From contig NZ_SJRW01000002.1 in NCBI RefSeq assembly GCF_004352825.1, positions 434,001 through 498,000 on the forward strand: a stretch of DNA of 64,000 nucleotides, in the 5' to 3' direction. This stretch comes from Luteimonas arsenica (GTDB lineage: Bacteria; Pseudomonadota; Gammaproteobacteria; Xanthomonadales; Xanthomonadaceae). Both the position numbers and the translations under genes were made by a program. The notes beneath the pieces were generated by a model that was not told the DNA's origin, did no database searches, and saw only the letters and a program-made list of their open reading frames with translations. Shown here one piece after another: positions 1 to 64,000 of this stretch (the stretch's first letter is position 1; each line of letters begins with the position of its first letter).

Positions 1-2895
1 GGCGAACTGGATCGCCTGCAGCCGGAGCAGCAGCACCGAGGGGTCGTGGTCGGACAGGCGCGCGGCGCTGTTGGCGTCGTTGCGCGCGGTCTCCGGGAAG
101 TCGGCGTTGATGCGCGCGTGGCTCATCGTCCAGGAGTTGACCAGCGGCGAGGCCAGCACCGCGTCGTTGACCAGGATGTGGTCGAGCGACTGGGCGTTGT
201 TCTCGAACACGAACGAATAGCGCTCTTCCGCCGGCACGCCGAAGGTCGCGTTGTACATGTCCGGCTCGACCAGGTCGGCGCCGTCACCATTCACCGCGGT
301 GGTCGCATCGGCCGAGGGCATGCCGGTCACGGTGCCCATGGCGTCGGCGTAGCCGTCGTTGAACTCGAAGGCGTTGAAGTCGCCGAGCACGATCAGCTTG
401 CGCTCCGGGTCGGCCTGCTGCATGTCCTGCAGCATGCCGGCCAGGAATTCGGCCTGCTTCTGCCGCTTCTGGCGCACGCGGTCGCCGTTGGTGCCGGTGC
501 CGAGCGGGGTTTCGTCGTTGATGCCGCTGAGCGAACGCTGGTGCACGGTGACCACCGTCACCGGCAGCTCGCGGCCGTCGGCGAAGTTCACCACCGCGTC
601 GAGCACCAGCGGCGGCCGGTCGTTGAGCAGGGTCGTGGAGCCGTCGCCGTCGTAGGTCCAGGTGGCGTCCGCGCCCACCTGTTCGACCGAGAGCACCTGC
701 ACGCGCCGCAGCGACGCGCCGATTTCTCCGGCCTTGACCAGGAAGCCGACGTCGATGCCGCCGACGTCGTTGCCTTCCTCGAGGTAGGCGACGTAGCCCG
801 GGTCGGGCTGGCCCAGCGCCACCGCGTCGGCATTGACCTTCGCGGCCAGCGCCTGCAGCGCGTTGAGGTTCTCGACCTCGCTGACGCCGATCACGTCGGG
901 CGAATGCATGTAGGCGCGGATGCCCAGCGAGGCCTTGTTGAGGCGGCTGGCGAAGGCGTCCGCGGTCAGCACCGGCTCGCTGATGCCGGGGTCGTTCACG
1001 GTGTCGAAGAAGCGCTGCAGGTTGTAGGTCGCGAAGCTGGCGTGGTCGTCGCCCGGCAGCACCGAGGAGCGCGGCTGGTCGAGGCCGCCGCACTCGATCG
1101 CGAGCGTGGTTTCCGGATACACCGTGTAGCGGCGGAAGGTGTAGTCCAGCGGGCCGGTCAGGGTGTCGTCGATGATCACGCAGCCGGCGGCCAGGTTGGC
1201 CTGCGGCGCGCCGATGGTGTCGCTGTCCACCGCGATGACCTCGGGGTTGAAGTCCCAGCGCGGGATCGCGGTGGCGGTGGTGCCGCTGGGGTCGGGGTCG
1301 GGCACCTGGATGCCGGCCTCGCGCAGCGGGCGCGCGACGCCGTCGGCGACCACGGCGAACTGGCCGTTGCCGGTGGAGGTGGCCTGGGTCTCGTTGGTGT
1401 TGCCGCGGGTCGGCGCGACCACGCGCGCGTTGGGCACCACCACGCGCATGCCCTCGTAGCGCTCGAGCTGGTCGAGGCCGCCGTCGGGCAGGGCGCTTTC
1501 GGCCGAGATCACCACCGGTGCCGGCAGGGCGTGGCCGGTGGACAGCTGGGTGACGGTGGCGAAGCTCAGTTCGGTCATCGGCAGCTGGTGCGGGTCGGCG
1601 GCGGGGATGTACTCCAGCACCGTGCCCTGCACGCGCACCCGGTTGCCCACGGCCGCCTCCGGGCCGGGGGCCGCGGAGGTGAACACGAACAGGCCCTCGG
1701 AGGTCTCCTCGTTGTCGTCGGCCTCGGCGTCCGACGTCTGCATGAAGAAGCCGTTGTTCTTGCGCGCGGTGACGATGCCGGTGGTGACCACCACCTCGCC
1801 CTCCAGCGGCGAGGTCGCGCCCGCGCCCTGGATCGCGGAGATCGGCATGGTCACGAAGTCGTCGTTGAGGATGGTGCCGGTGCCCGCCAGGGTGCCGTCC
1901 TGGGCGCCGCTGACGTTCGAGATCTGCAGGCTGAAGGTCTCGTCGGGCTCGACCACGGTGTCGCCGAGCACGCTGACCGGCAGCGACACCGACTGCTCGC
2001 CCTCGGCAATGCTCGCGCTGCCGCTGGCGGCGATGTAGTCCTTGCCGGCGGTCGCGGTGCCGTCGACGGTGGCGTAGTCGAAGCTCACGCCGCCCTTGCC
2101 CGCGGGCTGGGTCAGGCTGACCTGGAAGGTCAGGCTGTTGGTGCCGGAGTCGCCCTCGGCCACGCTGGCATCGCCGACGTTGATCACCGGATCGACCTTC
2201 CCGCCGCCACCGGCGACGACGCTGATGTTGTCGATGCCGATCCACTCGTCGCTGCCCACGGCGTCGGCGGTCATGATGCGCAGCTCGACCAGCGCCTGGT
2301 TGTCGACCGCCGCCGGCAGGGTGACCGAGACCTGCGTTTCCTTGGTCAGGCCCGGGCCGTTGCTGGCGTCGGCGACGAAGGCTTCGGGCACGTTGATGAA
2401 GTTGCCGATGCCGCCGACGCGGTACTGCAGCGCCACCGGCTGCACCGAGTTGTCGTTGTTGCTGTCGACGTCGCGCAGCAGGTAGGACACCTGGATGCCG
2501 CTGGCGCCGCGCGTGTCGAGATGGATCCGGAGGTAGGGCGCGCGCGCGGTGCCGCTGCCCTGCAGGGCCACCACCGGGTTGTCGATGTGGAACTCCGCCA
2601 CGCCGCCGGTGTTGTTGGTGTTCGGGTTGGCGTGGTTGGCGATGACGTTGACCACGCCGGGCGAATCCGGTCCCAGGATCGTCTGCGGATCGGCCGCGGT
2701 GCCGCCGGCCAGGCCATCGCCGCGGAAGCCGATGATGCCGGGCACGCCCGACCAGTCGTTGTTGGTGGTGATCTGGCCGATGTTGGTCCAGTCCTGCGAG
2801 AAGGGCAGGGTCTGCGGCGTATCGTTGGCCTGCGCGGCGGCGATGGCCGCGGAAAGGGCGAGCGCGAGCGCCAGGCGGCGCGGATTCGGTTGCAT
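1..2895 (-). CDS. ExeM/NucH-type extracellular endonuclease with Calx-beta domain (3' end cut by window edge)
   Basis: This is a secreted nuclease read from 2895 toward base 1, open for 965 codons and lacking its stop. It starts with a signal peptide (MQPNPRR, a hydrophobic core, cleavage near Ala23). An N-terminal beta-rich region follows, then a Calx-beta domain at about 235-340 (VAEGDSG, then [15 protein letters not shown]). Next is an OB-like segment at about 345-470 and an endonuclease/exonuclease/phosphatase domain from about 620. That domain shows YNLQRFF, the acidic ligand in [15 protein letters not shown] near 840 and the catalytic SDHDP near 949-953, so nearly all of the fold is present. 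The family degrades extracellular DNA, and the role here is inferred from it. Only a short C-terminus should be missing. The start at 2895 is chosen because the signal peptide follows directly. It is divergent from kynA across 148 bp. Confidence 0.9.
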
Positions 2896-3043
2896 GTGGT
2901 GGATCCCCTGGAAGTGGCTGCGCGGCCCCCGCCGCGACCGGCCGATTGTGCAGCAGTCGTGCGGCAACGGGGTGACAGGCCGTGGCCTGCCGGGAGCCGA
3001 TCCATCCGTGGCCGTACGGACGCCCTGCGTTAACCTTTCACGC

Positions 3044-3919
3044 ATGAGCATTGAAAAGAATGAACGTGCCCTCGAGGCCGGGATCTACACCGAGCTGTCC
3101 GGGCGCATGACCTACGGCGGCTACCTCCGCCTGGACCGGCTGCTGTCGGCCCAGGAGCCGGTGTCCAGCCCGCCGCACCACGACGAGATGCTGTTCATCA
3201 TCCAGCACCAGGTTTCGGAGCTGTGGCTGAAGCTGCTGGTGCACGAGCTGCAGGCCGCCGTCGGCCACCTGCGCGAGGGCCGCCTGGATCCCTGCCAGAA
3301 GATCTTCTCCCGCTGCAAGGGCGTGCTGCGCCAGCTCACTGCGATGTGGTCGGTGCTGGAGACGCTGACGCCCTCCGAGTACGCCGAGTTCCGCGACCTG
3401 CTGGGGCCGTCCTCGGGCTTCCAGTCGGCGCAGTACCGCACGGTCGAATTCCTGCTCGGCAACAAGAATGCCGGCATGCTCAAAGTCTTCGCCCACGACC
3501 CGGAGGCGCAGGCGATGCTGCGCGGCGCGCTCGAGGCGCCCAGCCTGTACGACGAGGCCCTGCGCCACCTGGCCCGGACCGGCCACGCCGTGCCGGAGCG
3601 CCACCTGGAGCGCGACTGGACCCGCCCGCACGTCATGGACGAGGACCTGGTGCCGGTGTTCGAACGCATCTACACCGACACCGCCGCCGACTGGGAGGCC
3701 TACCACCTCTGCGAGGACCTGGTGGACCTGGAGAGCGAGTTCCAGCTCTGGCGCTTCCGCCACATGCGCACGGTGATGCGGATCATCGGCTTCAAGCGCG
3801 GCACCGGGGGCTCCAGCGGCGTCGGCTTTCTCAAGCAGGCGCTGGACCTGACCTTCTTCCCCGAGCTGTTCGAGGTGCGCACCCGGATCGGCGGCAAGGG
3901 CGCCGACGCCGCGTACTGA
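3044..3919 (+). CDS. kynA: Tryptophan 2,3-dioxygenase
   Basis: This heme enzyme opens the indole ring of L-tryptophan to N-formylkynurenine, the first step of the kynurenine pathway. The 291-residue product has the family's usual length. Motifs include [13 protein letters not shown] with the substrate-side His55, SGFQSAQYR at 124-132, and [12 protein letters not shown] with the proximal heme ligand His240. Both histidines fall at exactly the numbers used for the Xanthomonas campestris enzyme, which supports the ATG at 3044 over the in-frame upstream extension. No other kynurenine gene is adjacent; the next gene is a transporter 92 bp downstream. The protein is cytosolic and expected to be a homotetramer. 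Confidence 0.97.
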
Positions 3920-4011
3920 ACGCACTGGAGGAATCCGGCGGCAGGATCCCGGCGCGGGCGCCCGCGCCGGTGCCTGCTAGGATCGCCCCCTGGCAATCAG
4001 GGGAATCCCGC

Positions 4012-5595
<1,584 letters not shown>

Positions 5596-5756
5596 GCCCC
5601 GGGAGCCGGGGCCACGGGCGACGGCAGTTCCCAAAGCACCCCGTCCGGGCTAAGTTTGCGCCCGGTACGACCGGCGAAAGCGCGGCCGTGGCGCCGCCGA
5701 AGCCCGTGGACCCGGGTGGGCGGAAGTCCGATCCATCCACCGGGGAGTCACAGAGC

Positions 5757-7286
5757 ATGAATTCGAACCGCGTCGAGCCCGCAGGGCCGGGCATGGAGCA
5801 GCCGGCTGGCGGCGCCGCCATTCCGGAATTCGCCCAGGTCATGGGCCACCCGCGTCCCTTGTGGATGCTGTTCATGACCGAGTTCTGGGAGCGCTTCGCC
5901 TTCTACGGCATGCGCTGGGCGCTGGTCCTGTACATCGTGGCCCAGTTCCACAACGGCGACGCCTCGGGCGAGGCGCCGGCCAGCGAGCTCTACGGTGCCT
6001 ACCTGGCGCTGGTCTACGCGGCGGCGATCTTCGGCGGCTACGTCGCCGACAAGCTGATCGGCTACCAGCGTGCGATCCTGCTCGGTGCCGTGTTCATGGC
6101 CGCGGGCCTGTTCCTGATCACGGTTCCCAGCGACGCCTGGCTGAAGCTCGGCCTGGCCACCGTGATCGTCGGCAACGGCCTGTTCAAGCCGATCATCTCG
6201 ACCATGGTCGGCAAGCTCTACGCGACCGGCGACGAGCGCCGCGACTCGGGCTTCACCATCTTCTACATGGGCATCAACATGGGTGCCTTCATCGCGCCGA
6301 TCCTGACCGGCATCCTCGCCGACAAGGTCTTCGGAACCGAAGCGATGCCGGCCTACAAGGTGGTGTTCCTCGCCTCGGGCCTGGGCATGGTGCTGAGCCT
6401 GGTGTGGTTCTGGTTCGGCCGCAGCCAGCTCAAGGGCATCGGCGCACCCCCGGCCGACGCCCCGGGCCTGGGCCGCGTGCTGGCCGTGGCCGTGGGCGCG
6501 GTGGCGGCGGTCCCGGTGTACTACTTCCTGCTGACCATCGAGGCCGGCGTCCTCAACTGGATCCTGCTGGCGCTGTTCATCGTGCCCGCGATCATGCTGC
6601 TGGTGGAGGGCATCCGCGAGGGTTCCCGGCAGCGCGACATGGTGATCGCGATGCTGATCATCTTCGGCTTCAACGTGCTGTTCTGGATGTTCTTCGAACA
6701 GGCCGGCAGCTCGTTCAACTTCCTCGCGCAGAACATCGTCAACCGCGACCTCGGCGGCTGGATCTTCCCGGTCGGCTGGTTCCAGTCGGTGAACTCGATC
6801 GCCATCATCACGCTCGCGCCGGTCATGGCCTGGCTGTGGGTGAAGATGGGCAAGGCGAATCCGTCGATCCCGCGTAAATTCGGCCTCGGCCTGATCTTCA
6901 ACGGCCTGGCGTTCCTGCTGCTGATGCTGGCGCTGTCGGGCATGGTCGATCCGCAGACCCTGAAGATCCCGTTCTGGACGCTGTTCATGGTCTACGTCAT
7001 CCAGTCGGTGGGCGAGCTGTGCCTGTCGCCGATCGGGCTGTCGATGACCACCAAGCTGGCGCCGGCCAAGCTGACCGGCCTGGCGATGGGCGGCTGGTTC
7101 CTGTCGATCGCGATCGGCAACAACCTGTCGGGCATCTTCGCCTCCAGCGTCAGCGGCGAGGGCGGCATGACGGTCGAATCGGCGCACGCCGGCTACACCT
7201 TCGGCTTCTGGGCGCTGCTGGGCGCCGGCGTGCTGCTGTTCCTGATCGCGCCGCTGATCCAGCGGCTGATGCACGGGGTGAAGTAG
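5757..7286 (+). CDS. POT family proton-dependent oligopeptide transporter (copy 1)
   Basis: This 509-residue major-facilitator protein of the POT/PTR2 family imports di- and tripeptides with protons. The family motifs are visible: EFWERFAFYGMR near residue 40 (the ExxERFxYYG proton-coupling motif, with Phe in place of the first Tyr), GLFKPIIS near 142, and FYMGINMGAF near 172. The conserved VGELCLSPIGLS lies near 420. The first 30 residues are polar and precede the first helix. The ATG at 5757 has GGGGAG upstream. A second POT gene (7449-9020) follows in the same direction 162 bp away. The Tyr-to-Phe change distinguishes it from copy 2, which keeps the Tyr. Confidence 0.93.
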   Translation: MNSNRVEPAGPGMEQPAGGAAIPEFAQVMGHPRPLWMLFMTEFWERFAFYGMRWALVLYIVAQFHNGDASGEAPASELYGAYLALVYAAAIFGGYVADKLIGYQRAILLGAVFMAAGLFLITVPSDAWLKLGLATVIVGNGLFKPIISTMVGKLYATGDERRDSGFTIFYMGINMGAFIAPILTGILADKVFGTEAMPAYKVVFLASGLGMVLSLVWFWFGRSQLKGIGAPPADAPGLGRVLAVAVGAVAAVPVYYFLLTIEAGVLNWILLALFIVPAIMLLVEGIREGSRQRDMVIAMLIIFGFNVLFWMFFEQAGSSFNFLAQNIVNRDLGGWIFPVGWFQSVNSIAIITLAPVMAWLWVKMGKANPSIPRKFGLGLIFNGLAFLLLMLALSGMVDPQTLKIPFWTLFMVYVIQSVGELCLSPIGLSMTTKLAPAKLTGLAMGGWFLSIAIGNNLSGIFASSVSGEGGMTVESAHAGYTFGFWALLGAGVLLFLIAPLIQRLMHGVK

Positions 7287-7324
7287 GGCCTGCGGGCGTT
7301 CCGGCGCCCGGGAGAAGGCCATGG

Positions 7325-7346
7325 ACGGCGGCCTTCGGACCGCCGT
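7325..7346 (+). terminator. Hairpin between the two POT genes, possible terminator
   Basis: A perfect 7-bp stem (ACGGCGG/CCGCCGT) encloses an 8-nt loop 38 bp after the stop of the first POT gene. No T-run follows, so termination is only a possibility. Confidence 0.3.
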
Positions 7347-7448
7347 TCGCGCGTCCGGATGCCCCGTTCAGCTTCCATTGCGCACCTGCATCGCGCTAAC
7401 TTGGCGGATTCGGCCCGCAGAAGCCCGGGCGCAATCACGGAGTAGCGA

Positions 7449-9020
7449 GTGACCCCGAATCCATACGCAGCCGAGGAGCAGAAGACCATCCTGGGCCATC
7501 CGCGCGGCCTGTTCATGCTGTTCTTCGCCGAGATGTGGGAGCGCTTCTCCTACTACGGCATGCGCGCGCTGCTGATCTTCTACCTCGTCCAGCACTGGAT
7601 GTTCTCGGACTCCGAGGCCTCGGTGATCTACGGCGCCTACACCGCGCTGGTGTACATCGCGCCGGTGGTGGGCGGCTATCTCGCCGACCGCTACCTCGGG
7701 CAGCGCAAGGCGGTGCTGTTCGGCGCGGTGCTGCTGACCTTCGGCCACTTCCTGATGGCCTTCGAGGGCGACGGCGGCCAGGGCGCGGCCGAGCTCAACA
7801 TCTTCTGGCTGGCGCTGGCCTTCATCATCGTCGGCTCCGGCTTCCTGAAGGCCAACATCTCGGTGATGGTCGGCCAGCTGTATCCGCGCACCGACATCCG
7901 CCGCGACCCGGCGTACACGATCTTCTACATGGGCATCAACCTGGGCGCGATGCTCGGTTCGCTGATCGCCGGCTACCTCGGCCAGACCTACGGCTGGGCC
8001 TGGGGCTTCGGCGCGGCGGGCGTGGGCATGCTGCTGGGCCTGGTGGTGTTCGTGGTCGGCAAGCCGCTGCTGATGGGCCGCGGCGAGTCGCGCGATCCGC
8101 AGCGCCTGGCGGCGCCGGTGATGGGCATCAAGTTCGAATGGCTGCTCTACGTGCTCGGCTTCGCGGCCGTGGGCCTGGTGTGGTTCATGATCCAGCACCA
8201 GAAGCTGGTCGGCTTCCTGCTCGGTGGCGCCGGCGCGATCCTGGTCGGCTACGTGCTGTTCACCGCCGTGTTCAAGCTCCAGCGCGAGGAGCGCAACCGG
8301 ATCATTGCCGCGATGTACCTGATCATCGGCTCGATCCTGTTCTGGGCGCTGTTCGAGCAGGCCGGCGCTTCGCTGAACCTGTTCACCGACCGCTCGGTGG
8401 ATCGCCACATCTTCGGCTGGGAAGTCCCGGCCTCGATGTTCCAGTCGCTGAACTCGATGTACATCATCGCCTTGGCGCCGCTGTTCGCGATGATGTGGCT
8501 GGGGCTCGCCAAGCGCGGCTTCGAGCCGTCCACGCCGGCCAAGTTCGCGATCGGCGTGGTGCTGGTGGGCGCGGGCTTCCTGGCGCTGGTCGCCGGCGCC
8601 AACGCATCCACGGCCGGCGCGACGCCGGTGGTCTACATCTTCCTGATCTACCTGATCCACACCATGGGCGAGCTGTGCCTGTCGCCGGTCGGCCTGTCGG
8701 CGATGAACCGCCTGACCCCGGCGCACATGGCCAGCCTGATCATGGGTGCCTGGTTCTTCGCCTCGGCCACCGGCAACTTCGCCGCGGGCCTGATCTCGGC
8801 CGCGACCGGCGGCGAAGGTGCCGGGCCGGAGAAGGTGCTGGAGGTCTATTCCAACGTCGGCTGGCTGGCGGTGGGCGTGGGCGTGGTGATGCTGGTGATC
8901 GCGCCGCTGATCCGCAAGCTGATGCACCTCGACACCCTGCGCGACGACGACCTGGCAGGGCAGTCGGAGCTGGCCGAGTCCGCGGCGGCCGGGATCGACA
9001 TCACCGAAGAGCGCCGCTGA
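7449..9020 (+). CDS. POT family proton-dependent oligopeptide transporter (copy 2)
   Basis: This 523-residue POT/PTR2 transporter is paralogous to the gene upstream. It has AEMWERFSYYGMR near residue 30 (complete ExxERFxYYG), a GSGFLKANIS segment near 135, FYMGINLGAMLG near 160, and MGELCLSPVGLS near 410. It starts at GTG 7449 with GGAG about 7 nt upstream; no ATG in frame gives a better fit. The polar C-terminus (about 30 residues) is cytosolic by prediction. Having two POT genes in tandem next to an AbgT gene fits a proteolytic organism living on peptides. A convergent sulfotransferase gene ends 20 bp beyond its stop. Confidence 0.93.
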   Translation: MTPNPYAAEEQKTILGHPRGLFMLFFAEMWERFSYYGMRALLIFYLVQHWMFSDSEASVIYGAYTALVYIAPVVGGYLADRYLGQRKAVLFGAVLLTFGHFLMAFEGDGGQGAAELNIFWLALAFIIVGSGFLKANISVMVGQLYPRTDIRRDPAYTIFYMGINLGAMLGSLIAGYLGQTYGWAWGFGAAGVGMLLGLVVFVVGKPLLMGRGESRDPQRLAAPVMGIKFEWLLYVLGFAAVGLVWFMIQHQKLVGFLLGGAGAILVGYVLFTAVFKLQREERNRIIAAMYLIIGSILFWALFEQAGASLNLFTDRSVDRHIFGWEVPASMFQSLNSMYIIALAPLFAMMWLGLAKRGFEPSTPAKFAIGVVLVGAGFLALVAGANASTAGATPVVYIFLIYLIHTMGELCLSPVGLSAMNRLTPAHMASLIMGAWFFASATGNFAAGLISAATGGEGAGPEKVLEVYSNVGWLAVGVGVVMLVIAPLIRKLMHLDTLRDDDLAGQSELAESAAAGIDITEERR

Positions 9021-9029
9021 GGCGCAGGC

Positions 9030-9049
9030 GCCGCGCGGGTCAGCGCGGC
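9030..9049. terminator. Convergent hairpin, possible bidirectional terminator
   Basis: GCCGCGC and GCGCGGC form a perfect 7-bp stem around a 6-nt loop in the 19-bp gap between two converging genes. The downstream arm overlaps the stop codon of the minus-strand sulfotransferase. No T-tract is present on either side. Confidence 0.35.
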
Positions 9050-10653
9050 TCGACCCCGAGGCCCGCCGCGAGCGGGCCGAGGTGGTCGCGGTAGGGCAGC
9101 CAGTCCGGCGGACGCGGCGCCCTCAGTCCGGAGCGCACCTGGGCGGCGCTGGCGGTGGCCACCGTGCCGCCGCGGCGTTCGGGCCGGAGCACGGCGGGAT
9201 CGAAGTCCAGGCCCAGGTGGCCGAGGACGCGCCGCAGCTCCGCTTCCGGCGCGCGCAGCAGGTTGTCGTGGACCACGTCGACCAGCCGGGGCCCGAGCAC
9301 GCCGTGCCAGTGCGCCATCAGGGCCGCATGCGCCTGGTGCCACGCGGCCAGTTCGGCCTGGTCGTAGGACCAGGGCGCGAAGCCGCCGTAGAGCATGCGC
9401 AGGTTGGAGAAGCAGACGTCCATCGGTGCGCGCACGGTGTGGATGAAGCGCGCCTGCGGCAGCGCGCGGGCGATGCAGCCCAGCAGCAGGGCGTTGGTCG
9501 GCAGCTTCTCGGTCCACAGCGCGCGGCCCTGCGCGCGCCAGGCGTTGGCTTCGATGAAGGCGCGTCCCAGTGCCGGCCAGTCGACCGTGTCCAGTCGCTC
9601 CAGCATGGCCTCGTCCACCAGCCCGCGGCTGCGGTGGTCCGTCGCCAGGCGCAGCGCCGCCGCGAAGCCCATGCTCTCGCCGCCCGCGGCGATCGCGGAG
9701 TGGCCGCCGAGCATGCGTTCGAGCACGGTGGAGCCGGAGCGGAACAGGCCGACGATGAACACCGGGGCCGGTGTGTCCGCGGCCGGTTCGAAGCCGGGTC
9801 CGGCGACGAAGCCGGCGTCGCAGCGCGCGCGGATGGCTTCGACCAGGCGCAGGTCGTCGGCGATGTCGTAGCGCAGGCTGGCGCGCTTGGCGCGCATGCC
9901 GCGTTCGAGTTCGGGCCAGGCGGCCTCGTGCTCGCCGAGGTCGTGCAGTTCATCGAACAGGGCGTGGCTGAAGTGGACGTCGTGCTCGCTGCCCTGCGCC
10001 ACGCGCGCGCGTTCGGCGCGCAGGCGTTCGATGCGCGCGCGCGCGCTTGCCGGATCCTCCGCGCGCAGCTGCGACAGGCGGCGGTGGGCGTGGGCGAAAT
10101 GCGGCGTGGTGGCGATCGCTTGCTCGAGGTCGTCGCGGGCGCCGTCCATGTCGCCGGTGAACAGGCGCGCGCTGCCGCGCACGTAGCGCGCCGGGGCGTG
10201 CGTGGGTTCGCGCGCGACGGCGCGATCCAGCCAGGCGAGGGCGTCGTCGTGCAGGTCTTCGTCGCCGAGCAGGTCGGCCAGCGCCACCAGGTCGTCGATC
10301 GCGGCGGCATCGGCGTCGGCGGCCAGGGTCGCGGAGAGTTGCGCCAGTGCGCGGGTCTCGTGCAGGTCGCGCAACAGGCGCGCCAGCGCCAGCGCGTGCG
10401 GCCAGCTGCGCGGCCCGCAGGCATGGGCACGCATCGCGGCGGCGTGCATCGCGCGGTACTCGCCGTTGCGGCCGCGGGCCTTGGCCAGGCCGATCCAGGC
10501 CGCCGCGTCGCCTGGCGCGGCCTCGACCAGGCGCTCGCAGGCTTCGGCGGCCCCGGCCCAGTCGCGGGCCGCGGCAAGCGCATTGGCCTGCCGCCAGGCA
10601 TCGGCGCTGGTGGTGGTGATGGGACGGTCCGCGGGACCGGTGTCTGGCGGCAT
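9040..10653 (-). CDS. TPR-containing sulfotransferase family protein
   Basis: This 537-residue protein has an N-terminal alpha-helical region (about 15-230) of TPR-like repeats, with segments such as AAARDWAGAAEACERLVEAA and DALAWLDRAVAREPTHAPA. A sulfotransferase domain follows. Its 5'-phosphosulfate loop is VFIVGLFRSGSTVLERML near residue 300, and the downstream TEKLPTNALLLG and FIHTVRAPMDVC segments are typical of the family. The predicted reaction is transfer of sulfate from PAPS to an unknown acceptor. No signal peptide or membrane segment is seen. The ATG at 10653 was chosen because homologous-looking repeat sequence begins just after it; the frame is open further upstream into the MarR gene. 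Confidence 0.85.
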   Translation of the reverse strand: MPPDTGPADRPITTTSADAWRQANALAAARDWAGAAEACERLVEAAPGDAAAWIGLAKARGRNGEYRAMHAAAMRAHACGPRSWPHALALARLLRDLHETRALAQLSATLAADADAAAIDDLVALADLLGDEDLHDDALAWLDRAVAREPTHAPARYVRGSARLFTGDMDGARDDLEQAIATTPHFAHAHRRLSQLRAEDPASARARIERLRAERARVAQGSEHDVHFSHALFDELHDLGEHEAAWPELERGMRAKRASLRYDIADDLRLVEAIRARCDAGFVAGPGFEPAADTPAPVFIVGLFRSGSTVLERMLGGHSAIAAGGESMGFAAALRLATDHRSRGLVDEAMLERLDTVDWPALGRAFIEANAWRAQGRALWTEKLPTNALLLGCIARALPQARFIHTVRAPMDVCFSNLRMLYGGFAPWSYDQAELAAWHQAHAALMAHWHGVLGPRLVDVVHDNLLRAPEAELRRVLGHLGLDFDPAVLRPERRGGTVATASAAQVRSGLRAPRPPDWLPYRDHLGPLAAGLGVEPR

Positions 10654-10727
10654 CGTGCAGTCTGCTGGCGCGGCCGTGGCCGCGGATATCCGGACGACTG
10701 TAGCGCGTGATCCGCTGGAATGACCCG

Positions 10728-11213
10728 CTAGAGGCCGTAGCGTTCGCCAAGCTTGTCGAGCATGCGCGAGAACTGCGCGCGCTCGTCCTCGTCCAGCGGC
10801 GAGAGCAGTTCGCGTTCGTAGGCTAGGGCCAGCGGCGCCACCTCGGCATGGACCGCCCGCCCGGCTTCGCTGAGTTCGAGCACCGAGCGGCGGCGATCCT
10901 CGCCGTGGGTCTCCCGGTGCAGCAGGCCGCGTTCGAGCAGGCTCGCCACCGCGCGGCTGACCGCGACCTTGTCCATCGCGCTGCGCTCGGCCACGCCCAC
11001 CGCCGACAGGCCCGGGAAGCGCCCGAGCACGGCGATGATCCGCCACTCGGTGACCGCCAGGCCGAAACGCTCGCCGTAGGCCTGGGCGATGTCCTGGCTG
11101 ACCACGTTCGACAGCACGCTGAGCTGGTAGGGCAGGAAGCGTTCGAGGTCGAGGAGCGCGCCGGTATCCGCGTCCGTCGCGCGGCCGCTGGGGGTGTCTG
11201 GGGATCGGCTCAT
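10728..11213 (-). CDS. MarR family regulator, likely repressor of hpd
   Basis: This 161-residue winged-helix regulator has the MarR core: LPYQLSVLSNVVSQDIA helix, the recognition region VAERSAMDKVAVSRAVASLLERG, and a wing containing EDRRRSVLELSEAGR. It is divergent from hpd, with a perfect 14-bp palindrome between the genes. Two starts are possible. ATG 11243 would put the start codon inside that palindrome and has only a distant Shine-Dalgarno. ATG 11213 (MSRSPD) leaves the operator in the leader and has AAGG about 12 nt upstream, so it is preferred. Local control of tyrosine/homogentisate catabolism is inferred from position and operator placement; the ligand is unknown. Confidence 0.88.
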   Translation of the reverse strand: MSRSPDTPSGRATDADTGALLDLERFLPYQLSVLSNVVSQDIAQAYGERFGLAVTEWRIIAVLGRFPGLSAVGVAERSAMDKVAVSRAVASLLERGLLHRETHGEDRRRSVLELSEAGRAVHAEVAPLALAYERELLSPLDEDERAQFSRMLDKLGERYGL

Positions 11214-11227
11214 TGCTGCGTCGCGCC

Positions 11228-11256
11228 TTGCAACTGGTTTCATATGAAACTATAAC
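11228..11256 (+). promoter_or_regulatory. Sigma-70-type promoter of hpd
   Basis: TTGCAA (11228-11233) and TATAAC (11251-11256) are separated by exactly 17 bp and lie 34 bp before the hpd start codon. The -35 and -10 boxes each differ from consensus at a few positions, but spacing and position are ideal. The spacer is filled by the 14-bp palindrome listed separately. Confidence 0.75.
11237..11250. promoter_or_regulatory. MarR-type operator palindrome in the hpd promoter spacer
   Basis: GTTTCATATGAAAC is a perfect 14-bp inverted repeat. It sits between the -35 and -10 boxes of the hpd promoter and upstream of the preferred start of the divergent MarR gene. A protein bound here would block RNA polymerase at hpd and could also repress its own gene. 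Binding by the adjacent regulator is inference from geometry. Confidence 0.72.
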
Positions 11257-11290
11257 AGCGCCTCCCTCCCGTCCACTCCCAGGAGCCGCC

Positions 11291-12388
11291 ATGAGCGCCC
11301 AGACCCAGGCCCAGCCCAACCTCGGCATGCAGGTCACCACCTTCGAGAACCCGATGGGCATCAACGGCTTCGAGTTCGTCGAATTCGCCGCGCCCGAGGG
11401 CCAGGGCGCGCGCATGCGCGACTATCTCGAGAAGCTCGGCTTCACCGCCGTCGCGAAGCACCGCGCGCGTGCGATCACCCTGTTCCGCCAGGGCACGATC
11501 AACTTCCTGCTCAACGAGGAGCCGGACTCCTTCGCCTCCGACTTCGCGGCCAAGCACGGCCCCTCGGCCTGCGGCTTCGCGATCCGCTTCAAGACCCCGA
11601 CCGGCGAAGTGCTCGACCACGTGCTCGCCAACGGCGGCGAAAAGGCCGATTTCAAGCCCGAGACCGGCGCCGTCGACTTCCCGGCGATCAAGGGCATCGG
11701 CGACTGCATGCTCTACCTGATCGACGATGCCAGCAGCGATGTCTATGCCGACTACGAGCCGCTGCCGGGCGTCGACCAGCACCCGCGCGGATTCGGCCTG
11801 ACCTTCATCGACCACCTCACGCACAACCTGTTCCTGGGCAACATGCAGAAGTGGTCGGACTACTACGAGACGCTGTTCAACTTCCGCGAGATCCGCTACT
11901 TCGACATCAAGGGCGCGAAGACCGGCCTGCTGTCGAAGGCGATGACCGCGCCCGACGGCGTGGTGCGCATCCCGCTCAACGAGTCCAGCGACGAGAAGAG
12001 CCAGATCAACGAGTACCTGCGCGACTACAAGGGCGAGGGCATCCAGCACATCGCGCTGTTCACCGACGACATCTACGAGTCGGTGGAGAAGATGCGCGAA
12101 GCCGGCATCGCCTTCCTTGACACCCCCGACACCTACTTCGACGTGATCGACCAGCGCGTGCCCGACCACGGCGAGGACGTCGACCGCCTGCGCAGGAACG
12201 CGATCCTGATCGACGCAGACCCCGAGACCAAGCAGCGCAAGCTGCTGCAGATCTTCGGCCAGAACGCCTTCGGCCCGATCTTCTTCGAGATCATCCAGCG
12301 CAAGGGCAACGAGGGTTTCGGCGAGGGCAACTTCCAGGCCCTGTTCGAGAGCATCGAGCGCGACCAGATGAAGCGGGGCGTGCTTTAA
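11291..12388 (+). CDS. hpd: 4-hydroxyphenylpyruvate dioxygenase
   Basis: This non-heme iron enzyme converts 4-hydroxyphenylpyruvate to homogentisate in tyrosine and phenylalanine degradation. The 365-residue protein has two vicinal-oxygen-chelate halves. The 2-His-1-Glu iron site is readable as His175 (FIDHLTHN), His253 (GIQHIALFTDDI) and Glu333 (GPIFFEIIQRKG). The C-terminal EGNFQALFESIERDQ is typical. AGGAG lies 6 nt before the ATG. The gene is led by a strong promoter with an embedded operator and followed by hmgA, the next pathway enzyme, but a 320-bp region with hairpins separates them, so the two may not be strictly co-transcribed. The product also feeds pyomelanin formation when homogentisate accumulates. 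Confidence 0.97.
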   Translation: MSAQTQAQPNLGMQVTTFENPMGINGFEFVEFAAPEGQGARMRDYLEKLGFTAVAKHRARAITLFRQGTINFLLNEEPDSFASDFAAKHGPSACGFAIRFKTPTGEVLDHVLANGGEKADFKPETGAVDFPAIKGIGDCMLYLIDDASSDVYADYEPLPGVDQHPRGFGLTFIDHLTHNLFLGNMQKWSDYYETLFNFREIRYFDIKGAKTGLLSKAMTAPDGVVRIPLNESSDEKSQINEYLRDYKGEGIQHIALFTDDIYESVEKMREAGIAFLDTPDTYFDVIDQRVPDHGEDVDRLRRNAILIDADPETKQRKLLQIFGQNAFGPIFFEIIQRKGNEGFGEGNFQALFESIERDQMKRGVL

Positions 12389-12396
12389 AAGCACGC
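12378..12396 (+). terminator. Hairpin overlapping the hpd stop codon
   Basis: GCGTGCTTT and AAAGCACGC are perfectly complementary, and AAGCG/CGCTT flank them. The structure contains the last three codons and stop of hpd. It may act in 3'-end formation or mRNA stability; no T-run follows directly. Confidence 0.45.
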
Positions 12397-12458
12397 TTCG
12401 CTTTACCACGGATGACGCGGATGGGCGCGGATCTGCACGGATAGAGCGGGAAGGGTTG

Positions 12459-12480
12459 AAAAAGCGGAAGGGCTTTTTTT
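12459..12480 (+). terminator. Rho-independent terminator-like hairpin downstream of hpd
   Basis: AAAAAGC and GCTTTTT form a 7-bp stem around GGAAGG and the sequence runs into seven Ts (12474-12480). It lies in the spacer between the outer and inner inverted-repeat arms, 70 bp after the hpd stop. Confidence 0.55.
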
Positions 12481-12617
12481 GCCACGGATTTGCGCGGATT
12501 ACGCGGATCTGGCCGGGGCCGGCACCACCACCACGCTCCGCACTTGCTCTTTACAAGTTGGCTTCCGGCAGCAACCTTGCCTCGGCCAGATCCGCGTAAT
12601 CCGCGCAAATCCGTGGC
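12481..12617. repeat. Long inverted repeat, inner arms, nested in the hpd-hmgA gap
   Basis: The 35-nt left arm (12481-12515) is the exact reverse complement of 12583-12617. Its sequence repeats the same GCGGAT theme as the outer arms (CCACGGATTTGCGCGGATTA). A 67-nt unique loop (12516-12582) lies between. Inner and outer pairs are concentric, so the region could fold into one long interrupted cruciform or RNA hairpin. Confidence 0.95.
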
Positions 12618-12708
12618 TGAAAAGAGCTTTTGCTCTATCCGTGCAAATCCGCGCCCATCCGCGTCATCCGTGGCAAAAATGCTGTTCAAGCCGTTCCGGG
12701 AGAGAGCC

Positions 12709-14001
12709 GTGACCGAGTACATGTCGGGTTTTGGGAATGAGTTCGCGACCGAGGCGGTGGCCGGGGCGCTGCCGGTGGGGCGGAACTCGCCGCAGCGGGT
12801 GGCGCACGGGCTGTACGCCGAGCAGTTGTCGGGGACGGCGTTCACCGCGCCGCGGCACGAGAACCGGCGCAGCTGGCTGTACCGGATCCGGCCGGCGGCG
12901 ATGCACGGCAGCTTCGAGCCCTTCGTGCAGCCACGCTTGCACGAGGACTTCGGCCAGGGCCCGGTGACGCCGGACCAGCTGCGCTGGGATCCGCTGCCGA
13001 TGCCCGCCGATGGGGCGAAGGTCGACTTCGTCGATGGCCTGTTCACCATGGCCGGCAACGGCGGCTCCGCGGCCGGCACCGGCGTGGGCATCCACATGTA
13101 TGCGGCCAATGCGTCGATGCAGGGGCGCTTCTTCTACAGCGCCGACGGCGAGCTGCTGTTCGTGCCGCAGCAGGGCCGCCTGCGCATCGCCACCGAGCTG
13201 GGCGTCATCGACGTGGAGCCGCAGGAGATCGCGGTGGTGCCGCGCGGTATCCGTTTCCGCGTCGAACTGCCCGACGGCGCCGCGCGCGGCTACGTCTGCG
13301 AGAACTACGGCGCCATGCTGCGCCTGCCCGACCTCGGCCCGATCGGCTCCAACGGGCTGGCCAACCCGCGCGACTTCCTCTCCCCGGTCGCGGCCTACGA
13401 GGAGGACGAGGGCGACTTCGAGCTGGTCGCGAAGTTCCAGGGCCACCTGTGGCGCGCGGCCATCGGCCACTCGCCGCTGGACGTGGTCGCCTGGCACGGC
13501 AACTGCGCGCCGTACAAGTACGACCTGCGCCGCTTCAACACCATCGGTTCGATCAGCTTCGACCACCCGGATCCGTCGATCTTCCTGGTGCTGACCTCGC
13601 CCAGCGACACCCCGGGCGTGGGCAACATGGACCTGGCGATCTTCCCGCCGCGCTGGCTGGTGGCGCAGGACACCTTCCGGCCGCCGTGGTTCCACCGCAA
13701 CATCGCCAGCGAGTTCATGGGCCTGATCCACGGCGCCTACGACGCCAAGGCCGAGGGCTTCGCGCCCGGCGGCTGCTCGCTGCACAACTGCATGACCGGC
13801 CACGGCCCCGACGCGGCGACCTTCGAGAAGGCCTCCAGCGCCGATCTGTCGAAGCCCGACGTGATCGCCGACACCATGGCCTTCATGTTCGAGACCCGCG
13901 CGGTGATCCGGCCCACGCGGCAGGCGCACGACGCCGCCCACCGCCAGCGCGGCTACCAGGCCTGCTGGGCGGGGCTGCGCAAGCACTTCAAGGCCGGCTG
14001 A
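12709..14001 (+). CDS. hmgA: Homogentisate 1,2-dioxygenase
   Basis: This iron enzyme cleaves the ring of homogentisate to 4-maleylacetoacetate, the step after Hpd. The 430-residue protein opens with the family hallmark [12 protein letters not shown] and [15 protein letters not shown]. Its iron ligands are His329 (WFHRN), Glu335 (SEFMG) and His365 (GHGPD), with the same spacing as the human H335/E341/H371 set. GTG 12709 is preferred: GGGAGAG lies 4-10 nt upstream and family proteins begin a few residues before [10 protein letters not shown] 12679 is in frame but sits at the edge of the inverted repeat and lacks a ribosome site. The following pathway gene (fumarylacetoacetase) is not in the window. 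Confidence 0.97.
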
Positions 14002-14095
14002 CAGGCGCGCGACCGCCCGCCGCCCCCCCCCGCCTGCACGCCGCCTGCGCACGGTTTTGTCGTAGCCTTGGGCTCCCATCACCCGGAGCAACCGC

Positions 14096-14719
14096 ATGCG
14101 CCCTGTCCCCGCCGTCGCCCTGCTGGCCCTGTCCCTTGCCCTGGCGGCCTGCAACGCCGAACGCACCGCCGAGGCGGGGGTCGACGCGGCCGCCGACGCG
14201 ATCGAGGCCATCGAGCCCGGCACCGAGCCGCCCGGTGCGGCCCCTGCGATCCCGGCCTCGGGCGATTCGCGCATGGACGGCTACGGCACGCTGGACTTCG
14301 GCATGACGGCCGAGGAGGCGCGTGCCGACTGGAACGGCAACCCCCTCGAAGCGGCCGGCGCGGTCGCCGATCCCATGGCCTGCCACCTGCTGGTCCCGAC
14401 CGGACAGGACCACGACGGCGGGCCGGCCTTCATGTTCGAGGACGACCTGCTGGTCCGTTACAGCGTCGAGTCCGATGCGATCACCGCCCCGGGCGGCGGC
14501 CGCGTCGGCATGGACGAAGCGGCGCTGGAGGGCCTGTACGGCAAGCGCCTGCAGGTCGCGCCGCACAAGTACGTCGAGGGTGCCAAGGTGCTGATGAGCC
14601 CCGAAGACGCCGGTACCGTGCCCTCGCGCCTGTTCTTCGAGCTTGGTGCCGACGGCCGCGTGAGCAGCTGGCGCGTGGGCCTGCCGCCGCAGATCGGCTA
14701 CGTCGAAGGCTGCGGCTGA
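14096..14719 (+). CDS. Putative lipoprotein of unknown function
   Basis: The 207-residue product starts with a lipoprotein signal (MRPVPAVALLALSLALAAC, lipobox LAAC, Cys19). An Ala/Glu-rich linker to about residue 55 follows, then a compact domain containing GTLDFGMTAEEARADW, MACHLLVP, FMFEDDLLVRYSV and a C-terminal GYVEGCG. The pattern of a short repeat-like start (GxLxFGM), a disulfide-capable Cys pair, and a statement of the variable (ARY/VRYSV) resembles small periplasmic lipoproteins of xanthomonads, but no named family was recognised. The 94-bp gap before it contains a run of nine Cs at 14023-14031. The gene stands alone. Confidence 0.8.
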   Translation: MRPVPAVALLALSLALAACNAERTAEAGVDAAADAIEAIEPGTEPPGAAPAIPASGDSRMDGYGTLDFGMTAEEARADWNGNPLEAAGAVADPMACHLLVPTGQDHDGGPAFMFEDDLLVRYSVESDAITAPGGGRVGMDEAALEGLYGKRLQVAPHKYVEGAKVLMSPEDAGTVPSRLFFELGADGRVSSWRVGLPPQIGYVEGCG

Positions 14720-14778
14720 TACGGACCACGGACGCGGCCGCGATGGCCGGGCCCGGGCGCTGAACGGAGGGGACGGAC

Positions 14779-15732
14779 ATGTTCGAGGCGATCGGATTCA
14801 CCTTGCTGGGCCTGCTGTTCCTGGCGCTCGGCGGCGATTCGCTGGTCAAGGGTGCCGCAGGCCTGGGCAATCACCTGCGCATCCCGCGCTTCGCCCTGGG
14901 CCTGGGCCTGGTGGCGGTGGCGACTTCGCTGCCAGAGCTCGCGGTCAACGCGCGCGCGGTGGCCGCGGGCGACCGCGCGCTGGCGCTGGGCAACGCCGTG
15001 GGCAGCAACATCGCCAACATCGGCCTGACCCTGGGTGTTGCGGCGCTCGCGGCGCCGCTGGTGCTGGGCTGGCGGGTGCTGAAGCCGTTGCTGGCGGTGC
15101 TGCTGCTGGCGACGGTGGGCGTGGTGGTGCTCTCGCTCGACGGCGGCCTGTCGCGCATCGAGGGCGTGGCCCTGCTGCTGGTGTTCGTGGCCGTGGTGGC
15201 CTTCACCGCGCTGCGCGCCAGCGACGAGTCGCCGCAGGTGCGCGAAGAGATCGACGCCTTCACCGCCACCCGCGGTGGCCTGGCCCAGAACCTGGTGCGC
15301 GTGGCGCTGGCCGTGGTGCTGCTGTGGTTCGGCGCCGGCTGGGTGGTGGCGCACATCCCCGCCATCGGCCATGCCCTGGGCATGGACTCCCTGGTTGCCG
15401 GCCTGGTGCTGGTGGCGATCGGCACCGCGCTGCCCGAGGCCGCCGCCGCGATCGCCGCCGCGCGCCGCGGTCAGGGCGACATCGTCGCCGGCCACGTCGT
15501 CGGCTCCAGCCTGTTCAACCTGCTGGTGGTGCTGGGCGGCATGGCCGCGATCGGGGGCCACGTGCCGGTGCCGGCCTCCTTCGTGCGCCTGGAGCTGCCG
15601 GTGGCCTTCCTGTTCGCCCTGCTGCTGGTGCCGGTGCTGCGCGGCAACACCACCGTCAGCCGCGGCGAGGGCGGGCTGCTGCTGGTGGCCTTCGCGGCCT
15701 GGGTGGTGCTGGAGTTCGCGCTGCTCGGCTGA
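14779..15732 (+). CDS. Calcium/sodium antiporter, CaCA family (YrbG-like)
   Basis: This inner-membrane cation exchanger has about ten helices in 317 residues. The two alpha-repeats of the family are clear: ATSLPELAVNARAV plus GNAVGSNIANIGLTLG near 50-90, and GTALPEAAAAIAAARRG plus GHVVGSSLFNLLVVLG near 215-255. Residues 145-165 form the charged central loop (ALRASDESPQVREE). GGAGGGG lies ahead of the ATG. It converges on the Pha antiporter operon with 9 bp between stops, so two monovalent/divalent cation transport systems lie side by side. Confidence 0.92.
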   Translation: MFEAIGFTLLGLLFLALGGDSLVKGAAGLGNHLRIPRFALGLGLVAVATSLPELAVNARAVAAGDRALALGNAVGSNIANIGLTLGVAALAAPLVLGWRVLKPLLAVLLLATVGVVVLSLDGGLSRIEGVALLLVFVAVVAFTALRASDESPQVREEIDAFTATRGGLAQNLVRVALAVVLLWFGAGWVVAHIPAIGHALGMDSLVAGLVLVAIGTALPEAAAAIAAARRGQGDIVAGHVVGSSLFNLLVVLGGMAAIGGHVPVPASFVRLELPVAFLFALLLVPVLRGNTTVSRGEGGLLLVAFAAWVVLEFALLG

Positions 15733-15741
15733 GCCGCCGCC

Positions 15742-16119
15742 TCAATAGCCGTCGTCGTCGCTGCCGTCCGGACGCGGCGGCACGTGGGTGTCCTCGTCGG
15801 ACTTGCCCGGCAGCTGCGGCCATTCGTCCATGCGCAGCGACAGCGCGGCCTTGGACATCAGGTGCGCGCTGATCGGCGCGGTGATGAACAGGAACGCGGT
15901 GATCAGCAGCTCGCGCGGCTGCGGGTCGCTGTCGATGAACAGGTGGTAGCCCACCGAGGCCGCGAGCACGCAGCCCACGCCCAGGGTGCTGGCCTTGGTC
16001 GGTGCGTGCAGGCGGCGGAAGAACTCCGACAGCTTCACCAGGCCCACCCCCCCCATCAGGATGAAGAAGCTGCCGGTCAGCAGCAGGACCACCAGCAGCA
16101 GTTCCCAGAAGATGCTCAT
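15742..16119 (-). CDS. phaG: Multisubunit cation/proton antiporter, subunit G
   Basis: PhaG/MrpG/MnhG is the last, small subunit of the group 2 Pha/Mrp antiporter. The 125-residue protein has three hydrophobic segments and the family sequence FILMGGVGLVKLSEFFRRLHAPTK near 20-44 (shown only in part here), followed by a charged tail with Asp/Pro-rich end (PPRPDGSDDDGY). ATG 16119 overlaps the stop of phaF by 4 bp. A run of eight Gs on the coding strand (16047-16054) encodes the Met-Gly-Gly-Val stretch. Confidence 0.93.
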   Translation of the reverse strand: MSIFWELLLVVLLLTGSFFILMGGVGLVKLSEFFRRLHAPTKASTLGVGCVLAASVGYHLFIDSDPQPRELLITAFLFITAPISAHLMSKAALSLRMDEWPQLPGKSDEDTHVPPRPDGSDDDGY

Positions 16120-16430
16120 TCGACGATGTCCCTCCTGATCACGTACTTGCTCAGTACCACCGTGCTGACGAAGCCGAGCATGGCGATCACCAGCGCGGCC
16201 TCGAAGTAGACGGCGCTCTTGATGTACATGCCCAGCAGCATCAGCTCGGCGATGGCGGTGACGTTGAGCGTGTCCAGGGCGAGGATGCGGTCGGGCACCG
16301 TGGGGCCGCGCAGCAGCCGCCACAGGGCCATCAGCATGGCCGCGCCGACCACGTACATCGACACGCCGATCGCGATGTCGACCAGGCCATGGCCGAACAG
16401 CTGGATGCCGTCGAGTTCGGGGGTGTTCAC
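16116..16430 (-). CDS. phaF: Multisubunit cation/proton antiporter, subunit F
   Basis: PhaF/MrpF is a small three-helix subunit, 104 residues here. It includes the conserved RGPTVPDRILALDTLNV near 45-61 and IKSAVYFEAALVIAMLGFV near 70-88. GTG 16430 is the start: GGAG lies about 8 nt upstream, and its GTGA overlaps the phaE stop by 4 bp, like every other junction of the operon. The in-frame ATG further upstream would run into phaE. Confidence 0.92.
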   Translation of the reverse strand: MNTPELDGIQLFGHGLVDIAIGVSMYVVGAAMLMALWRLLRGPTVPDRILALDTLNVTAIAELMLLGMYIKSAVYFEAALVIAMLGFVSTVVLSKYVIRRDIVE

Positions 16431-16918
16431 GGGAAGATCTCCATCAGCGGGCACTCGTATCGGCGCTTGATGTCGGCCACCAGCGCGGCCTCGTCGTCGA
16501 GGTCGAGCACGTGGACCAGCAGGTAGCGGCGATCGTCCGACAGCGCCGCGGTGACGGTGCCCGGGGTGAGGGTGATGATGCAGGCAAGCGCGGAGATGCC
16601 GTGGATGTTCTCCAGGTCCAGCGGGTACCAGATGAAGCCGGAATGGATCTTCGCCTCGCGCCCGAGCACCTGGCGCGCGACGCGCACGTTGCTCATCACG
16701 ATGTCGACCATCAGCACCAGCAGCAGCTTCGGCAGCGGGCGCAGGCTGCCGATGCGCGCGAATTCGCGGTCGATGCGCGCAGCGTACAGCGGGATCACCA
16801 GGCCCAGCACCAGGGCCAGGCTGAACTGGGCGAGGTTGATTTCGGACACCAGCAGCAGCCAGAACACGATCACGGTCAGGGTCAGCGGCAGCGACGGCAG
16901 GAAGTCGCGGCGGTTCAT
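16427..16918 (-). CDS. phaE: Multisubunit cation/proton antiporter, subunit E
   Basis: PhaE/MrpE is a 163-residue subunit with two N-terminal helices and a soluble C-terminal half. Family features are the SEINLAQFSLALVLGLVIP helix, VMSNVRVARQVLGRE near 85, and ITLTPGTVTAALSDD near 115-129. ATG 16918 overlaps the phaD stop by 4 bp. The long upstream extension of this frame is the out-of-frame shadow of phaD and is not used. Confidence 0.93.
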   Translation of the reverse strand: MNRRDFLPSLPLTLTVIVFWLLLVSEINLAQFSLALVLGLVIPLYAARIDREFARIGSLRPLPKLLLVLMVDIVMSNVRVARQVLGREAKIHSGFIWYPLDLENIHGISALACIITLTPGTVTAALSDDRRYLLVHVLDLDDEAALVADIKRRYECPLMEIFP

Positions 16919-18465
16919 GGCAGTCGCTCCTGCTGCAGGGCGGCGCGCACCTGCTGGATGTAGGTCGCCGGCGCCAGCAGCTGCTCGGCGGTGGCGCGGG
17001 TGTAGGCGGTCACGGGGCCCGGCACCACCGCCATCGCCACGCCGTAGGACAACAGCAGCATGGTCGCGATGGTCTCCGGCAGCCGCAGGCGGCCGCGGGC
17101 GTTGCGCGGCCCGTCGCCGGCCGGGGAGGCCTGCACCGGCGCCGGCTTCCAGAAGATCCGGGTGCCGGCGCGGGTCAGGCCCACGATCACCAGCATGCTG
17201 CTGCCCAGCAGGGCCGGCCAGGCCCACTGCAGGTCGGCCTCGGGCACCGCCTGCAGCAGCAGGGTCTTGCCGATGAAGCCCGACAGTGGCGGCAGGCCCG
17301 CGACCGAGATCGCGCCGACCATGAACATGGCGCCGGCCATCACCCGCACGCCCGGCGCCGGCACGAAGGCGCGCAGGGCGTCGCCGGCGTCGCCCCGCCC
17401 GCGGCGCACCAGGTCGGCGATCAGGAACAGCGCCGCCGCCACGAAGCTGCTGTGCACCAGGTAGTACAGGCCGGCGGCGATCGTGCCGGCCGAACGCAGG
17501 CCGAAGGCGATGAACAGCGTCGTCGCCGACACCAGCACCACATAGGCCACCAGCACCCGCAGGCGCGAGGCCGCGAGCACGCCGAGCGTGGCCAGCGCCA
17601 GCCCGCCGACCGCGGCCGGGAGCATCCAGTCCCAGCCGTAGCCGGTCATGGCCCCGGCATCCTCGCCGAGCAGCAGCGAGCTGATCCGCAGCACCGCGTA
17701 GATGCCGACCTTGGTCATGATCGCGAACAGCGCCGCCACTGCCGCCGGCGCGCGGGTGTAGGCTTCCGGCAGCCACAGGTACAGCGGCAGCAGCGCGGCC
17801 TTGGCGCAGAACACCACCAGCAGCAGGCCGATCGTGGCCTTGGCCAGCGGCAGGCTGGCGTCCGGGACCGCCGCCACGCGCTCGGCCAGTTCGGCCATGT
17901 TGAGCGTGCCGAATACGCCGTAGATCATGCCCAGCGCGATCAGGAACAGGGTCGAGGCGGCGATGTTGAAGGCCACGTAGTGCAGGCCCGCGCTCATGCG
18001 CACGCCGCGTCCGCCCGACAGCAGCAGGCCGTAGGAGGCGATCAGCATCACCTCGAAGAACACGAACAGGTTGAAGATGTCGCCGGTCAGGAAGGCGCCG
18101 TTGAGGCCCATCAGCTGCAGCTGGAACAGGGCGTGGAAGTGCGGCGCGCGCCGGTCCCAGCCCGAGCAGGCGTGCAGCAGGCAGGCCACCCCCAGCAGCG
18201 AGGTCGCCAGCACCATCAGCGCCGACAGCCGGTCGACCATCAGCGCGATGCCGATGCGCGCCGGCCAGTCGCCGAGCAGGTAGACCAGCACGTTGCCGTC
18301 GTGGGCGCGCATGACCAGCAGGACCGACGCCAGCAGGGTGGCGAGCATGAAGGTCCAGGCCACCGAGCGCTGGACCACGGTGCCGATGCGGCGGTGCTCG
18401 ACCAGCAGCGATAGCGCGCCGCCAAGCAGGGGCAGCAGGATCGGCAGGATCGGGAGCTGGGTCAT
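16915..18465 (-). CDS. phaD: Multisubunit cation/proton antiporter, subunit D
   Basis: PhaD/MrpD is a 516-residue proton-channel-like subunit related to complex I NuoM/NuoN. It has about 14 helices, with LTGDIFNLFVFFEVMLIASY near 125-145 carrying the key helix-5 glutamate, and the lysine-bearing FCAKAALLPLYLWLPEAY near 215-232. These charged residues are the proton path in the family. It overlaps phaC by 4 bp at its start and phaE by 4 bp at its end. Confidence 0.95.
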   Translation of the reverse strand: MTQLPILPILLPLLGGALSLLVEHRRIGTVVQRSVAWTFMLATLLASVLLVMRAHDGNVLVYLLGDWPARIGIALMVDRLSALMVLATSLLGVACLLHACSGWDRRAPHFHALFQLQLMGLNGAFLTGDIFNLFVFFEVMLIASYGLLLSGGRGVRMSAGLHYVAFNIAASTLFLIALGMIYGVFGTLNMAELAERVAAVPDASLPLAKATIGLLLVVFCAKAALLPLYLWLPEAYTRAPAAVAALFAIMTKVGIYAVLRISSLLLGEDAGAMTGYGWDWMLPAAVGGLALATLGVLAASRLRVLVAYVVLVSATTLFIAFGLRSAGTIAAGLYYLVHSSFVAAALFLIADLVRRGRGDAGDALRAFVPAPGVRVMAGAMFMVGAISVAGLPPLSGFIGKTLLLQAVPEADLQWAWPALLGSSMLVIVGLTRAGTRIFWKPAPVQASPAGDGPRNARGRLRLPETIATMLLLSYGVAMAVVPGPVTAYTRATAEQLLAPATYIQQVRAALQQERLP

Positions 18466-18848
18466 CGGCCGCTCTCCCGCTCGTCGCGGACGTCGCCGGC
18501 GTCGACGTGGTCGCTGTCGTTGTCGGCGCGGCTGCGCATGGCCAGCACGATGCTCACCGCGGTCATCGCGAACGAGATCACGATCGCGGTCAGCACCAGC
18601 GCCTGCGGAACCGGGTCGGTGTGGTTGGCGAGGGTCGCTTCCACGCCCTCGCGCAGCACCGGCGGCTTGCCCACGGTCAGGCGGCCGCTGGAGAAGATCA
18701 GCAGGTTGGTGGCGTAGGACAGCAGGGTGAGGCCGAGGATCACGTCGAAGCTGCGCGCGCGCAGCACCAGGTAGACGCCGGCGAACACCAGCACGCCGAT
18801 GCCACTGGCGATCGCCGCTTCCAGCGAAACCATGTCAAGGAACGTCAT
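18462..18848 (-). CDS. phaC: Multisubunit cation/proton antiporter, subunit C
   Basis: PhaC/MrpC is a 128-residue subunit homologous to complex I NuoK. Three helices are visible, with the conserved GLTLLSYATNLLIFSSG near 39-55 and DPVPQALVLTAIVISFAMTA near 78-97. A charged C-terminal tail (residues 105-128) extends beyond the usual core. It overlaps phaAB and phaD by 4 bp each. Confidence 0.95.
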   Translation of the reverse strand: MTFLDMVSLEAAIASGIGVLVFAGVYLVLRARSFDVILGLTLLSYATNLLIFSSGRLTVGKPPVLREGVEATLANHTDPVPQALVLTAIVISFAMTAVSIVLAMRSRADNDSDHVDAGDVRDERESGR

Positions 18849-21676
18849 GCCGCCTCCCCGGTGATGGCCGAGCGCGAGGCGGGATCGATCGCGCCGCGGT
18901 GGGCGATCATCTTCTTGGAGGGCTCGAGGGTGCCCATCATCGACAGGATCAGCATGGTGCTTCCGAACACGACCAGGTAGACGCCCAGGTCGAAGGCCGC
19001 GGCGCTGGCCAGCGGGATGGTGCCCAGCAGTGGCACCTCGAGGTCGTAGTGGCCGCTGGTGAGGAAGGGCAGGTCGAGCAGCATCGCCGCGACGCCGGTC
19101 ATCAGCGCCACCAGCAGGCCGATGCCGATCATGCGGATGTAGTCGAAGCCAAACCGCGACTCCACCGAGGCCGCGCCCTGGATCACGTACTGGATCAGCA
19201 GCGGCACGGCGAGCGTCAGGCCGGCGATGAAGCCGCCGCCGGGCGCGTTGTGGCCGCGCAGGAACAGGAAGATCGAGACCACCAGCGTGAGCGGGAACAT
19301 CATCTGCGCGAGGTCGGCCGGCACCGGCAGCTTGACCGGCGGGCCGGGCATGACCTTCTCCGGCGCCATGCGCGCGCGGCGCAGCATCGCGTGCACCACC
19401 AGGCCGGCGATGCCGAACACGGTGATCTCGCCAAAGGTGTCGAAGCCGCGGAAGTCGACCAGGATGACGTTGACGATGTTCGTGCCCCAGGCCTCGGGCA
19501 GCGAGCGCGCGGTGATCTCGGCGGCCGCGGCGTTCACCGGTGGCCGGGTCATCATCGCCCAGGCCAGGCCGGCCGTGCCGAGGCCGGCGGCCAGGGCCAC
19601 CGTGCCGTCGCGCAGGCGCCGCGGCAGCGAGCGTTCGGGCGGCGAATCCTTGGGCAGGTAGTGCAGGCCCAACAGCATCAGAGCCACCGTCACCAGTTCC
19701 ACCAGCAGCTGCGTCAGCGCCAGGTCAGGGGCCGACAGCGCGACGAAGGTCATGCTCACCGCCAGCCCGCAGCCGCCCATCACCAGCACCGCGACCAGGC
19801 GATGGCGGTACAGCGCCAGCGTCGCCAGCGCGCAGCAGACCAGCATCCACCACAGCACCCAGGCCAGGCGCACCATCGGCTGGCCGGCGAACACCACCGG
19901 CTGCGTCGGCTCGCCCCAGGCGGCGACGAAGGGCGCGGCGCCGGCGGCGACCGCCACCATCAGCAGCCACAGCAGGCTGCGCTGCATGCTGCCGTTGGCC
20001 ACCGTGTGGGTGAAGCGGCGACCGAAGCGGAACAGCGCCTCGATGTTGAGGTGGAACAGCTTGCGGCCCTGCGACTGGCGCACCACCGCGTGCAGGTCGA
20101 GCAGCCGCCGCAGGCCCGCGTAGAGCAGCACGCCGCAGACCACGCCGCCCAGGCTCATCAGCAGCGGGGTGTTGATGCCGTGCCAGATCGCCAGGCTGTA
20201 CTCGGGCACGTTGTCGCCGAGCACGCCGCGCGCGGCGGTGTCCAGCGCCGGGCCGATCGTCCACTGCGGCGCGATGCCCACCGCCACGCAGGCCACCACC
20301 AGCACCGCCACCGGCACCTGCATGAAGCGCGGCGGCTCGTGGATCTCGTTCTCGACCGCGCGCGGACCGCGGCCGAAGAAGGTGTCGTGCACGAAGCGCA
20401 GGCTGTAGGCCACGCCGAAGGTCGCGAACAGGAAGGCGGCGACGGTGATGAAGTTGCGCATCGCCACGTGACCCTCGATCTCCAGCGCCTGGGCGAAGAA
20501 CATCTCCTTCGACAGGAAGCCGTTGAGCAGCGGGATGCCGGCCATCGCCAGCGAGGCGGTGATCGCCAGCGCGCTGGTGTAGGGCAGCAGCCGGCGCAGT
20601 CCGCCCAGGCGGCGCATGTCGCGGGTGCCGGCCTCGTGGTCGACGATGCCGGCGGCCATGAACAGCGAGGCCTTGAAGGTGGCGTGGTTGAGGATGTGGA
20701 ACATCGCCGCCACCACCGCCATCGGCGTCGACAGGCCGAGCAGCAGGGTGATCAGGCCGAGGTGGGAGATGGTCGAATAGGCCAGCACGCCCTTGATGTC
20801 GTGCTGGAAGATCGCGTTCCAGGCGCCCACCAGCAGGGTGAAGGCGCCGACCGTGGACACCACGTAGAAGAACAGGTCGGTGCCCGCCAGCGAGGGGTGC
20901 AGGCGTGCCAGCAGGAACACGCCGGCCTTCACCATCGTCGCCGAGTGCAGGTAGGCCGAGACCGGGGTCGGCGCCGCCATCGCGTGCGGCAGCCAGAAGT
21001 GCAGCGGGAACTGCGCGCTCTTGGTGAACACGCCGGCCAGCACCAGGCCGAGGATCCAGGGGTAGAGCGCGTGGGCGCGGATGGCGTCGCCGGAGGCCAG
21101 CACGGCGTCGAGCTCGTAGCTGCCGACCACGCGGCCGATCATCACCACGCCGCCGAGCAGGGCCAGGCCGCCGGCGGCGGTGATGGTCAGGGCCATGCGC
21201 GCGCCCTCGCGGGCGTCGTCGCGCTGGAACCAGAAGCCGATCAGCAGGAAGGAACTGATCGAGGTCAGCTCCCAGAACACCACGGTGAGCAGCAGGTTGC
21301 CCGACAGCACCATGCCCAGCATCGCGCCCATGAACAGCAGCAGGAAGCAGAAGAAGCGTCGGGTCTTTTCCTGCGGGCCGAGGTAGTAGTGGGCGTACAG
21401 CACCACCAGGGCGCCGATCGCCAGCACCATCAGCGAGAACATCCAGCCCAGACCGTCCAGGCGCAGGCTGAAGGCCAGTCCGGCCTGCGGCAGCCATTCG
21501 TGCATCGTGCGGGGGATGTCGCCGGCCATCACCGCCGGCGTCAGCCATACCAGCACCGCCAGCGCCAGCAGCGGTGCCAGGCCGGCAAGCCAGGCAACCG
21601 CCTTCGCCGGTGCGTCGCGCAGGATCGCGAGCACCAGCGCCAGCACGAAGGGCAGGGCCAGCATCAGTTCTAGCAT
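18845..21676 (-). CDS. phaAB: Multisubunit cation/proton antiporter, fused subunits A and B
   Basis: This first gene of the operon encodes 943 residues. The NuoL-like MrpA part comes first, with VFWELTSISSFLLIGFW near 135, FTKSAQFPLHFWLPHAM near 220, and HILNHATFKASLFMAAG near 325. A C-terminal MrpB-like portion starts near residue 790 (FPLTLVVSIFLFLRGHNAPGG). A and B as one polypeptide mark group 2 Mrp, called Pha in rhizobia, which exchanges K+ or Na+ for H+ and supports alkaline or salt tolerance. The ATG at 21676 is followed at once by hydrophobic sequence. The 159-bp gap to the divergent SDR gene should hold the operon promoter, but no convincing boxes were seen. Confidence 0.95.
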   Translation of the reverse strand: MLELMLALPFVLALVLAILRDAPAKAVAWLAGLAPLLALAVLVWLTPAVMAGDIPRTMHEWLPQAGLAFSLRLDGLGWMFSLMVLAIGALVVLYAHYYLGPQEKTRRFFCFLLLFMGAMLGMVLSGNLLLTVVFWELTSISSFLLIGFWFQRDDAREGARMALTITAAGGLALLGGVVMIGRVVGSYELDAVLASGDAIRAHALYPWILGLVLAGVFTKSAQFPLHFWLPHAMAAPTPVSAYLHSATMVKAGVFLLARLHPSLAGTDLFFYVVSTVGAFTLLVGAWNAIFQHDIKGVLAYSTISHLGLITLLLGLSTPMAVVAAMFHILNHATFKASLFMAAGIVDHEAGTRDMRRLGGLRRLLPYTSALAITASLAMAGIPLLNGFLSKEMFFAQALEIEGHVAMRNFITVAAFLFATFGVAYSLRFVHDTFFGRGPRAVENEIHEPPRFMQVPVAVLVVACVAVGIAPQWTIGPALDTAARGVLGDNVPEYSLAIWHGINTPLLMSLGGVVCGVLLYAGLRRLLDLHAVVRQSQGRKLFHLNIEALFRFGRRFTHTVANGSMQRSLLWLLMVAVAAGAAPFVAAWGEPTQPVVFAGQPMVRLAWVLWWMLVCCALATLALYRHRLVAVLVMGGCGLAVSMTFVALSAPDLALTQLLVELVTVALMLLGLHYLPKDSPPERSLPRRLRDGTVALAAGLGTAGLAWAMMTRPPVNAAAAEITARSLPEAWGTNIVNVILVDFRGFDTFGEITVFGIAGLVVHAMLRRARMAPEKVMPGPPVKLPVPADLAQMMFPLTLVVSIFLFLRGHNAPGGGFIAGLTLAVPLLIQYVIQGAASVESRFGFDYIRMIGIGLLVALMTGVAAMLLDLPFLTSGHYDLEVPLLGTIPLASAAAFDLGVYLVVFGSTMLILSMMGTLEPSKKMIAHRGAIDPASRSAITGEAA

Positions 21677-21835
21677 CGGTGTCCTTGGGTCTTGCAGGGG
21701 GAAGCCGCGCTCCGCACGGCCATCCGGGAGATTCTAGCAGCGCCGGATGTCACGCCCGGTGTCCGCTCTCGCCTATGCTGGTCCGATGCGTTCCATCGTC
21801 CTGCGCGTTCCCCAGACCGCCCGGAAGCCGCGGCC

Positions 21836-22708
21836 GTGACCGTGGGCGGCCGGCGCGCGCTGGTGTTCGGCGGCAGCGGGCAGGTGGGTGCCGCGGTGCT
21901 CGAACGCCTGCTGCAGGCGGGGTGGACGGTGGATGCGACCTCGCGCGAGGTGCGTCCGGAGCGGCCGGGGATCCGCTGGCTGCGCGGTGGTTTCGAGGCG
22001 ATGCCGGCGCTGGCCGGTGGCTACGACGCCATCCTCAGCTGCGGTCCGCTGGACCACTACGCGCGCTGGCAGTCGACGGCCGGCGTCGCGGCGCCACGGA
22101 TGGTGGCCTTCGGCTCGACCAGCCTCGCGGTGAAGCGGGATTCGGCCGAAGCTGCCGAGCGCGAACTGGCGGAGCGGCTGGCGACCGCCGAAGCCGCGCT
22201 GTTCGCCGCGGCGCGCGCGCGCGGGGGCGAGGCCATCGTGCTGCGCCCGACCCTGGTCTACGGCGCCGGTCGCGACCAGAGCCTCAGCCGGATCGCGGCC
22301 ATGGCGCGGCGCTGGCGGGTGTTTCCGCTGCCGCGCGGCGCGGTCGGGCTGCGCCAGCCGGTGCACGTCGACGACCTTGCCGACACCGCCATGGCGGCGC
22401 TGGCCGCGCGCGATGCCGGCGGCCGCGGCTACGACCTGCCCGGTGGCGAGACCCTGGCCTATCGCGAGATGGTGGCGCGGGTGTTGGCGGCGCTCGATCC
22501 GCCGGCGCGGCTGCTGGAGCTGCCGGCGCCGCTGTTCTCGGCGCTGGCCGCCGCGCTGCGTGCCGGCGGCCGCCTGCAGGGCTTCGGTGCCGGGGCGCAG
22601 GCGCGCCTGCGCCAGGACCTGGTGTTCGACATCGCGCCGGCGGCGGCTGCGCTCGGCTATGCGCCGCGGCCGTTCAGGCCCGACGCCGCGATGTTCGGGC
22701 CGCGCTGA
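21836..22708 (+). CDS. NAD(P)-binding epimerase/dehydratase-like protein (atypical SDR)
   Basis: The 290-residue Rossmann protein begins VTVGGRRALVFGGSGQVGAA, with the dinucleotide loop GGSGQVG near 11-17. It continues with VAFGSTSLAVKRDS near 90-103, VLRPTLVYGAGRDQSLSRI near 138-156 and HVDDLADTAMAAL near 175-187, which follow the extended-SDR layout. The catalytic YxxxK is not evident: the Ser of FGST is there but the Tyr position is not. A redox or epimerase role is therefore uncertain. GTG 21836 is used because no in-frame ATG precedes the nucleotide-binding strand. It converges on a DMT transporter gene 15 bp away. Confidence 0.8.
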   Translation: MTVGGRRALVFGGSGQVGAAVLERLLQAGWTVDATSREVRPERPGIRWLRGGFEAMPALAGGYDAILSCGPLDHYARWQSTAGVAAPRMVAFGSTSLAVKRDSAEAAERELAERLATAEAALFAAARARGGEAIVLRPTLVYGAGRDQSLSRIAAMARRWRVFPLPRGAVGLRQPVHVDDLADTAMAALAARDAGGRGYDLPGGETLAYREMVARVLAALDPPARLLELPAPLFSALAAALRAGGRLQGFGAGAQARLRQDLVFDIAPAAAALGYAPRPFRPDAAMFGPR

Positions 22709-22723
22709 GCGCGCGGCCGCGTC

Positions 22724-23611
22724 TCAGATGTCGCGGGCCGGTGGCAGCGGCCGCGCCTTGGCCATCGCCCGCAGCGCGATCGCCACCACGCCGCCGAGCA
22801 CCAGCGCGCCGCCGATCCACAGCTGCGGCCCCGGCCGGTCGCCCCAGAACACGACGCCCAGCAGCACTGCCAGCAGTGGCGTCAGCAGCAGCCAGGGCGT
22901 GAGCTGGGCCACCGGGTGGCGCTGCAGCAGCAGGAAGTAGACGCCGTGGCCGAGCAGGGACGCGACCAGCGCCGAGTAGCTCACGCCGATCCAGGCGCGC
23001 GGGCTGGCCGTGGCCAGCGCCGCCAGGCCGCCGGGTTCGAAAGCCAGGCTGATCGCCAGCAGCGGCAGCACCGCGATCATGGCGCTCCAGCCCTGCTGGG
23101 TGACCATGCCGATCCCGCCCAGGCGCCGCATCATCACCGTGCCCAGTGACAGGAAGCCGGCTGAGACCAGCATCGCCAGCATCGCCGCCGGCTTGTCGAT
23201 GATCGAGGGGTCGAAGCCGATCACCAGCACGCCGATGAAGCTCACAGCGATCGCGGTGCCCGTGCGCCAGGCGAAGCGTTCGCCCAGCACCGCCCAGGCC
23301 AGCAGCGCCGACATCGGCACGTAGCTCTGCATCACGATCGCGACCGCGGAAAGCTCGCCGGCCAGGCGCAACGCCCAGAAACTCAGCCCGAAGTGGAGCA
23401 CGTTCATGCACAGCGCCACCGCCAGGAAGCGAGGCCACTGCTCGCGGCGAACGGGCTTCAGGAACGGTGCCAGCACCAGGGCCACGATCGCCATGCGCAG
23501 CGCCGTGTACAGGAAGGCCGGGATCTCGAGCAGGGCGTAGGCGGAGAACAGGAAGTTCCCCGCCCAGGCCGTGCAGATGGCCAGGATCAGGAAGAGGTCA
23601 CGGGGGGACAT
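22724..23611 (-). CDS. EamA/DMT superfamily transporter
   Basis: This inner-membrane protein of 295 residues has about ten helices arranged as two EamA repeats (roughly 5-135 and 150-285). Family-like segments are LAICTAWAGNFLFSAYAL, ALRMAIVALVLAPF, SYVPMSALLAWAVLGERFAWR (end of repeat 1) and LTPLLAVLLGVVFWGDRPG (end of repeat 2). Such carriers export or import metabolites; the substrate cannot be told from sequence. The gene stands alone. Confidence 0.88.
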   Translation of the reverse strand: MSPRDLFLILAICTAWAGNFLFSAYALLEIPAFLYTALRMAIVALVLAPFLKPVRREQWPRFLAVALCMNVLHFGLSFWALRLAGELSAVAIVMQSYVPMSALLAWAVLGERFAWRTGTAIAVSFIGVLVIGFDPSIIDKPAAMLAMLVSAGFLSLGTVMMRRLGGIGMVTQQGWSAMIAVLPLLAISLAFEPGGLAALATASPRAWIGVSYSALVASLLGHGVYFLLLQRHPVAQLTPWLLLTPLLAVLLGVVFWGDRPGPQLWIGGALVLGGVVAIALRAMAKARPLPPARDI

Positions 23612-23730
23612 GCGTCATTGTCGCCCCTGGCGACGGCGCTTTGGGGGCGCGGCCGGCATCGCGCGGTGGCACGCTGCGTTTCGCGGCCCTGCCGCTTGCT
23701 TGTGATGAGCACGCGGCGCCGCGAGGCCGG

Positions 23731-24216
23731 CTACCAGCGCAGGCCCAGTCGCCGGTACAGCTTGGACAGCACCCAGGCCGGCCCGATCAGCAGGTAGACC
23801 AGGTCGGTGAGGAAGCTGGGCTTGGCGCCTTCGATCTTGTGGCCGATGAACTGTGCGATCCAGGCGATCACGAACACGGCGATGGCGAGCTTCAGCAGGC
23901 CCATGCGGCCGAGTTCCCCGAACAGCCACCAGGTCAACGCCGACAGCCCCAGGAACACCAGCAGCATGCCCACGCCCAGCGGGCGCGAACTGCGCTGGTA
24001 GAACAGCCAGGCCGCGAACATCGGCAGCGCCGCCCAGATTCCCGGCTTGAACAGCGTGCCCGGCGCCGGGATGCACCACAGCAGGGCGATCACGCTCCAC
24101 AGGATCGCCGGCACCGCGAAGACGTGGATGGCCTGGTTGGTGCCGTTGCGATGGTCGCCGGAATAGCTGTCGAACCAGCGGTCGATCGGACGGTCCGCGT
24201 GCGCGCTTGCTGCCAT
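23731..24216 (-). CDS. DUF962 / Mpo1-like membrane protein
   Basis: The 161-residue product has four hydrophobic segments. It carries the DUF962 pattern: SYSGDHRNGTNQAIHVFAVP near 15-34, with the histidines spaced as in yeast Mpo1, and QFIGHKIEGAKPSFLTDLVY near 122-141. Mpo1 is an Fe(II)-dependent dioxygenase that shortens 2-hydroxy fatty acids; transfer of that activity to bacterial homologues is inference. ATG 24216 (MAASAHADRP) has GGGGGAA upstream. An in-frame ATG 42 bp earlier adds a basic segment of no evident family similarity. Confidence 0.82.
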   Translation of the reverse strand: MAASAHADRPIDRWFDSYSGDHRNGTNQAIHVFAVPAILWSVIALLWCIPAPGTLFKPGIWAALPMFAAWLFYQRSSRPLGVGMLLVFLGLSALTWWLFGELGRMGLLKLAIAVFVIAWIAQFIGHKIEGAKPSFLTDLVYLLIGPAWVLSKLYRRLGLRW

Positions 24217-24303
24217 GGTCGGTTCCCCCGGTCGCTGCCTGCCCCGAGCATAGGCCAATCCGCGGCCGGTTCGCGACGCGGCGTCGTCGGCCGCGGCGCG
24301 CGG

Positions 24304-25296
24304 CTAGGACTCCGCGGCGCCGGTGGTGCGCAGCCCGAGCCGGCGGCGGACCTCGGCGGCGACGCGCGCGGTCTCGCGCAGGGGCGTGGCCTCGAAGGGC
24401 CGGGCATCGGCGTCCAGCGGCCGGATCCGCCCGCGCGCGAGCAGGTCGTCGACGAAGCGCCGCGGGCGCCCGCGCAGGGCCTCGGGCCGGTGCACGAACA
24501 CCGGCGCCGCCGTGGCGCAGGCCTCGGACAGCATGTTCACCGAATCGGCGGTGCAGGCGATGCGGTCGGCCCAGGCGAGCATGCCGGCATAGGGGTTGGC
24601 GCCGTCGCCGGCGTCGGCCCAGGCCAGGGTCGGCACCTGTCGCGGGCGCCCGCGCAGTGCCGCGCGCACCGCGTCGGGCGTGCGCCGCGAGGCGGCCACC
24701 AGCAGGCTGCCGCCTTCGCGCGCGGCCATGGCTTCGGCCGCGGCCATCAGCGCCTCGAAACCGGCGACGCCGAGGTCGGCGTGCGCGCTCGGACCGCCGA
24801 CCAGCACCGCGATGCGCGGCGAGGGCAGCGCGGCCAGGGCCGGGAACGCAGCGCGCGCCTGCGCCAGCCAGGCCTCGTCGACCGGATGCAGGCTGCCGGC
24901 AAGGGTGATGACGTTGTCGCCGTGCAGCCCGTCGTGCTCCGGGGCGACCACCAGATCCCAGTGCCGCGTCGGCAGTCGCGGATCGAGCACCTGGACCACG
25001 CGCGCGCCGTGTCCGCGCAGGATGCGCGTGGCCAGCGCCGCCTGCCGGCCGCAGCCCACGGCCAGTGCCGGCGGCGCGGCCATCAGCGCCGCGAAGTCCG
25101 GGCCGAAGGCATTGCGGTCGCCCGGCAGCCGGCGCGGCGCCAGCCAGCGCCAGGGCGTGCGCGGCGCCAGCACCAGTTCGCGCGGCGCGGGCGCCAGCGC
25201 CGCGGCCAGCGCCAGCGCCTGGCGGGCGTTGCCGGCGCGTCCGTCGCTGAGCGCGGGCACGCCGGCGGGGGCGCCGTCTGCAGTGTTCATGGCCAT
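24304..25296 (-). CDS. ELM1/DUF1022 family protein, putative GT-B fold
   Basis: The 330-residue product matches the ELM1-like family: [17 protein letters not shown] near 15-31, [15 protein letters not shown] near 80, [13 protein letters not shown] near 160-172, and [20 protein letters not shown] near 245-264. The name comes from a plant mitochondrial-fission factor. Bacterial members often lie in LPS gene neighbourhoods, and here glycosyltransferase, ligase and Kdo-transferase genes follow within 2-6 kb. A role in cell-surface glycan assembly is inferred only. Two ATGs (25296 and 25290) are possible and neither has a strong ribosome site. Confidence 0.78.
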
Positions 25297-25379
25297 GGCG
25301 TTGCGGCCGAGGGGCGGTGGAATCACCGTCGGGACTCTACACTGGCGCCCTGCCACCACCGAACCACCGAGGGATCCTG

Positions 25380-25970
25380 ATGTCCGAAGCGCTGTCCGAC
25401 GCCACGTTCGCCCGCCTGTTCCGCGAAGCCCGCACCCACAACGCCATCGGCGGCGAAGTCGATGACGACACCCTGCGCGCCCTGTACGACCTGGTGAAGT
25501 TCGGCCCGACCGAGGCCAACTCCTGTCCGGCACGCTTCGTGTTCGTGCGCTCGCCCGAGGCCAAGGCGAAGCTGGCGCCGGCGCTGAGCGACGGCAACCG
25601 CGACAAGACCCTGGCCGCGCCGGTGACGGTGATCGTCGGCCATGACCTGGCCTTCTACGACAAGCTGCCGGTGCTGTTCCCGCACACCGACGCGCGCTCG
25701 TGGTTCGCCGGCTCCGACGAGGCGCGCCTGGAGCGCGTGAGCCTGCGCGGCTCGAGCATGCAGGGCGCGTACCTGATCCTGGCCGCGCGTGCGCTGGGCC
25801 TGGACTGCGGGCCGATGAGCGGCTTCGACAACGCCATGGTCGACGAGGCCTTCTTCAAGGGCACCTCGATCCGCTCCAACATCCTGGTCAACCTCGGCCA
25901 CGGTGACCCGGCGCAGCTGTTCCCGCGCTCGCCGCGGCTGTCCTTCGACGAGGCCGCGCGCATCGAATGA
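25380..25970 (+). CDS. Nitroreductase family protein, RutE/HadB-like (putative malonic semialdehyde reductase)
   Basis: The 196-residue FMN-dependent reductase resembles RutE, which reduces malonic semialdehyde to 3-hydroxypropionate. Motifs are [12 protein letters not shown] near 15-26, [20 protein letters not shown] near 36-55, [13 protein letters not shown] near 155-167 and [12 protein letters not shown] near 174-185. GAGG precedes the ATG. No rut gene for pyrimidine degradation is near, so the physiological substrate is uncertain. Its last codons overlap the next gene by 4 bp (ATGA), indicating translational coupling with the pirin-like protein. Confidence 0.88.
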
Positions 25971-26671
25971 ACGGCAGCGGCGACACCCGCCCCGGCGCGG
26001 CGCGGCTGCGCCCGGCCTCGGCACGTGCGCGTTCCAGCCGCGACGGCATCGTCGCGGTCGAGGCCTTTTCCCGCGGCGACGCCATCGACCGCGCCTGGAT
26101 GGGCTGGGGCGCGCTGCGCGTGCTCTCGCGCCAGGACTGGGTACCCGGCGCCGTCCGCGACGAGGGCCGCGTGGCCAACATGGAGCGGCTGCTGCTGGTG
26201 CTCGATGGCGCGCTCGATGCCGACTGCGGCGACCTCGGGCGCCATCGCGTGTCCGCCGGTGGTTCGCTGTGGATCAGTACCGGCCACGGCCTGGCGTCGC
26301 GATTGGGCAATGCGTCGAAGGATGCGCCGCTGCGCCTGCTCGAAGCCTGGCTGCAGCCCGACCGCGTGAACGCGGTGCCTGCGGTGGCGCCGCACCCGCC
26401 GCCCGGAGCGACGCTGGTCGACCTGGAGCCAGACATGCCGGTCGCGATCCCCGCGTGCGCGGGTGGCCGTTGCTGGCTCGAAGTGCTGGAGGGAGAGGTG
26501 ATCGCGTGCGGCGGGGCGGACGCGCCACTGGCCACGGCCGCGGCCGACGGCACGCACCTGTCCGCCGGCGATGGGTTTGGCTGGCTCGTCGGCAGCACCG
26601 ACGCGCCCGCGTCCGTCTCCGCATCCTGCGGCGGCCCGGCCCGTCTGCTGCTGCTCGCGCTGCCGGCCTGA
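25967..26671 (+). CDS. Pirin-like cupin protein lacking the usual metal-binding residues
   Basis: The 234-residue product aligns by eye with the YhaK-type pirin layout. [17 protein letters not shown] near 44-60 precedes the first cupin strands, then [41 protein letters not shown] and [11 protein letters not shown]. Active pirins carry HPHRGxE after the 'APG' turn; here that place reads [10 protein letters not shown], so the iron-binding histidines are gone. The second cupin half (about 145-230) is short. It may be a structural or regulatory relative rather than a quercetinase. It is coupled by a 4-bp overlap to the RutE-like gene. Confidence 0.78.
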
Positions 26672-26734
26672 ACCGGGCCAGCGGCGCCGTGGCAGGCTAA
26701 ACTGTCGCCGTCCCCGCAACCCCGGTCCGCCACG

Positions 26735-26929
26735 ATGTCCACCGCCCAGCCGCAGCCCGCCAACGCCCAGAAGCAGTACGAGGTGCGTCGCGCCGACCTG
26801 CCGCTGAGCTGCCCGCTGCCGTCGATGGCGCTGTGGAACTCGCACCCGCGCGTCTACCTGCCGATCGAGAGCGAGGGCGGGCAGTCCGACTGTCCCTACT
26901 GCGGCGCCCACTTCGTCCTGGTCGACTGA
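26735..26929 (+). CDS. Small zinc-finger protein, CHCC type (NDUFS6-like)
   Basis: The 64-residue protein has Cys26, His37, Cys53 and Cys56 in the order and context of the CHCC zinc finger (NSHPRVYLPI, then DCPYCGAHFVLVD). Bacterial members are small soluble proteins of unknown role; the eukaryotic relative is the NDUFS6 subunit of complex I. The ATG at 26735 is used. The gene is 25 bp ahead of a glycosyltransferase gene on the same strand, a pairing that may place it in the same transcript. Confidence 0.88.
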   Translation: MSTAQPQPANAQKQYEVRRADLPLSCPLPSMALWNSHPRVYLPIESEGGQSDCPYCGAHFVLVD

Positions 26930-26954
26930 GCCCGGCGCCGCGCGCCGCCGGCGC

Positions 26955-28082
26955 ATGCCCCGGCCACTGACCGTCCTGCAGTTGCTCCCGGCCCTGGAGT
27001 CGGGCGGCGTCGAGCGCTCCACGCTGGAGATCTCCGCGGCGCTGGTGGCGGCCGGGCACCGCGCGCTGGTCGCTTCGGCCGGCGGCCGGCTGCTGCCGGC
27101 GCTGCGTGCGACGGGCGCGGAGCACTTCGACCTCGACCTCGGCCGCAAGTCGCTGGCCACCCTGCGCCTGGTGCGCCCGCTGCGGCGGCTGGTCGTGGAG
27201 CAGGGCGTGGACATCGTGCATGCGCGCTCGCGGCTGCCGGCCTGGATCGGCTGGCGTGCGCTGCGCGGCCTGCCGGCGGCATCGCGGCCTCGCTTCGTCA
27301 CCACGGTGCACGGACTCAATTCGCCCTCGCGCTACAGCGAGGTCATGACCCGCGGCGAGCGCGTGGTCTGCGTGTCCGCCACCGTGCGCGACTACGTGTT
27401 GCAGCATTACCCCGGCACCGAACCGGAGCGCCTGCGCGTGATTCCGCGCGGCATCGACGCGTCCGCCTTCCCGCGCGCGCCGCTGCCCGACCGCGCCGCG
27501 CGCGCCGCCGCGGCCACGGCCGATCCCCGCCTGGGTGGCGAGGGCCCGCTGCTGCTGCTGCCCGGGCGCGGCACCCGCCTCAAGGGCCATGCCGATGCCA
27601 TCGACCTGCTGGCCGCGCTACGCACCGACGGCCTCGATGCCCGCCTGTGGATGCCCGGCGCCCTCGACCCGGCGCGCGCGGCCTATGTCGCCGAGCTCGA
27701 GGCGCAGGCGCAGGCGCTGGGCGTTGCCGACGCGCTGGCGATCACACCTCCGACCGACGCCATCGCCGCCGCCTATGCCGCCTGCGACCTGGTGCTGCAG
27801 CTCTCGCGCAAGCCCGAGGCCTTCGGCCGCACCGTGATCGAAGCCCTGGCGGTGGGTCGCCCGGTGCTCGGCTGGGACCACGGGGGCGTCGGCGAACTGC
27901 TGCGCGAACTCCAGCCCGACGGCGCAGTGCCGGCCTTCGATGCCGGTGCCCTGTGCGCCCGCGCGACCGCGCTGCTCGCGCGCGATCGTTCCGCAGCGGC
28001 TACGATTCCCGCCGTTCCCGACAGGTATTCGCTCCGGTCCATGCAGGACGCCACGCTCAGGGTCTATGACGAACTCCGCTGA
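26955..28082 (+). CDS. Family 4 glycosyltransferase
   Basis: This cytosolic GT-B enzyme of 375 residues is probably for LPS core or O-chain assembly. N-terminal VLQLLPALESGGVERSTLE is the acceptor-side start of GT4 proteins. The C-terminal donor domain has RVIPRGIDASAFP near 158-170, LLLPGRGTRLKGH near 197, and the EX7E motif in KPEAFGRTVIEALAVGRPVLG near 288-308 (written in part). The sugar cannot be deduced. The gene overlaps the O-antigen ligase gene downstream by 17 bp. Confidence 0.9.
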   Translation: MPRPLTVLQLLPALESGGVERSTLEISAALVAAGHRALVASAGGRLLPALRATGAEHFDLDLGRKSLATLRLVRPLRRLVVEQGVDIVHARSRLPAWIGWRALRGLPAASRPRFVTTVHGLNSPSRYSEVMTRGERVVCVSATVRDYVLQHYPGTEPERLRVIPRGIDASAFPRAPLPDRAARAAAATADPRLGGEGPLLLLPGRGTRLKGHADAIDLLAALRTDGLDARLWMPGALDPARAAYVAELEAQAQALGVADALAITPPTDAIAAAYAACDLVLQLSRKPEAFGRTVIEALAVGRPVLGWDHGGVGELLRELQPDGAVPAFDAGALCARATALLARDRSAAATIPAVPDRYSLRSMQDATLRVYDELR

Positions 28083-29421
28083 CATCGCGCCCGCGGCGCC
28101 GCACGCGACCGCCACCGGATGGCGCTGGGCCCCGCACTGGGTGCTGGCCTTCGTCGCGCTGTGGCCGGCCCCCGGCTATGCCGAGGCGATCGTGGTGCTG
28201 GGAGCGCTGACGGCGATCATCAAGCTCGGCACCAGCCGCTTCCGCGGCGGCGCCCAGCTGCTGAGCGGCCCGGCCTGGGCGCTGACCAGCGTGCTGTTCT
28301 TCGCCTACTGGCTGCCGGAACTGCTGTCGGCGGTGGGCTCGGTCGACGCCGGGCGCGCGTTGCGCGAGGCCGCGGTCGACCTGCGCTACCTGCCCTTCCT
28401 CTGGCTGGTGGCGATCGCCGTGGCCGACGACCGCGGCCGGCGCCTGACCTTCACCGGCCTGGCCGTGATCGTCGGGATCTGGACGCTGGACGCGCTGGTC
28501 GAGGTGGTCTTCGACGCCAGCCCGCTGTTCTGGGGCATCGACGCCGCCAAGCAGGCGATCAGCGGCCGGCCGATGTGCGACCTCGACGAGTTGGCGCGCG
28601 CCGATCGCCTGGGCGGCGTGCTCGGGCCCTGCAACCTCAAGCTCGGCCTGGTGCTGGCCAGCCTGTCGCCGTTCGCGCTGTATGCCGCGGGGCGCCGCTG
28701 GCGCACCGCCGGCTGGGTGCTCGCGGCCGCGGCGATCGGCGTGGTCATCGTGTTTGCCGGCTCGCGCGCGTCCTGGCTGACCTATGCCCTGGTGCTGCTG
28801 CTGTCGGGCTGGCGCCTGCTGGGCTGGCGGCGGCTGCTGCTGGTGTTCGCGATCGGCGTGGTGGCGACGGTGGCGATCAGCCTGGCTTCGCCCGAAGTGC
28901 GCGGCCGATTCGAGCGCACCACCCAGGCTTTCCAGGACAACGAGGCCGGCGTCGACGCCGCGCTGTCCGGGCGCACGCGGATCTGGGGCGCGGCGCTGTG
29001 CATGGTGCGCGAGCACCCGGTCAATGGCGTCGGCGCGCGCGGTTTCCGCGAAGCCTTCCCGGCCTGCGACCCCGAGGATGGGGCGATCGCCGCCTGGGGC
29101 GAGGGCCCCGCGCTGCACGCGCACCAGATCGTGCTCGAGGTGCTGAGCGAGACCGGCATCGTCGGCCTGCTGCTATGGCTGTCGGGCGTGGCCCTGGCCC
29201 TGCGCGCGTGGCGCTATGCCAGCGCCGCGGCGCGCCGGCGCGCCGGCCCGGCGATGCTGGCGCTGCTGGTCACCGTGTTCCCGCTCAACACCCACCTGGC
29301 CTTCTATTCGACCTTCTGGGGTGCGCTGACCCTGATGCTGGCCGCGCTCTACGCCGGCAGCCTGCTGGCGCGCGCCGGCGACGCGGACGAAGGCGCTGCG
29401 TCCGCGCCGCCGCCTCAGTAG
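28066..29421 (+). CDS. O-antigen ligase family protein (WaaL-like)
   Basis: The 451-residue polytopic protein of the Wzy/WaaL type has 10-12 helices. A large periplasmic loop lies around residues 295-350, with GRTRIWGAALCMVREHP and GVGARGFREAFP, and a following HAHQIVLEVLSETGIVGL. NTHLAFYSTFWGAL near the C-terminus matches the end of ligases. It would join O-polysaccharide or another glycan to lipid A-core in the periplasm. ATG 28066 lies inside the preceding glycosyltransferase gene. Its 3' end converges with and overlaps the acyltransferase gene by 7 bp. Confidence 0.85.
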   Translation: MTNSADIAPAAPHATATGWRWAPHWVLAFVALWPAPGYAEAIVVLGALTAIIKLGTSRFRGGAQLLSGPAWALTSVLFFAYWLPELLSAVGSVDAGRALREAAVDLRYLPFLWLVAIAVADDRGRRLTFTGLAVIVGIWTLDALVEVVFDASPLFWGIDAAKQAISGRPMCDLDELARADRLGGVLGPCNLKLGLVLASLSPFALYAAGRRWRTAGWVLAAAAIGVVIVFAGSRASWLTYALVLLLSGWRLLGWRRLLLVFAIGVVATVAISLASPEVRGRFERTTQAFQDNEAGVDAALSGRTRIWGAALCMVREHPVNGVGARGFREAFPACDPEDGAIAAWGEGPALHAHQIVLEVLSETGIVGLLLWLSGVALALRAWRYASAAARRRAGPAMLALLVTVFPLNTHLAFYSTFWGALTLMLAALYAGSLLARAGDADEGAASAPPPQ

Positions 29422-30320
29422 GCGGAGCCGCCGTCGGGCTGGCGCTTGAAGCGCCGGTGGATCCAGAGGTACTGCTCCGGCGCCGCCCGCGCCATGGTTT
29501 CGATCGCGGCCATGACCTCGGCGGTGTCGGCGGTGGCATCGCGCGAGGGATAGCCCTCGCTGGCCGGGAACAGGCGAAGCGTGTAGCCGCCGTCGTCGCG
29601 ACGCGCGTGCTGGTAGAACAGCACCGTCGCACCCGACATGCGCGCGAGCTGGTGGGTCGAGGTCAGGCTGTGCGCGGGACGGCCGAAGAAGGGCACGTAG
29701 ACCGCATCGCCGCGGCTCGGGTCCTGGTCGGGCGCGTACCAGAGCAGGCCGCCGCGCTTGAGGTGGCGCACGCTGCCGCGCAGGTCCTGCTTGGGGAACA
29801 TCGCCGCGGCGTAGCGTGCGCGGCCGCGCTTCACCGCCCATTCCATCACCGGCTGCGCATGCGGCCGGTACATGCCGGCCAGCGGCACGTGGTCGCACAT
29901 CAGCCGCCCGCAGACCTCGAGCGTGGTGAAGTGGCCGCTGACCACGATCACCCCGCGGCCGCCGGCGCGCGCGGCCTCCATGTGCTCAAGGCCCTCGACC
30001 ACCAGGCCGCGGCGCAGCGGTTCCACCGAGCCCCACCAGGCGCGCGCGAATTCGAACAGGCCGATGCCGATGGCGGCGAAGTGGCGGCGCAGCAGGGCCT
30101 CGCGCGCGGCTGCGTCGAGTTCCGGGAAGCACAGTTCGATGTTGCGCGCGGCAACGCGCCGCCGCGAAGGCAGCGCGCGCAGCAGCAGGCCGCCCATGCC
30201 GCGGCCGAGTGCGCGCTGCAGCGGCCAGGGCAGGCGAGCGAGCAGCGCCATCGCGCCGATGCCCAGCCAGGTCGGCCAGTGCCGTGGTCCCAGCGGCGGT
30301 TTGTCCTGTGCTCCAGCCAT
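29415..30320 (-). CDS. lpxL: Lysophospholipid acyltransferase family, lipid A acyltransferase (LpxL/HtrB-like)
   Basis: This inner-membrane enzyme of 301 residues adds a secondary acyl chain to Kdo2-lipid A or a related lipid. The catalytic HX4E is in VSGHFTTLEVCGRL near 128-141, followed by RPHAQPVMEW, GLLWYAPDQDPSRGDAV near 205 and VPFFGRPAHSLTSTHQLA near 222. An N-terminal hydrophobic anchor is visible (WLGIGAMALLARLPW). It is divergent from waaA (68 bp), the gene that makes its Kdo-bearing substrate. Whether the acyl chain is laurate or other cannot be told. Confidence 0.9.
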   Translation of the reverse strand: MAGAQDKPPLGPRHWPTWLGIGAMALLARLPWPLQRALGRGMGGLLLRALPSRRRVAARNIELCFPELDAAAREALLRRHFAAIGIGLFEFARAWWGSVEPLRRGLVVEGLEHMEAARAGGRGVIVVSGHFTTLEVCGRLMCDHVPLAGMYRPHAQPVMEWAVKRGRARYAAAMFPKQDLRGSVRHLKRGGLLWYAPDQDPSRGDAVYVPFFGRPAHSLTSTHQLARMSGATVLFYQHARRDDGGYTLRLFPASEGYPSRDATADTAEVMAAIETMARAAPEQYLWIHRRFKRQPDGGSAY

Positions 30321-30388
30321 GGAGGGATTCTACCGGGCGTTGCGTCGGCGTCCGCCCGCTGCCGCGGTGGCTTCGCTATCCTTGGCGC

Positions 30389-31696
30389 ATGGAGGCCGCC
30401 CCCCGAGACCGCGCCGTCGAACGCCTGTTGCGCGGCCTGTATTCGGCCGTGCTGTACGTGCTCGTCCCGGTCACCGTCTATCACCTGATCTGGCGCGGCT
30501 TCCGCCAGGCCGAGTACCTGGAGCGCTGGGGTGAGCGTTATGCCGCCTATGGCACGCCGCCACTGGAGGAAGGCTGCATCTGGGTGCACGCGGTCTCGGT
30601 GGGCGAGGTCAACGCCGCCGCGCCGCTGGTCAACGCCCTGCTGGAGCAGCGGCCGGACCAGCGCCTGCTGGTCACCACCATCACCCCGACCGGCTCGGCG
30701 CGCGTGCGCGCGCTCTGGGGCGATCGCGTCGAGCACGTCTACCTGCCCTACGATCTGTCGGGCGCGGTGCGCAGGTTCCTCGGCCACTTCCGTCCGCGGC
30801 TGGCGCTGGTGATGGAAACCGAGCTCTGGCCCAACCTGCTGTTCTGCTGCCGCGACCATGGCGTGCCCGCCTACCTCGTCAATGCGCGGCTGTCGGAGCG
30901 CTCGCTGCGCGGTTATCGCGTGCTGCGGCCGCTGGTGGGTCGCGCGCTGCGCACCCTGTCTCGGGTGGCGGCGCAGTCCGAGGCCGACGGCGAGCGTTTC
31001 GTGCGGCTGGGTGCGCTGCCCGATGCAGTGTCGGTGCTAGGCAACCTCAAGTTCGACATCAAGGTCGACGACGCCGTTCGCCGCACCGCGGCGGCCTTCC
31101 GGGAACACGACGGCGGCCGGATCGCCTGGATCGCCGCCAGTACCCATCCAGAGGAAGAGGCCGCGGTGATCGCCATCCACCGCCGGCTGCGCACGCGCTG
31201 GCCGGGCCTGGTCCTGCTGTGGGCGCCGCGCCATCCCGAGCGCTTCCGGCCGGTGGCCCAGGCCTGCGTCGAGGCCGGCTGGCGGGTGGCCACGCGCAAG
31301 CTCACGCAGTGGCCGGATGCCGAGGACGACGTATTCGTCATCGACACCCTGGGCGAGCTGGTGCACTTCTATGCCTGCGCACAGGTCGCCTTCGTCGGCG
31401 GGAGCCTGCAGGCGGTGGGCGGGCACAACCTGCTCGAACCCGCGGCCCTGGGCGTGGCCGTGGTCACCGGGCCGCACCTGCACAACTTCGCCGACATCGC
31501 GCAGCGGATGGAGGATGCCGGCGCGCTGCGCATCGGCGCCGATGCCGAGGCCGTGGGTGCGGAGCTCGAGGCCCTGCTGGCCGACGACGCGGCGCGCGCG
31601 GCGATGGCGGACGCAGGCCTGCGCTTGGTGAAAGAAGGGCGGGGCGCGCTGGCGCGGACCCTGGAAATGATCACGCCGGAGCTTCCTCCGGCGTGA
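30389..31696 (+). CDS. waaA: 3-deoxy-D-manno-octulosonic acid transferase
   Basis: KdtA/WaaA transfers Kdo from CMP-Kdo to lipid IVA at the cytosolic face of the inner membrane. The 435-residue GT30 protein has an N-terminal anchor helix (LYSAVLYVLVPVTVYHLIW), WVHAVSVGEVNAAAPLV with the acceptor-site glutamate near 74, METELWPNLLFCC near 143-155, RLSERSLRGYRVL near 170, and the CMP-Kdo site region FVGGSLQAVGGHNLLEPAA near 338-356. ATG 30389 precedes the anchor helix directly. The gene ends in a hairpin shared with the converging tolC gene. Confidence 0.96.
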   Translation: MEAAPRDRAVERLLRGLYSAVLYVLVPVTVYHLIWRGFRQAEYLERWGERYAAYGTPPLEEGCIWVHAVSVGEVNAAAPLVNALLEQRPDQRLLVTTITPTGSARVRALWGDRVEHVYLPYDLSGAVRRFLGHFRPRLALVMETELWPNLLFCCRDHGVPAYLVNARLSERSLRGYRVLRPLVGRALRTLSRVAAQSEADGERFVRLGALPDAVSVLGNLKFDIKVDDAVRRTAAAFREHDGGRIAWIAASTHPEEEAAVIAIHRRLRTRWPGLVLLWAPRHPERFRPVAQACVEAGWRVATRKLTQWPDAEDDVFVIDTLGELVHFYACAQVAFVGGSLQAVGGHNLLEPAALGVAVVTGPHLHNFADIAQRMEDAGALRIGADAEAVGAELEALLADDAARAAMADAGLRLVKEGRGALARTLEMITPELPPA

Positions 31697-31697
31697 T
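31670..31697. terminator. Hairpin terminator shared by waaA and tolC
   Basis: ATCACGCCGGA and TCCGGCGTGAT form a perfect 11-bp stem around GCTTCC. The structure contains the last codons and the stop of waaA and lies 23 bp from the stop of the converging tolC. No T-tract is seen, so it may rely on Rho or stabilise the mRNA ends. Confidence 0.55.
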
Positions 31698-31720
31698 CGG
31701 GTGTCGCCTGGTCGCGGGGC

Positions 31721-33070
31721 TCAGCCGCCGCTGCCCACCTGGGTGTCCGGCATTGCCGCCTCGGCGGACAGCAGCAGGTTGATCTCGCGCACGTCGTCGA
31801 TGCCGAGCGTGCCGGCGGCCTGGGCCAGCAGCAGGCGGTTCTGCAGGTAGTTGTAGCGGGCCAGCGCGTACTGCTGTTCGGCGTTGAACAGGTTCTGCTG
31901 GTTGATCAGCACGTCGACCACGGTGCGGGTACCGACTTCCAGGCCGACCTGCGAGGCCTCGTAGGCGCTGCGCGCGGAGACCAGTGCCTGGCGGCGGGCC
32001 TCGATCTCGCTGACGCCGGCCACGACGGTCTGGTAGGCGTTGCGGGTGTTGCGGTCGAGCGAGCGGCGGGCCTGCTCCAGGTACTGCTCGGAGATGTCGC
32101 GGCGCGACAGCGCCTGGCGGACCTGGGACTGGGTGGCGCCGCCGGCGAAGATCGGCACGGTCAGGGTCAGGCCCACGCTGTGGCCTTCGCCGGTCGAGGT
32201 GCCGGTGCCGCCACCGGTGCCCAGGTCGCCCCAGGCCGCGCCGTTGTCGTAGCCGGCGCCCAGGGTCAGCCGCGGCAGGTGGCCGGCGCGGGCGGTGGCC
32301 ACGCTGTGCTCGGCCGCGCTCACGTTGTACTCGGCCGCGCGCAGCGAGGGGTTGTTCTCGCTGGCGGTGGCCAGCCAGCGCTCCAGGCCATTGCCTTCCG
32401 GCGCCTGCGGCTGGAAGTCCTCGGGCAGGGCGCGCAGGCTGCGCACCGGGCGGCCGGTGATCTCGGCCAGCGCCTGGTAGGCGTCTTCCAGTGCGTTGCG
32501 CGCGAGGATGGTGTTGGCGCGGGCGGCGTCGTACTGGGCGCGGGCCTCGTGCACGTCGGTGATCGGCGCCAGGCCGACCTCCAGGCGCTTGTCGGCGAAG
32601 TCGAACTGCTTCTGCAGCGCGGCCTCGGCGGCTTCGGCGGCGGCCAGGGTCTCGATCGACACCAGCACGTTGAAGTAGGCGGCCGAGGTGCGGGTGATCA
32701 GCTCGTGGTTGGCGGCCTCGAGGTCGAAGCCGGCGGCGGTGTCCAGGTCGCGCTGCGCGCGCAGGTTGGAGATCGCGCCCAGGTCGAACACGGTCTGGCT
32801 CAGGTCCACGCCGACGCTGCGCCTGCGCGCGTCGCCGTCCACGCCGGCGGCGTAGCTGCGGCTGAGCGAGGCGCTGCCGTTGATCTGCGGCAGCAGTGCG
32901 GCGCGCGCCTGCACGCGGCCTTCGCGCGAGATGTCGCGGTTGGCTTCGGAGATCGCCAGCTGGGTGTCGCTGTTGCGTGCCAGCTCGTAGGTCTGCAGCA
33001 GGTCTTCGGCCGAGGCCGCGGCGGGCACCAGGGCGAGGATGAGCGCGAGGGCGAGGGGGCGACGGGTCAT
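31721..33070 (-). CDS. tolC: TolC family outer-membrane efflux protein
   Basis: The 449-residue outer-membrane channel has a signal peptide (MTRRPLALALILALVPAAASA) and the two-fold TolC repeat. Repeat starts are visible at DLLQTYELARNSDTQLAISE near 23 and in NNPSLRAAEYNVSAAEHSV near 235. LEVGLAPITDVHEARAQYD near 158 and VGLEVGTRTVVDVLINQQN near 380 are the paired helix-end motifs. It serves as exit duct for RND pumps or type I secretion. An RND operon lies 1.5 kb away and an RTX protein at 50228-51799 would need such a duct. Confidence 0.95.
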   Translation of the reverse strand: MTRRPLALALILALVPAAASAEDLLQTYELARNSDTQLAISEANRDISREGRVQARAALLPQINGSASLSRSYAAGVDGDARRRSVGVDLSQTVFDLGAISNLRAQRDLDTAAGFDLEAANHELITRTSAAYFNVLVSIETLAAAEAAEAALQKQFDFADKRLEVGLAPITDVHEARAQYDAARANTILARNALEDAYQALAEITGRPVRSLRALPEDFQPQAPEGNGLERWLATASENNPSLRAAEYNVSAAEHSVATARAGHLPRLTLGAGYDNGAAWGDLGTGGGTGTSTGEGHSVGLTLTVPIFAGGATQSQVRQALSRRDISEQYLEQARRSLDRNTRNAYQTVVAGVSEIEARRQALVSARSAYEASQVGLEVGTRTVVDVLINQQNLFNAEQQYALARYNYLQNRLLLAQAAGTLGIDDVREINLLLSAEAAMPDTQVGSGG

Positions 33071-33095
33071 CGGGGGATCCTTGTAGGGGCGGCGG

Positions 33096-33749
33096 TCAGA
33101 ACGCGAACGCCGGGACCGGCGCTGCGCCTGCCAGGTAGGCGAGGTCGGTTTCGAACAACGATTCAAGGCGCGGGCCGTTGACGTCGGCGTGCACGAGCAC
33201 CGCCTCCATCGCCGGCGCGCGGCCGCGCACGATGAACATGCGGCCGCCGGGGCGCAGCCAGCCGAGGAAGCGTTCGGGGATCGCGTCCACCGCGCCACCG
33301 ACCAGGATGGCGTCGAACTGGCGGCCCGGCTCCCAGGCGAAGGCGTCGGCGTGCACGGCCGAGACGCTGGTGGCGCCCTGCCCCAGCAGCGTCGCCTGCG
33401 CGGCGGTGGCCAGGTCCTCGTGGCGCTCGATCGTCGTCACCGAGCGCGCCAGGCGCCCGAGGCAGGCGGCGGTGAAGCCGCTGCCGGTGCCGATCTCGAG
33501 CACGTCCTCCGAACCTTCGAGCGCCAGTGCCTGTAGGGCGCGGCCCTCGACCACCGGCTTCAGCATCGATTCGCCGTGCGCCAGCGGCAGCGCGATGTCG
33601 GTATAGGCCAGCGCGCGGTGCACGGCCGGCGCGAAGGCCTCGCGCGGAAGCCGCAGGAGGACGTCGAGCACGCGCGGGTCGAGCACGTCCCAGGGGCGGA
33701 CCTGCTGCTCGACCATGGCTTCACGGGCTTTGGCGAAATCGAGGGTCAT
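33096..33749 (-). CDS. pcm: Protein-L-isoaspartate O-methyltransferase family protein
   Basis: This cytosolic SAM-dependent methyltransferase of 217 residues would repair isoaspartyl residues. MVEQQVRPWDVLDPRVL near 12-28, LLRLPREAFAPAVHRALAY and MLKPVVEGRALQAL near 62-75 are family sequence, and VLEIGTGSGFTAACLG near 84-99 is SAM motif I. It lies 25 bp upstream of tolC on the same strand, so the two probably share a transcript. Xanthomonads commonly keep this pcm-tolC arrangement. Confidence 0.93.
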   Translation of the reverse strand: MTLDFAKAREAMVEQQVRPWDVLDPRVLDVLLRLPREAFAPAVHRALAYTDIALPLAHGESMLKPVVEGRALQALALEGSEDVLEIGTGSGFTAACLGRLARSVTTIERHEDLATAAQATLLGQGATSVSAVHADAFAWEPGRQFDAILVGGAVDAIPERFLGWLRPGGRMFIVRGRAPAMEAVLVHADVNGPRLESLFETDLAYLAGAAPVPAFAF

Positions 33750-33880
33750 GGTGTCGGGGCCTGGCTGGTCGGGGTGACCGGCCATTTTACTGGGAATCCT
33801 GCGGCGTGGCGTTGACAGCATCGCCGCGGCCGCGGTCGTGGATTGAGTGCCGGAAGTCACCGGGCCGGGTGGCGGCGGCG

Positions 33881-34537
33881 TCAGGGCGCAGGGGGCGGGG
33901 CATAGGCGCGAAGGAACATGTCGACGGTGGCGGCGATGTGGGCCTCGGCGTCGTAGCCGGGCGGGGCGCCGCAGCCCATCAGCAGACGCGGATGCAGGTC
34001 GCCCTTGAGCAGGGCGAAGAACTGTCCCGCGGCCCGCGCGAAGTCGTCCACGGCGAGTTCGCCGGCGGCGGTGCGCCGTTCCAGCAGCGCCGCGAACCCG
34101 GCCTGGAGGTGGCCGGCGCCGGCGTTCCAGAACATGTCCGGCAGCTGCGAGCCCACGGGCACCGGCGTGCACATCAGGCGGAAGGCGGAGACCGCCTCGG
34201 GCGAGGCGATCAGCGCGTGCACCGCGCGCGCGATGCCCAGCAGGCGCGGCCGCAGCGGCTGTTCGGGCGCGGGGGTGAACAGCGCCGCGGGCACCTGCTC
34301 GTCGCAGTAGTGCTCGACGGCTTCGACGAACAAGGCTTCCTTGTCGCCGAAATGGCTGTACACGGTGAGCTTGGACACCCCGGCCCGGGCGGCGATCTGG
34401 TCCATGCTCACGCCCTCGAAGCCGTGCGCCAGGAACATGCACTTGGCGGCCTCGAGGATCGAGGCGCGCTTGGCGAGGTCCTTGGGGCGTCCGGGTGCGG
34501 GGCGCTGGGGTGCCTGGCTGTCGCTTGGCTTGGGCAT
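33881..34537 (-). CDS. TetR/AcrR family regulator of the divergent RND pump
   Basis: The 218-residue regulator has an N-terminal helix-turn-helix: ILEAAKCMFLAHGFEGVSMD near 27-46, then IAARAGVSKLTVYSHFGDKEALF near 48-70 (shown in part). The ligand domain is AcrR-like (C-terminal). It is transcribed away from the RND operon across 83 bp that contain AT-richer sequence, the expected operator site. No clean palindrome could be identified there. Repression of the pump genes and of itself is inferred from the divergent layout. Confidence 0.9.
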   Translation of the reverse strand: MPKPSDSQAPQRPAPGRPKDLAKRASILEAAKCMFLAHGFEGVSMDQIAARAGVSKLTVYSHFGDKEALFVEAVEHYCDEQVPAALFTPAPEQPLRPRLLGIARAVHALIASPEAVSAFRLMCTPVPVGSQLPDMFWNAGAGHLQAGFAALLERRTAAGELAVDDFARAAGQFFALLKGDLHPRLLMGCGAPPGYDAEAHIAATVDMFLRAYAPPPAP

Positions 34538-34620
34538 CGATAAATACTGGACCGTGGAGTTTGGTAACTATAGCATTCGCCGACCCGGAACAGGGCCGCA
34601 GGCCTGCAGCAGGAGCTCCC

Positions 34621-35721
34621 ATGTCGTCTATGCGCGGAATCTGCTGTGCGGTGGCCGTTTCCCTGGTGCTTGCGCTGAGCGCCTGCGGCGGCGACAGGGC
34701 CGAACCGGCGCCCGCGCGCCCCGTGCTTGTAGCCCAGCCGCAGTCCGCGCCGGGCGTCGCCCGCAGCTTCCCGGGCGAGGTCCGCGCGCGCGAGGAAAGC
34801 CCGCTGGCCTTCCGCGTGGGCGGCGAGCTGGTGCGGCGCGAGGTCGATGTCGGCGACCGGGTCGTCCGCGGCCAGCTGCTGGCGGTGATCGATCCCGGCG
34901 ACTTCCAGGCCCAGGCCCGCGCCGCCGAGGCCCAGCTCTCGGCCGCGGAGGCGCAGCTCAAGCGCGCCGCGGCTGATCGCGCCCGCTACGCCGCGCTGGC
35001 CGCGGACCAACTGGTCAGCCGCTCGACGATGGACGCGCAAGAGGCCGCCTGGCGCGCCGCCGAGGGCGAGGTCCGCGCCGCCCGCGCCCAGGTCGAGGTC
35101 GCGCGCAACCAGACCGGCTACGCCGAACTGCGTGCGCCGGCCGACGGCGTGGTCGCCAGTCGCCAGGCCGAGGCCGGCCAGGTGGTCGCGGCCGGGCAGG
35201 CGGTGTTCACGCTGGCCGGCGACGACGGCCGCGAGGTGGCGATCGCGCTGCCGGAATCGGCGGTCGGCGACTACGCGGTGGGGCAGGTGGTGGAGGTCGA
35301 ACTGTGGAATGCGCCGGGCGAACGCCTGCGCGGGCGGTTCCGCGAGATCTCGCCGGCCGCCGACCCGGCCGCGCGCACCTATGCCGCGCGCGTGGCGATC
35401 GACGAGGCCGACGCCGCGCGCGTCGCGCTGGGGCAGAGTGCCAAGGTGCATGCCGCCCACGAGGGTTCGGCGCTGTCGGTGCCGCTTTCGGCGGTGCAGG
35501 CCGCTGACGGTGGCGGGGCGTCGGTCTGGGTGTTCGCGGATGGCCGCGTGCATGCGGTCGCGATCGATGCCGGCGACTTCGGCGCCGAGCAGGTGCCGGT
35601 GGTCGCCGGCCTGTCGCCGGACGACTGGGTGGTGGTGGCCGGCGGCCACCTGCTGCGCGAAGGCCAGGAGGTCACCGCGGTCGACCGGCAAAATCGCGCG
35701 GTCGTGGCGCCGGCGCGATGA
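34621..35721 (+). CDS. RND efflux periplasmic adaptor (membrane fusion) lipoprotein
   Basis: The 366-residue adaptor starts with a lipoprotein signal ending LALSAC (Cys22). It contains the biotinyl-like half FRVGGELVRREVDVGDRVVRG near 61-81, a coiled hairpin near 100-160 (AEAQLSAAEAQLKRAAADRA and AARAQVEVARNQTGY), the second lipoyl half APADGVVASRQAEAGQVVAAG, then beta-barrel and proximal domains. CAGGAG precedes the ATG. It ends in a 4-bp overlap with the pump gene, so the two are translationally coupled. Confidence 0.95.
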   Translation: MSSMRGICCAVAVSLVLALSACGGDRAEPAPARPVLVAQPQSAPGVARSFPGEVRAREESPLAFRVGGELVRREVDVGDRVVRGQLLAVIDPGDFQAQARAAEAQLSAAEAQLKRAAADRARYAALAADQLVSRSTMDAQEAAWRAAEGEVRAARAQVEVARNQTGYAELRAPADGVVASRQAEAGQVVAAGQAVFTLAGDDGREVAIALPESAVGDYAVGQVVEVELWNAPGERLRGRFREISPAADPAARTYAARVAIDEADAARVALGQSAKVHAAHEGSALSVPLSAVQAADGGGASVWVFADGRVHAVAIDAGDFGAEQVPVVAGLSPDDWVVVAGGHLLREGQEVTAVDRQNRAVVAPAR

Positions 35722-38700
35722 GCGGCGGGTCCCGCTTCAACCTGTCGGAATGGGCGCTGCGCAACCGCAGCCTGGTCCTGTACGTGATGCTGGTCGCCGC
35801 CCTGGTCGGCGCCTGGTCCTACCGGCAGCTCGGCCAGTCCGAGGATCCGCCCTTCACCTTCAAGGCCATGGTGGTGCGCACCCTGTGGCCGGGCGCCACC
35901 GCCGACGAGGTCGCACGCCAGGTCACCGACCGCATCGAGCGCGCGGTGATGGAAACCGGCCGCTACGAGATGGTCCGCTCGTACTCGCGGCCGGGCGAAT
36001 CGCAGGTGATCTTCATGGCCGCGGACTCGCTGCCCTCGCGCGATGTTCCCGACCTCTGGTACCAGGTGCGCAAGAAGGTCGGCGACATTCGCGCCACGCT
36101 GCCGTCGGAGGTCATCGGGCCCTTCTTCAACGACGAGTTCGGCGACACCTTCGGCAACATCTACGCGCTGACCGGCGAAGGTTTCGACTACGCCGTGCTC
36201 AAGGACTACGCCGAACGCATCGAGCTGGAACTGCAGCGCCAGCCCGACGTCGGCAAGGTCGAGCTGATCGGCCTGCAGGACGAAAAGGTCTTCATCGAGG
36301 CCAGCAACGCCCGCCTGGCCAACCTCGGCGTGCCGCTGGCGGCGGTGCAGCAGGCGCTGTCGCAGCAGAACGCGGTGGCGGCGGCCGGCTTCGTCGAGAC
36401 CGGGAGCGATCGCGTGCAGCTGCGCGTGGATGGCGCCTTCCGTTCGATCGACGACATCCGCGCGCTGCCGGTGCGCGCCGGCGACCGCACCCTGCGCCTG
36501 GGCGACGTGGCCGAGGTCAGCCGCGGCTACGCCGACCCCGCCGCGCCGCGGATGCGCTTCATGGGCGAAGACGCGATCGGCATCGGCGTGGCCCTGCGCG
36601 ACGGCGGCGACATCCTCGCGCTGGGCGAGACGCTGGCGTCGGAGGCCGAGCGCCTGCAGGCCACGCTGCCGCTGGGCATGGCGCTGCACAAGGTGTCCGA
36701 CCAACCGGCCGCGGTGCGCGAGTCGGTGGGCGAGTTCGTGAAGGTGCTGGTCGAGGCGGTGGTGATCGTGCTGCTGGTCTGCTTCTTCTCGCTGGGCCTG
36801 CGCACCGGCCTGGTGGTGGCGGTGTCGATCCCGCTGGTGCTGGCGATGACCTTCGCCGCGATGCACTGGTTCGGCATCGGCCTGCACAAGGTCTCGCTGG
36901 GCGCCCTGGTGCTGGCGCTGGGCCTGCTGGTGGACGACGCCATCATCGCGGTGGAGATGATGGCCATCCGCATGGAGCAGGGCGACAGCCGGCTGGCGGC
37001 CGCCGGCTATGCCTGGACGCACACCGCCTTCCCGATGCTGACCGGGACGCTGGTGACCGCGGCGGGCTTCCTGCCGATCGCGACGGCGGCTTCGTCGGTG
37101 GGTGAGTACACGCGCTCGCTGTTCCAGGTGGTGACGATCGCGCTGGTGGTGTCGTGGGTGGCGGCGGTGCTGTTCATTCCGTGGCTGGGCGAGAAGATGC
37201 TGCCCGACCATCCGGCGCAGGCGCACGACCACGACCCCTACCAGCGGCCGTTCTACCGCCGGCTTCGCCGGCTGCTGGACTGGTGCCTGGTGCATCGCTG
37301 GCTGGTGATCGCGGCGACGGTGGCCCTGCTGGTGCTGTCGCTGCTGGGCTTCCGCTTCGTGCCGCAGCAGTTCTTCCCGGATTCGCAGCGGCTGGAGCTG
37401 ATGGTCGACCTGGAGCTGGCCGAGGGCGCTTCGCTGCGCGCGACCGAATCCGCCGCGCTGCGCCTGGAGGACCTGCTGGCCGGGCGCGACGGGATCGACA
37501 ACCACGTCGCCTACATCGGCAGCGGTTCGCCGCGCTTCTACCTGCCGTTGGACCAGCAGCTGCCGCAGACCAACCTGGCGCAGTTCGTGGTGCTGGCGCG
37601 TGACGTCGAATCCCGCGAGGCGCTGCGCGACTGGCTGGTCGACGAGGTGGCGCCGCAGTTTCCCGAGCTGCAGCTGCGCGTGACCCGGCTGGAGAACGGG
37701 CCGCCGGTGGGCTATCCGGTGCAGTTCCGCATCTCCGGAGAACACGCCGACCAGGCGCGCGCGATCGCCCGCGAGGTCGCCGACCGGGTGCGCGAGAACC
37801 CGCACGTCGCCAACGTCAACCTGGACTGGGACGAGCCGAGCAAGGTGGTGCGCCTGGTGGTCGACCAGGAACGCGCGCGGGTGATGGGCGTGGATTCGCA
37901 GCAGTTGGCGCGCTTCCTGTCGGCCTCGCTGTCGGGGCAGGCGGTGAGCGTCTACCGCGAAGGCAACGAACTGATCGAGGTGCTGGTGCGCGGGCCGCTG
38001 GACGAGCGCACCGGCCTGGACGCGCTCGGCGACCTGGTGGTGCACGGGGCCGACGGCCAGCCGGTGCCGCTGTCGCAGGTGGCGCGCCTGGAATACGCCT
38101 TCGAGGACGGCATCATCTGGCACCGCGACCGCCTGCCGACGGTGACCGTGCGCGCCGACGTGCGCGGCGATGCCATGCCGGCGACCGTGGTGGCGCAGGT
38201 CCTGCCGACACTGGAGGGCATCCGCGAGGCCCTGCCGGCGGGCTACCTGCTCGAGACCGGCGGCACCCTGGAGGATTCGGGGCGCGGGCAGGATTCGATC
38301 AAGGCCGGCATGCCGCTGTTCCTGATCGTGGTGGCGACGCTGCTGATGCTGCAGCTGCGCAGCTTCCCGCGCAGCCTGCTGGTGTTCGCCACCGCGCCGC
38401 TGGGGCTGGTCGGCGCCGTGCTGTTCCTGCTGGTGTTCCGCGTGCCCTTCGGTTTCGTGGCCCTGCTGGGCACGATCGCGCTGGCGGGCATGGTGATGCG
38501 CAATTCGATCATCCTGGTCGACCAGATCCAGCAGGACATCGATGCCGGGCATGCGCGCTGGGACGCGGTGATCGATGCCACCGTGCGCCGCTTCCGGCCG
38601 ATCGTGCTGACCGCGCTGGCGGCGATCCTGGCGATGATCCCGCTGTCGCGCAGCGTGTTCTTCGGGCCGATGGCAGTGGCGATCATGGGCGGGCTGACCG

Positions 38701-38783
38701 TGGCGACCGTGCTCACCCTGCTATTCGTGCCGGCGCTGTATGCGGCCTGGTTCCGGGTGCGGCGGGACGAGCCGGCGGCTTGA
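35718..38783 (+). CDS. RND efflux permease
   Basis: The 1021-residue inner-membrane pump has the two six-helix repeats and two large periplasmic loops of RND carriers. N-terminal SLVLYVMLVAALVGAWSYR is helix 1, VRTLWPGATADEVARQVT near 53-70 the porter start, GLLVDDAIIAVEMM near 404-417 carries the helix-4 aspartate pair for proton relay, and the second repeat shows RNSIILVDQIQQDI near 930-943. The length and sequence are closer to the hydrophobe/amphiphile exporters lacking AcrB-length loops. Substrates are unknown. TolC encoded at 31721-33070 is the likely outer-membrane partner. Confidence 0.95.
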   Translation: MSGGSRFNLSEWALRNRSLVLYVMLVAALVGAWSYRQLGQSEDPPFTFKAMVVRTLWPGATADEVARQVTDRIERAVMETGRYEMVRSYSRPGESQVIFMAADSLPSRDVPDLWYQVRKKVGDIRATLPSEVIGPFFNDEFGDTFGNIYALTGEGFDYAVLKDYAERIELELQRQPDVGKVELIGLQDEKVFIEASNARLANLGVPLAAVQQALSQQNAVAAAGFVETGSDRVQLRVDGAFRSIDDIRALPVRAGDRTLRLGDVAEVSRGYADPAAPRMRFMGEDAIGIGVALRDGGDILALGETLASEAERLQATLPLGMALHKVSDQPAAVRESVGEFVKVLVEAVVIVLLVCFFSLGLRTGLVVAVSIPLVLAMTFAAMHWFGIGLHKVSLGALVLALGLLVDDAIIAVEMMAIRMEQGDSRLAAAGYAWTHTAFPMLTGTLVTAAGFLPIATAASSVGEYTRSLFQVVTIALVVSWVAAVLFIPWLGEKMLPDHPAQAHDHDPYQRPFYRRLRRLLDWCLVHRWLVIAATVALLVLSLLGFRFVPQQFFPDSQRLELMVDLELAEGASLRATESAALRLEDLLAGRDGIDNHVAYIGSGSPRFYLPLDQQLPQTNLAQFVVLARDVESREALRDWLVDEVAPQFPELQLRVTRLENGPPVGYPVQFRISGEHADQARAIAREVADRVRENPHVANVNLDWDEPSKVVRLVVDQERARVMGVDSQQLARFLSASLSGQAVSVYREGNELIEVLVRGPLDERTGLDALGDLVVHGADGQPVPLSQVARLEYAFEDGIIWHRDRLPTVTVRADVRGDAMPATVVAQVLPTLEGIREALPAGYLLETGGTLEDSGRGQDSIKAGMPLFLIVVATLLMLQLRSFPRSLLVFATAPLGLVGAVLFLLVFRVPFGFVALLGTIALAGMVMRNSIILVDQIQQDIDAGHARWDAVIDATVRRFRPIVLTALAAILAMIPLSRSVFFGPMAVAIMGGLTVATVLTLLFVPALYAAWFRVRRDEPAA

Positions 38784-38808
38784 TGGGCGCGGTACGGAGG
38801 GCTTGGGC

Positions 38809-39756
38809 TCACTGCATTTCCGTCACTTCGGCGCGTGGGCCTGCAACGCGCGATACGTAACCCCGTGCGGCATGGCCGGCGGCGGCGAAGCCCTCCACCA
38901 TTGCCGGCAGCGCCGCCTCCGCGGCGTCCCGCGTCGCGAACCATGCGAAGCATGAGGGTCCGCCGCCGGAGATGCTGGCGCCCAGCGCGCCGTGGTCGAG
39001 CGCGGCCTGCTTCACCGCGGCGAAGCCGGGGATCAGCGGCGCGCGCCGCGGTTCCACCAGGATGTCGCGCAGGCCTTCGCCGATCATGGCGGCGTCCGCG
39101 CGTGCCAGGCCGGTGAGGAACAGCGCCAGATGCGTTGAATGCGCGACCACCTGTGCCAGCGGATACGGCTCGGCCAGCACGGCGCGCGCATGCCGCGTTT
39201 CCAGCACCAGGTCGGGCCGTATCGCCACGCAGTGCAGCCAGTCGGGCGCGTCCAGGCGCAGCAACCGGGTCGGCGTGGCCAGTGCGATGCCGCCGACCAG
39301 CATCGGCCCGACGTTGTCGCCCTGGCGGCTGTGGGTCGAGGCCCACTCGCCCTCGAGCGCGAAGGGGTAGAGCGCCTCTCGCGACAGCGGCTGTTCCAGC
39401 AGCGCGTTCGCCGCGACCAGGGCGGCGACGCAGGACGCCGCCGAGCCGCCGAGGCCGGAGCCCAGCGGAATGCCCTTGTCGAGTTCGACCGCGAAGCCCT
39501 GGGTCAGGCCGAGCGCCTCGCGCAGGGCCATCAGCGCGCGCCCGGCGGTGTTGGCTTCGGCCTCCAGCGGAATGCTTTCGATGCCGCGCACCTCGCCGCG
39601 CACCGCGTCCACGCGCACGCCGGGCTCGTCGACGAGGCGCACGGTGGCGAGGTCCCGCGGCCCGTCGATGACGTGCCCGAGCAGGTCGAAGCCGACGCCG
39701 ATGTTGCCGACGCTGGCCGGGGCGAAGGCGCGGGCCTGCCGATGCTGTGGATCCAT
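38809..39756 (-). CDS. thrB: Homoserine kinase
   Basis: This GHMP kinase of 315 residues phosphorylates homoserine for threonine synthesis. FAPASVGNIGVGFDLLG near 11-27 is the N-terminal family box. The ATP loop is IPLGSGLGGSAASCVAAL near 91-108, and the C-terminal GASISGGGPSCFAWF near 268-282 is the third GHMP motif. It stands alone here; thrA and thrC, often its operon partners, are not in the window. It converges on the RND permease gene with 25 bp between stops. Confidence 0.93.
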   Translation of the reverse strand: MDPQHRQARAFAPASVGNIGVGFDLLGHVIDGPRDLATVRLVDEPGVRVDAVRGEVRGIESIPLEAEANTAGRALMALREALGLTQGFAVELDKGIPLGSGLGGSAASCVAALVAANALLEQPLSREALYPFALEGEWASTHSRQGDNVGPMLVGGIALATPTRLLRLDAPDWLHCVAIRPDLVLETRHARAVLAEPYPLAQVVAHSTHLALFLTGLARADAAMIGEGLRDILVEPRRAPLIPGFAAVKQAALDHGALGASISGGGPSCFAWFATRDAAEAALPAMVEGFAAAGHAARGYVSRVAGPRAEVTEMQ

Positions 39757-39928
39757 GCCGGGATTCTCCCATCCTGCACCGTATCGCGGACAGGCAGGGA
39801 CCGTATCCGCGCGATCGGGCCGGCCCCTGGGCCGTGCTGCGGCGCGGCAATGCCTGCGCGCGCTTGCGCCTAGACTGGGTCCGCGAGCGACCGCCGGCGC
39901 GTCCGGCCAGCCAGCCACGGGGGGCGCA

Positions 39929-41767
39929 GTGAAGCCGACCGACATCAGCAAGCCCGACACCTTCCACAGGGTCGTCGACTGCCAGTGGGCCTGTCCCGCG
40001 CACACCCCGGTTCCTGAATACATCCGCCTGATCGCCGCCGGCCGCCACGCCGACGCCTACATGGTCAACTGGGTGAGCAACGTGTTCCCGGGCATCCTCG
40101 GCCGCACCTGCGACCGGCCCTGCGAACCCGCCTGCCGCCGCGGCCGGGTCGAGGAGAACAACGGCCCCGCGTCGATGCGCGACAAGCCCGAGCCGGTGGC
40201 GATCTGCCGGCTCAAGCGCGTCGCCGCCGACCACAAGGGCGACGTGCGCGGGCGGATGCCGAAGCCGCCGGCGCAGGGCAACGGGCGCCGTGTCGCCTGC
40301 GTCGGCGCCGGGCCTTCGTCGCTCACGGTCGCCCGCGACCTCGCGCCGCTGGGCTATGCGGTGACGGTGTTCGAGGCCGATCCGAAGGCCGGCGGCTTCA
40401 TGCGCACCCAGGTGCCGCGCTTCCGCCTGCCGGAGGAAGTGATCGACGAGGAGACCGGCTACATCCTCGACATGGGCGTGGACTTCGTCGGCGACACGCG
40501 CATCGAGTCGATGCGCGAGCTGCTGGCGCAGGGCTTCGACGCGGTCTTCGTCGGCAGTGGCGCGCCGCGCGGGCGCGACCTCGACCTGCCGGGGCGGAAA
40601 GAGTGCGCGGCCAGCATCCGCGTCGGCCTCGACTGGCTGGCCAACGTCTATTTCGGCCACGTCACGCGTGTCGGCCGCCGCGTGCTGGTGCTGGGCGGCG
40701 GCAATACCGCGATGGACTGCTGCCGCTCGGCGCGGCGGCTCGGCGGCGAGGACGTGCGCGTGGTGGTGCGCTCGGGCTTCGACGAGATGAAGGCCAGCCC
40801 CTGGGAGAAGGAGGACGCGATGCACGAGGGCATCCCGATCCTCGACTACCGCGTGCCCAAGGCCTTCGAGCACGCCAGCGGGCGGCTGACCGGGATGCGC
40901 TTCGAGCGCGTGCGCGCCGAGTACGACGAACGCGGCCGCCGCAAGCTTGTCCCGACCGGCGAGCCGGACGAGGTGATCCCCTGTGACGAGGTGCTGATCG
41001 CGGTTGGACAGGAGAACGCCTTTCCGTGGATCGAGCGCGACCTCGGCATCGAATTCGACGAATGGGGGATGCCGGTGGTCGACGCGGTGACCCACCAGTC
41101 GACCCTGCCGCAGGTGCTGTTCGGCGGCGACGCCGCCTTCGGGCCGAAGAACATCATCTGGGCGGTGGCGCACGGTCACGCCGCCGCGATCACGATCGAC
41201 CGCCTGCTCGAGGGCGAGGACACGCACGAGCGGCCCGCGCCCGGCGTGACGCTGGAATCGCAGAAGATGGGCATCCACGAGTGGCGCTACGACAACGCGG
41301 TCTCGCATGACGAGCGCTTCGCGGTGCCGTGGTCGGAGGCGGCGAAGAAGCTCGACAGCATGCACGTCGAGGTCGAGCTGGGCTTCGACGCCGCCACCGC
41401 CTGGAAGGAGACCCAGCGCTGCCTCAACTGCGACGTGCAGACGGTGTTCACCCGCGACAAGTGCATCGAATGCGACGCCTGCGCCGACATCTGCCCGACC
41501 GACTGCATCAGCTTCACCGCCAACGGCGAGGAGGCCGAGCTGCGCACGCGGCTGACCGCGCCGGCGTTGAACACGGAGCAGCCGCTGTACGTGTCCGAGC
41601 CATTGAAGACGACCCGGGTGATGGTCAAGGACGAGGACGTCTGCCTGCACTGCGGCCTCTGCGCCGAGCGCTGCCCCACCGGCGCCTGGGACATGCAGAA
41701 GTTCCTGCTGCTGGAGACCCATGCCGGCGGCGACCGCCGCGCCGACCGCGCGAAGGAGGCGGCATGA
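39929..41767 (+). CDS. GltD-like FAD/NAD(P) oxidoreductase fused to two 4Fe-4S ferredoxin motifs
   Basis: The 612-residue electron-transfer subunit is the first gene of a three-gene oxidoreductase operon. The N-terminal GltD/dihydropyrimidine-dehydrogenase-like cysteine region (CPAHTPVPEY; GRTCDRPCEPACRRG) is followed by FAD loop CVGAGPSSL near 125, NAD(P) loop LGGGNTAMDC near 254 and AVGQENAFPW. Two ferredoxin motifs end the protein, CIECDACADICPTDC near 512-526 and CLHCGLCAERCPTGAW near 572-587. This makes a bridge between NAD(P)H and the iron-sulfur chain of the 2-oxoacid enzyme downstream. GTG 39929 has a GGGGGG ribosome site. It overlaps the next gene by 4 bp. Confidence 0.92.
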   Translation: MKPTDISKPDTFHRVVDCQWACPAHTPVPEYIRLIAAGRHADAYMVNWVSNVFPGILGRTCDRPCEPACRRGRVEENNGPASMRDKPEPVAICRLKRVAADHKGDVRGRMPKPPAQGNGRRVACVGAGPSSLTVARDLAPLGYAVTVFEADPKAGGFMRTQVPRFRLPEEVIDEETGYILDMGVDFVGDTRIESMRELLAQGFDAVFVGSGAPRGRDLDLPGRKECAASIRVGLDWLANVYFGHVTRVGRRVLVLGGGNTAMDCCRSARRLGGEDVRVVVRSGFDEMKASPWEKEDAMHEGIPILDYRVPKAFEHASGRLTGMRFERVRAEYDERGRRKLVPTGEPDEVIPCDEVLIAVGQENAFPWIERDLGIEFDEWGMPVVDAVTHQSTLPQVLFGGDAAFGPKNIIWAVAHGHAAAITIDRLLEGEDTHERPAPGVTLESQKMGIHEWRYDNAVSHDERFAVPWSEAAKKLDSMHVEVELGFDAATAWKETQRCLNCDVQTVFTRDKCIECDACADICPTDCISFTANGEEAELRTRLTAPALNTEQPLYVSEPLKTTRVMVKDEDVCLHCGLCAERCPTGAWDMQKFLLLETHAGGDRRADRAKEAA

Positions 41768-43617
41768 CCCCGGGCCACTCGCCGCTGCAGGCGGTCAACG
41801 ACTTCGTGGTCAAGTTCGCCAACGTCAACGGCTCGGGTTCGGCCTCGGCCAACGAGCTGTTCGCCAAGGCCATCCTGCGCATGGGCGTGCCGGTCAGCCC
41901 GCGCAACATTTTCCCCTCCAACATCCAGGGCCTGCCGACCTGGTACGAGGTGCGGGTCTGCGAGGCCGGCTGGCTGGGCCGGCGCGGCGGCGTCGACCTG
42001 ATGGTGGCGATGAACCCGCAGACCTGGGACGCCGACGTCGCCGAGATCGAGCCCGGCGGCTACCTGTTCCACGACAGCAGCAAGCCGATCGCGCGCGCGC
42101 GGCTGCGCGACGACATCACCGTGATCGGCGTGCCGCTGACCGAGATCTGCAACGCCGCCTGGGACGACCCGCGCCAGCGCCAGCTGTTCAAGAACATCAC
42201 CTACGTCGGCGCGCTGTCGGCGCTGCTGGACATCGACATGGCTGTGGTCGAGGCGCTGATCGGCGAGCAGTACAAGGCCAAGCCGAAGCTGCAGGCGCCC
42301 AACGTCGCCGCCCTGCACATGGGGCGCGAATGGGTCGTGGCGAACCTGCCGCATCCGATCGGCCTGCGGGTGTGGCCGGCGGACGCGGTCGGCGACCGGA
42401 TCTTCGTCGACGGCAACGACGCAGCGGCCCTGGGCTGCGTCTACGGCGGGGCCACGGTCTGTGCCTGGTACCCGATCACGCCCTCGTCCTCGCTGGCCGA
42501 GGGCTTCCAGAAGTACTGCCGGACGTTCCGTACCGACGACGAGGGCCGGGCACGCCACGCGGTCATCCAGGCCGAGGACGAGATCGCCTCGATCGGCATG
42601 GTGGTCGGCGCCGGCTGGAACGGTGCGCGCGCGTTCACCACCACTTCGGGGCCAGGCGTGTCGCTGATGAACGAGTTCATCGGCCTGGCCTACTTCGCCG
42701 AGATCCCGGTGACCATCATCGACGTGCAGCGCGGCGGGCCGTCGACCGGCATGCCCACGCGCACCCAGCAGTCGGACGTGCTGGCCTGCGCCCACGCCTC
42801 GCACGGCGACACGAAGCACGTGCTGCTGTTTCCCGAGGATCCCCGCGAGTGCTTCGACTTCGCCGCCGCCGCCCTGGACCTGGCCGACCGGCTGCAGACG
42901 CCGGTGTTCGTGCTCACCGACCTCGACATCGGCATGAACCAGCGCCTGTGCGAGCCCTTCGAATGGGACGACGCCCGCGGCTACGACCGCGGCAAGGTGA
43001 TGACCGCCGACGACCTGGAGTCCGGACGCGAGTTCGCGCGCTACAAGGACGTCGACGGCGACGGCATTCCGTGGCGGACGTGGCCGGGCACGCATCCCGA
43101 CAAGGGCGCGTATTTCACCCGCGGCACATCCCGCAATCCTCAGGCGCAGTACTCCGAGCGTGGTCCGGACTACGTCTACAACATGCAGCGCCTGCTGCAG
43201 AAGTTCGACACCGCGAAGGCGCTGGTACCGCAGCCGGTGCTGTCCAGCGCGGCGCCGTCGCAGGCGGATGCGCCGGCACGCTTCGGCGCGATCTTCTACG
43301 GCTCGACCAGCCCGGCGATGGCGGAGGCCATCGAACAGCTGCGCGAGGCCGGCATCGCGCTGGACACGCTGCGGGTGCGTGCCTATCCCTTCCCGGACTC
43401 CGTGCGCGACTTCATCGACGGCCACGAGCAGGTGTTCGTGGTCGAGCAGAACCGCGACGCGCAGCTGCGCCTGCTCCTCATCGACGCCTTCGGCACCGAT
43501 CCCGCGCGCCTGGTGGCGGTGCTGCACTACGACGGCACCCCGGTCACCGCGCGCTTCATCAGCGGCGCGATCGGCGACCACCTGCGCCCGTCGGCGCGAC
43601 AGGAGAAGGTGGCATGA
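41764..43617 (+). CDS. korA: 2-oxoacid:acceptor oxidoreductase, fused gamma-alpha subunit
   Basis: The 617-residue subunit has the gamma domain first (about 8-200: VVKFANVNGSGSASANELFA, FPSNIQGLPTWYEVRV) and the alpha/pyrimidine-binding domain after it (AWYPITPSSSLAEGFQKY near 235-252, AFTTTSGPGVSLMNEFIGLA near 295-314, RGGPSTGMPTRTQQSD near 325-340). A C-terminal transketolase-like domain follows. With the beta subunit it oxidises a 2-oxoacid such as 2-oxoglutarate to its acyl-CoA and reduces a low-potential carrier. Substrate choice cannot be read. Both junctions of this gene are 4-bp overlaps. Confidence 0.92.
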   Translation: MTPGHSPLQAVNDFVVKFANVNGSGSASANELFAKAILRMGVPVSPRNIFPSNIQGLPTWYEVRVCEAGWLGRRGGVDLMVAMNPQTWDADVAEIEPGGYLFHDSSKPIARARLRDDITVIGVPLTEICNAAWDDPRQRQLFKNITYVGALSALLDIDMAVVEALIGEQYKAKPKLQAPNVAALHMGREWVVANLPHPIGLRVWPADAVGDRIFVDGNDAAALGCVYGGATVCAWYPITPSSSLAEGFQKYCRTFRTDDEGRARHAVIQAEDEIASIGMVVGAGWNGARAFTTTSGPGVSLMNEFIGLAYFAEIPVTIIDVQRGGPSTGMPTRTQQSDVLACAHASHGDTKHVLLFPEDPRECFDFAAAALDLADRLQTPVFVLTDLDIGMNQRLCEPFEWDDARGYDRGKVMTADDLESGREFARYKDVDGDGIPWRTWPGTHPDKGAYFTRGTSRNPQAQYSERGPDYVYNMQRLLQKFDTAKALVPQPVLSSAAPSQADAPARFGAIFYGSTSPAMAEAIEQLREAGIALDTLRVRAYPFPDSVRDFIDGHEQVFVVEQNRDAQLRLLLIDAFGTDPARLVAVLHYDGTPVTARFISGAIGDHLRPSARQEKVA

Positions 43618-44669
43618 CCTGGCTCACCAAGCCCAAGCTGCACCACCCGACACTGGCCTGCAACGCCATCGGCTTCACCCGCCGCGACTACGAGGGCAAG
43701 ATCAGCACCCTGTGCGCGGGCTGCGGGCATGACTCGATCTCGGCGGCGATCATCCAGGCCTGCTGGGAGCTCGACATCCAGCCGCACCGCATCGCCAAGC
43801 TCTCGGGCATCGGCTGCAGCTCCAAGACCCCGGACTACTTCCTCGGCCAGTCGCACGGCTTCAACACCGTGCACGGGCGCATGCCCTCGGTGCTGACCGG
43901 CGCCAACCTCGCCAATCGTTCGCTGACCTACCTCGGCGTCTCCGGCGACGGCGATTCCGCGTCCATCGGCATCGGCCAGTTCGTGCACGCGATCCGCCGC
44001 GGCGTGGACATGACCTACATTGTCGAGAACAACGGCGTCTACGGCCTGACCAAGGGCCAGTTCTCGGCCACCGCCGACCAGGGCTCGGTGTCGAAGAGGG
44101 GCGTGGCGAACGCCGATTCGCCGCTCGACCTGGTGACCATGGCGCTGCAGCTGGGCGCGAGCTACGTCGGCCGCGGCTTCTCCGGCGACAAGCAGCAGCT
44201 GGTGCCGCTGATCAAGGGCGCGCTGTCGCACCGCGGCGCCGCCTTCATCGACGTGGTCAGCCCCTGCGTGGCGTTCAACAACCATGCCGGCAGCACCAAG
44301 AGCTACGACTACGTGCGCGAGCACAACGAGGCGGTCAACCGGCTCGACGTGATGCCGCCGCGCACGGCGATCGAGCTGGAGCAGGACGCCGGCACCACCA
44401 TCGACGTCGCCCAGCACGACGGCAGCCTGCTGCGCCTGCACAAGCTCGACGCCGGCTACGACCCGCGCGACCGGATCGCGGCGATGAACCTGGTGCAGCA
44501 GCGCCACGCCCGCGGCGAGGTGGTCACCGGCCTGCTCTACGTCGACCCCGGCGCCGAGGACCTGCACGCGCACCTGGGCACGGTGGACACCCCGCTGAAT
44601 GCGCTGGGGCCGGCCGAGCTGGGGCCGGGCGCCGCCGCGCTGGCGAAGATCAACGCCGCGCTGAGGTGA
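43614..44669 (+). CDS. korB: 2-oxoacid:acceptor oxidoreductase, beta subunit
   Basis: The 351-residue thiamine-pyrophosphate subunit has STLCAGCGHDSISAAII near 30-46 (cluster and TPP region), KLSGIGCSSKTPDYFLG near 62-78 and the TPP-Mg motif VSGDGDSASIGIGQFVHA near 108-125 with ENNGVYGLTKGQ about 137. Together with the two genes upstream it forms a complete KGOR-type enzyme with its own NAD(P)H-linked subunit. A TPP riboswitch and thiC follow immediately, so the gene for making the cofactor lies next to an enzyme that uses it. Confidence 0.93.
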   Translation: MTWLTKPKLHHPTLACNAIGFTRRDYEGKISTLCAGCGHDSISAAIIQACWELDIQPHRIAKLSGIGCSSKTPDYFLGQSHGFNTVHGRMPSVLTGANLANRSLTYLGVSGDGDSASIGIGQFVHAIRRGVDMTYIVENNGVYGLTKGQFSATADQGSVSKRGVANADSPLDLVTMALQLGASYVGRGFSGDKQQLVPLIKGALSHRGAAFIDVVSPCVAFNNHAGSTKSYDYVREHNEAVNRLDVMPPRTAIELEQDAGTTIDVAQHDGSLLRLHKLDAGYDPRDRIAAMNLVQQRHARGEVVTGLLYVDPGAEDLHAHLGTVDTPLNALGPAELGPGAAALAKINAALR

Positions 44670-44709
44670 GCCATGGCGCCCGGGCCGCCCGTCGTGGTCA
44701 AATGGCGCC

Positions 44710-46765
<2,056 letters not shown>

Positions 46766-46789
46766 ACGGCGCGAAAGTACCCCGGCGAA

Positions 46790-46811
46790 CGGACGCCCTT
46801 CCGGGCGTCCG
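46790..46811 (+). terminator. Hairpin downstream of thiC
   Basis: CGGACGCCC and GGGCGTCCG form a perfect 9-bp stem with TTCC loop, 24 bp after the thiC stop. No T-run follows. Confidence 0.5.
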
Positions 46812-46874
46812 CATCACCTGGCGGCGGCAGCCGCCGTGCTAGGTTCGCGGCATCCAGTCCAGGAGATCCAGGCC

Positions 46875-47462
46875 ATGGCCCTCATCCGTCCTTCCTCCCT
46901 CCGCTGGCTGCTTGCCGCGCTCCTGCTGGGGCTGCTCGCCGCCTGCGCCACCGGCCCGCGCATCAGCTCGGATTCCGACCCGCGCGCGGACTTCTCCGCT
47001 TACCGGACCTTCGCCTTCTACTCGCCGCTGGCGATCGAGCGCGAGGGCTACGCCAGCCTGGTCAGCGGCCGCATGAAGGCCGCCGCGCGCGCCGAAATGG
47101 AGGCGCGCGGCTACCGCTACAGCGAGGACAATCCCGACCTGTGGCTCAACATCAACGCCTACATGCAGCAGCGCACCGACGTCAGCACCATCCCCGACGT
47201 CGACTACGCCTACTACTACAGCTATCGCGCCCGCCGCTACGTCGCCGTGCCCTACTGGAGCGACCGCACCACGGTGCACCGTTACACCGAGGGCACGATG
47301 AACATCGACCTCGTGGATGCGGGGCGCAATGCGCTGGTGTGGGAGGGCATCGCGGTGGGCCGGGTCACGCGCAACCAGGATGCCGCCGCGCGCGACGCGG
47401 CCATCGACTCGACCATCCGCGACATCTTCGCGGCCTATCCACATCAGGCCGGGGCGCGCTGA
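46875..47462 (+). CDS. DUF4136 domain lipoprotein
   Basis: The 195-residue envelope lipoprotein has a signal ending LLGLLAAC (Cys24). The mature part matches DUF4136: DFSAYRTFAFYSPL near 40-53, a middle ARAEMEARGYRYSEDNPDLW with LNINAYMQQ, a Tyr-rich strand (DYAYYYSYRARRYVAVPYW) near 115, and the closing EGTMNIDLVDAGRNALVWEG. The function of this family is unknown. AGGAG precedes the ATG at a little distance. It converges on the immunity gene at 47476. Confidence 0.87.
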   Translation: MALIRPSSLRWLLAALLLGLLAACATGPRISSDSDPRADFSAYRTFAFYSPLAIEREGYASLVSGRMKAAARAEMEARGYRYSEDNPDLWLNINAYMQQRTDVSTIPDVDYAYYYSYRARRYVAVPYWSDRTTVHRYTEGTMNIDLVDAGRNALVWEGIAVGRVTRNQDAAARDAAIDSTIRDIFAAYPHQAGAR

Positions 47463-47475
47463 GCCCGGCCAAGGG

Positions 47476-47763
47476 TCAGCGCGCGAAGGCCGCCTGCAGC
47501 GCGGCCAGCCAGCCCTGCCAGCTGCCGCCGTCGCGGGTCGGGTCGTACTCGCTGCCCAGGCCCTGCAGCCGCGCGCCCAGCGTGGCCTCGTCCAGGCCTT
47601 CGGCGGCGATGCGGGCAAGGTCGTCGCGCACCGCGACGATCTCCGCGTCCGCCTCGCTGTCGAGGTAGGCCGCGACCACGCCGTCGGCGGTGTCGTGTTC
47701 CATCGCCCAGTCCTGGTGGAAGTAGGCGGACAGGAAGTTCTCAAGCGCGGGCGTGTCGCTCAT
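47476..47763 (-). CDS. CdiI-type immunity protein (CdiI_2-like)
   Basis: The 95-residue acidic protein begins ALENFLSAYFHQDWAMEHDT and continues TADGVVAAYLDSEADAE and GLGSEYDPTRDGGSW with a terminal WLAALQAAF. This order (FF/AYFHQDW, then a YDP-GxSxxxWL end) fits the contact-dependent growth-inhibition immunity family that protects against secreted toxins. It lies 21 bp downstream of the RNase A-like toxin gene, in the toxin-then-immunity order used by such pairs. Neutralisation of that toxin is inferred from this pairing. The start at 47763 has only a weak ribosome site (GACGAG). Confidence 0.83.
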   Translation of the reverse strand: MSDTPALENFLSAYFHQDWAMEHDTADGVVAAYLDSEADAEIVAVRDDLARIAAEGLDEATLGARLQGLGSEYDPTRDGGSWQGWLAALQAAFAR

Positions 47764-47784
47764 GCGTGGGGCTCGTCTTCGGGA

Positions 47785-48561
47785 TCAGGGCGCTGAAGGA
47801 TAGCCGGTCACGATCCGGTAGCCGGTGTCGAGCGCGTTGGAGCGCTCCAGCACCAGGCGCACGGAGAACACGTCCTCGGCGCTGTCGTCGCCGCGCGAGA
47901 CCGAGATGCCGGTGCTGGCGTCGAAGCGGGCGTCGATCACCAAGCGGTTGCCGCCCTGGCCGTCGACCCAGGCGTCGATGCGGCCCTGGTGCTCGGCGAG
48001 GGTGGCGGCGACGAAGTGTTCGGCCTCGGGAAGATCGCGGAAGCTGGAGGCGGCGCTGATGTTCTCGCGGCGCACGCGGTCGACCAGCCACTCCTCGCTC
48101 TTGCCAACGTGGCGCTCGATCAGGTGGCCACCGACGTTTTCATGGGCTTCCAGGCCGCCGCCGGGCACCTGGCCCGGGCCGTCGGGTTCATCGGGGCCGT
48201 CGGGCCCATCGACCTCGCCGGTGCCGAGGTGGGCATCGAGTTCCTCGAGGGTGGCCTCGACCGCATCGCGCTCGACGCGCGGAAGCTGGCGGGTGTCGAG
48301 TTCGCCCAGGGCGTCGCGGATGCGGCCGAGCAGGGGATCAAGGTGTTCGCCGAAGGTCGGGTCACCGCCGGCCAGCACGATCGCGTCCAGGACCTGTCCA
48401 AGGAATTCCTCGATCTCGCCGGCGTCGGCCAGGTCCTGGATGTGCGCGGCGAGATCGGCATCGGGATCGGACGCGGCGGCCATGGCCATGCGGCCTGCGG
48501 GGGCCTGCAGCGCGGACAGCGACCATTCGGTCGCAGGTGAAAGGGCTCGGGCGACATCCAT
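47785..48561 (-). CDS. Stand-alone RNase A-like toxin domain protein
   Basis: The 258-residue product has a helical, Asp/Glu/Leu-rich N-terminal part (about 1-112), a Gly/Pro/Asp linker (113-135, PDGPDEPDGPG) and a C-terminal domain. That domain matches the bacterial CdiA-CT RNase A fold: GGGLEAHENVGGHLIERHVG (134-153), ISAASSFRDLPEAEHFVAA (168-186), a RLVIDARF strand, and DTGYRIVTGYP (245-255) with Thr252 and Tyr254 in the T-x-Y pair important in the Yersinia toxin. Such domains usually end very large CdiA, Rhs or LXG proteins. Here it is small and has no signal peptide, transmembrane segment or recognised trafficking motif. The immunity gene follows. RNA cleavage is family-based inference. 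Confidence 0.85.
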   Translation of the reverse strand: MDVARALSPATEWSLSALQAPAGRMAMAAASDPDADLAAHIQDLADAGEIEEFLGQVLDAIVLAGGDPTFGEHLDPLLGRIRDALGELDTRQLPRVERDAVEATLEELDAHLGTGEVDGPDGPDEPDGPGQVPGGGLEAHENVGGHLIERHVGKSEEWLVDRVRRENISAASSFRDLPEAEHFVAATLAEHQGRIDAWVDGQGGNRLVIDARFDASTGISVSRGDDSAEDVFSVRLVLERSNALDTGYRIVTGYPSAP

Positions 48562-48712
48562 ACCGGCGACAACCTCTTCGGGGGAGGGAAGCCGGAAAGC
48601 CTAGGCGGCGGGGCAGGACGCGGACAGCTGGTGCCTGCCCGAGGCTCGGGTCTACCCGTGGCGATGCCGGCGCGCGGATGCGGCGGTCGCGGCGGCAGTG
48701 CACACTTCGCCG

Positions 48713-49405
48713 ATGCCCGATCGTCCACGTTCCCCGCTGCGCTGGCCCGCGATCGCGGCCAGGCATCCCTCGGCGCTGCTGCTCGCGGTGCAGCTCGCCA
48801 GCCTGCTGGCGTATCCGCTGATGGACGGCCGCGACAGTCGCGTGCTGTTCAGCGCCTTCACCCTGGTGGCGGTGCCGCTGGCGGTCTGGGTGGTGTTCCG
48901 CAGCCATGCGGCGAACTGGTTCGCCTGGGCGTTGGCGGTGCCGGCGATGCTGCTGGCGGTGGCGGCGATCGCGCTCGGCCTGCCGGCGCTGGCCGCCGCC
49001 TCGGCGGCGCTGGAGTCGCTGCTGTACTTCTACGCCGCCGGCGCGCTGATCGTGTACATGCTCGAAGACCACACGGTGACCGCGGACGAGCTGTTCGCGG
49101 CCGCCGCGGCCTTCACCCTGCTGGCCTGGGGCTTCGCCTACGCCTTCCTGGTCTGCCAGGCGATCGCGCCGGGCAGTTTCGGCGGCGTGGTCGAGCCCGA
49201 GCGGCCGCGGCGCTGGATCGAGCTGCTGTTCCTGAGCTTCTCCACGCTGTCAGGCACCGGCAACGGCGACGTCATGCCGCTGCTGCCCTATGCGCGGGTG
49301 CTGGTGATGCTGGAGCAGTTCGCCGGGGTCGGCTACATCGCCGCGGTGGTGTCGCGGCTCATCGCGCTGAGCATCGTGCGCCAGCGCGGCAAGGCCGGCC
49401 GCTGA
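48713..49405 (+). CDS. Ion channel family protein (Ion_trans_2-like) with altered selectivity filter
   Basis: The 230-residue membrane protein has about five or six helices. The last two flank a re-entrant pore loop: LLFLSFSTLSGTGNGDVMP near 178-196, then ARVLVMLEQFAGVGYIAAVV. In K+ channels the filter reads TTVGYGD; here it reads SGTGNGD, so Thr-Val-Gly-Tyr-Gly becomes Gly-Thr-Gly-Asn-Gly. The pore helix and the MLEQ helix are otherwise typical. Selectivity is therefore uncertain. ATG 48713 is used; GTG 48698 is an alternative. Its upstream region (48562-48712) is shared with the divergent toxin gene and shows no other feature. Confidence 0.78.
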   Translation: MPDRPRSPLRWPAIAARHPSALLLAVQLASLLAYPLMDGRDSRVLFSAFTLVAVPLAVWVVFRSHAANWFAWALAVPAMLLAVAAIALGLPALAAASAALESLLYFYAAGALIVYMLEDHTVTADELFAAAAAFTLLAWGFAYAFLVCQAIAPGSFGGVVEPERPRRWIELLFLSFSTLSGTGNGDVMPLLPYARVLVMLEQFAGVGYIAAVVSRLIALSIVRQRGKAGR

Positions 49406-49451
49406 GCCGGCGGTGGCGCGCCAGCCCCGTGGGCCGGCGCGCGGCGGGCGC

Positions 49452-49985
49452 TCAGCCCGCGCTGCGGTAGCGCTCGATCGCGTCGACCAGCAGGGCCTTG
49501 GCCTCGGCGGCGTTGCCCCAGCCGTCGAGCTTCACCCACTTGCCCTTCTCCAGGTCCTTGTAGTGCTCGAAGAAGTGGCCGATGCGCTCCAGCCAGTGGC
49601 CGGAGACCTGTTCGATGTCGGTGATGTGCGCGTAGCCGGCGAACACCTTGGGCTCCGGCACCGCCAGCAGCTTCTCGTCGCTGCCGGCCTCGTCGGTCAT
49701 CTTCAGCACGCCCACCGGGCGGCAGCGGATCACCGAGCCCGGCACCAGCGGCAGCGGCAGGATCACCATCACGTCGGCGGGGTCGCCGTCGCCGCAGACG
49801 GTGTCGGGCACGTAGCCGTAGTTGCAGGGATAGCGCATCGGAGTGGACAGCACGCGGTCGACGAAGATCGCGCCGGACTCCTTGTCGACCTCGTACTTGA
49901 CGGGTTCGGCGTCCTTCGGGATCTCGATGATGACGTTGATCTCGTCCGGCGGATTCTTGCCGGTCTTCACGTGGTCCAGGCCCAT
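49452..49985 (-). CDS. ppa: Inorganic pyrophosphatase, family I
   Basis: This soluble Mg2+-dependent enzyme of 177 residues hydrolyses PPi and drives biosynthesis. The signature DGDPADVMVI near 67-76 supplies metal-binding aspartates. IEIPKDAEPVKYEVDKESG near 21-39 and RYPCNYGYVPDT near 51-62 are the other active-site strands, and HFFEHYKDLEKGKWVKLDGW near 137-156 ends the core. The organism also encodes a membrane pyrophosphatase (53212-55242) and a PPi-type phosphofructokinase (55937-57193) within 8 kb, so three PPi-consuming enzymes are close together. Confidence 0.96.
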   Translation of the reverse strand: MGLDHVKTGKNPPDEINVIIEIPKDAEPVKYEVDKESGAIFVDRVLSTPMRYPCNYGYVPDTVCGDGDPADVMVILPLPLVPGSVIRCRPVGVLKMTDEAGSDEKLLAVPEPKVFAGYAHITDIEQVSGHWLERIGHFFEHYKDLEKGKWVKLDGWGNAAEAKALLVDAIERYRSAG

Positions 49986-50227
49986 GGTGGCTCCAGTCGG
50001 GCGGCCGGCGGGAGGGTGCCCGGGCCGCGGGGTGGGGATAAGGCGCCCATTCTACGCGGCAGGCTGCTGCGACGCAGCAAACGGCGGAAGGACGGGCTTT
50101 CGGGGCCCGTGGGGCGTTCGGAAAGGCTACAGGGCTGACCCGAGGTGGGGCACGCCCCAGCTTGGTGGCGACATGACGGGCGGATTACACAGTACGCCAC
50201 CGTATCCACCAGCGAGAGAGCCCCCGC

Positions 50228-51799
50228 ATGAGCATCCAGTCCGCCAGTTTCGATCCCGGCGCCAGCGCCACCGCCCAGTTCGAGCGAGCGGGGTACTGGA
50301 ACAACCCCGAGGCCCCGGGCCATGGCCACGACCACGGTCCCGACGCCTTGGGCAGCGAGGCCCCGGCGCCGCGCCCGATCGATGTCATCGGCGGCGGCGA
50401 TGCCCTGGATGTCGATGCCCCCGAGGGCGACGGCACGAAGATCGACGGCACCGCCGACAATGCCGGCGAGCGGACCCAGCGCAGCACCCCGGACGGCAAG
50501 CCGATCGTGGTCGATCCGCTGCACACCGGGAAGGGCGTCGAGGTCGCGCGCGAGCGCACCGTCGCCGACGGCCAGTACGTCAGCAGCGACCAGCTGGTGT
50601 TCACCACCGGCGCCGCCGACGACAGCATCGGGGTCAAGCAGCGCGACGACGGCACCCTGGACGTGAACGTCAACGGCGAGAGCTACGAGGTCCGTCTCGG
50701 CGAAGGCCAGGAGCTGACCATCCGCGCCGGCGCCGGCGACGACGTCATCGAGGTCGCGCCCAACGTCAGGGTCAACATCGTGGTCGAGGGCGGCGACGGC
50801 GACGACACCATCACCACCGGTGCCGGCGACGACCGCATCGACGGCGGCGCGGGCAACGACACCATCTTCTCCGGCGCCGGCCGCGACGACATCTTCGGCG
50901 GCAGCGGCAACGACGTGATCACCGGCGGCGACGGCGTCAACATCATCCACGGCGGCGACGGCAACGACGAGATCACCGCCGGCGCCGGCACCAACTTCAT
51001 CGAGGGCGGCGCGGGCGACGACGTGATCACCGGCGCCGGCAAGAGCGACATCCTCTCCGGCGGCACCGGCAACGACCGCATCGCCGTGGGCGAGGGCAAG
51101 AGCACCGTCTACGCCGGTGCCGGCGACGACACGATCGACAACGCCGGCGTCAACGCCACGGTCTACGCCGAGGTCGGCGACCTGGTGAACGCCGCCACCG
51201 GCGCGAAGCCGACCGTGGTCAACGTCGCCATCGACGCCAACGTCGGCCACACGATCAAGGTCGAGGGCTCGGACGCCTTCGTGCAGCGCATCCAGGCCGA
51301 GCTCGACTTCCTGCGCGCGTCCCCAGTGGGGCAGCAGATGCTGGCCGAGTTCGACAAGGCCGCCGACGTGAAGGGCAACGTGGTCACCATCAAGGAGCTG
51401 GCCAACGAGCAGAACGGCTACGCCCAGACCTTCAGCCGCGATGCCGACATCATCAACGGCCGCGCCGGTGCCGGCGGCAACGTCGACATCAGCTACAACC
51501 CCTCCTTCCACATGGACGCCTTCCCCGCGCCCGTCGTGGTGCTGTACCACGAGATGTCGCATGCCTACAACGGCGTGAACGGCACCTTCCAGCCGGGCAC
51601 CTACCGCGGCGAGGGCCCTGACTCCGGCCGCGTCCCCAATGCCGAGCGCCAGGCCGTGGGCCTGGAGACTTCCGCCCCCGCCTATGACTTCGATGGCGAC
51701 CCCAGCACCCCGCCGACCACCGCCAATCCCGACCACCTGACCGAGAACGGGATCCGCGAGGAACTGGGCCTGCCGGATCGCCCGAGCTACGCGCTCTGA
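50228..51799 (+). CDS. RTX-repeat protein with an M91 (NleD-like) zinc metallopeptidase domain
   Basis: The 523-residue protein has an N-terminal region of unknown fold (1-155), about eleven RTX calcium-binding nonapeptides (about 186-305, for example GGAGNDTIF, GGSGNDVIT, GGDGNDEIT, GGAGDDVIT) and a C-terminal domain. That domain holds HEMSHAYN with zinc ligands His441 and His445 and general base Glu442, and ENGIREELGLPDRPSY at 506-521 with the downstream acidic ligand. Zn, HExxHxxN and the EELGLP end match family M91, known from the injected effector NleD. A type I route through TolC is likely from the RTX repeats, although no ABC exporter is adjacent. There is no signal peptide. Substrate unknown. 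Confidence 0.85.
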   Translation: MSIQSASFDPGASATAQFERAGYWNNPEAPGHGHDHGPDALGSEAPAPRPIDVIGGGDALDVDAPEGDGTKIDGTADNAGERTQRSTPDGKPIVVDPLHTGKGVEVARERTVADGQYVSSDQLVFTTGAADDSIGVKQRDDGTLDVNVNGESYEVRLGEGQELTIRAGAGDDVIEVAPNVRVNIVVEGGDGDDTITTGAGDDRIDGGAGNDTIFSGAGRDDIFGGSGNDVITGGDGVNIIHGGDGNDEITAGAGTNFIEGGAGDDVITGAGKSDILSGGTGNDRIAVGEGKSTVYAGAGDDTIDNAGVNATVYAEVGDLVNAATGAKPTVVNVAIDANVGHTIKVEGSDAFVQRIQAELDFLRASPVGQQMLAEFDKAADVKGNVVTIKELANEQNGYAQTFSRDADIINGRAGAGGNVDISYNPSFHMDAFPAPVVVLYHEMSHAYNGVNGTFQPGTYRGEGPDSGRVPNAERQAVGLETSAPAYDFDGDPSTPPTTANPDHLTENGIREELGLPDRPSYAL

Positions 51800-51923
51800 T
51801 CACTTCGACCCGGCCGGCATGGACGCCGGGCAGCCGCAGCCTGCCTTCACCGCAGGCTGCTGCTGTTTCGTCCAGTCTGTGCGTACCGGCGTTCCGCGTG
51901 GACGCACCCGTCAGAGGTGAAGC

Positions 51924-52577
51924 ATGACCCGCAAGTCGATCCCCTTCGCCGGCGCCACGATGGTCGCCGCCTTGTCCGCGGCCCTGTCTTTGCCGCATCC
52001 TGCAACGGCCGCGGCGCAGCCCGGCGCCGCATCCACGCATGAGGAAGACCGGGTGGCACGAACCCGCATCGATGGTGAAGGCGCGACCCTGGAGGTGGCC
52101 TTCGATCCCGACGGCGAAAGGCTTGCCGTGCGCTATCGCATCAGCAACACGGGCCATGCGCCGCTGGCGGTGTTCGACCGCGGCGACCGCCACGCCGTGC
52201 TGACCGGCCGGCTCAAGGCCGGAGAGGTGCCCGCGCCGCATTTCGAACAGGCCGACGATGTCTCCCTGACCCTTTCACACGTCGCGCGCGCGCTGCCGCA
52301 GCCGACGCCCACGGTGCCGCCGGTGCCGCTGGCGACCCGGCTGGCGCCCGGCGCAAGCGTGGACGGCGCCTTCGAGTTCGACCTGTCGCTGGCCGTGGGG
52401 CTGGAGCGCGTGCGCTGGTGCCTGGGCGTGGCGCCGTTCGACGAGACCACGTTCGAGGCCTCGGAATCGGAGGGCGAGGTCGCGGTGTGGACAGCGTCGT
52501 TCGATGTCGCCGAGAGCCAGCAGCGGCTGTGCACGCCGTGGTTCGACGTTGCAGCCGGCGGGTTCGAAGCAGACTGA
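51924..52577 (+). CDS. Secreted protein of unknown function next to the RTX-M91 gene
   Basis: The 217-residue protein has a signal peptide (MTRKSIPFAGATMVAALSAA, then LSLPHPATAAA). A beta-rich region follows, with LAVRYRISNTGHAPLAVFDR near 69-88, HVARALPQPTPTVPPVPLA near 117-135 and VRWCLGVAPFDE near 165, plus a second Cys near 203. This looks like a small periplasmic immunoglobulin-like or chaperone-type domain; no family was recognised. It starts 125 bp after the RTX-M91 stop on the same strand and could be its inhibitor, chaperone or partner; this is inference. Confidence 0.7.
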   Translation: MTRKSIPFAGATMVAALSAALSLPHPATAAAQPGAASTHEEDRVARTRIDGEGATLEVAFDPDGERLAVRYRISNTGHAPLAVFDRGDRHAVLTGRLKAGEVPAPHFEQADDVSLTLSHVARALPQPTPTVPPVPLATRLAPGASVDGAFEFDLSLAVGLERVRWCLGVAPFDETTFEASESEGEVAVWTASFDVAESQQRLCTPWFDVAAGGFEAD

Positions 52578-52605
52578 GCGCACTCTCCGCTGGGAATGTT
52601 CGCTG

Positions 52606-52720
52606 CCCGCCGTGGAGGCAGGGGGGATGCCCAGCCGGATAGAGTCCGCGTCCAGCTCCCATATCCGGCCGCCGGCCATCCATGGCCGGCTCTGGACATC
52701 CCCCCTGCCTCCACGGCGGG
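52606..52720. repeat. Palindromic element A (24-bp perfect arms, shared core)
   Basis: The 24-nt arms 52606-52629 and 52697-52720 are perfect reverse complements (CCCGCCGTGGAGGCAGGGGG...). They enclose a 67-nt core. Within the core, 52645-52691 is 42/47 identical to the reverse complement of the core in element B, and GCCGGCCAT/ATGGCCGGC forms its own 9-bp stem. It lies 28 bp after the stop of the secreted-protein gene. No coding sequence was seen in 52578-53211. Confidence 0.93.
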
Positions 52721-52810
52721 CCCGACTGCCTCTGCGATCTGGAAGAAAAGAGCGTCGCGGGCGAAGAAGTCCCCGCGAGCCGGAAACAAACAACGGCTCC
52801 AGCGCGCCGT

Positions 52811-52859
52811 CTCTTGGCTTGTGGCTCTTGCTCTTGGCCTTTGCTCTTCGCTATTGCCC
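52811..52859. repeat. Short degenerate GCTCTT-rich tract
   Basis: A pyrimidine-rich stretch between the two palindromic elements repeats GCTCTT and close variants (CTTGGC, TTGCTC) about every six bases. It contains no ORF and is bracketed by elements A and B. Confidence 0.5.
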
Positions 52860-52886
52860 TTCGACCCGAAGCCGAGTAATGCCACA

Positions 52887-53002
52887 GCCCGTCCCGTACA
52901 CAGGGGGTGTGCGGACAGCCGGCCATGGATGGCCGGCGGCCGGCTTCCGTAGCTGGACGCGGAGGCGGCCGGGGGAGCACACCCCCTGTGTACGGGGCGG
53001 GC
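52887..53002. repeat. Palindromic element B (26-bp arms, inverted copy of the shared core)
   Basis: Arms 52887-52912 and 52977-53002 are complementary at 25 of 26 positions; the inner 20 bp are perfect. Their sequence (CCGTACACAGGGGGTGTGC) is unrelated to the arms of element A. The core 52917-52963 is element A's core in opposite orientation: 13 identical bases, a different 7-nt block, then 27 identical bases. Thus both elements share a core but differ in arms. Confidence 0.93.
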
Positions 53003-53128
53003 AGCGAGCTCTCCAACGAAGCCGCTCCGATCTGCAACCGAGCGGACAAGGCACCGACCTGGCAAGTACCTGCGCACTGCGCCACAGCCACGCATCATTG
53101 CCATCATGCGGAGTCGGGTGAACAACAA

Positions 53129-53152
53129 AAAAGCGGCCCGCAGGCCGCTTTT
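53129..53152 (-). terminator. Rho-independent terminator of hppA
   Basis: On the minus strand AAAAGCGGCC and GGCCGCTTTT pair in a perfect 10-bp stem with a 4-nt loop and run into a six-T tract. It lies 60 bp after the hppA stop. Confidence 0.85.
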
Positions 53153-53211
53153 CCATTTCTGTCCCCGGCACCCCGGCCGTGATCCACGGCAGGGGTGGGG
53201 AGTGGCCGTTC

Positions 53212-55242
<2,031 letters not shown>

Positions 55243-55420
55243 TGAAACCCTCCCCAGGGTGTGGACGAAAAGAACCTGCTTTCAGTCGGAACCGCCCGAC
55301 TATGGCATAGGCCTACGGCGCGGTATTGCGGCGCTGCAGCGCGTCGGCGCGGGTGTGGAGACCCGATTCAGGCGCCCCGTGCGAGCCTGCGCGCCAGCCA
55401 TGAACCTGCGGAGTCCCGCA

Positions 55421-55927
55421 ATGCGCCTTGCCGTCCTGACCCTCCTCGCCGCCGCCGCGACCCCGGCGCTGGCCGCCGACCCGAAGCCCGAGATCGACCG
55501 CCCCGCGGTCGAGCCGCAGGCGGTGGGCGTCGTCCACACCCTGCGCCAGATTCCCGAGGCCTGCGCGCGCATCGAGGGCGCCTTCACCGGCGACCCCGCC
55601 GAGCCCTATCGCTATGCGGTGGTGCGCACCAGCCCCAACTGCCAGCCGCGTGCGCGCTTCGTGGATGCCGCCAAGGCCCGCCCGTCGCAGGCCGAGGGCT
55701 GGGTATTCAACGACTTGCTGCGCGTACCCAATGCCGCCTGCCCCTCGCAGCAGGCGGTGGTGCGGGTCTGGCGCAAGCCCGTCGACCAGACCATCGAACT
55801 CGATGGCCAGGGCCAGTCGCGGATCTACGTCGGTGAGGCGAAGGAAGCCGCCGCCGCCGGGAAGATCGCGGCCACTCCGATGTTCGCCGCGGAGATGGGT
55901 GTCGAAGGCAAGGCCTGCGGCGGCTGA
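55421..55927 (+). CDS. Small exported protein of unknown function
   Basis: The 168-residue product has a signal peptide (MRLAVLTLLAAAATPALA). The mature part carries VGVVHTLRQIPEACARIEGA near 36-55, a Cys-bearing RTSPNCQPRARFVDAAKARP near 69-88, NAACPSQQAVVRVWRKP near 104-120 and a terminal KACGG. Four Cys suggest disulfides. ATG 55421 is preferred over ATG 55400 because GGAG lies 8 nt ahead and the signal peptide starts there. No family was recognised. It sits between hppA (divergent) and pfp (convergent). Confidence 0.82.
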   Translation: MRLAVLTLLAAAATPALAADPKPEIDRPAVEPQAVGVVHTLRQIPEACARIEGAFTGDPAEPYRYAVVRTSPNCQPRARFVDAAKARPSQAEGWVFNDLLRVPNAACPSQQAVVRVWRKPVDQTIELDGQGQSRIYVGEAKEAAAAGKIAATPMFAAEMGVEGKACGG

Positions 55928-55936
55928 CCGCCGCTC

Positions 55937-57193
55937 TCAGCCCTCCCAGGCCGGCAGCTTCTTCTTCACCGGCGTGTTGCGGAGCTCGACGTACTTCGGC
56001 AGTCCGTCGCGGCGGTAGGGCGGGTAGGCCTCGCCGCGGATCAGCGGCTCGAGGTATTTTCGTGCGGCGGCGGTGATCCCGTAGCCGTCGCGGCGGATGA
56101 AGCCCTTCGGCATGGTCTTCTCGCGGTTCGCGATCCGGTCCAGCGGCGCCGGCTCGATCTTCCAGCGGTAGGGCGCGTCCGAGCTGCGGATGATCGCCGG
56201 CATGGTCGCGTTGCGGCCCTCCAGCGCGTAGCGCACCGCGGCCTTGCCCACGGCCATCGCGTGGTCGAGGTCGGTCTTCGAGGCGATGTGGCGCGCGGAG
56301 CGCTGCAGGTAGTCGGGCAGGGTCCAGTGCACCTTCAGGCCGAGGCCGTCCTTGACCCGCCCCGCCAGGTAGGAGGCCACGCCGCCGAGCTGGGTGTGGC
56401 CGAAGGAGTCCTTCCCGCCGCCGGCGTCGGCGACGAAGCTGCCGTCGGCGGTGCGGATGCCCTCGCTGGCCACCACCACGCAATGGCCGACGCGGTCGAC
56501 CACCTTCCGCACGCGAGCCAGGAAGTCGGCCTCGTCATAAGGCCGCTCCGGGAACAGGATCAGGTGCGGCGCGGCGTCGGGGCCGTCGCCGGCCAGGCCC
56601 GCCGCCGCGGCCAGCCAGCCGGCGTGGCGGCCCATGGCTTCGTACACGAACACCTTCGTCGAGGTATCGGCCATGGCCGCGACGTCCAGCGCCGCCTCGC
56701 GCACCGAGACCGCGGTGTACTTGGCCGCCGAGCCGAAGCCCGGGCAGCAGTCGGTGACCACCAGATCGTTGTCGACGGTCTTGGGCACGCCGATGCAGGT
56801 CAGCGGGTAGTCGAACTCCGCCGCCAGCTTCGAGACCTTGTTGGCGGTGTCGGCCGAATCGTTGCCGCCGTTGTAGAGGAACCAGCGCACGTCGTGGGCG
56901 CGCAGCACGTCGAGCAGGCGCTCGTACTTCGCGCGGTCGTCTTCCAGCGACTTGAGCTTGTAGCGGCAGGAGCCGAAGGCGCCGCCGGGGGTGTGGGCCA
57001 GGGCGCGGATCGCGGCCGCCGGCTCCTTCGAGGTGTCGATCAGCTCCTCGCGCAGGGCGCCGAGGATGCCGTGGCGGCCGGCCAACACGCGGACCTTGCG
57101 CGCACGCGCCTCGGTGATGACCGCCGAGGCGGTGGCGTTGATGACGGCGGTGACGCCGCCGGACTGGGCGTAGAACAGGTTGCCTTTGGGCAT
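55937..57193 (-). CDS. pfp: 6-phosphofructokinase, PPi-dependent type
   Basis: This reversible enzyme of 418 residues interconverts fructose-6-phosphate and fructose-1,6-bisphosphate using PPi. NLFYAQSGGVTAVINATAS near 4-22 is the phosphate-donor loop. YNGGNDSADTANKV near 101-114 has Asn then Asp where ATP-PFKs have Gly-Asp-Gly-Ser, a pattern tied to PPi use; the neighbouring IGVPKTVDNDL and VYEAMGRHAGWLAA are the substrate motifs. Xanthomonas Pfp is known to be PPi-dependent. It lies with hppA and ppa, so glycolysis and PPi economy are linked in one region. Confidence 0.95.
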   Translation of the reverse strand: MPKGNLFYAQSGGVTAVINATASAVITEARARKVRVLAGRHGILGALREELIDTSKEPAAAIRALAHTPGGAFGSCRYKLKSLEDDRAKYERLLDVLRAHDVRWFLYNGGNDSADTANKVSKLAAEFDYPLTCIGVPKTVDNDLVVTDCCPGFGSAAKYTAVSVREAALDVAAMADTSTKVFVYEAMGRHAGWLAAAAGLAGDGPDAAPHLILFPERPYDEADFLARVRKVVDRVGHCVVVASEGIRTADGSFVADAGGGKDSFGHTQLGGVASYLAGRVKDGLGLKVHWTLPDYLQRSARHIASKTDLDHAMAVGKAAVRYALEGRNATMPAIIRSSDAPYRWKIEPAPLDRIANREKTMPKGFIRRDGYGITAAARKYLEPLIRGEAYPPYRRDGLPKYVELRNTPVKKKLPAWEG

Positions 57194-57319
57194 CGTGGCA
57201 CCGTGCAAGGGGCTTCGGGACGGGGGGTGGATTACGGTAAGCTGGCGCGGTGAAGGCCGCAGGTGGTGGATTCTACGCCCCGCCGGGTCCACGCCCTGCG
57301 ATCAGATATGGAGCGTTCG

Positions 57320-57886
57320 ATGCGACTGGTACTGCTTGGTGCGCCCGGTTCGGGCAAGGGAACCCAGGCCACCCGCCTGAAGGAGCACCTGCAGGTGCCG
57401 CACGTGTCCACCGGCGACCTGCTGCGCGCCGAAGTGAAGGCCGGCAGCCCGCTGGGCCTGCAGGCGAAGGAAGTCATGGCCCGTGGCGAGCTCGTTTCCG
57501 ACGAGATCCTGCTGGGCATGCTGGAAGACCGCTTCTCGCGCGAGGACATGGCCGATGGTTTCATCCTCGACGGCTACCCGCGCAACCTGGCCCAGGCCGC
57601 CGCGCTCGATGCCCTGCTCGAGCGCATCGGTCAGCCCATGGACGCCGCGGTCCAGCTCGAGGTCGACAACGAACTGCTGATCGAGCGCCTGGCCGGTCGC
57701 GCCCAGGCCGAGGGCCGCGCCGACGACAATCCGGAATCGGTGCGCAAGCGCCTGCAGGTCTACGACGAGCAGACCGCGCCGGTGATCGGCTTCTACCGCG
57801 ACGCCGGCAAGCTGGGCGTGGTCGACGGCGTCGGCAGCCTGGACGAGGTCTTTGCCCGCATCCTGGCGGCGCTCGGACGGTCCTGA
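57320..57886 (+). CDS. adk: Adenylate kinase, short form
   Basis: The 188-residue enzyme converts AMP and ATP to two ADP. The P-loop is GAPGSGKGT at 7-15, VSTGDLLRAEVKAG and DGFILDGYPRN bind AMP, and the LID is a short loop (RAQAEGRADDNPESVRKRL) in place of the longer zinc-bearing LID of many bacteria; the short form is usual in xanthomonads. ATG 57320 is chosen because GGAG lies 6 nt upstream and MRLVLLGAPG is the family start; two in-frame ATGs upstream are less likely. mpl follows 4 bp after its stop. Confidence 0.96.
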   Translation: MRLVLLGAPGSGKGTQATRLKEHLQVPHVSTGDLLRAEVKAGSPLGLQAKEVMARGELVSDEILLGMLEDRFSREDMADGFILDGYPRNLAQAAALDALLERIGQPMDAAVQLEVDNELLIERLAGRAQAEGRADDNPESVRKRLQVYDEQTAPVIGFYRDAGKLGVVDGVGSLDEVFARILAALGRS

Positions 57887-57890
57887 CGCC

Positions 57891-59267
57891 TTGAAGCTGC
57901 ACATCCTCGGCATCGCCGGCACCTTCATGGGCGGCGTCGCCGCGCTGGCGCGCGAGCTTGGCCACAAGGTCGAGGGCAGCGACCAGGCCGTGTATCCGCC
58001 GATGTCGACCCAGCTGGAACGGCTGGGCATCGGCCTGCGCCAGGGCTACGACCCGGCGCACATCTCGCCCGGCTGCGACCAGGTGGTCATCGGCAACGCG
58101 CTCTCGCGCGGTAACGCCGCGGTGGAACATGTCCTCGACCACGGCCCGGCCTACACCTCGGGCGCCGAGTGGCTGCGCGACAACGTACTGCCCGGCCGCG
58201 ACACGATCGCGGTGGCGGGGACGCACGGCAAGACGACCACGACCACGATCCTGGCCTGGCTGCTGCAGGCTGCGGGGCGCGAGCCCGGCTTCCTGATCGG
58301 CGGCGTGGCCGAGGACTTCGGCGTGTCCGCGCGCATCGGCGGCGGCCGCGAATTCGTGGTCGAAGCCGACGAATACGACACCGCCTTCTTCGACAAGCGC
58401 TCGAAGTTCGTGCACTACCGGCCGCGGGTCGCGGTGCTCAACAACCTCGAATTCGACCACGCCGACATCTTCCCGGACCTGGCCGCGATCCAGCGCCAGT
58501 TCCACCACTTCGTGCGCACGGTGCCCGGCCGCGGCCGGCTGGTGGTCAACGGCGAGGACCCGCACCTGGCCGAGGTGCTGGCCATGGGCTGCTGGACGCC
58601 GGTGGACCGCTTCGGCATCGACCCCGGCCAGGGCGCGCCGCTGGACTGGCGCGCGCGGCTGCTGGCCGACGACGGCAGCGCCTTCGAAGTGCTGAAGGAT
58701 GGCGTGGCAGTGGGCGAGGTGCGCTGGCCGCTGCTCGGCCGCCACAACGTGATGAACGCGCTCGGCGCGCTGGCCGCCTGCGATGCGGTCGGCGTCGACG
58801 TGGCCACGGTGTTGCCGGCGCTGGCGGGCTTCCGCAGCGTGAAGCGGCGCATGGAACTGCTGGGTGAAGCCGGGGGGATCAGCGTCTACGACGACTTCGC
58901 GCACCATCCCACGGCGATCGCCACCACGCTCGAAGGCCTGCGCGCGAAGGTCGGCACGGCCGGCCGGGTCGTGGTCGCGATGGAGCCGCGCAGCAACTCG
59001 ATGCGCCTGGGCGCGCACGCGGCGGCGCTGGCGCCTTCGCTGGCGCTGGCCGACGCGGTGGTGTTCCTGCACCGGCCGGAGCTCGAATGGGACGCGGGCG
59101 CGGTGGTCGGCGCGCTCGGCGGCCAGGGCGTGGCGGTGCCGGATGCGGACGCGCTGCTGGCCAGCCTGCGAGCGATCGCGCGCGAAGGCGACCACGTGGT
59201 GTTCATGTCCAACGGCGGCTTCGACGGCGCGCCGCGGCGCTTCCTGGCGATGCTGCGCGACGCCTGA
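57891..59267 (+). CDS. mpl: UDP-N-acetylmuramate:L-Ala-gamma-D-Glu-meso-DAP ligase
   Basis: This Mur-ligase family enzyme of 458 residues reuses murein tripeptide in peptidoglycan recycling. The start sequence is KLHILGIAGTFMGGVAALA, the family's N-terminus. The ATP loop is VAGTHGKTTTTTILAWL near 107-123, and EADEYDTAFFDKRSKF near 160-175, NNLEFDHADIFPD and YDDFAHHPTAI near 335-345 are conserved. The only start that gives the family N-terminus is TTG 57891, 5 bp after adk's stop codon; the ATG at 57852 would place the start inside adk. The pair looks like a two-gene transcript. Confidence 0.95.
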   Translation: MKLHILGIAGTFMGGVAALARELGHKVEGSDQAVYPPMSTQLERLGIGLRQGYDPAHISPGCDQVVIGNALSRGNAAVEHVLDHGPAYTSGAEWLRDNVLPGRDTIAVAGTHGKTTTTTILAWLLQAAGREPGFLIGGVAEDFGVSARIGGGREFVVEADEYDTAFFDKRSKFVHYRPRVAVLNNLEFDHADIFPDLAAIQRQFHHFVRTVPGRGRLVVNGEDPHLAEVLAMGCWTPVDRFGIDPGQGAPLDWRARLLADDGSAFEVLKDGVAVGEVRWPLLGRHNVMNALGALAACDAVGVDVATVLPALAGFRSVKRRMELLGEAGGISVYDDFAHHPTAIATTLEGLRAKVGTAGRVVVAMEPRSNSMRLGAHAAALAPSLALADAVVFLHRPELEWDAGAVVGALGGQGVAVPDADALLASLRAIAREGDHVVFMSNGGFDGAPRRFLAMLRDA

Positions 59268-59351
59268 CGGGCGGCCGTGCGCTGCGCACCGCGCCTCGTG
59301 CCGGGGGCGTCGACGCGGCGCTGAGCCAGCGGGCGCGTAGACTGCGGCCCG

Positions 59352-59927
59352 ATGGCCGAGACCACGATGCTCCCTCTGTTCCCGCTGCCGGCCGTGCTGG
59401 TGCCCGGCGCGGTGCTCGGCCTGCGCGTGTTCGAGCCGCGCTACCTGGACATGGTCGGCGAGTGCGGGCGCAGCGGCGGCGGCTTCGGCATCTGCCTGAT
59501 CGCCGAAGGCCCCGAGGTCGGCGCGCCCGCGGTGCCGGCCGGGTTCGGCACCGAGGCGGTGATCGAGGACTTCGGCACCGGCGACGACGGCCTGCTCACC
59601 CTGCGCGTGCGCGGCGCGCGGCGCTTCCGCGTCGCCCGCACCCGGGTACGCGACAACGGCCTGGTCGAGGCCGAGGTCGAGTGGCGCGCGGACGCGCCGG
59701 TGCCGACCCGCCTGCGTCCGCAGCACGCGCTGCTGGGCACCCTGCTGGAGCGGATCTTCGACCAGGTCGGCAAGCCGCCGGGCGACGAGGGCGAGCTCGA
59801 CGATGCCGCCTGGGTCGGCTGGCGCCTGCTCGAGATGCTGCCGATGGCGGAGGAGCGGCGGATGGAGCTGCTGGCGATCGACGATCCGCACGCCAGGCTG
59901 GATGGCCTGTTGGCCCTGATCGGCTAG
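59352..59927 (+). CDS. LON peptidase N-terminal-domain protein
   Basis: The 191-residue protein matches the Lon substrate-binding N-domain alone, with no ATPase or protease part: LPLFPLPAVLVPGAVLGLRV near 7-26, EPRYLDMVGECGRSG near 28-42, GICLIAEGPEVGAP near 47, and the EDFGTGDDGLLTLRVRGARRF strand pair near 72-92. Stand-alone members are widespread in proteobacteria and of unclear role. Its stop overlaps the converging DedA-PAP2 gene by 4 bp. Confidence 0.88.
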   Translation: MAETTMLPLFPLPAVLVPGAVLGLRVFEPRYLDMVGECGRSGGGFGICLIAEGPEVGAPAVPAGFGTEAVIEDFGTGDDGLLTLRVRGARRFRVARTRVRDNGLVEAEVEWRADAPVPTRLRPQHALLGTLLERIFDQVGKPPGDEGELDDAAWVGWRLLEMLPMAEERRMELLAIDDPHARLDGLLALIG

Positions 59928-61924
59928 GGCGCGCTGACCGGCACCCGCGGCAACTGCAGGCGCAGCACCGGTTCGCCCGAGGCCGGATGCGGGTCTTCGC
60001 GCTGCTCCAGGCCTTCCAGGTCCTCGCGCAGCCGGGCGTAGGCGCCATCGGTGTCGGCGTCGGGCGACCACAGGCCGAAGAAGTCGAAGGGCCGCAGGTG
60101 CGTCAGGGTCTGCACCGTGCCGATCCACAGCGGCGTGCCGTCGCGCGGCTGCCGCGGCGCCCGCCACAGGCGCAGCACCAGGATCCGGCCGTCGTCGAGC
60201 TCGCGCCGCATCAGCAGTGCCTCGGCGCTGGCGCCGAGCGTGGCCGGCAGCACCTTCTGCTCCAGCGCCGGTGTGTCGTCGTCGAGCAGCAGCAGGGTGT
60301 CGCGCCAGTCGGCCTGCGGCTGGGTGATCCAGCCGCGGGCGGCGAGCTGCGATTCCAGCGGTGCCAGCGGGCCGGCCACCTGCACGTCCAGCGGCCAGCG
60401 GTGGCTGGCATCGGCCTCGTTGCGCTGCCAGGGCAGCTCCGCCCAGCCGTCCTGCCACCAGGTGGCGAGGTCGATGTTGGCCGGCGGCGGCAGCGGTGCG
60501 AAGCGTTCCAGCAGCGGATCCACGGCGCGCGGCGCGTGCCATGCCGCCGCCGCCAGGAAGGCGCCGTAGAACAGCAGCGCCAGCGGCCGCATCCAGAACG
60601 AGCGCGCCACGTGGCGGCGGTAGGCGATGCCCAGGGCCAGCAGCCAGGCGATGCCCAGCAGCATCCCGCCGACCAGGTCGGTCAGCCAGTGCGCGCCGAG
60701 GTACAGCCGCGCGAAGCCCAGCACCGCGACCACCGCGCCCGAGACCAGGTAGGGCCAGACCCGCTGCCGCCCCGGCAGCTCGCGCGCGATCAGCACGGCG
60801 AAGAAGCCGAAGGTGATCGTGGTCATGGTCAGGCCCACCGAGGGGAAGCCGAAGCCGCTGAGCGCGGTCGGCGGTCGCGGCATGTCGATCGCCGCTTCCA
60901 GCGCCGCGGTCAGCACCAGACCGAAGGCCAGCGCCGCCAGCCAGTGCGCGGCGGCCATCCAGCGACGGCGCCACAGCAGCCACAGGGTCGACAGCGCCAC
61001 CGGCAGGGCCAGCACCACCGGGTCGCCGATCGAGGCCAGCGCCGCCATCAGCCGGTCGGCCAGCGGGTTGCGCAGGGCGTACATCGCGTCGTGGATGCGC
61101 AGGTCCAGCGCCAGCGGCTCGCCGCGGGCGAGCATGGTCGCCAGCAGGGTGAACCAGGCGATGCCGATCGCGAGCAGGCAGGCCGCCAGCAGGATCAGCG
61201 AGGCCGACTCGGGGCGGTTGGGCGAGATCAGGGCGGCGGCGTAGCGGCCCAGGCGCGGATGGTCGCGGGTCCAGCGCAGGGCGCGGGCGAGCAGGGCGTC
61301 GGCGTGGCTGGCGAACCAGCGGTAGCTGTAGAGCACCACCGCCCAGGCCAGGGCGATGGCCGCCAGCAGCGCGCCGACCACCAGCGCCAGGCGGTCGGCG
61401 ACCGCGGCCACGGCCTCGTAGGCCTCGCCGAACAGCCAGCCCGGGGCCAGGAACAGCACCGCCCAGCTGATCGCCGCGACCACGCTGGTCGGCACGTAGC
61501 GGCGCAGCGGCATCCGCGCCATGCCGGCGATCGCGGGCACGAAGGGGCGCACCGGGCCGACGTAGCGGGCAATGAAGATGCCTTTGATCTCGTTGCGGCG
61601 GAAGAGGACTTCCGCGCGATCGAGCAGCTGCGGGTACTTGCTGAAGGGCCAGGTGGCGCGCAGCTGCGGGCCCCAGCGGTGGCCGATCCAGTAGCTGCTG
61701 GCGTCGCCGAGGAGGGCGCCGGCCGCGGCGCAGGCGATGGCGTAGGGACCGGAGATCTCGCCCAGCCCGATCAGCACGCCGATCGCGAACAGCATCGGCA
61801 GCGCGGGCACGATGGCGCCAAGAATGATCACCGCATCGCAGAACGCGATCAGGAATATGACCACGCCGGCGGCCACGGGATGGGCGCCGATCCAGGCAAC
61901 GAGGCTGTCGAACCAGGCACTCAC
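59924..61924 (-). CDS. Three-domain membrane protein: DedA, PAP2-like, LssY C-terminal
   Basis: The 666-residue protein joins a DedA/SNARE-associated domain (about 1-200; FIARYVGPVRPFVPAIAGM near 120-138), a PAP2-type segment (about 255-445) and an LssY-type soluble C-terminus (about 475-666). In canonical PAP2 enzymes the signature is KX6RP, PSGH, then RX5HX3D. Here these places read Glu-AAIDMP-RP, PSVG and ARLYLGAHWLTD. The Lys and the PSGH histidine are changed while the last motif is kept, so phosphatase activity is doubtful. Such fusions are linked to lipid carrier recycling. GTG 61924 is taken as start with low certainty; ATG 61984 is also open. Confidence 0.82.
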   Translation of the reverse strand: MSAWFDSLVAWIGAHPVAAGVVIFLIAFCDAVIILGAIVPALPMLFAIGVLIGLGEISGPYAIACAAAGALLGDASSYWIGHRWGPQLRATWPFSKYPQLLDRAEVLFRRNEIKGIFIARYVGPVRPFVPAIAGMARMPLRRYVPTSVVAAISWAVLFLAPGWLFGEAYEAVAAVADRLALVVGALLAAIALAWAVVLYSYRWFASHADALLARALRWTRDHPRLGRYAAALISPNRPESASLILLAACLLAIGIAWFTLLATMLARGEPLALDLRIHDAMYALRNPLADRLMAALASIGDPVVLALPVALSTLWLLWRRRWMAAAHWLAALAFGLVLTAALEAAIDMPRPPTALSGFGFPSVGLTMTTITFGFFAVLIARELPGRQRVWPYLVSGAVVAVLGFARLYLGAHWLTDLVGGMLLGIAWLLALGIAYRRHVARSFWMRPLALLFYGAFLAAAAWHAPRAVDPLLERFAPLPPPANIDLATWWQDGWAELPWQRNEADASHRWPLDVQVAGPLAPLESQLAARGWITQPQADWRDTLLLLDDDTPALEQKVLPATLGASAEALLMRRELDDGRILVLRLWRAPRQPRDGTPLWIGTVQTLTHLRPFDFFGLWSPDADTDGAYARLREDLEGLEQREDPHPASGEPVLRLQLPRVPVSAP

Positions 61925-61975
61925 CGGGGGAATTATGGCAGCGGCTGGCCGCCTTGCGCCGCCTACAATGCCGGG

Positions 61976-62641
61976 ATGGATCATTCGGGTTCAGTCGAGG
62001 TCGCGGCGCTGAAGGCGGACAGCTTCGGCCGCATCGCGCTGATGCGCGCCGCTGACGGCACGCCGTTCGTCCGCCGCGACCTGCGCCACGTGCCCTGGTG
62101 GCTGCGCCTGCCGGCGTGGTGGCTGGCGCGACGCGAGGCCCGCGGCCTGCAGGCGGTGGCCGGCATGGCCGACGTGCCGCAGCTGCTGGCCTGGGACGGG
62201 CGCGTGCTCGATCGCAGCTACATGGCCGGCGACGCGATGTACCAGCGCCCGCCGCGCGGGGAGCTGGCGTACTTCCGTCGCGCGCGGCGCCTGCTGCAGC
62301 AGCTGCACCGCCGCGGCGTGGCCCACAACGACCTGGCCAAGGAGGCCAACTGGCTGGTGCTCGACGACGGCCGCCCGGCGATCATCGACTTCCAGCTTGC
62401 CGTGCGCGGCCGGCCGCGCTCGCGCTGGATGCGCCTGCTGGCGCGCGAGGACCTGCGCCACCTGCTCAAGCACAAGCGCACCTATTGCCCCGGTGCGATA
62501 ACCCCGGTCGAGCGCCGGGTGCTGAAGCGCACCTCCTGGCTGCGCGAGGCCTGGTTCGCCACCGGCAAGCCGGTGTACCGCTTCGTTACCCGCCGGATCC
62601 TGAAGTGGGAGGACAACGAGGGGCAGGGCCCGAAGCCTTGA
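61976..62641 (+). CDS. Small RIO-like protein kinase/phosphotransferase
   Basis: The 221-residue protein has kinase motifs VAHNDLAKEANWLV near 118-131 (catalytic Asp and metal-binding Asn), and IIDFQLAVRGRPRS near 141-154 with an Asp-Phe-Gln in the DFG place. There is no clear glycine-rich loop; an N-terminal RRDLRHVPWWLRLPAWWLAR near 32 may serve. This layout fits a compact RIO/serine-threonine or aminoglycoside-type kinase fold; the substrate is unknown. The gene is divergent from the DedA-PAP2 gene with 51 bp between chosen starts. Confidence 0.75.
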   Translation: MDHSGSVEVAALKADSFGRIALMRAADGTPFVRRDLRHVPWWLRLPAWWLARREARGLQAVAGMADVPQLLAWDGRVLDRSYMAGDAMYQRPPRGELAYFRRARRLLQQLHRRGVAHNDLAKEANWLVLDDGRPAIIDFQLAVRGRPRSRWMRLLAREDLRHLLKHKRTYCPGAITPVERRVLKRTSWLREAWFATGKPVYRFVTRRILKWEDNEGQGPKP

Positions 62642-62652
62642 ACCGGGGTTCT

Positions 62653-62725
62653 GCTGTGGGCGCGGCTATAGCCGCGATGGCCTGCCCTATCATCCCTGCA
62701 TCGCGGCTATAGCCGCTCCCACAGC
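62653..62725. repeat. REP-like palindromic element
   Basis: Arms 62653-62679 and 62699-62725 are complementary at 26 of 27 positions. Each holds GCGGCTATAGCCGC, itself a 14-bp palindrome, preceded by GTGGG(C/A)GC. A 19-nt spacer separates them. The design (TGTGGGAGCGGC...GCCGCGA) is that of the REP sequences common in pseudomonads and xanthomonads. It fills the gap between the kinase and SDR genes. Confidence 0.9.
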
Positions 62726-62736
62726 GATCGCCCGCC

Positions 62737-63555
62737 ATGACCAGCCTTGCCGGCAAGACCCTCTTCATCACCGGTGCCTCGCGCGGCATCGGCCTCGCCA
62801 TCGCCCTGCGAGCCGCGCGCGACGGCGCCAACGTCGCCATCGCCGCCAAGTCGGACGTGGCCAACCCGAAGCTGCCGGGCACCATCCATACCGCCGCGCG
62901 CGCAGTGACCGAGGCCGGCGGCCAGGGCCTGGCGCTGAAGTGCGACATCCGCGAGGAGGACCAGGTGCGCGCCGCGGTCGCGGCCACCGTCGATGCCTTC
63001 GGCGGCATCGACATCCTGGTCAACAACGCCAGCGCGATCTGGCTGCGCGGCGCGCTGGACACGCCGATGAAGCGCTTCGACCTGATGCAGCAGGTCAATG
63101 CCCGCGGCAGCTTCCTCTGCGCCCAGGCCTGCCTGCCACACCTGCTCGAGGCGGCCAATCCGCACATCCTGACCCTTGCGCCGCCGCCCTCGCTGGACCC
63201 GAAGTGGTGGGGGCCGCACACCGGCTACACCCTGGCCAAGATGGGCATGAGCTTCGTGACCCTGGGCCTGGCCGCCGAGTTCGGGCCGAAGGGCGTGGCG
63301 GTGAACGCGCTGTGGCCGCGCACCATCATCGGTACCGATGCGCTGAACATGATTCCGGGCGTGGAGCCCGGCAACGGCCGCCGGCCCGAGATCATGGCCG
63401 ACGCCGCGCATGCCGTGCTGGTGCGCGAGGCCAAGGGTTTCAGCGGCCGCTTCCTGATCGACGACGAGGTGCTGGCCGAAGCCGGCGTCACCGATCTGTC
63501 CGGATATGCCGTGGACTCCTCGAAGCCGCTGTTCCCCGACCTGTTCCTCGACTGA
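62737..63555 (+). CDS. SDR family oxidoreductase, HSDL2-like
   Basis: This NAD(P)-dependent reductase of 272 residues resembles hydroxysteroid dehydrogenase-like protein 2. The cofactor loop is [15 protein letters not shown] near 13-27, [16 protein letters not shown] near 94-109 is the structural NNAS, and [17 protein letters not shown] near 165-181 carries the YxxxK pair. The catalytic Ser position is in [10 protein letters not shown] rather than the usual Ix[19 protein letters not shown] near 188-204 is typical of HSDL2. The substrate is uncertain. The gene is preceded by the REP-like palindrome and followed by argD. Confidence 0.9.
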
Positions 63556-63625
63556 GGGCGGCGCGCGGCCCGGCACCCGCGGGCCGGGTGAGACAATGCC
63601 CGGCCCATCCGCACGCACCGCTCCC

Positions 63626-64000
63626 ATGTCCCTGAACGACCTGCTGGCCCTCGGCCGCGACCATTACCTGCCGGTCTACCGCCAGCGCGAGCTGGTGCTC
63701 GAGCGCGGCCAGGGTGCGCGACTGTGGGACAGCGAGGGGCGCGAGTACGTCGACTTCTCTGCCGGCATCGCGGTCTGCAACCTGGGGCATGCCGATCCCG
63801 ATCTGGTGGCCGCGCTGGTCGAGCAGGCCGGCCGGCTCTGGCACACCAGCAACGTCTTCCACAGCGAGCCGCCGCTGCGCCTGGCGCAGGAACTGGTGCA
63901 GGCCTCGCGCTTCGCCGAGCGCGTGTTCTTCTGCAACTCCGGCGCCGAGGCCAACGAGGCCGCCATCAAGCTCGTGCGCAAGTGGGCGGCGGCGCAGGGC
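63626..64000 (+). CDS. argD: Acetylornithine/succinyldiaminopimelate aminotransferase, 5' part
   Basis: The first 125 codons of a class III PLP aminotransferase run off the right edge. [20 protein letters not shown] near 34-53, [21 protein letters not shown] near 54-74 and [17 protein letters not shown] near 104-120 are the family's N-terminal motifs, the last holding the PLP phosphate site (SGAEANE). The usual role is in arginine (and lysine) synthesis. It starts 70 bp after the SDR stop. The catalytic lysine lies beyond the window. Confidence 0.9.

Follow-up and report, generated by a model that had tools for sequence, protein, structure and literature searches.

The closest described relative of the elements reported here is TwoAYGGAY (RF01731), a structured RNA that shares the Rfam clan CL00106 with CsrB. 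In the accessible text of its description it is presented as a probable RNA that is not cis-regulatory (Weinberg et al, 2010; PMC2864571), and Rfam gives it the type label Cis-reg. The accessible part of another study proposes, from motif matches, that TwoAYGGAY binds CsrA (PMC4333381), and within the literature available in excerpt its function is otherwise unassigned. For CsrA itself, the excerpted account in PMC7652899 describes the consensus and ANGGAN hexaloops, and reports that most hairpins obtained by SELEX have four or fewer contiguous pairs. The accessible open-licence literature yielded no account of the present repeats or of a MITE with CsrA sites, and the available parts of PMC9788540 and PMC4383904 do not describe such elements.

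Here, we describe two mirrored palindromes, A and B, in the window, a 64,000-nucleotide stretch of the Luteimonas arsenica genome (G000:C2:434001-498000, where G000 is the window genome of 2.97 Mb). Their features are collected in Table 1. We consider it probable that A and B belong to an ISL3-ended MITE that carries two divergent RNAs of the CsrA clan. Each would be a complete copy of one structured-RNA element, a Lysobacteraceae relative of TwoAYGGAY, and together they would make up the body of the MITE, a small non-autonomous transposon. The fold and the dispersal of the elements are well supported; CsrA binding, transcription, mobilisation in trans and titration are steps that we infer.

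Table 1. Positions in the window of elements A and B, their predicted hairpins and the adjoining features.
Feature	Position	Strand	Remarks
Element A, TwoAYGGAY-like three-way junction	52606-52720	-	arms 52606-52629 / 52697-52720 form the outer stem
Element B, TwoAYGGAY-like three-way junction	52887-53002	+	arms 52887-52912 / 52977-53002 form the outer stem
First hairpin of A (P2)	52671-52690	-	loop AUGGAU
Second hairpin of A (P3), approximate bounds	52634-52670	-	loop region AGCUGGACGC
First hairpin of B (P2)	52918-52937	+	loop AUGGAU
Second hairpin of B (P3), approximate bounds	52938-52970	+	loop region UAGCUGGACG
Spacer, 5' end of A to 5' end of B	52721-52886	.	CTCTT-rich tract ahead of B, ~52809-52850
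3' tail of B, reaching the presumed right element end	53003-53111	+	initial ~28 nt alike in own-genome B copies
Decayed right terminal repeat	53112-53127	.	12/16 vs the ISL3-type end AGTTGGGAGAAGAACC
Intrinsic terminator beside the H+-PPase gene	53129-53152	.	host sequence, outside the element

The first-pass annotation had described near-perfect arms of 24 and 26 bp around mirrored 47-nt cores, and a recount agrees with it. All 24 bases of the A arms and 25/26 of the B arms are complementary; when the 600-nt region was shuffled 20 times by mononucleotide, the best 24-nt arm had 15-17 matches. The cores (52645-52691 in A, 52917-52963 in B) lie in opposite orientation and are identical at 42/47 positions, with all differences inside a single 7-nt block between 13 and 27 identical bases. 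The GCTCTT-rich tract said to lie between the elements is there as well, with CTCTT at 52811, 52825, 52831 and 52844; the spacer also holds one weak terminator-like site on the minus strand (52811-52792). The arms of A and B had further been called unrelated and thought to be possibly acquired at the insertion site, and neither idea holds. When the two elements are aligned on the loop strand, only 10/2000 shuffles score as high as their 5' arms and 8/2000 as high as their 3' arms, and the copies can be aligned end to end. The arms are subfamily-specific: those of A and those of B are each conserved at unlinked places in the own genome (95.7-98.3% identity over the whole palindrome), and across species too.

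A search with the core and the arms, a check proposed in the same annotation, finds further copies in the host genome and in relatives. B occurs at five places in the own genome and A at two. The second A copy (C1:891897-892011) is 96% identical and the four further B copies are 96-98% identical; a second A-spacer-B pair with a similar spacer lies at C1:891.6-892.0k, and three B copies stand without A. The initial ~28 nt of the B 3' tail are alike across 5/5 own-genome B copies. In L. granuli and at loci of the same type (L089, L108, L136, L153), some elements are followed downstream by two or three tandem repeats of the 3' tail together with the end of the 3' arm. A more distant type, C, forms divergent pairs at C2:1183k and C1:281k and at C1:1549.9k.

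As single strands, A and B fold with z-scores of -8.9 to -11.6 on both strands, with 0/200 shuffles as good. On the strand whose first loop reads AUGGAU, each is predicted to fold into a three-way junction, closed by a long outer stem (P1), from which two hairpins project; both of their loops would present GGA, as AUGGAU in one and as CAGGAY or CUGGAC in the other. Such GGA-loop hairpins would have the shape of a CsrA/RsmA binding site. We aligned 61 A, B and C elements of 119 extracted using MAFFT without structural guidance, the elements having been collected by similarity to A and B and not by motif. RNAalifold returns the three-way junction from this alignment, and GGA is invariant in both hairpin loops in 61/61 elements. 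The structure covaries: 98.3% of cells pair, compared with 88.2% in column shuffles and at most 46.7% in slid structures, 21/38 pairs change on both sides in a compensatory manner, and 0/500 shuffles reach any of these measures.

The architecture extends to the 153 exact-core elements among the matches listed in a scan of public genomes with a 20-base core. There the first loop folds in 150/153 and a junction with at least six outer pairs in 132/153. The second loop, whose GGA was not part of the 20-base search key, contains GGA in 108/132 of these listed junctions, or 114 when GGA in the closing pairs is counted, and lacks it in 24/132. Where P1 is at least 20 bp long, 49/63 distinct second hairpins have GGA, compared with 167/1658 random windows. 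The remaining 18 junctions are mixed, with ~6 that are Thermomonas-like and have loops such as GUAA, and several from unrelated bacteria. Related elements of Thermomonas haemolytica (L074, L135, L150) have a second hairpin without GGA, again with loops such as GUAA; L074 carries an extra downstream hairpin with CUGGAUG and is possibly a many-site version.

How do these elements relate to TwoAYGGAY? A and B give no match to the Rfam model at E up to 1 and do not reach its 43-bit cut-off. The relation is seen in the own-genome C-type pair at C2:1183k, one side of which scores 51.9 bits and its divergent partner 35.9; the latter is homologous to B (76% over 84 nt) and forms a row in alignment A1. 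A core match in Pseudomonas shirazensis scores 42.8 bits, RF01731 is above its cut-off in 5/52 genomes of the genus, the own genome included, and other Rfam families match only below their gathering scores. At four P. shirazensis loci (L088, L092, L103, L138), the same two-GGA-loop core follows a GCTCTTGATCTTGATCT-like tract resembling the tract ahead of B; in several of these copies a GGTTACTT-type 3' part comes next, apparently another dispersed family. In A and B, the first loop AUGGAU fits A-Y-GGA-Y and the second, CUGGAC or CAGGAY, deviates, while C-type rows have AUGGAU in both loops. GGA in hairpin loops, by which CsrA-sequestering RNAs are recognised, is present in the predicted structure. 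The AUGGAU loop of A and B tops a very stable GC stem, unlike most of the CsrA SELEX hairpins in the accessible account. A CsrA gene is found in 50/52 genomes of the genus, with the own copy at C1:966596-966751.

The exact-core scan found at least 118 stretches. Among the matches listed, most are from Luteimonas, Thermomonas, Lysobacter and other Lysobacteraceae, with some from Pseudomonas and scattered others. With model R1, matches occur in 31/52 genomes of the genus, own included, and in none of the other 21; we take the genus to be Luteimonas in the broad GTDB sense. Scored matches number 17 in the own genome, where some are the reverse strand of a palindrome, 21 in G007 (probably L. colneyensis), 28 in G021 (probably L. 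padinae), 43 in G040, 61 in G051, 66 in G033 (probably Lysobacteraceae bacterium NML91-0213), and at least 70 each in G014 (probably L. granuli Gr-4) and G020. Beyond the genus the model becomes sparse, with matches in 24/299 genomes and 14/85 genera of the order when the best 12 candidates per genome are scored, and in 4/369 genomes of the class sample, own included. No match was found in phages or plasmids at blastn sensitivity, and an origin from either was set aside.

The copies are organised as divergent pairs. Among the matches listed, 82 distinct neighbours lie 100-600 nt apart; of these, 79 diverge, 2 stand in tandem and 1 is convergent. Across the order, the listed neighbours diverge in G343, G316, G186 and G162, and are tandem in G324 and G205.

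Are these pairs mobile? The first-pass annotation had suggested so, and mobility is supported by the recurrence in the own genome, by orthologous gaps free of the pair and by insertion-sequence ends on related copies. An outward match to GGGAGAAGAACC with at most two mismatches lies within 420 nt of 40/157 core elements among the matches listed; by eye, an A or T tract comes next in most of them, often with a GC hairpin behind. At three or fewer mismatches to this 12-mer, both sides are matched in 37/79 divergent pairs; 12/37 have the same A or T tract (four or more) on both sides and 25/37 do not, and several matches in these 25 unlike pairs fall inside palindromes. We also searched for the ISL3-type terminal 16-mer in the 38/79 divergent pairs that are flanked by 200 nt or more on each side. 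With up to three mismatches it is present on 25/76 outer sides (L. granuli and relatives) compared with 0/76 shuffled, and the match is complete (16/16) for the left end at L175 and for the right end at L144 and L146. Both ends occur in only 7/38 pairs, where the mean target-repeat match of 4.0/8 is unexceptional, being reached by 142/2000 permutations; in two other pairs the target repeats are exact over 8 bp, TTTATTCA in L231 and ATGAAAAA in L226. A full-length ISL3-family IS in G030 (L308) has the ends GGTTCATCTCCCAAGT / AGTTGGGAGAAGAACC and exact 8-bp repeats, and such ends were seen in 4/9 ISL3 loci examined (G030, G027, G025, G026).

ISL3 transposase matches are found in 25/52 genomes of the genus, 18 of them over the cut-off, and none was found in the window genome, L. 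granuli or G007. No ISL3 end within three mismatches was found in the divergent pairs examined from other genera or in the C-type pairs of the own genome. In G343, three divergent pairs of ~340 bp (L346-L348) contain the same RNA type between another terminal inverted repeat, GAATCTCGC...GCGAGATTC, so that the RNA pair is not bound to a single vehicle. A candidate ISL3 remnant in G033 was rejected as a separate repeat of ~259 bp (L338-L343), which is 95-100% identical among its copies, matches the ISL3 transposase model over its final ~28 positions and adjoins an A/B pair in 2/6 places.

The window copy itself has a right terminal repeat with 4/16 mismatches, no left terminal repeat within 4/16 mismatches and no visible 8-bp target duplication. 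It adjoins the H+-PPase gene and its terminator, with a 217-aa ORF on the other side. In a comparison of allelic sites, which the earlier annotation had put forward as a check, the gap between these two genes gave no BLAST match to the pair in 6/6 relatives that keep both genes adjacent (G007, G048, G040, G021, G037, G039), and in G048 it contains ~300 nt of other sequence. This count leaves out L189, which is the window, and L191 (G034) and L195 (G029), both with other neighbours. In L. granuli, a pair lies next to this end of the H+-PPase gene, and its right end, similar to that of the window copy, by eye reads AGTCTGGAGACGAACC followed by a similar terminator; the 217-aa ORF is absent from the 2.3 kb examined. 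The two pairs would thus either descend from one insertion or reflect more than one hit at the same site. Next to the 217-aa ORF, which has no Pfam match, the window contains an ORF (50228-51799) with RTX calcium-binding repeats and a C-terminal Peptidase_M91. In L. granuli, by eye, the stretch from ppa to the H+-PPase gene contains the A/B pair and leaves no space for these two ORFs.

Could the palindromes simply be subterminal structures of an ISL3 MITE that have no RNA role, their palindromy kept by template-switch correction in replication? The ISL3-type ends and target repeats agree with this explanation, and very long palindromes are prone to arm-to-arm correction. Correction of one arm by the other is strand-blind, however, and would not produce the 12-fold excess of G.U over A.C in the outer stem (156 vs 13 cells across 110 distinct elements, cells that are not independent events). 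Of the one-sided changes seen within genomes, those private to one or two copies comprise 57 G.U, 14 A.C and 43 other mismatches, and those that are shared comprise 41 G.U, 1 A.C and 10 others. Private transitions over the whole palindrome are balanced (81 vs 76), and together with the G.U excess this points to selection on the pairing of the GGA-loop strand, in individual copies too. Part of the wobble asymmetry may be mutational, since transitions in the 3' tail are skewed in the same direction (45 vs 13; 89 vs 75 in the upstream flank). Nor would arm correction keep GGA in two differently stemmed loops, and in G343 this architecture is found together with a different terminal repeat. We regard a MITE without an RNA role as unlikely, and favour the MITE that carries two divergent CsrA-clan RNAs.

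A strand-specific stem with G.T wobble would also suit transposition as single-stranded DNA. Under this explanation, the hairpins would serve a REP/RAYT or IS200/IS605-like process, with the GGA loops as transposase signals and not CsrA sites; the elements are indeed dispersed intergenic hairpins, and the first arm of B contains CGTC (52890-52893), a motif absent from that of A. However, Y1_Tnp (RAYT) gives no match in the window genome or in G014 and G020 with their at least 70 copies, which does not support the link to a RAYT-like transposase that the first-pass annotation had proposed to test. Other copy-rich genomes have few matches (three in G033, one each in G051 and G040), many copy-poor genomes have as many, and across the 33/52 genomes of the genus with Y1_Tnp matches we see by eye no relation to copy number, on which ground mobilisation by RAYT was set aside. 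GTAG tags are the stem-foot signals of REP/RAYT systems, and neither stem has GTAG at its foot. Some copies instead end in DDE-type (ISL3) inverted repeats, two of them with exact 8-bp target repeats, and the fold and loops match a family in the CsrB clan. Transposition as single-stranded DNA is thus quite improbable as the role of these hairpins.

The gene context, based on approximate home-made gene calls at 118 loci, covers 61 solo and 47 paired elements out of 153; 14 called inside genes and 31 that lay close to a locus end or lacked a gene on one side were excluded. Convergent gene gaps are favoured (29/61 solos, 22/47 paired) and divergent gaps shunned (2/61 and 1/47), which might suggest that the elements terminate transcription in both directions or protect mRNA ends where genes converge, in the manner of classical REP/BIME effects, but this is very improbable: neither stem has a T-run after it on the loop strand, a host terminator already adjoins the element, termination has no need of conserved GGA loops, and any tolerated insertion is expected to avoid promoters. 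In co-directional gaps, solos are about equally often sense or antisense to the upstream gene (14 vs 16), which does not favour use by read-through; a sense placement in 3' UTRs was set aside for this absence of strand bias.

What might the favoured ISL3-ended MITE with its two CsrA-clan RNAs do in the cell? The MITE is presumably mobilised in trans by the transposase of an ISL3-family IS, entering A/T tracts next to intrinsic terminators and duplicating 8 bp of the target, and the window copy would be an old insertion beside the H+-PPase terminator whose right end has decayed and whose left end is lost. The 5' ends of A and B face each other across the spacer, so that each would be read outwards. 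Transcription could occur in this direction or by read-through. Once transcribed, the hairpin pair of each element would bind one CsrA dimer, and the scattered copies together would then act as CsrA decoys or as local docking sites. The A/B pair may thus offer a mobile means of modulating a master regulator.

More tentatively, the pair could stand for a class of transposons whose cargo is a regulatory-RNA pair that mimics CsrA targets. Transposition bursts would raise the number of decoy loops from a handful to more than 100, resetting the global CsrA set-point, or would wire individual 3' regions to CsrA; we regard this as possible, with the balance of probability leaning against it. The occurrence of the same RNA pair on at least two kinds of terminal repeat, ISL3 in Luteimonas and GAATCTCGC in G343, suggests that the RNA module itself is selected. 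If this is true, selfish DNA would carry an RNA sponge for a global regulator. Relatives of TwoAYGGAY that occur as a high-copy, covarying, mobile pair in Lysobacteraceae also provide a natural experiment, as genomes of one genus range from 0 to at least 70 scored matches and a titration role can be tested by comparing their CsrA regulons.

Compared with known systems, the elements resemble REP/BIME sequences in being dispersed intergenic hairpins, paired in opposite orientation, with a preference for gene 3' ends. They differ in being much longer (115 bp) and forming a three-way junction, and from REP/RAYT systems in the lack of a RAYT in the window genome and the DDE-type ends in relatives. 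With TwoAYGGAY they share an outer stem and two hairpins with A-Y-GGA-Y loops on one strand, whereas A and B score below the cut-off, have CUGGAC or CAGGAY as second loop and a near-perfect palindrome of 24-26 bp as P1, and lie in divergent pairs within a dispersed repeat, an arrangement that the accessible literature on TwoAYGGAY does not mention. CsrB and other CsrA-sequestering RNAs of CL00106 likewise have GGA in hairpin loops and share the clan with TwoAYGGAY; unlike CsrB, an A or B element has two sites and not many, some genomes have dozens of scattered copies, and no sigma-70-like promoter was found at A/B (52500-53250, the A-B spacer included). Finally, the copies in L. granuli and relatives have terminal repeats like those of the 1309-bp ISL3-family IS of the genus and, as in ISL3 MITEs, exact 8-bp target repeats in two pairs and A/T-tract targets. 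The window copy keeps only a decayed right end, and the interior, in contrast to that of ISL3 MITEs, consists of two structured RNAs in place of a deleted transposase gene.
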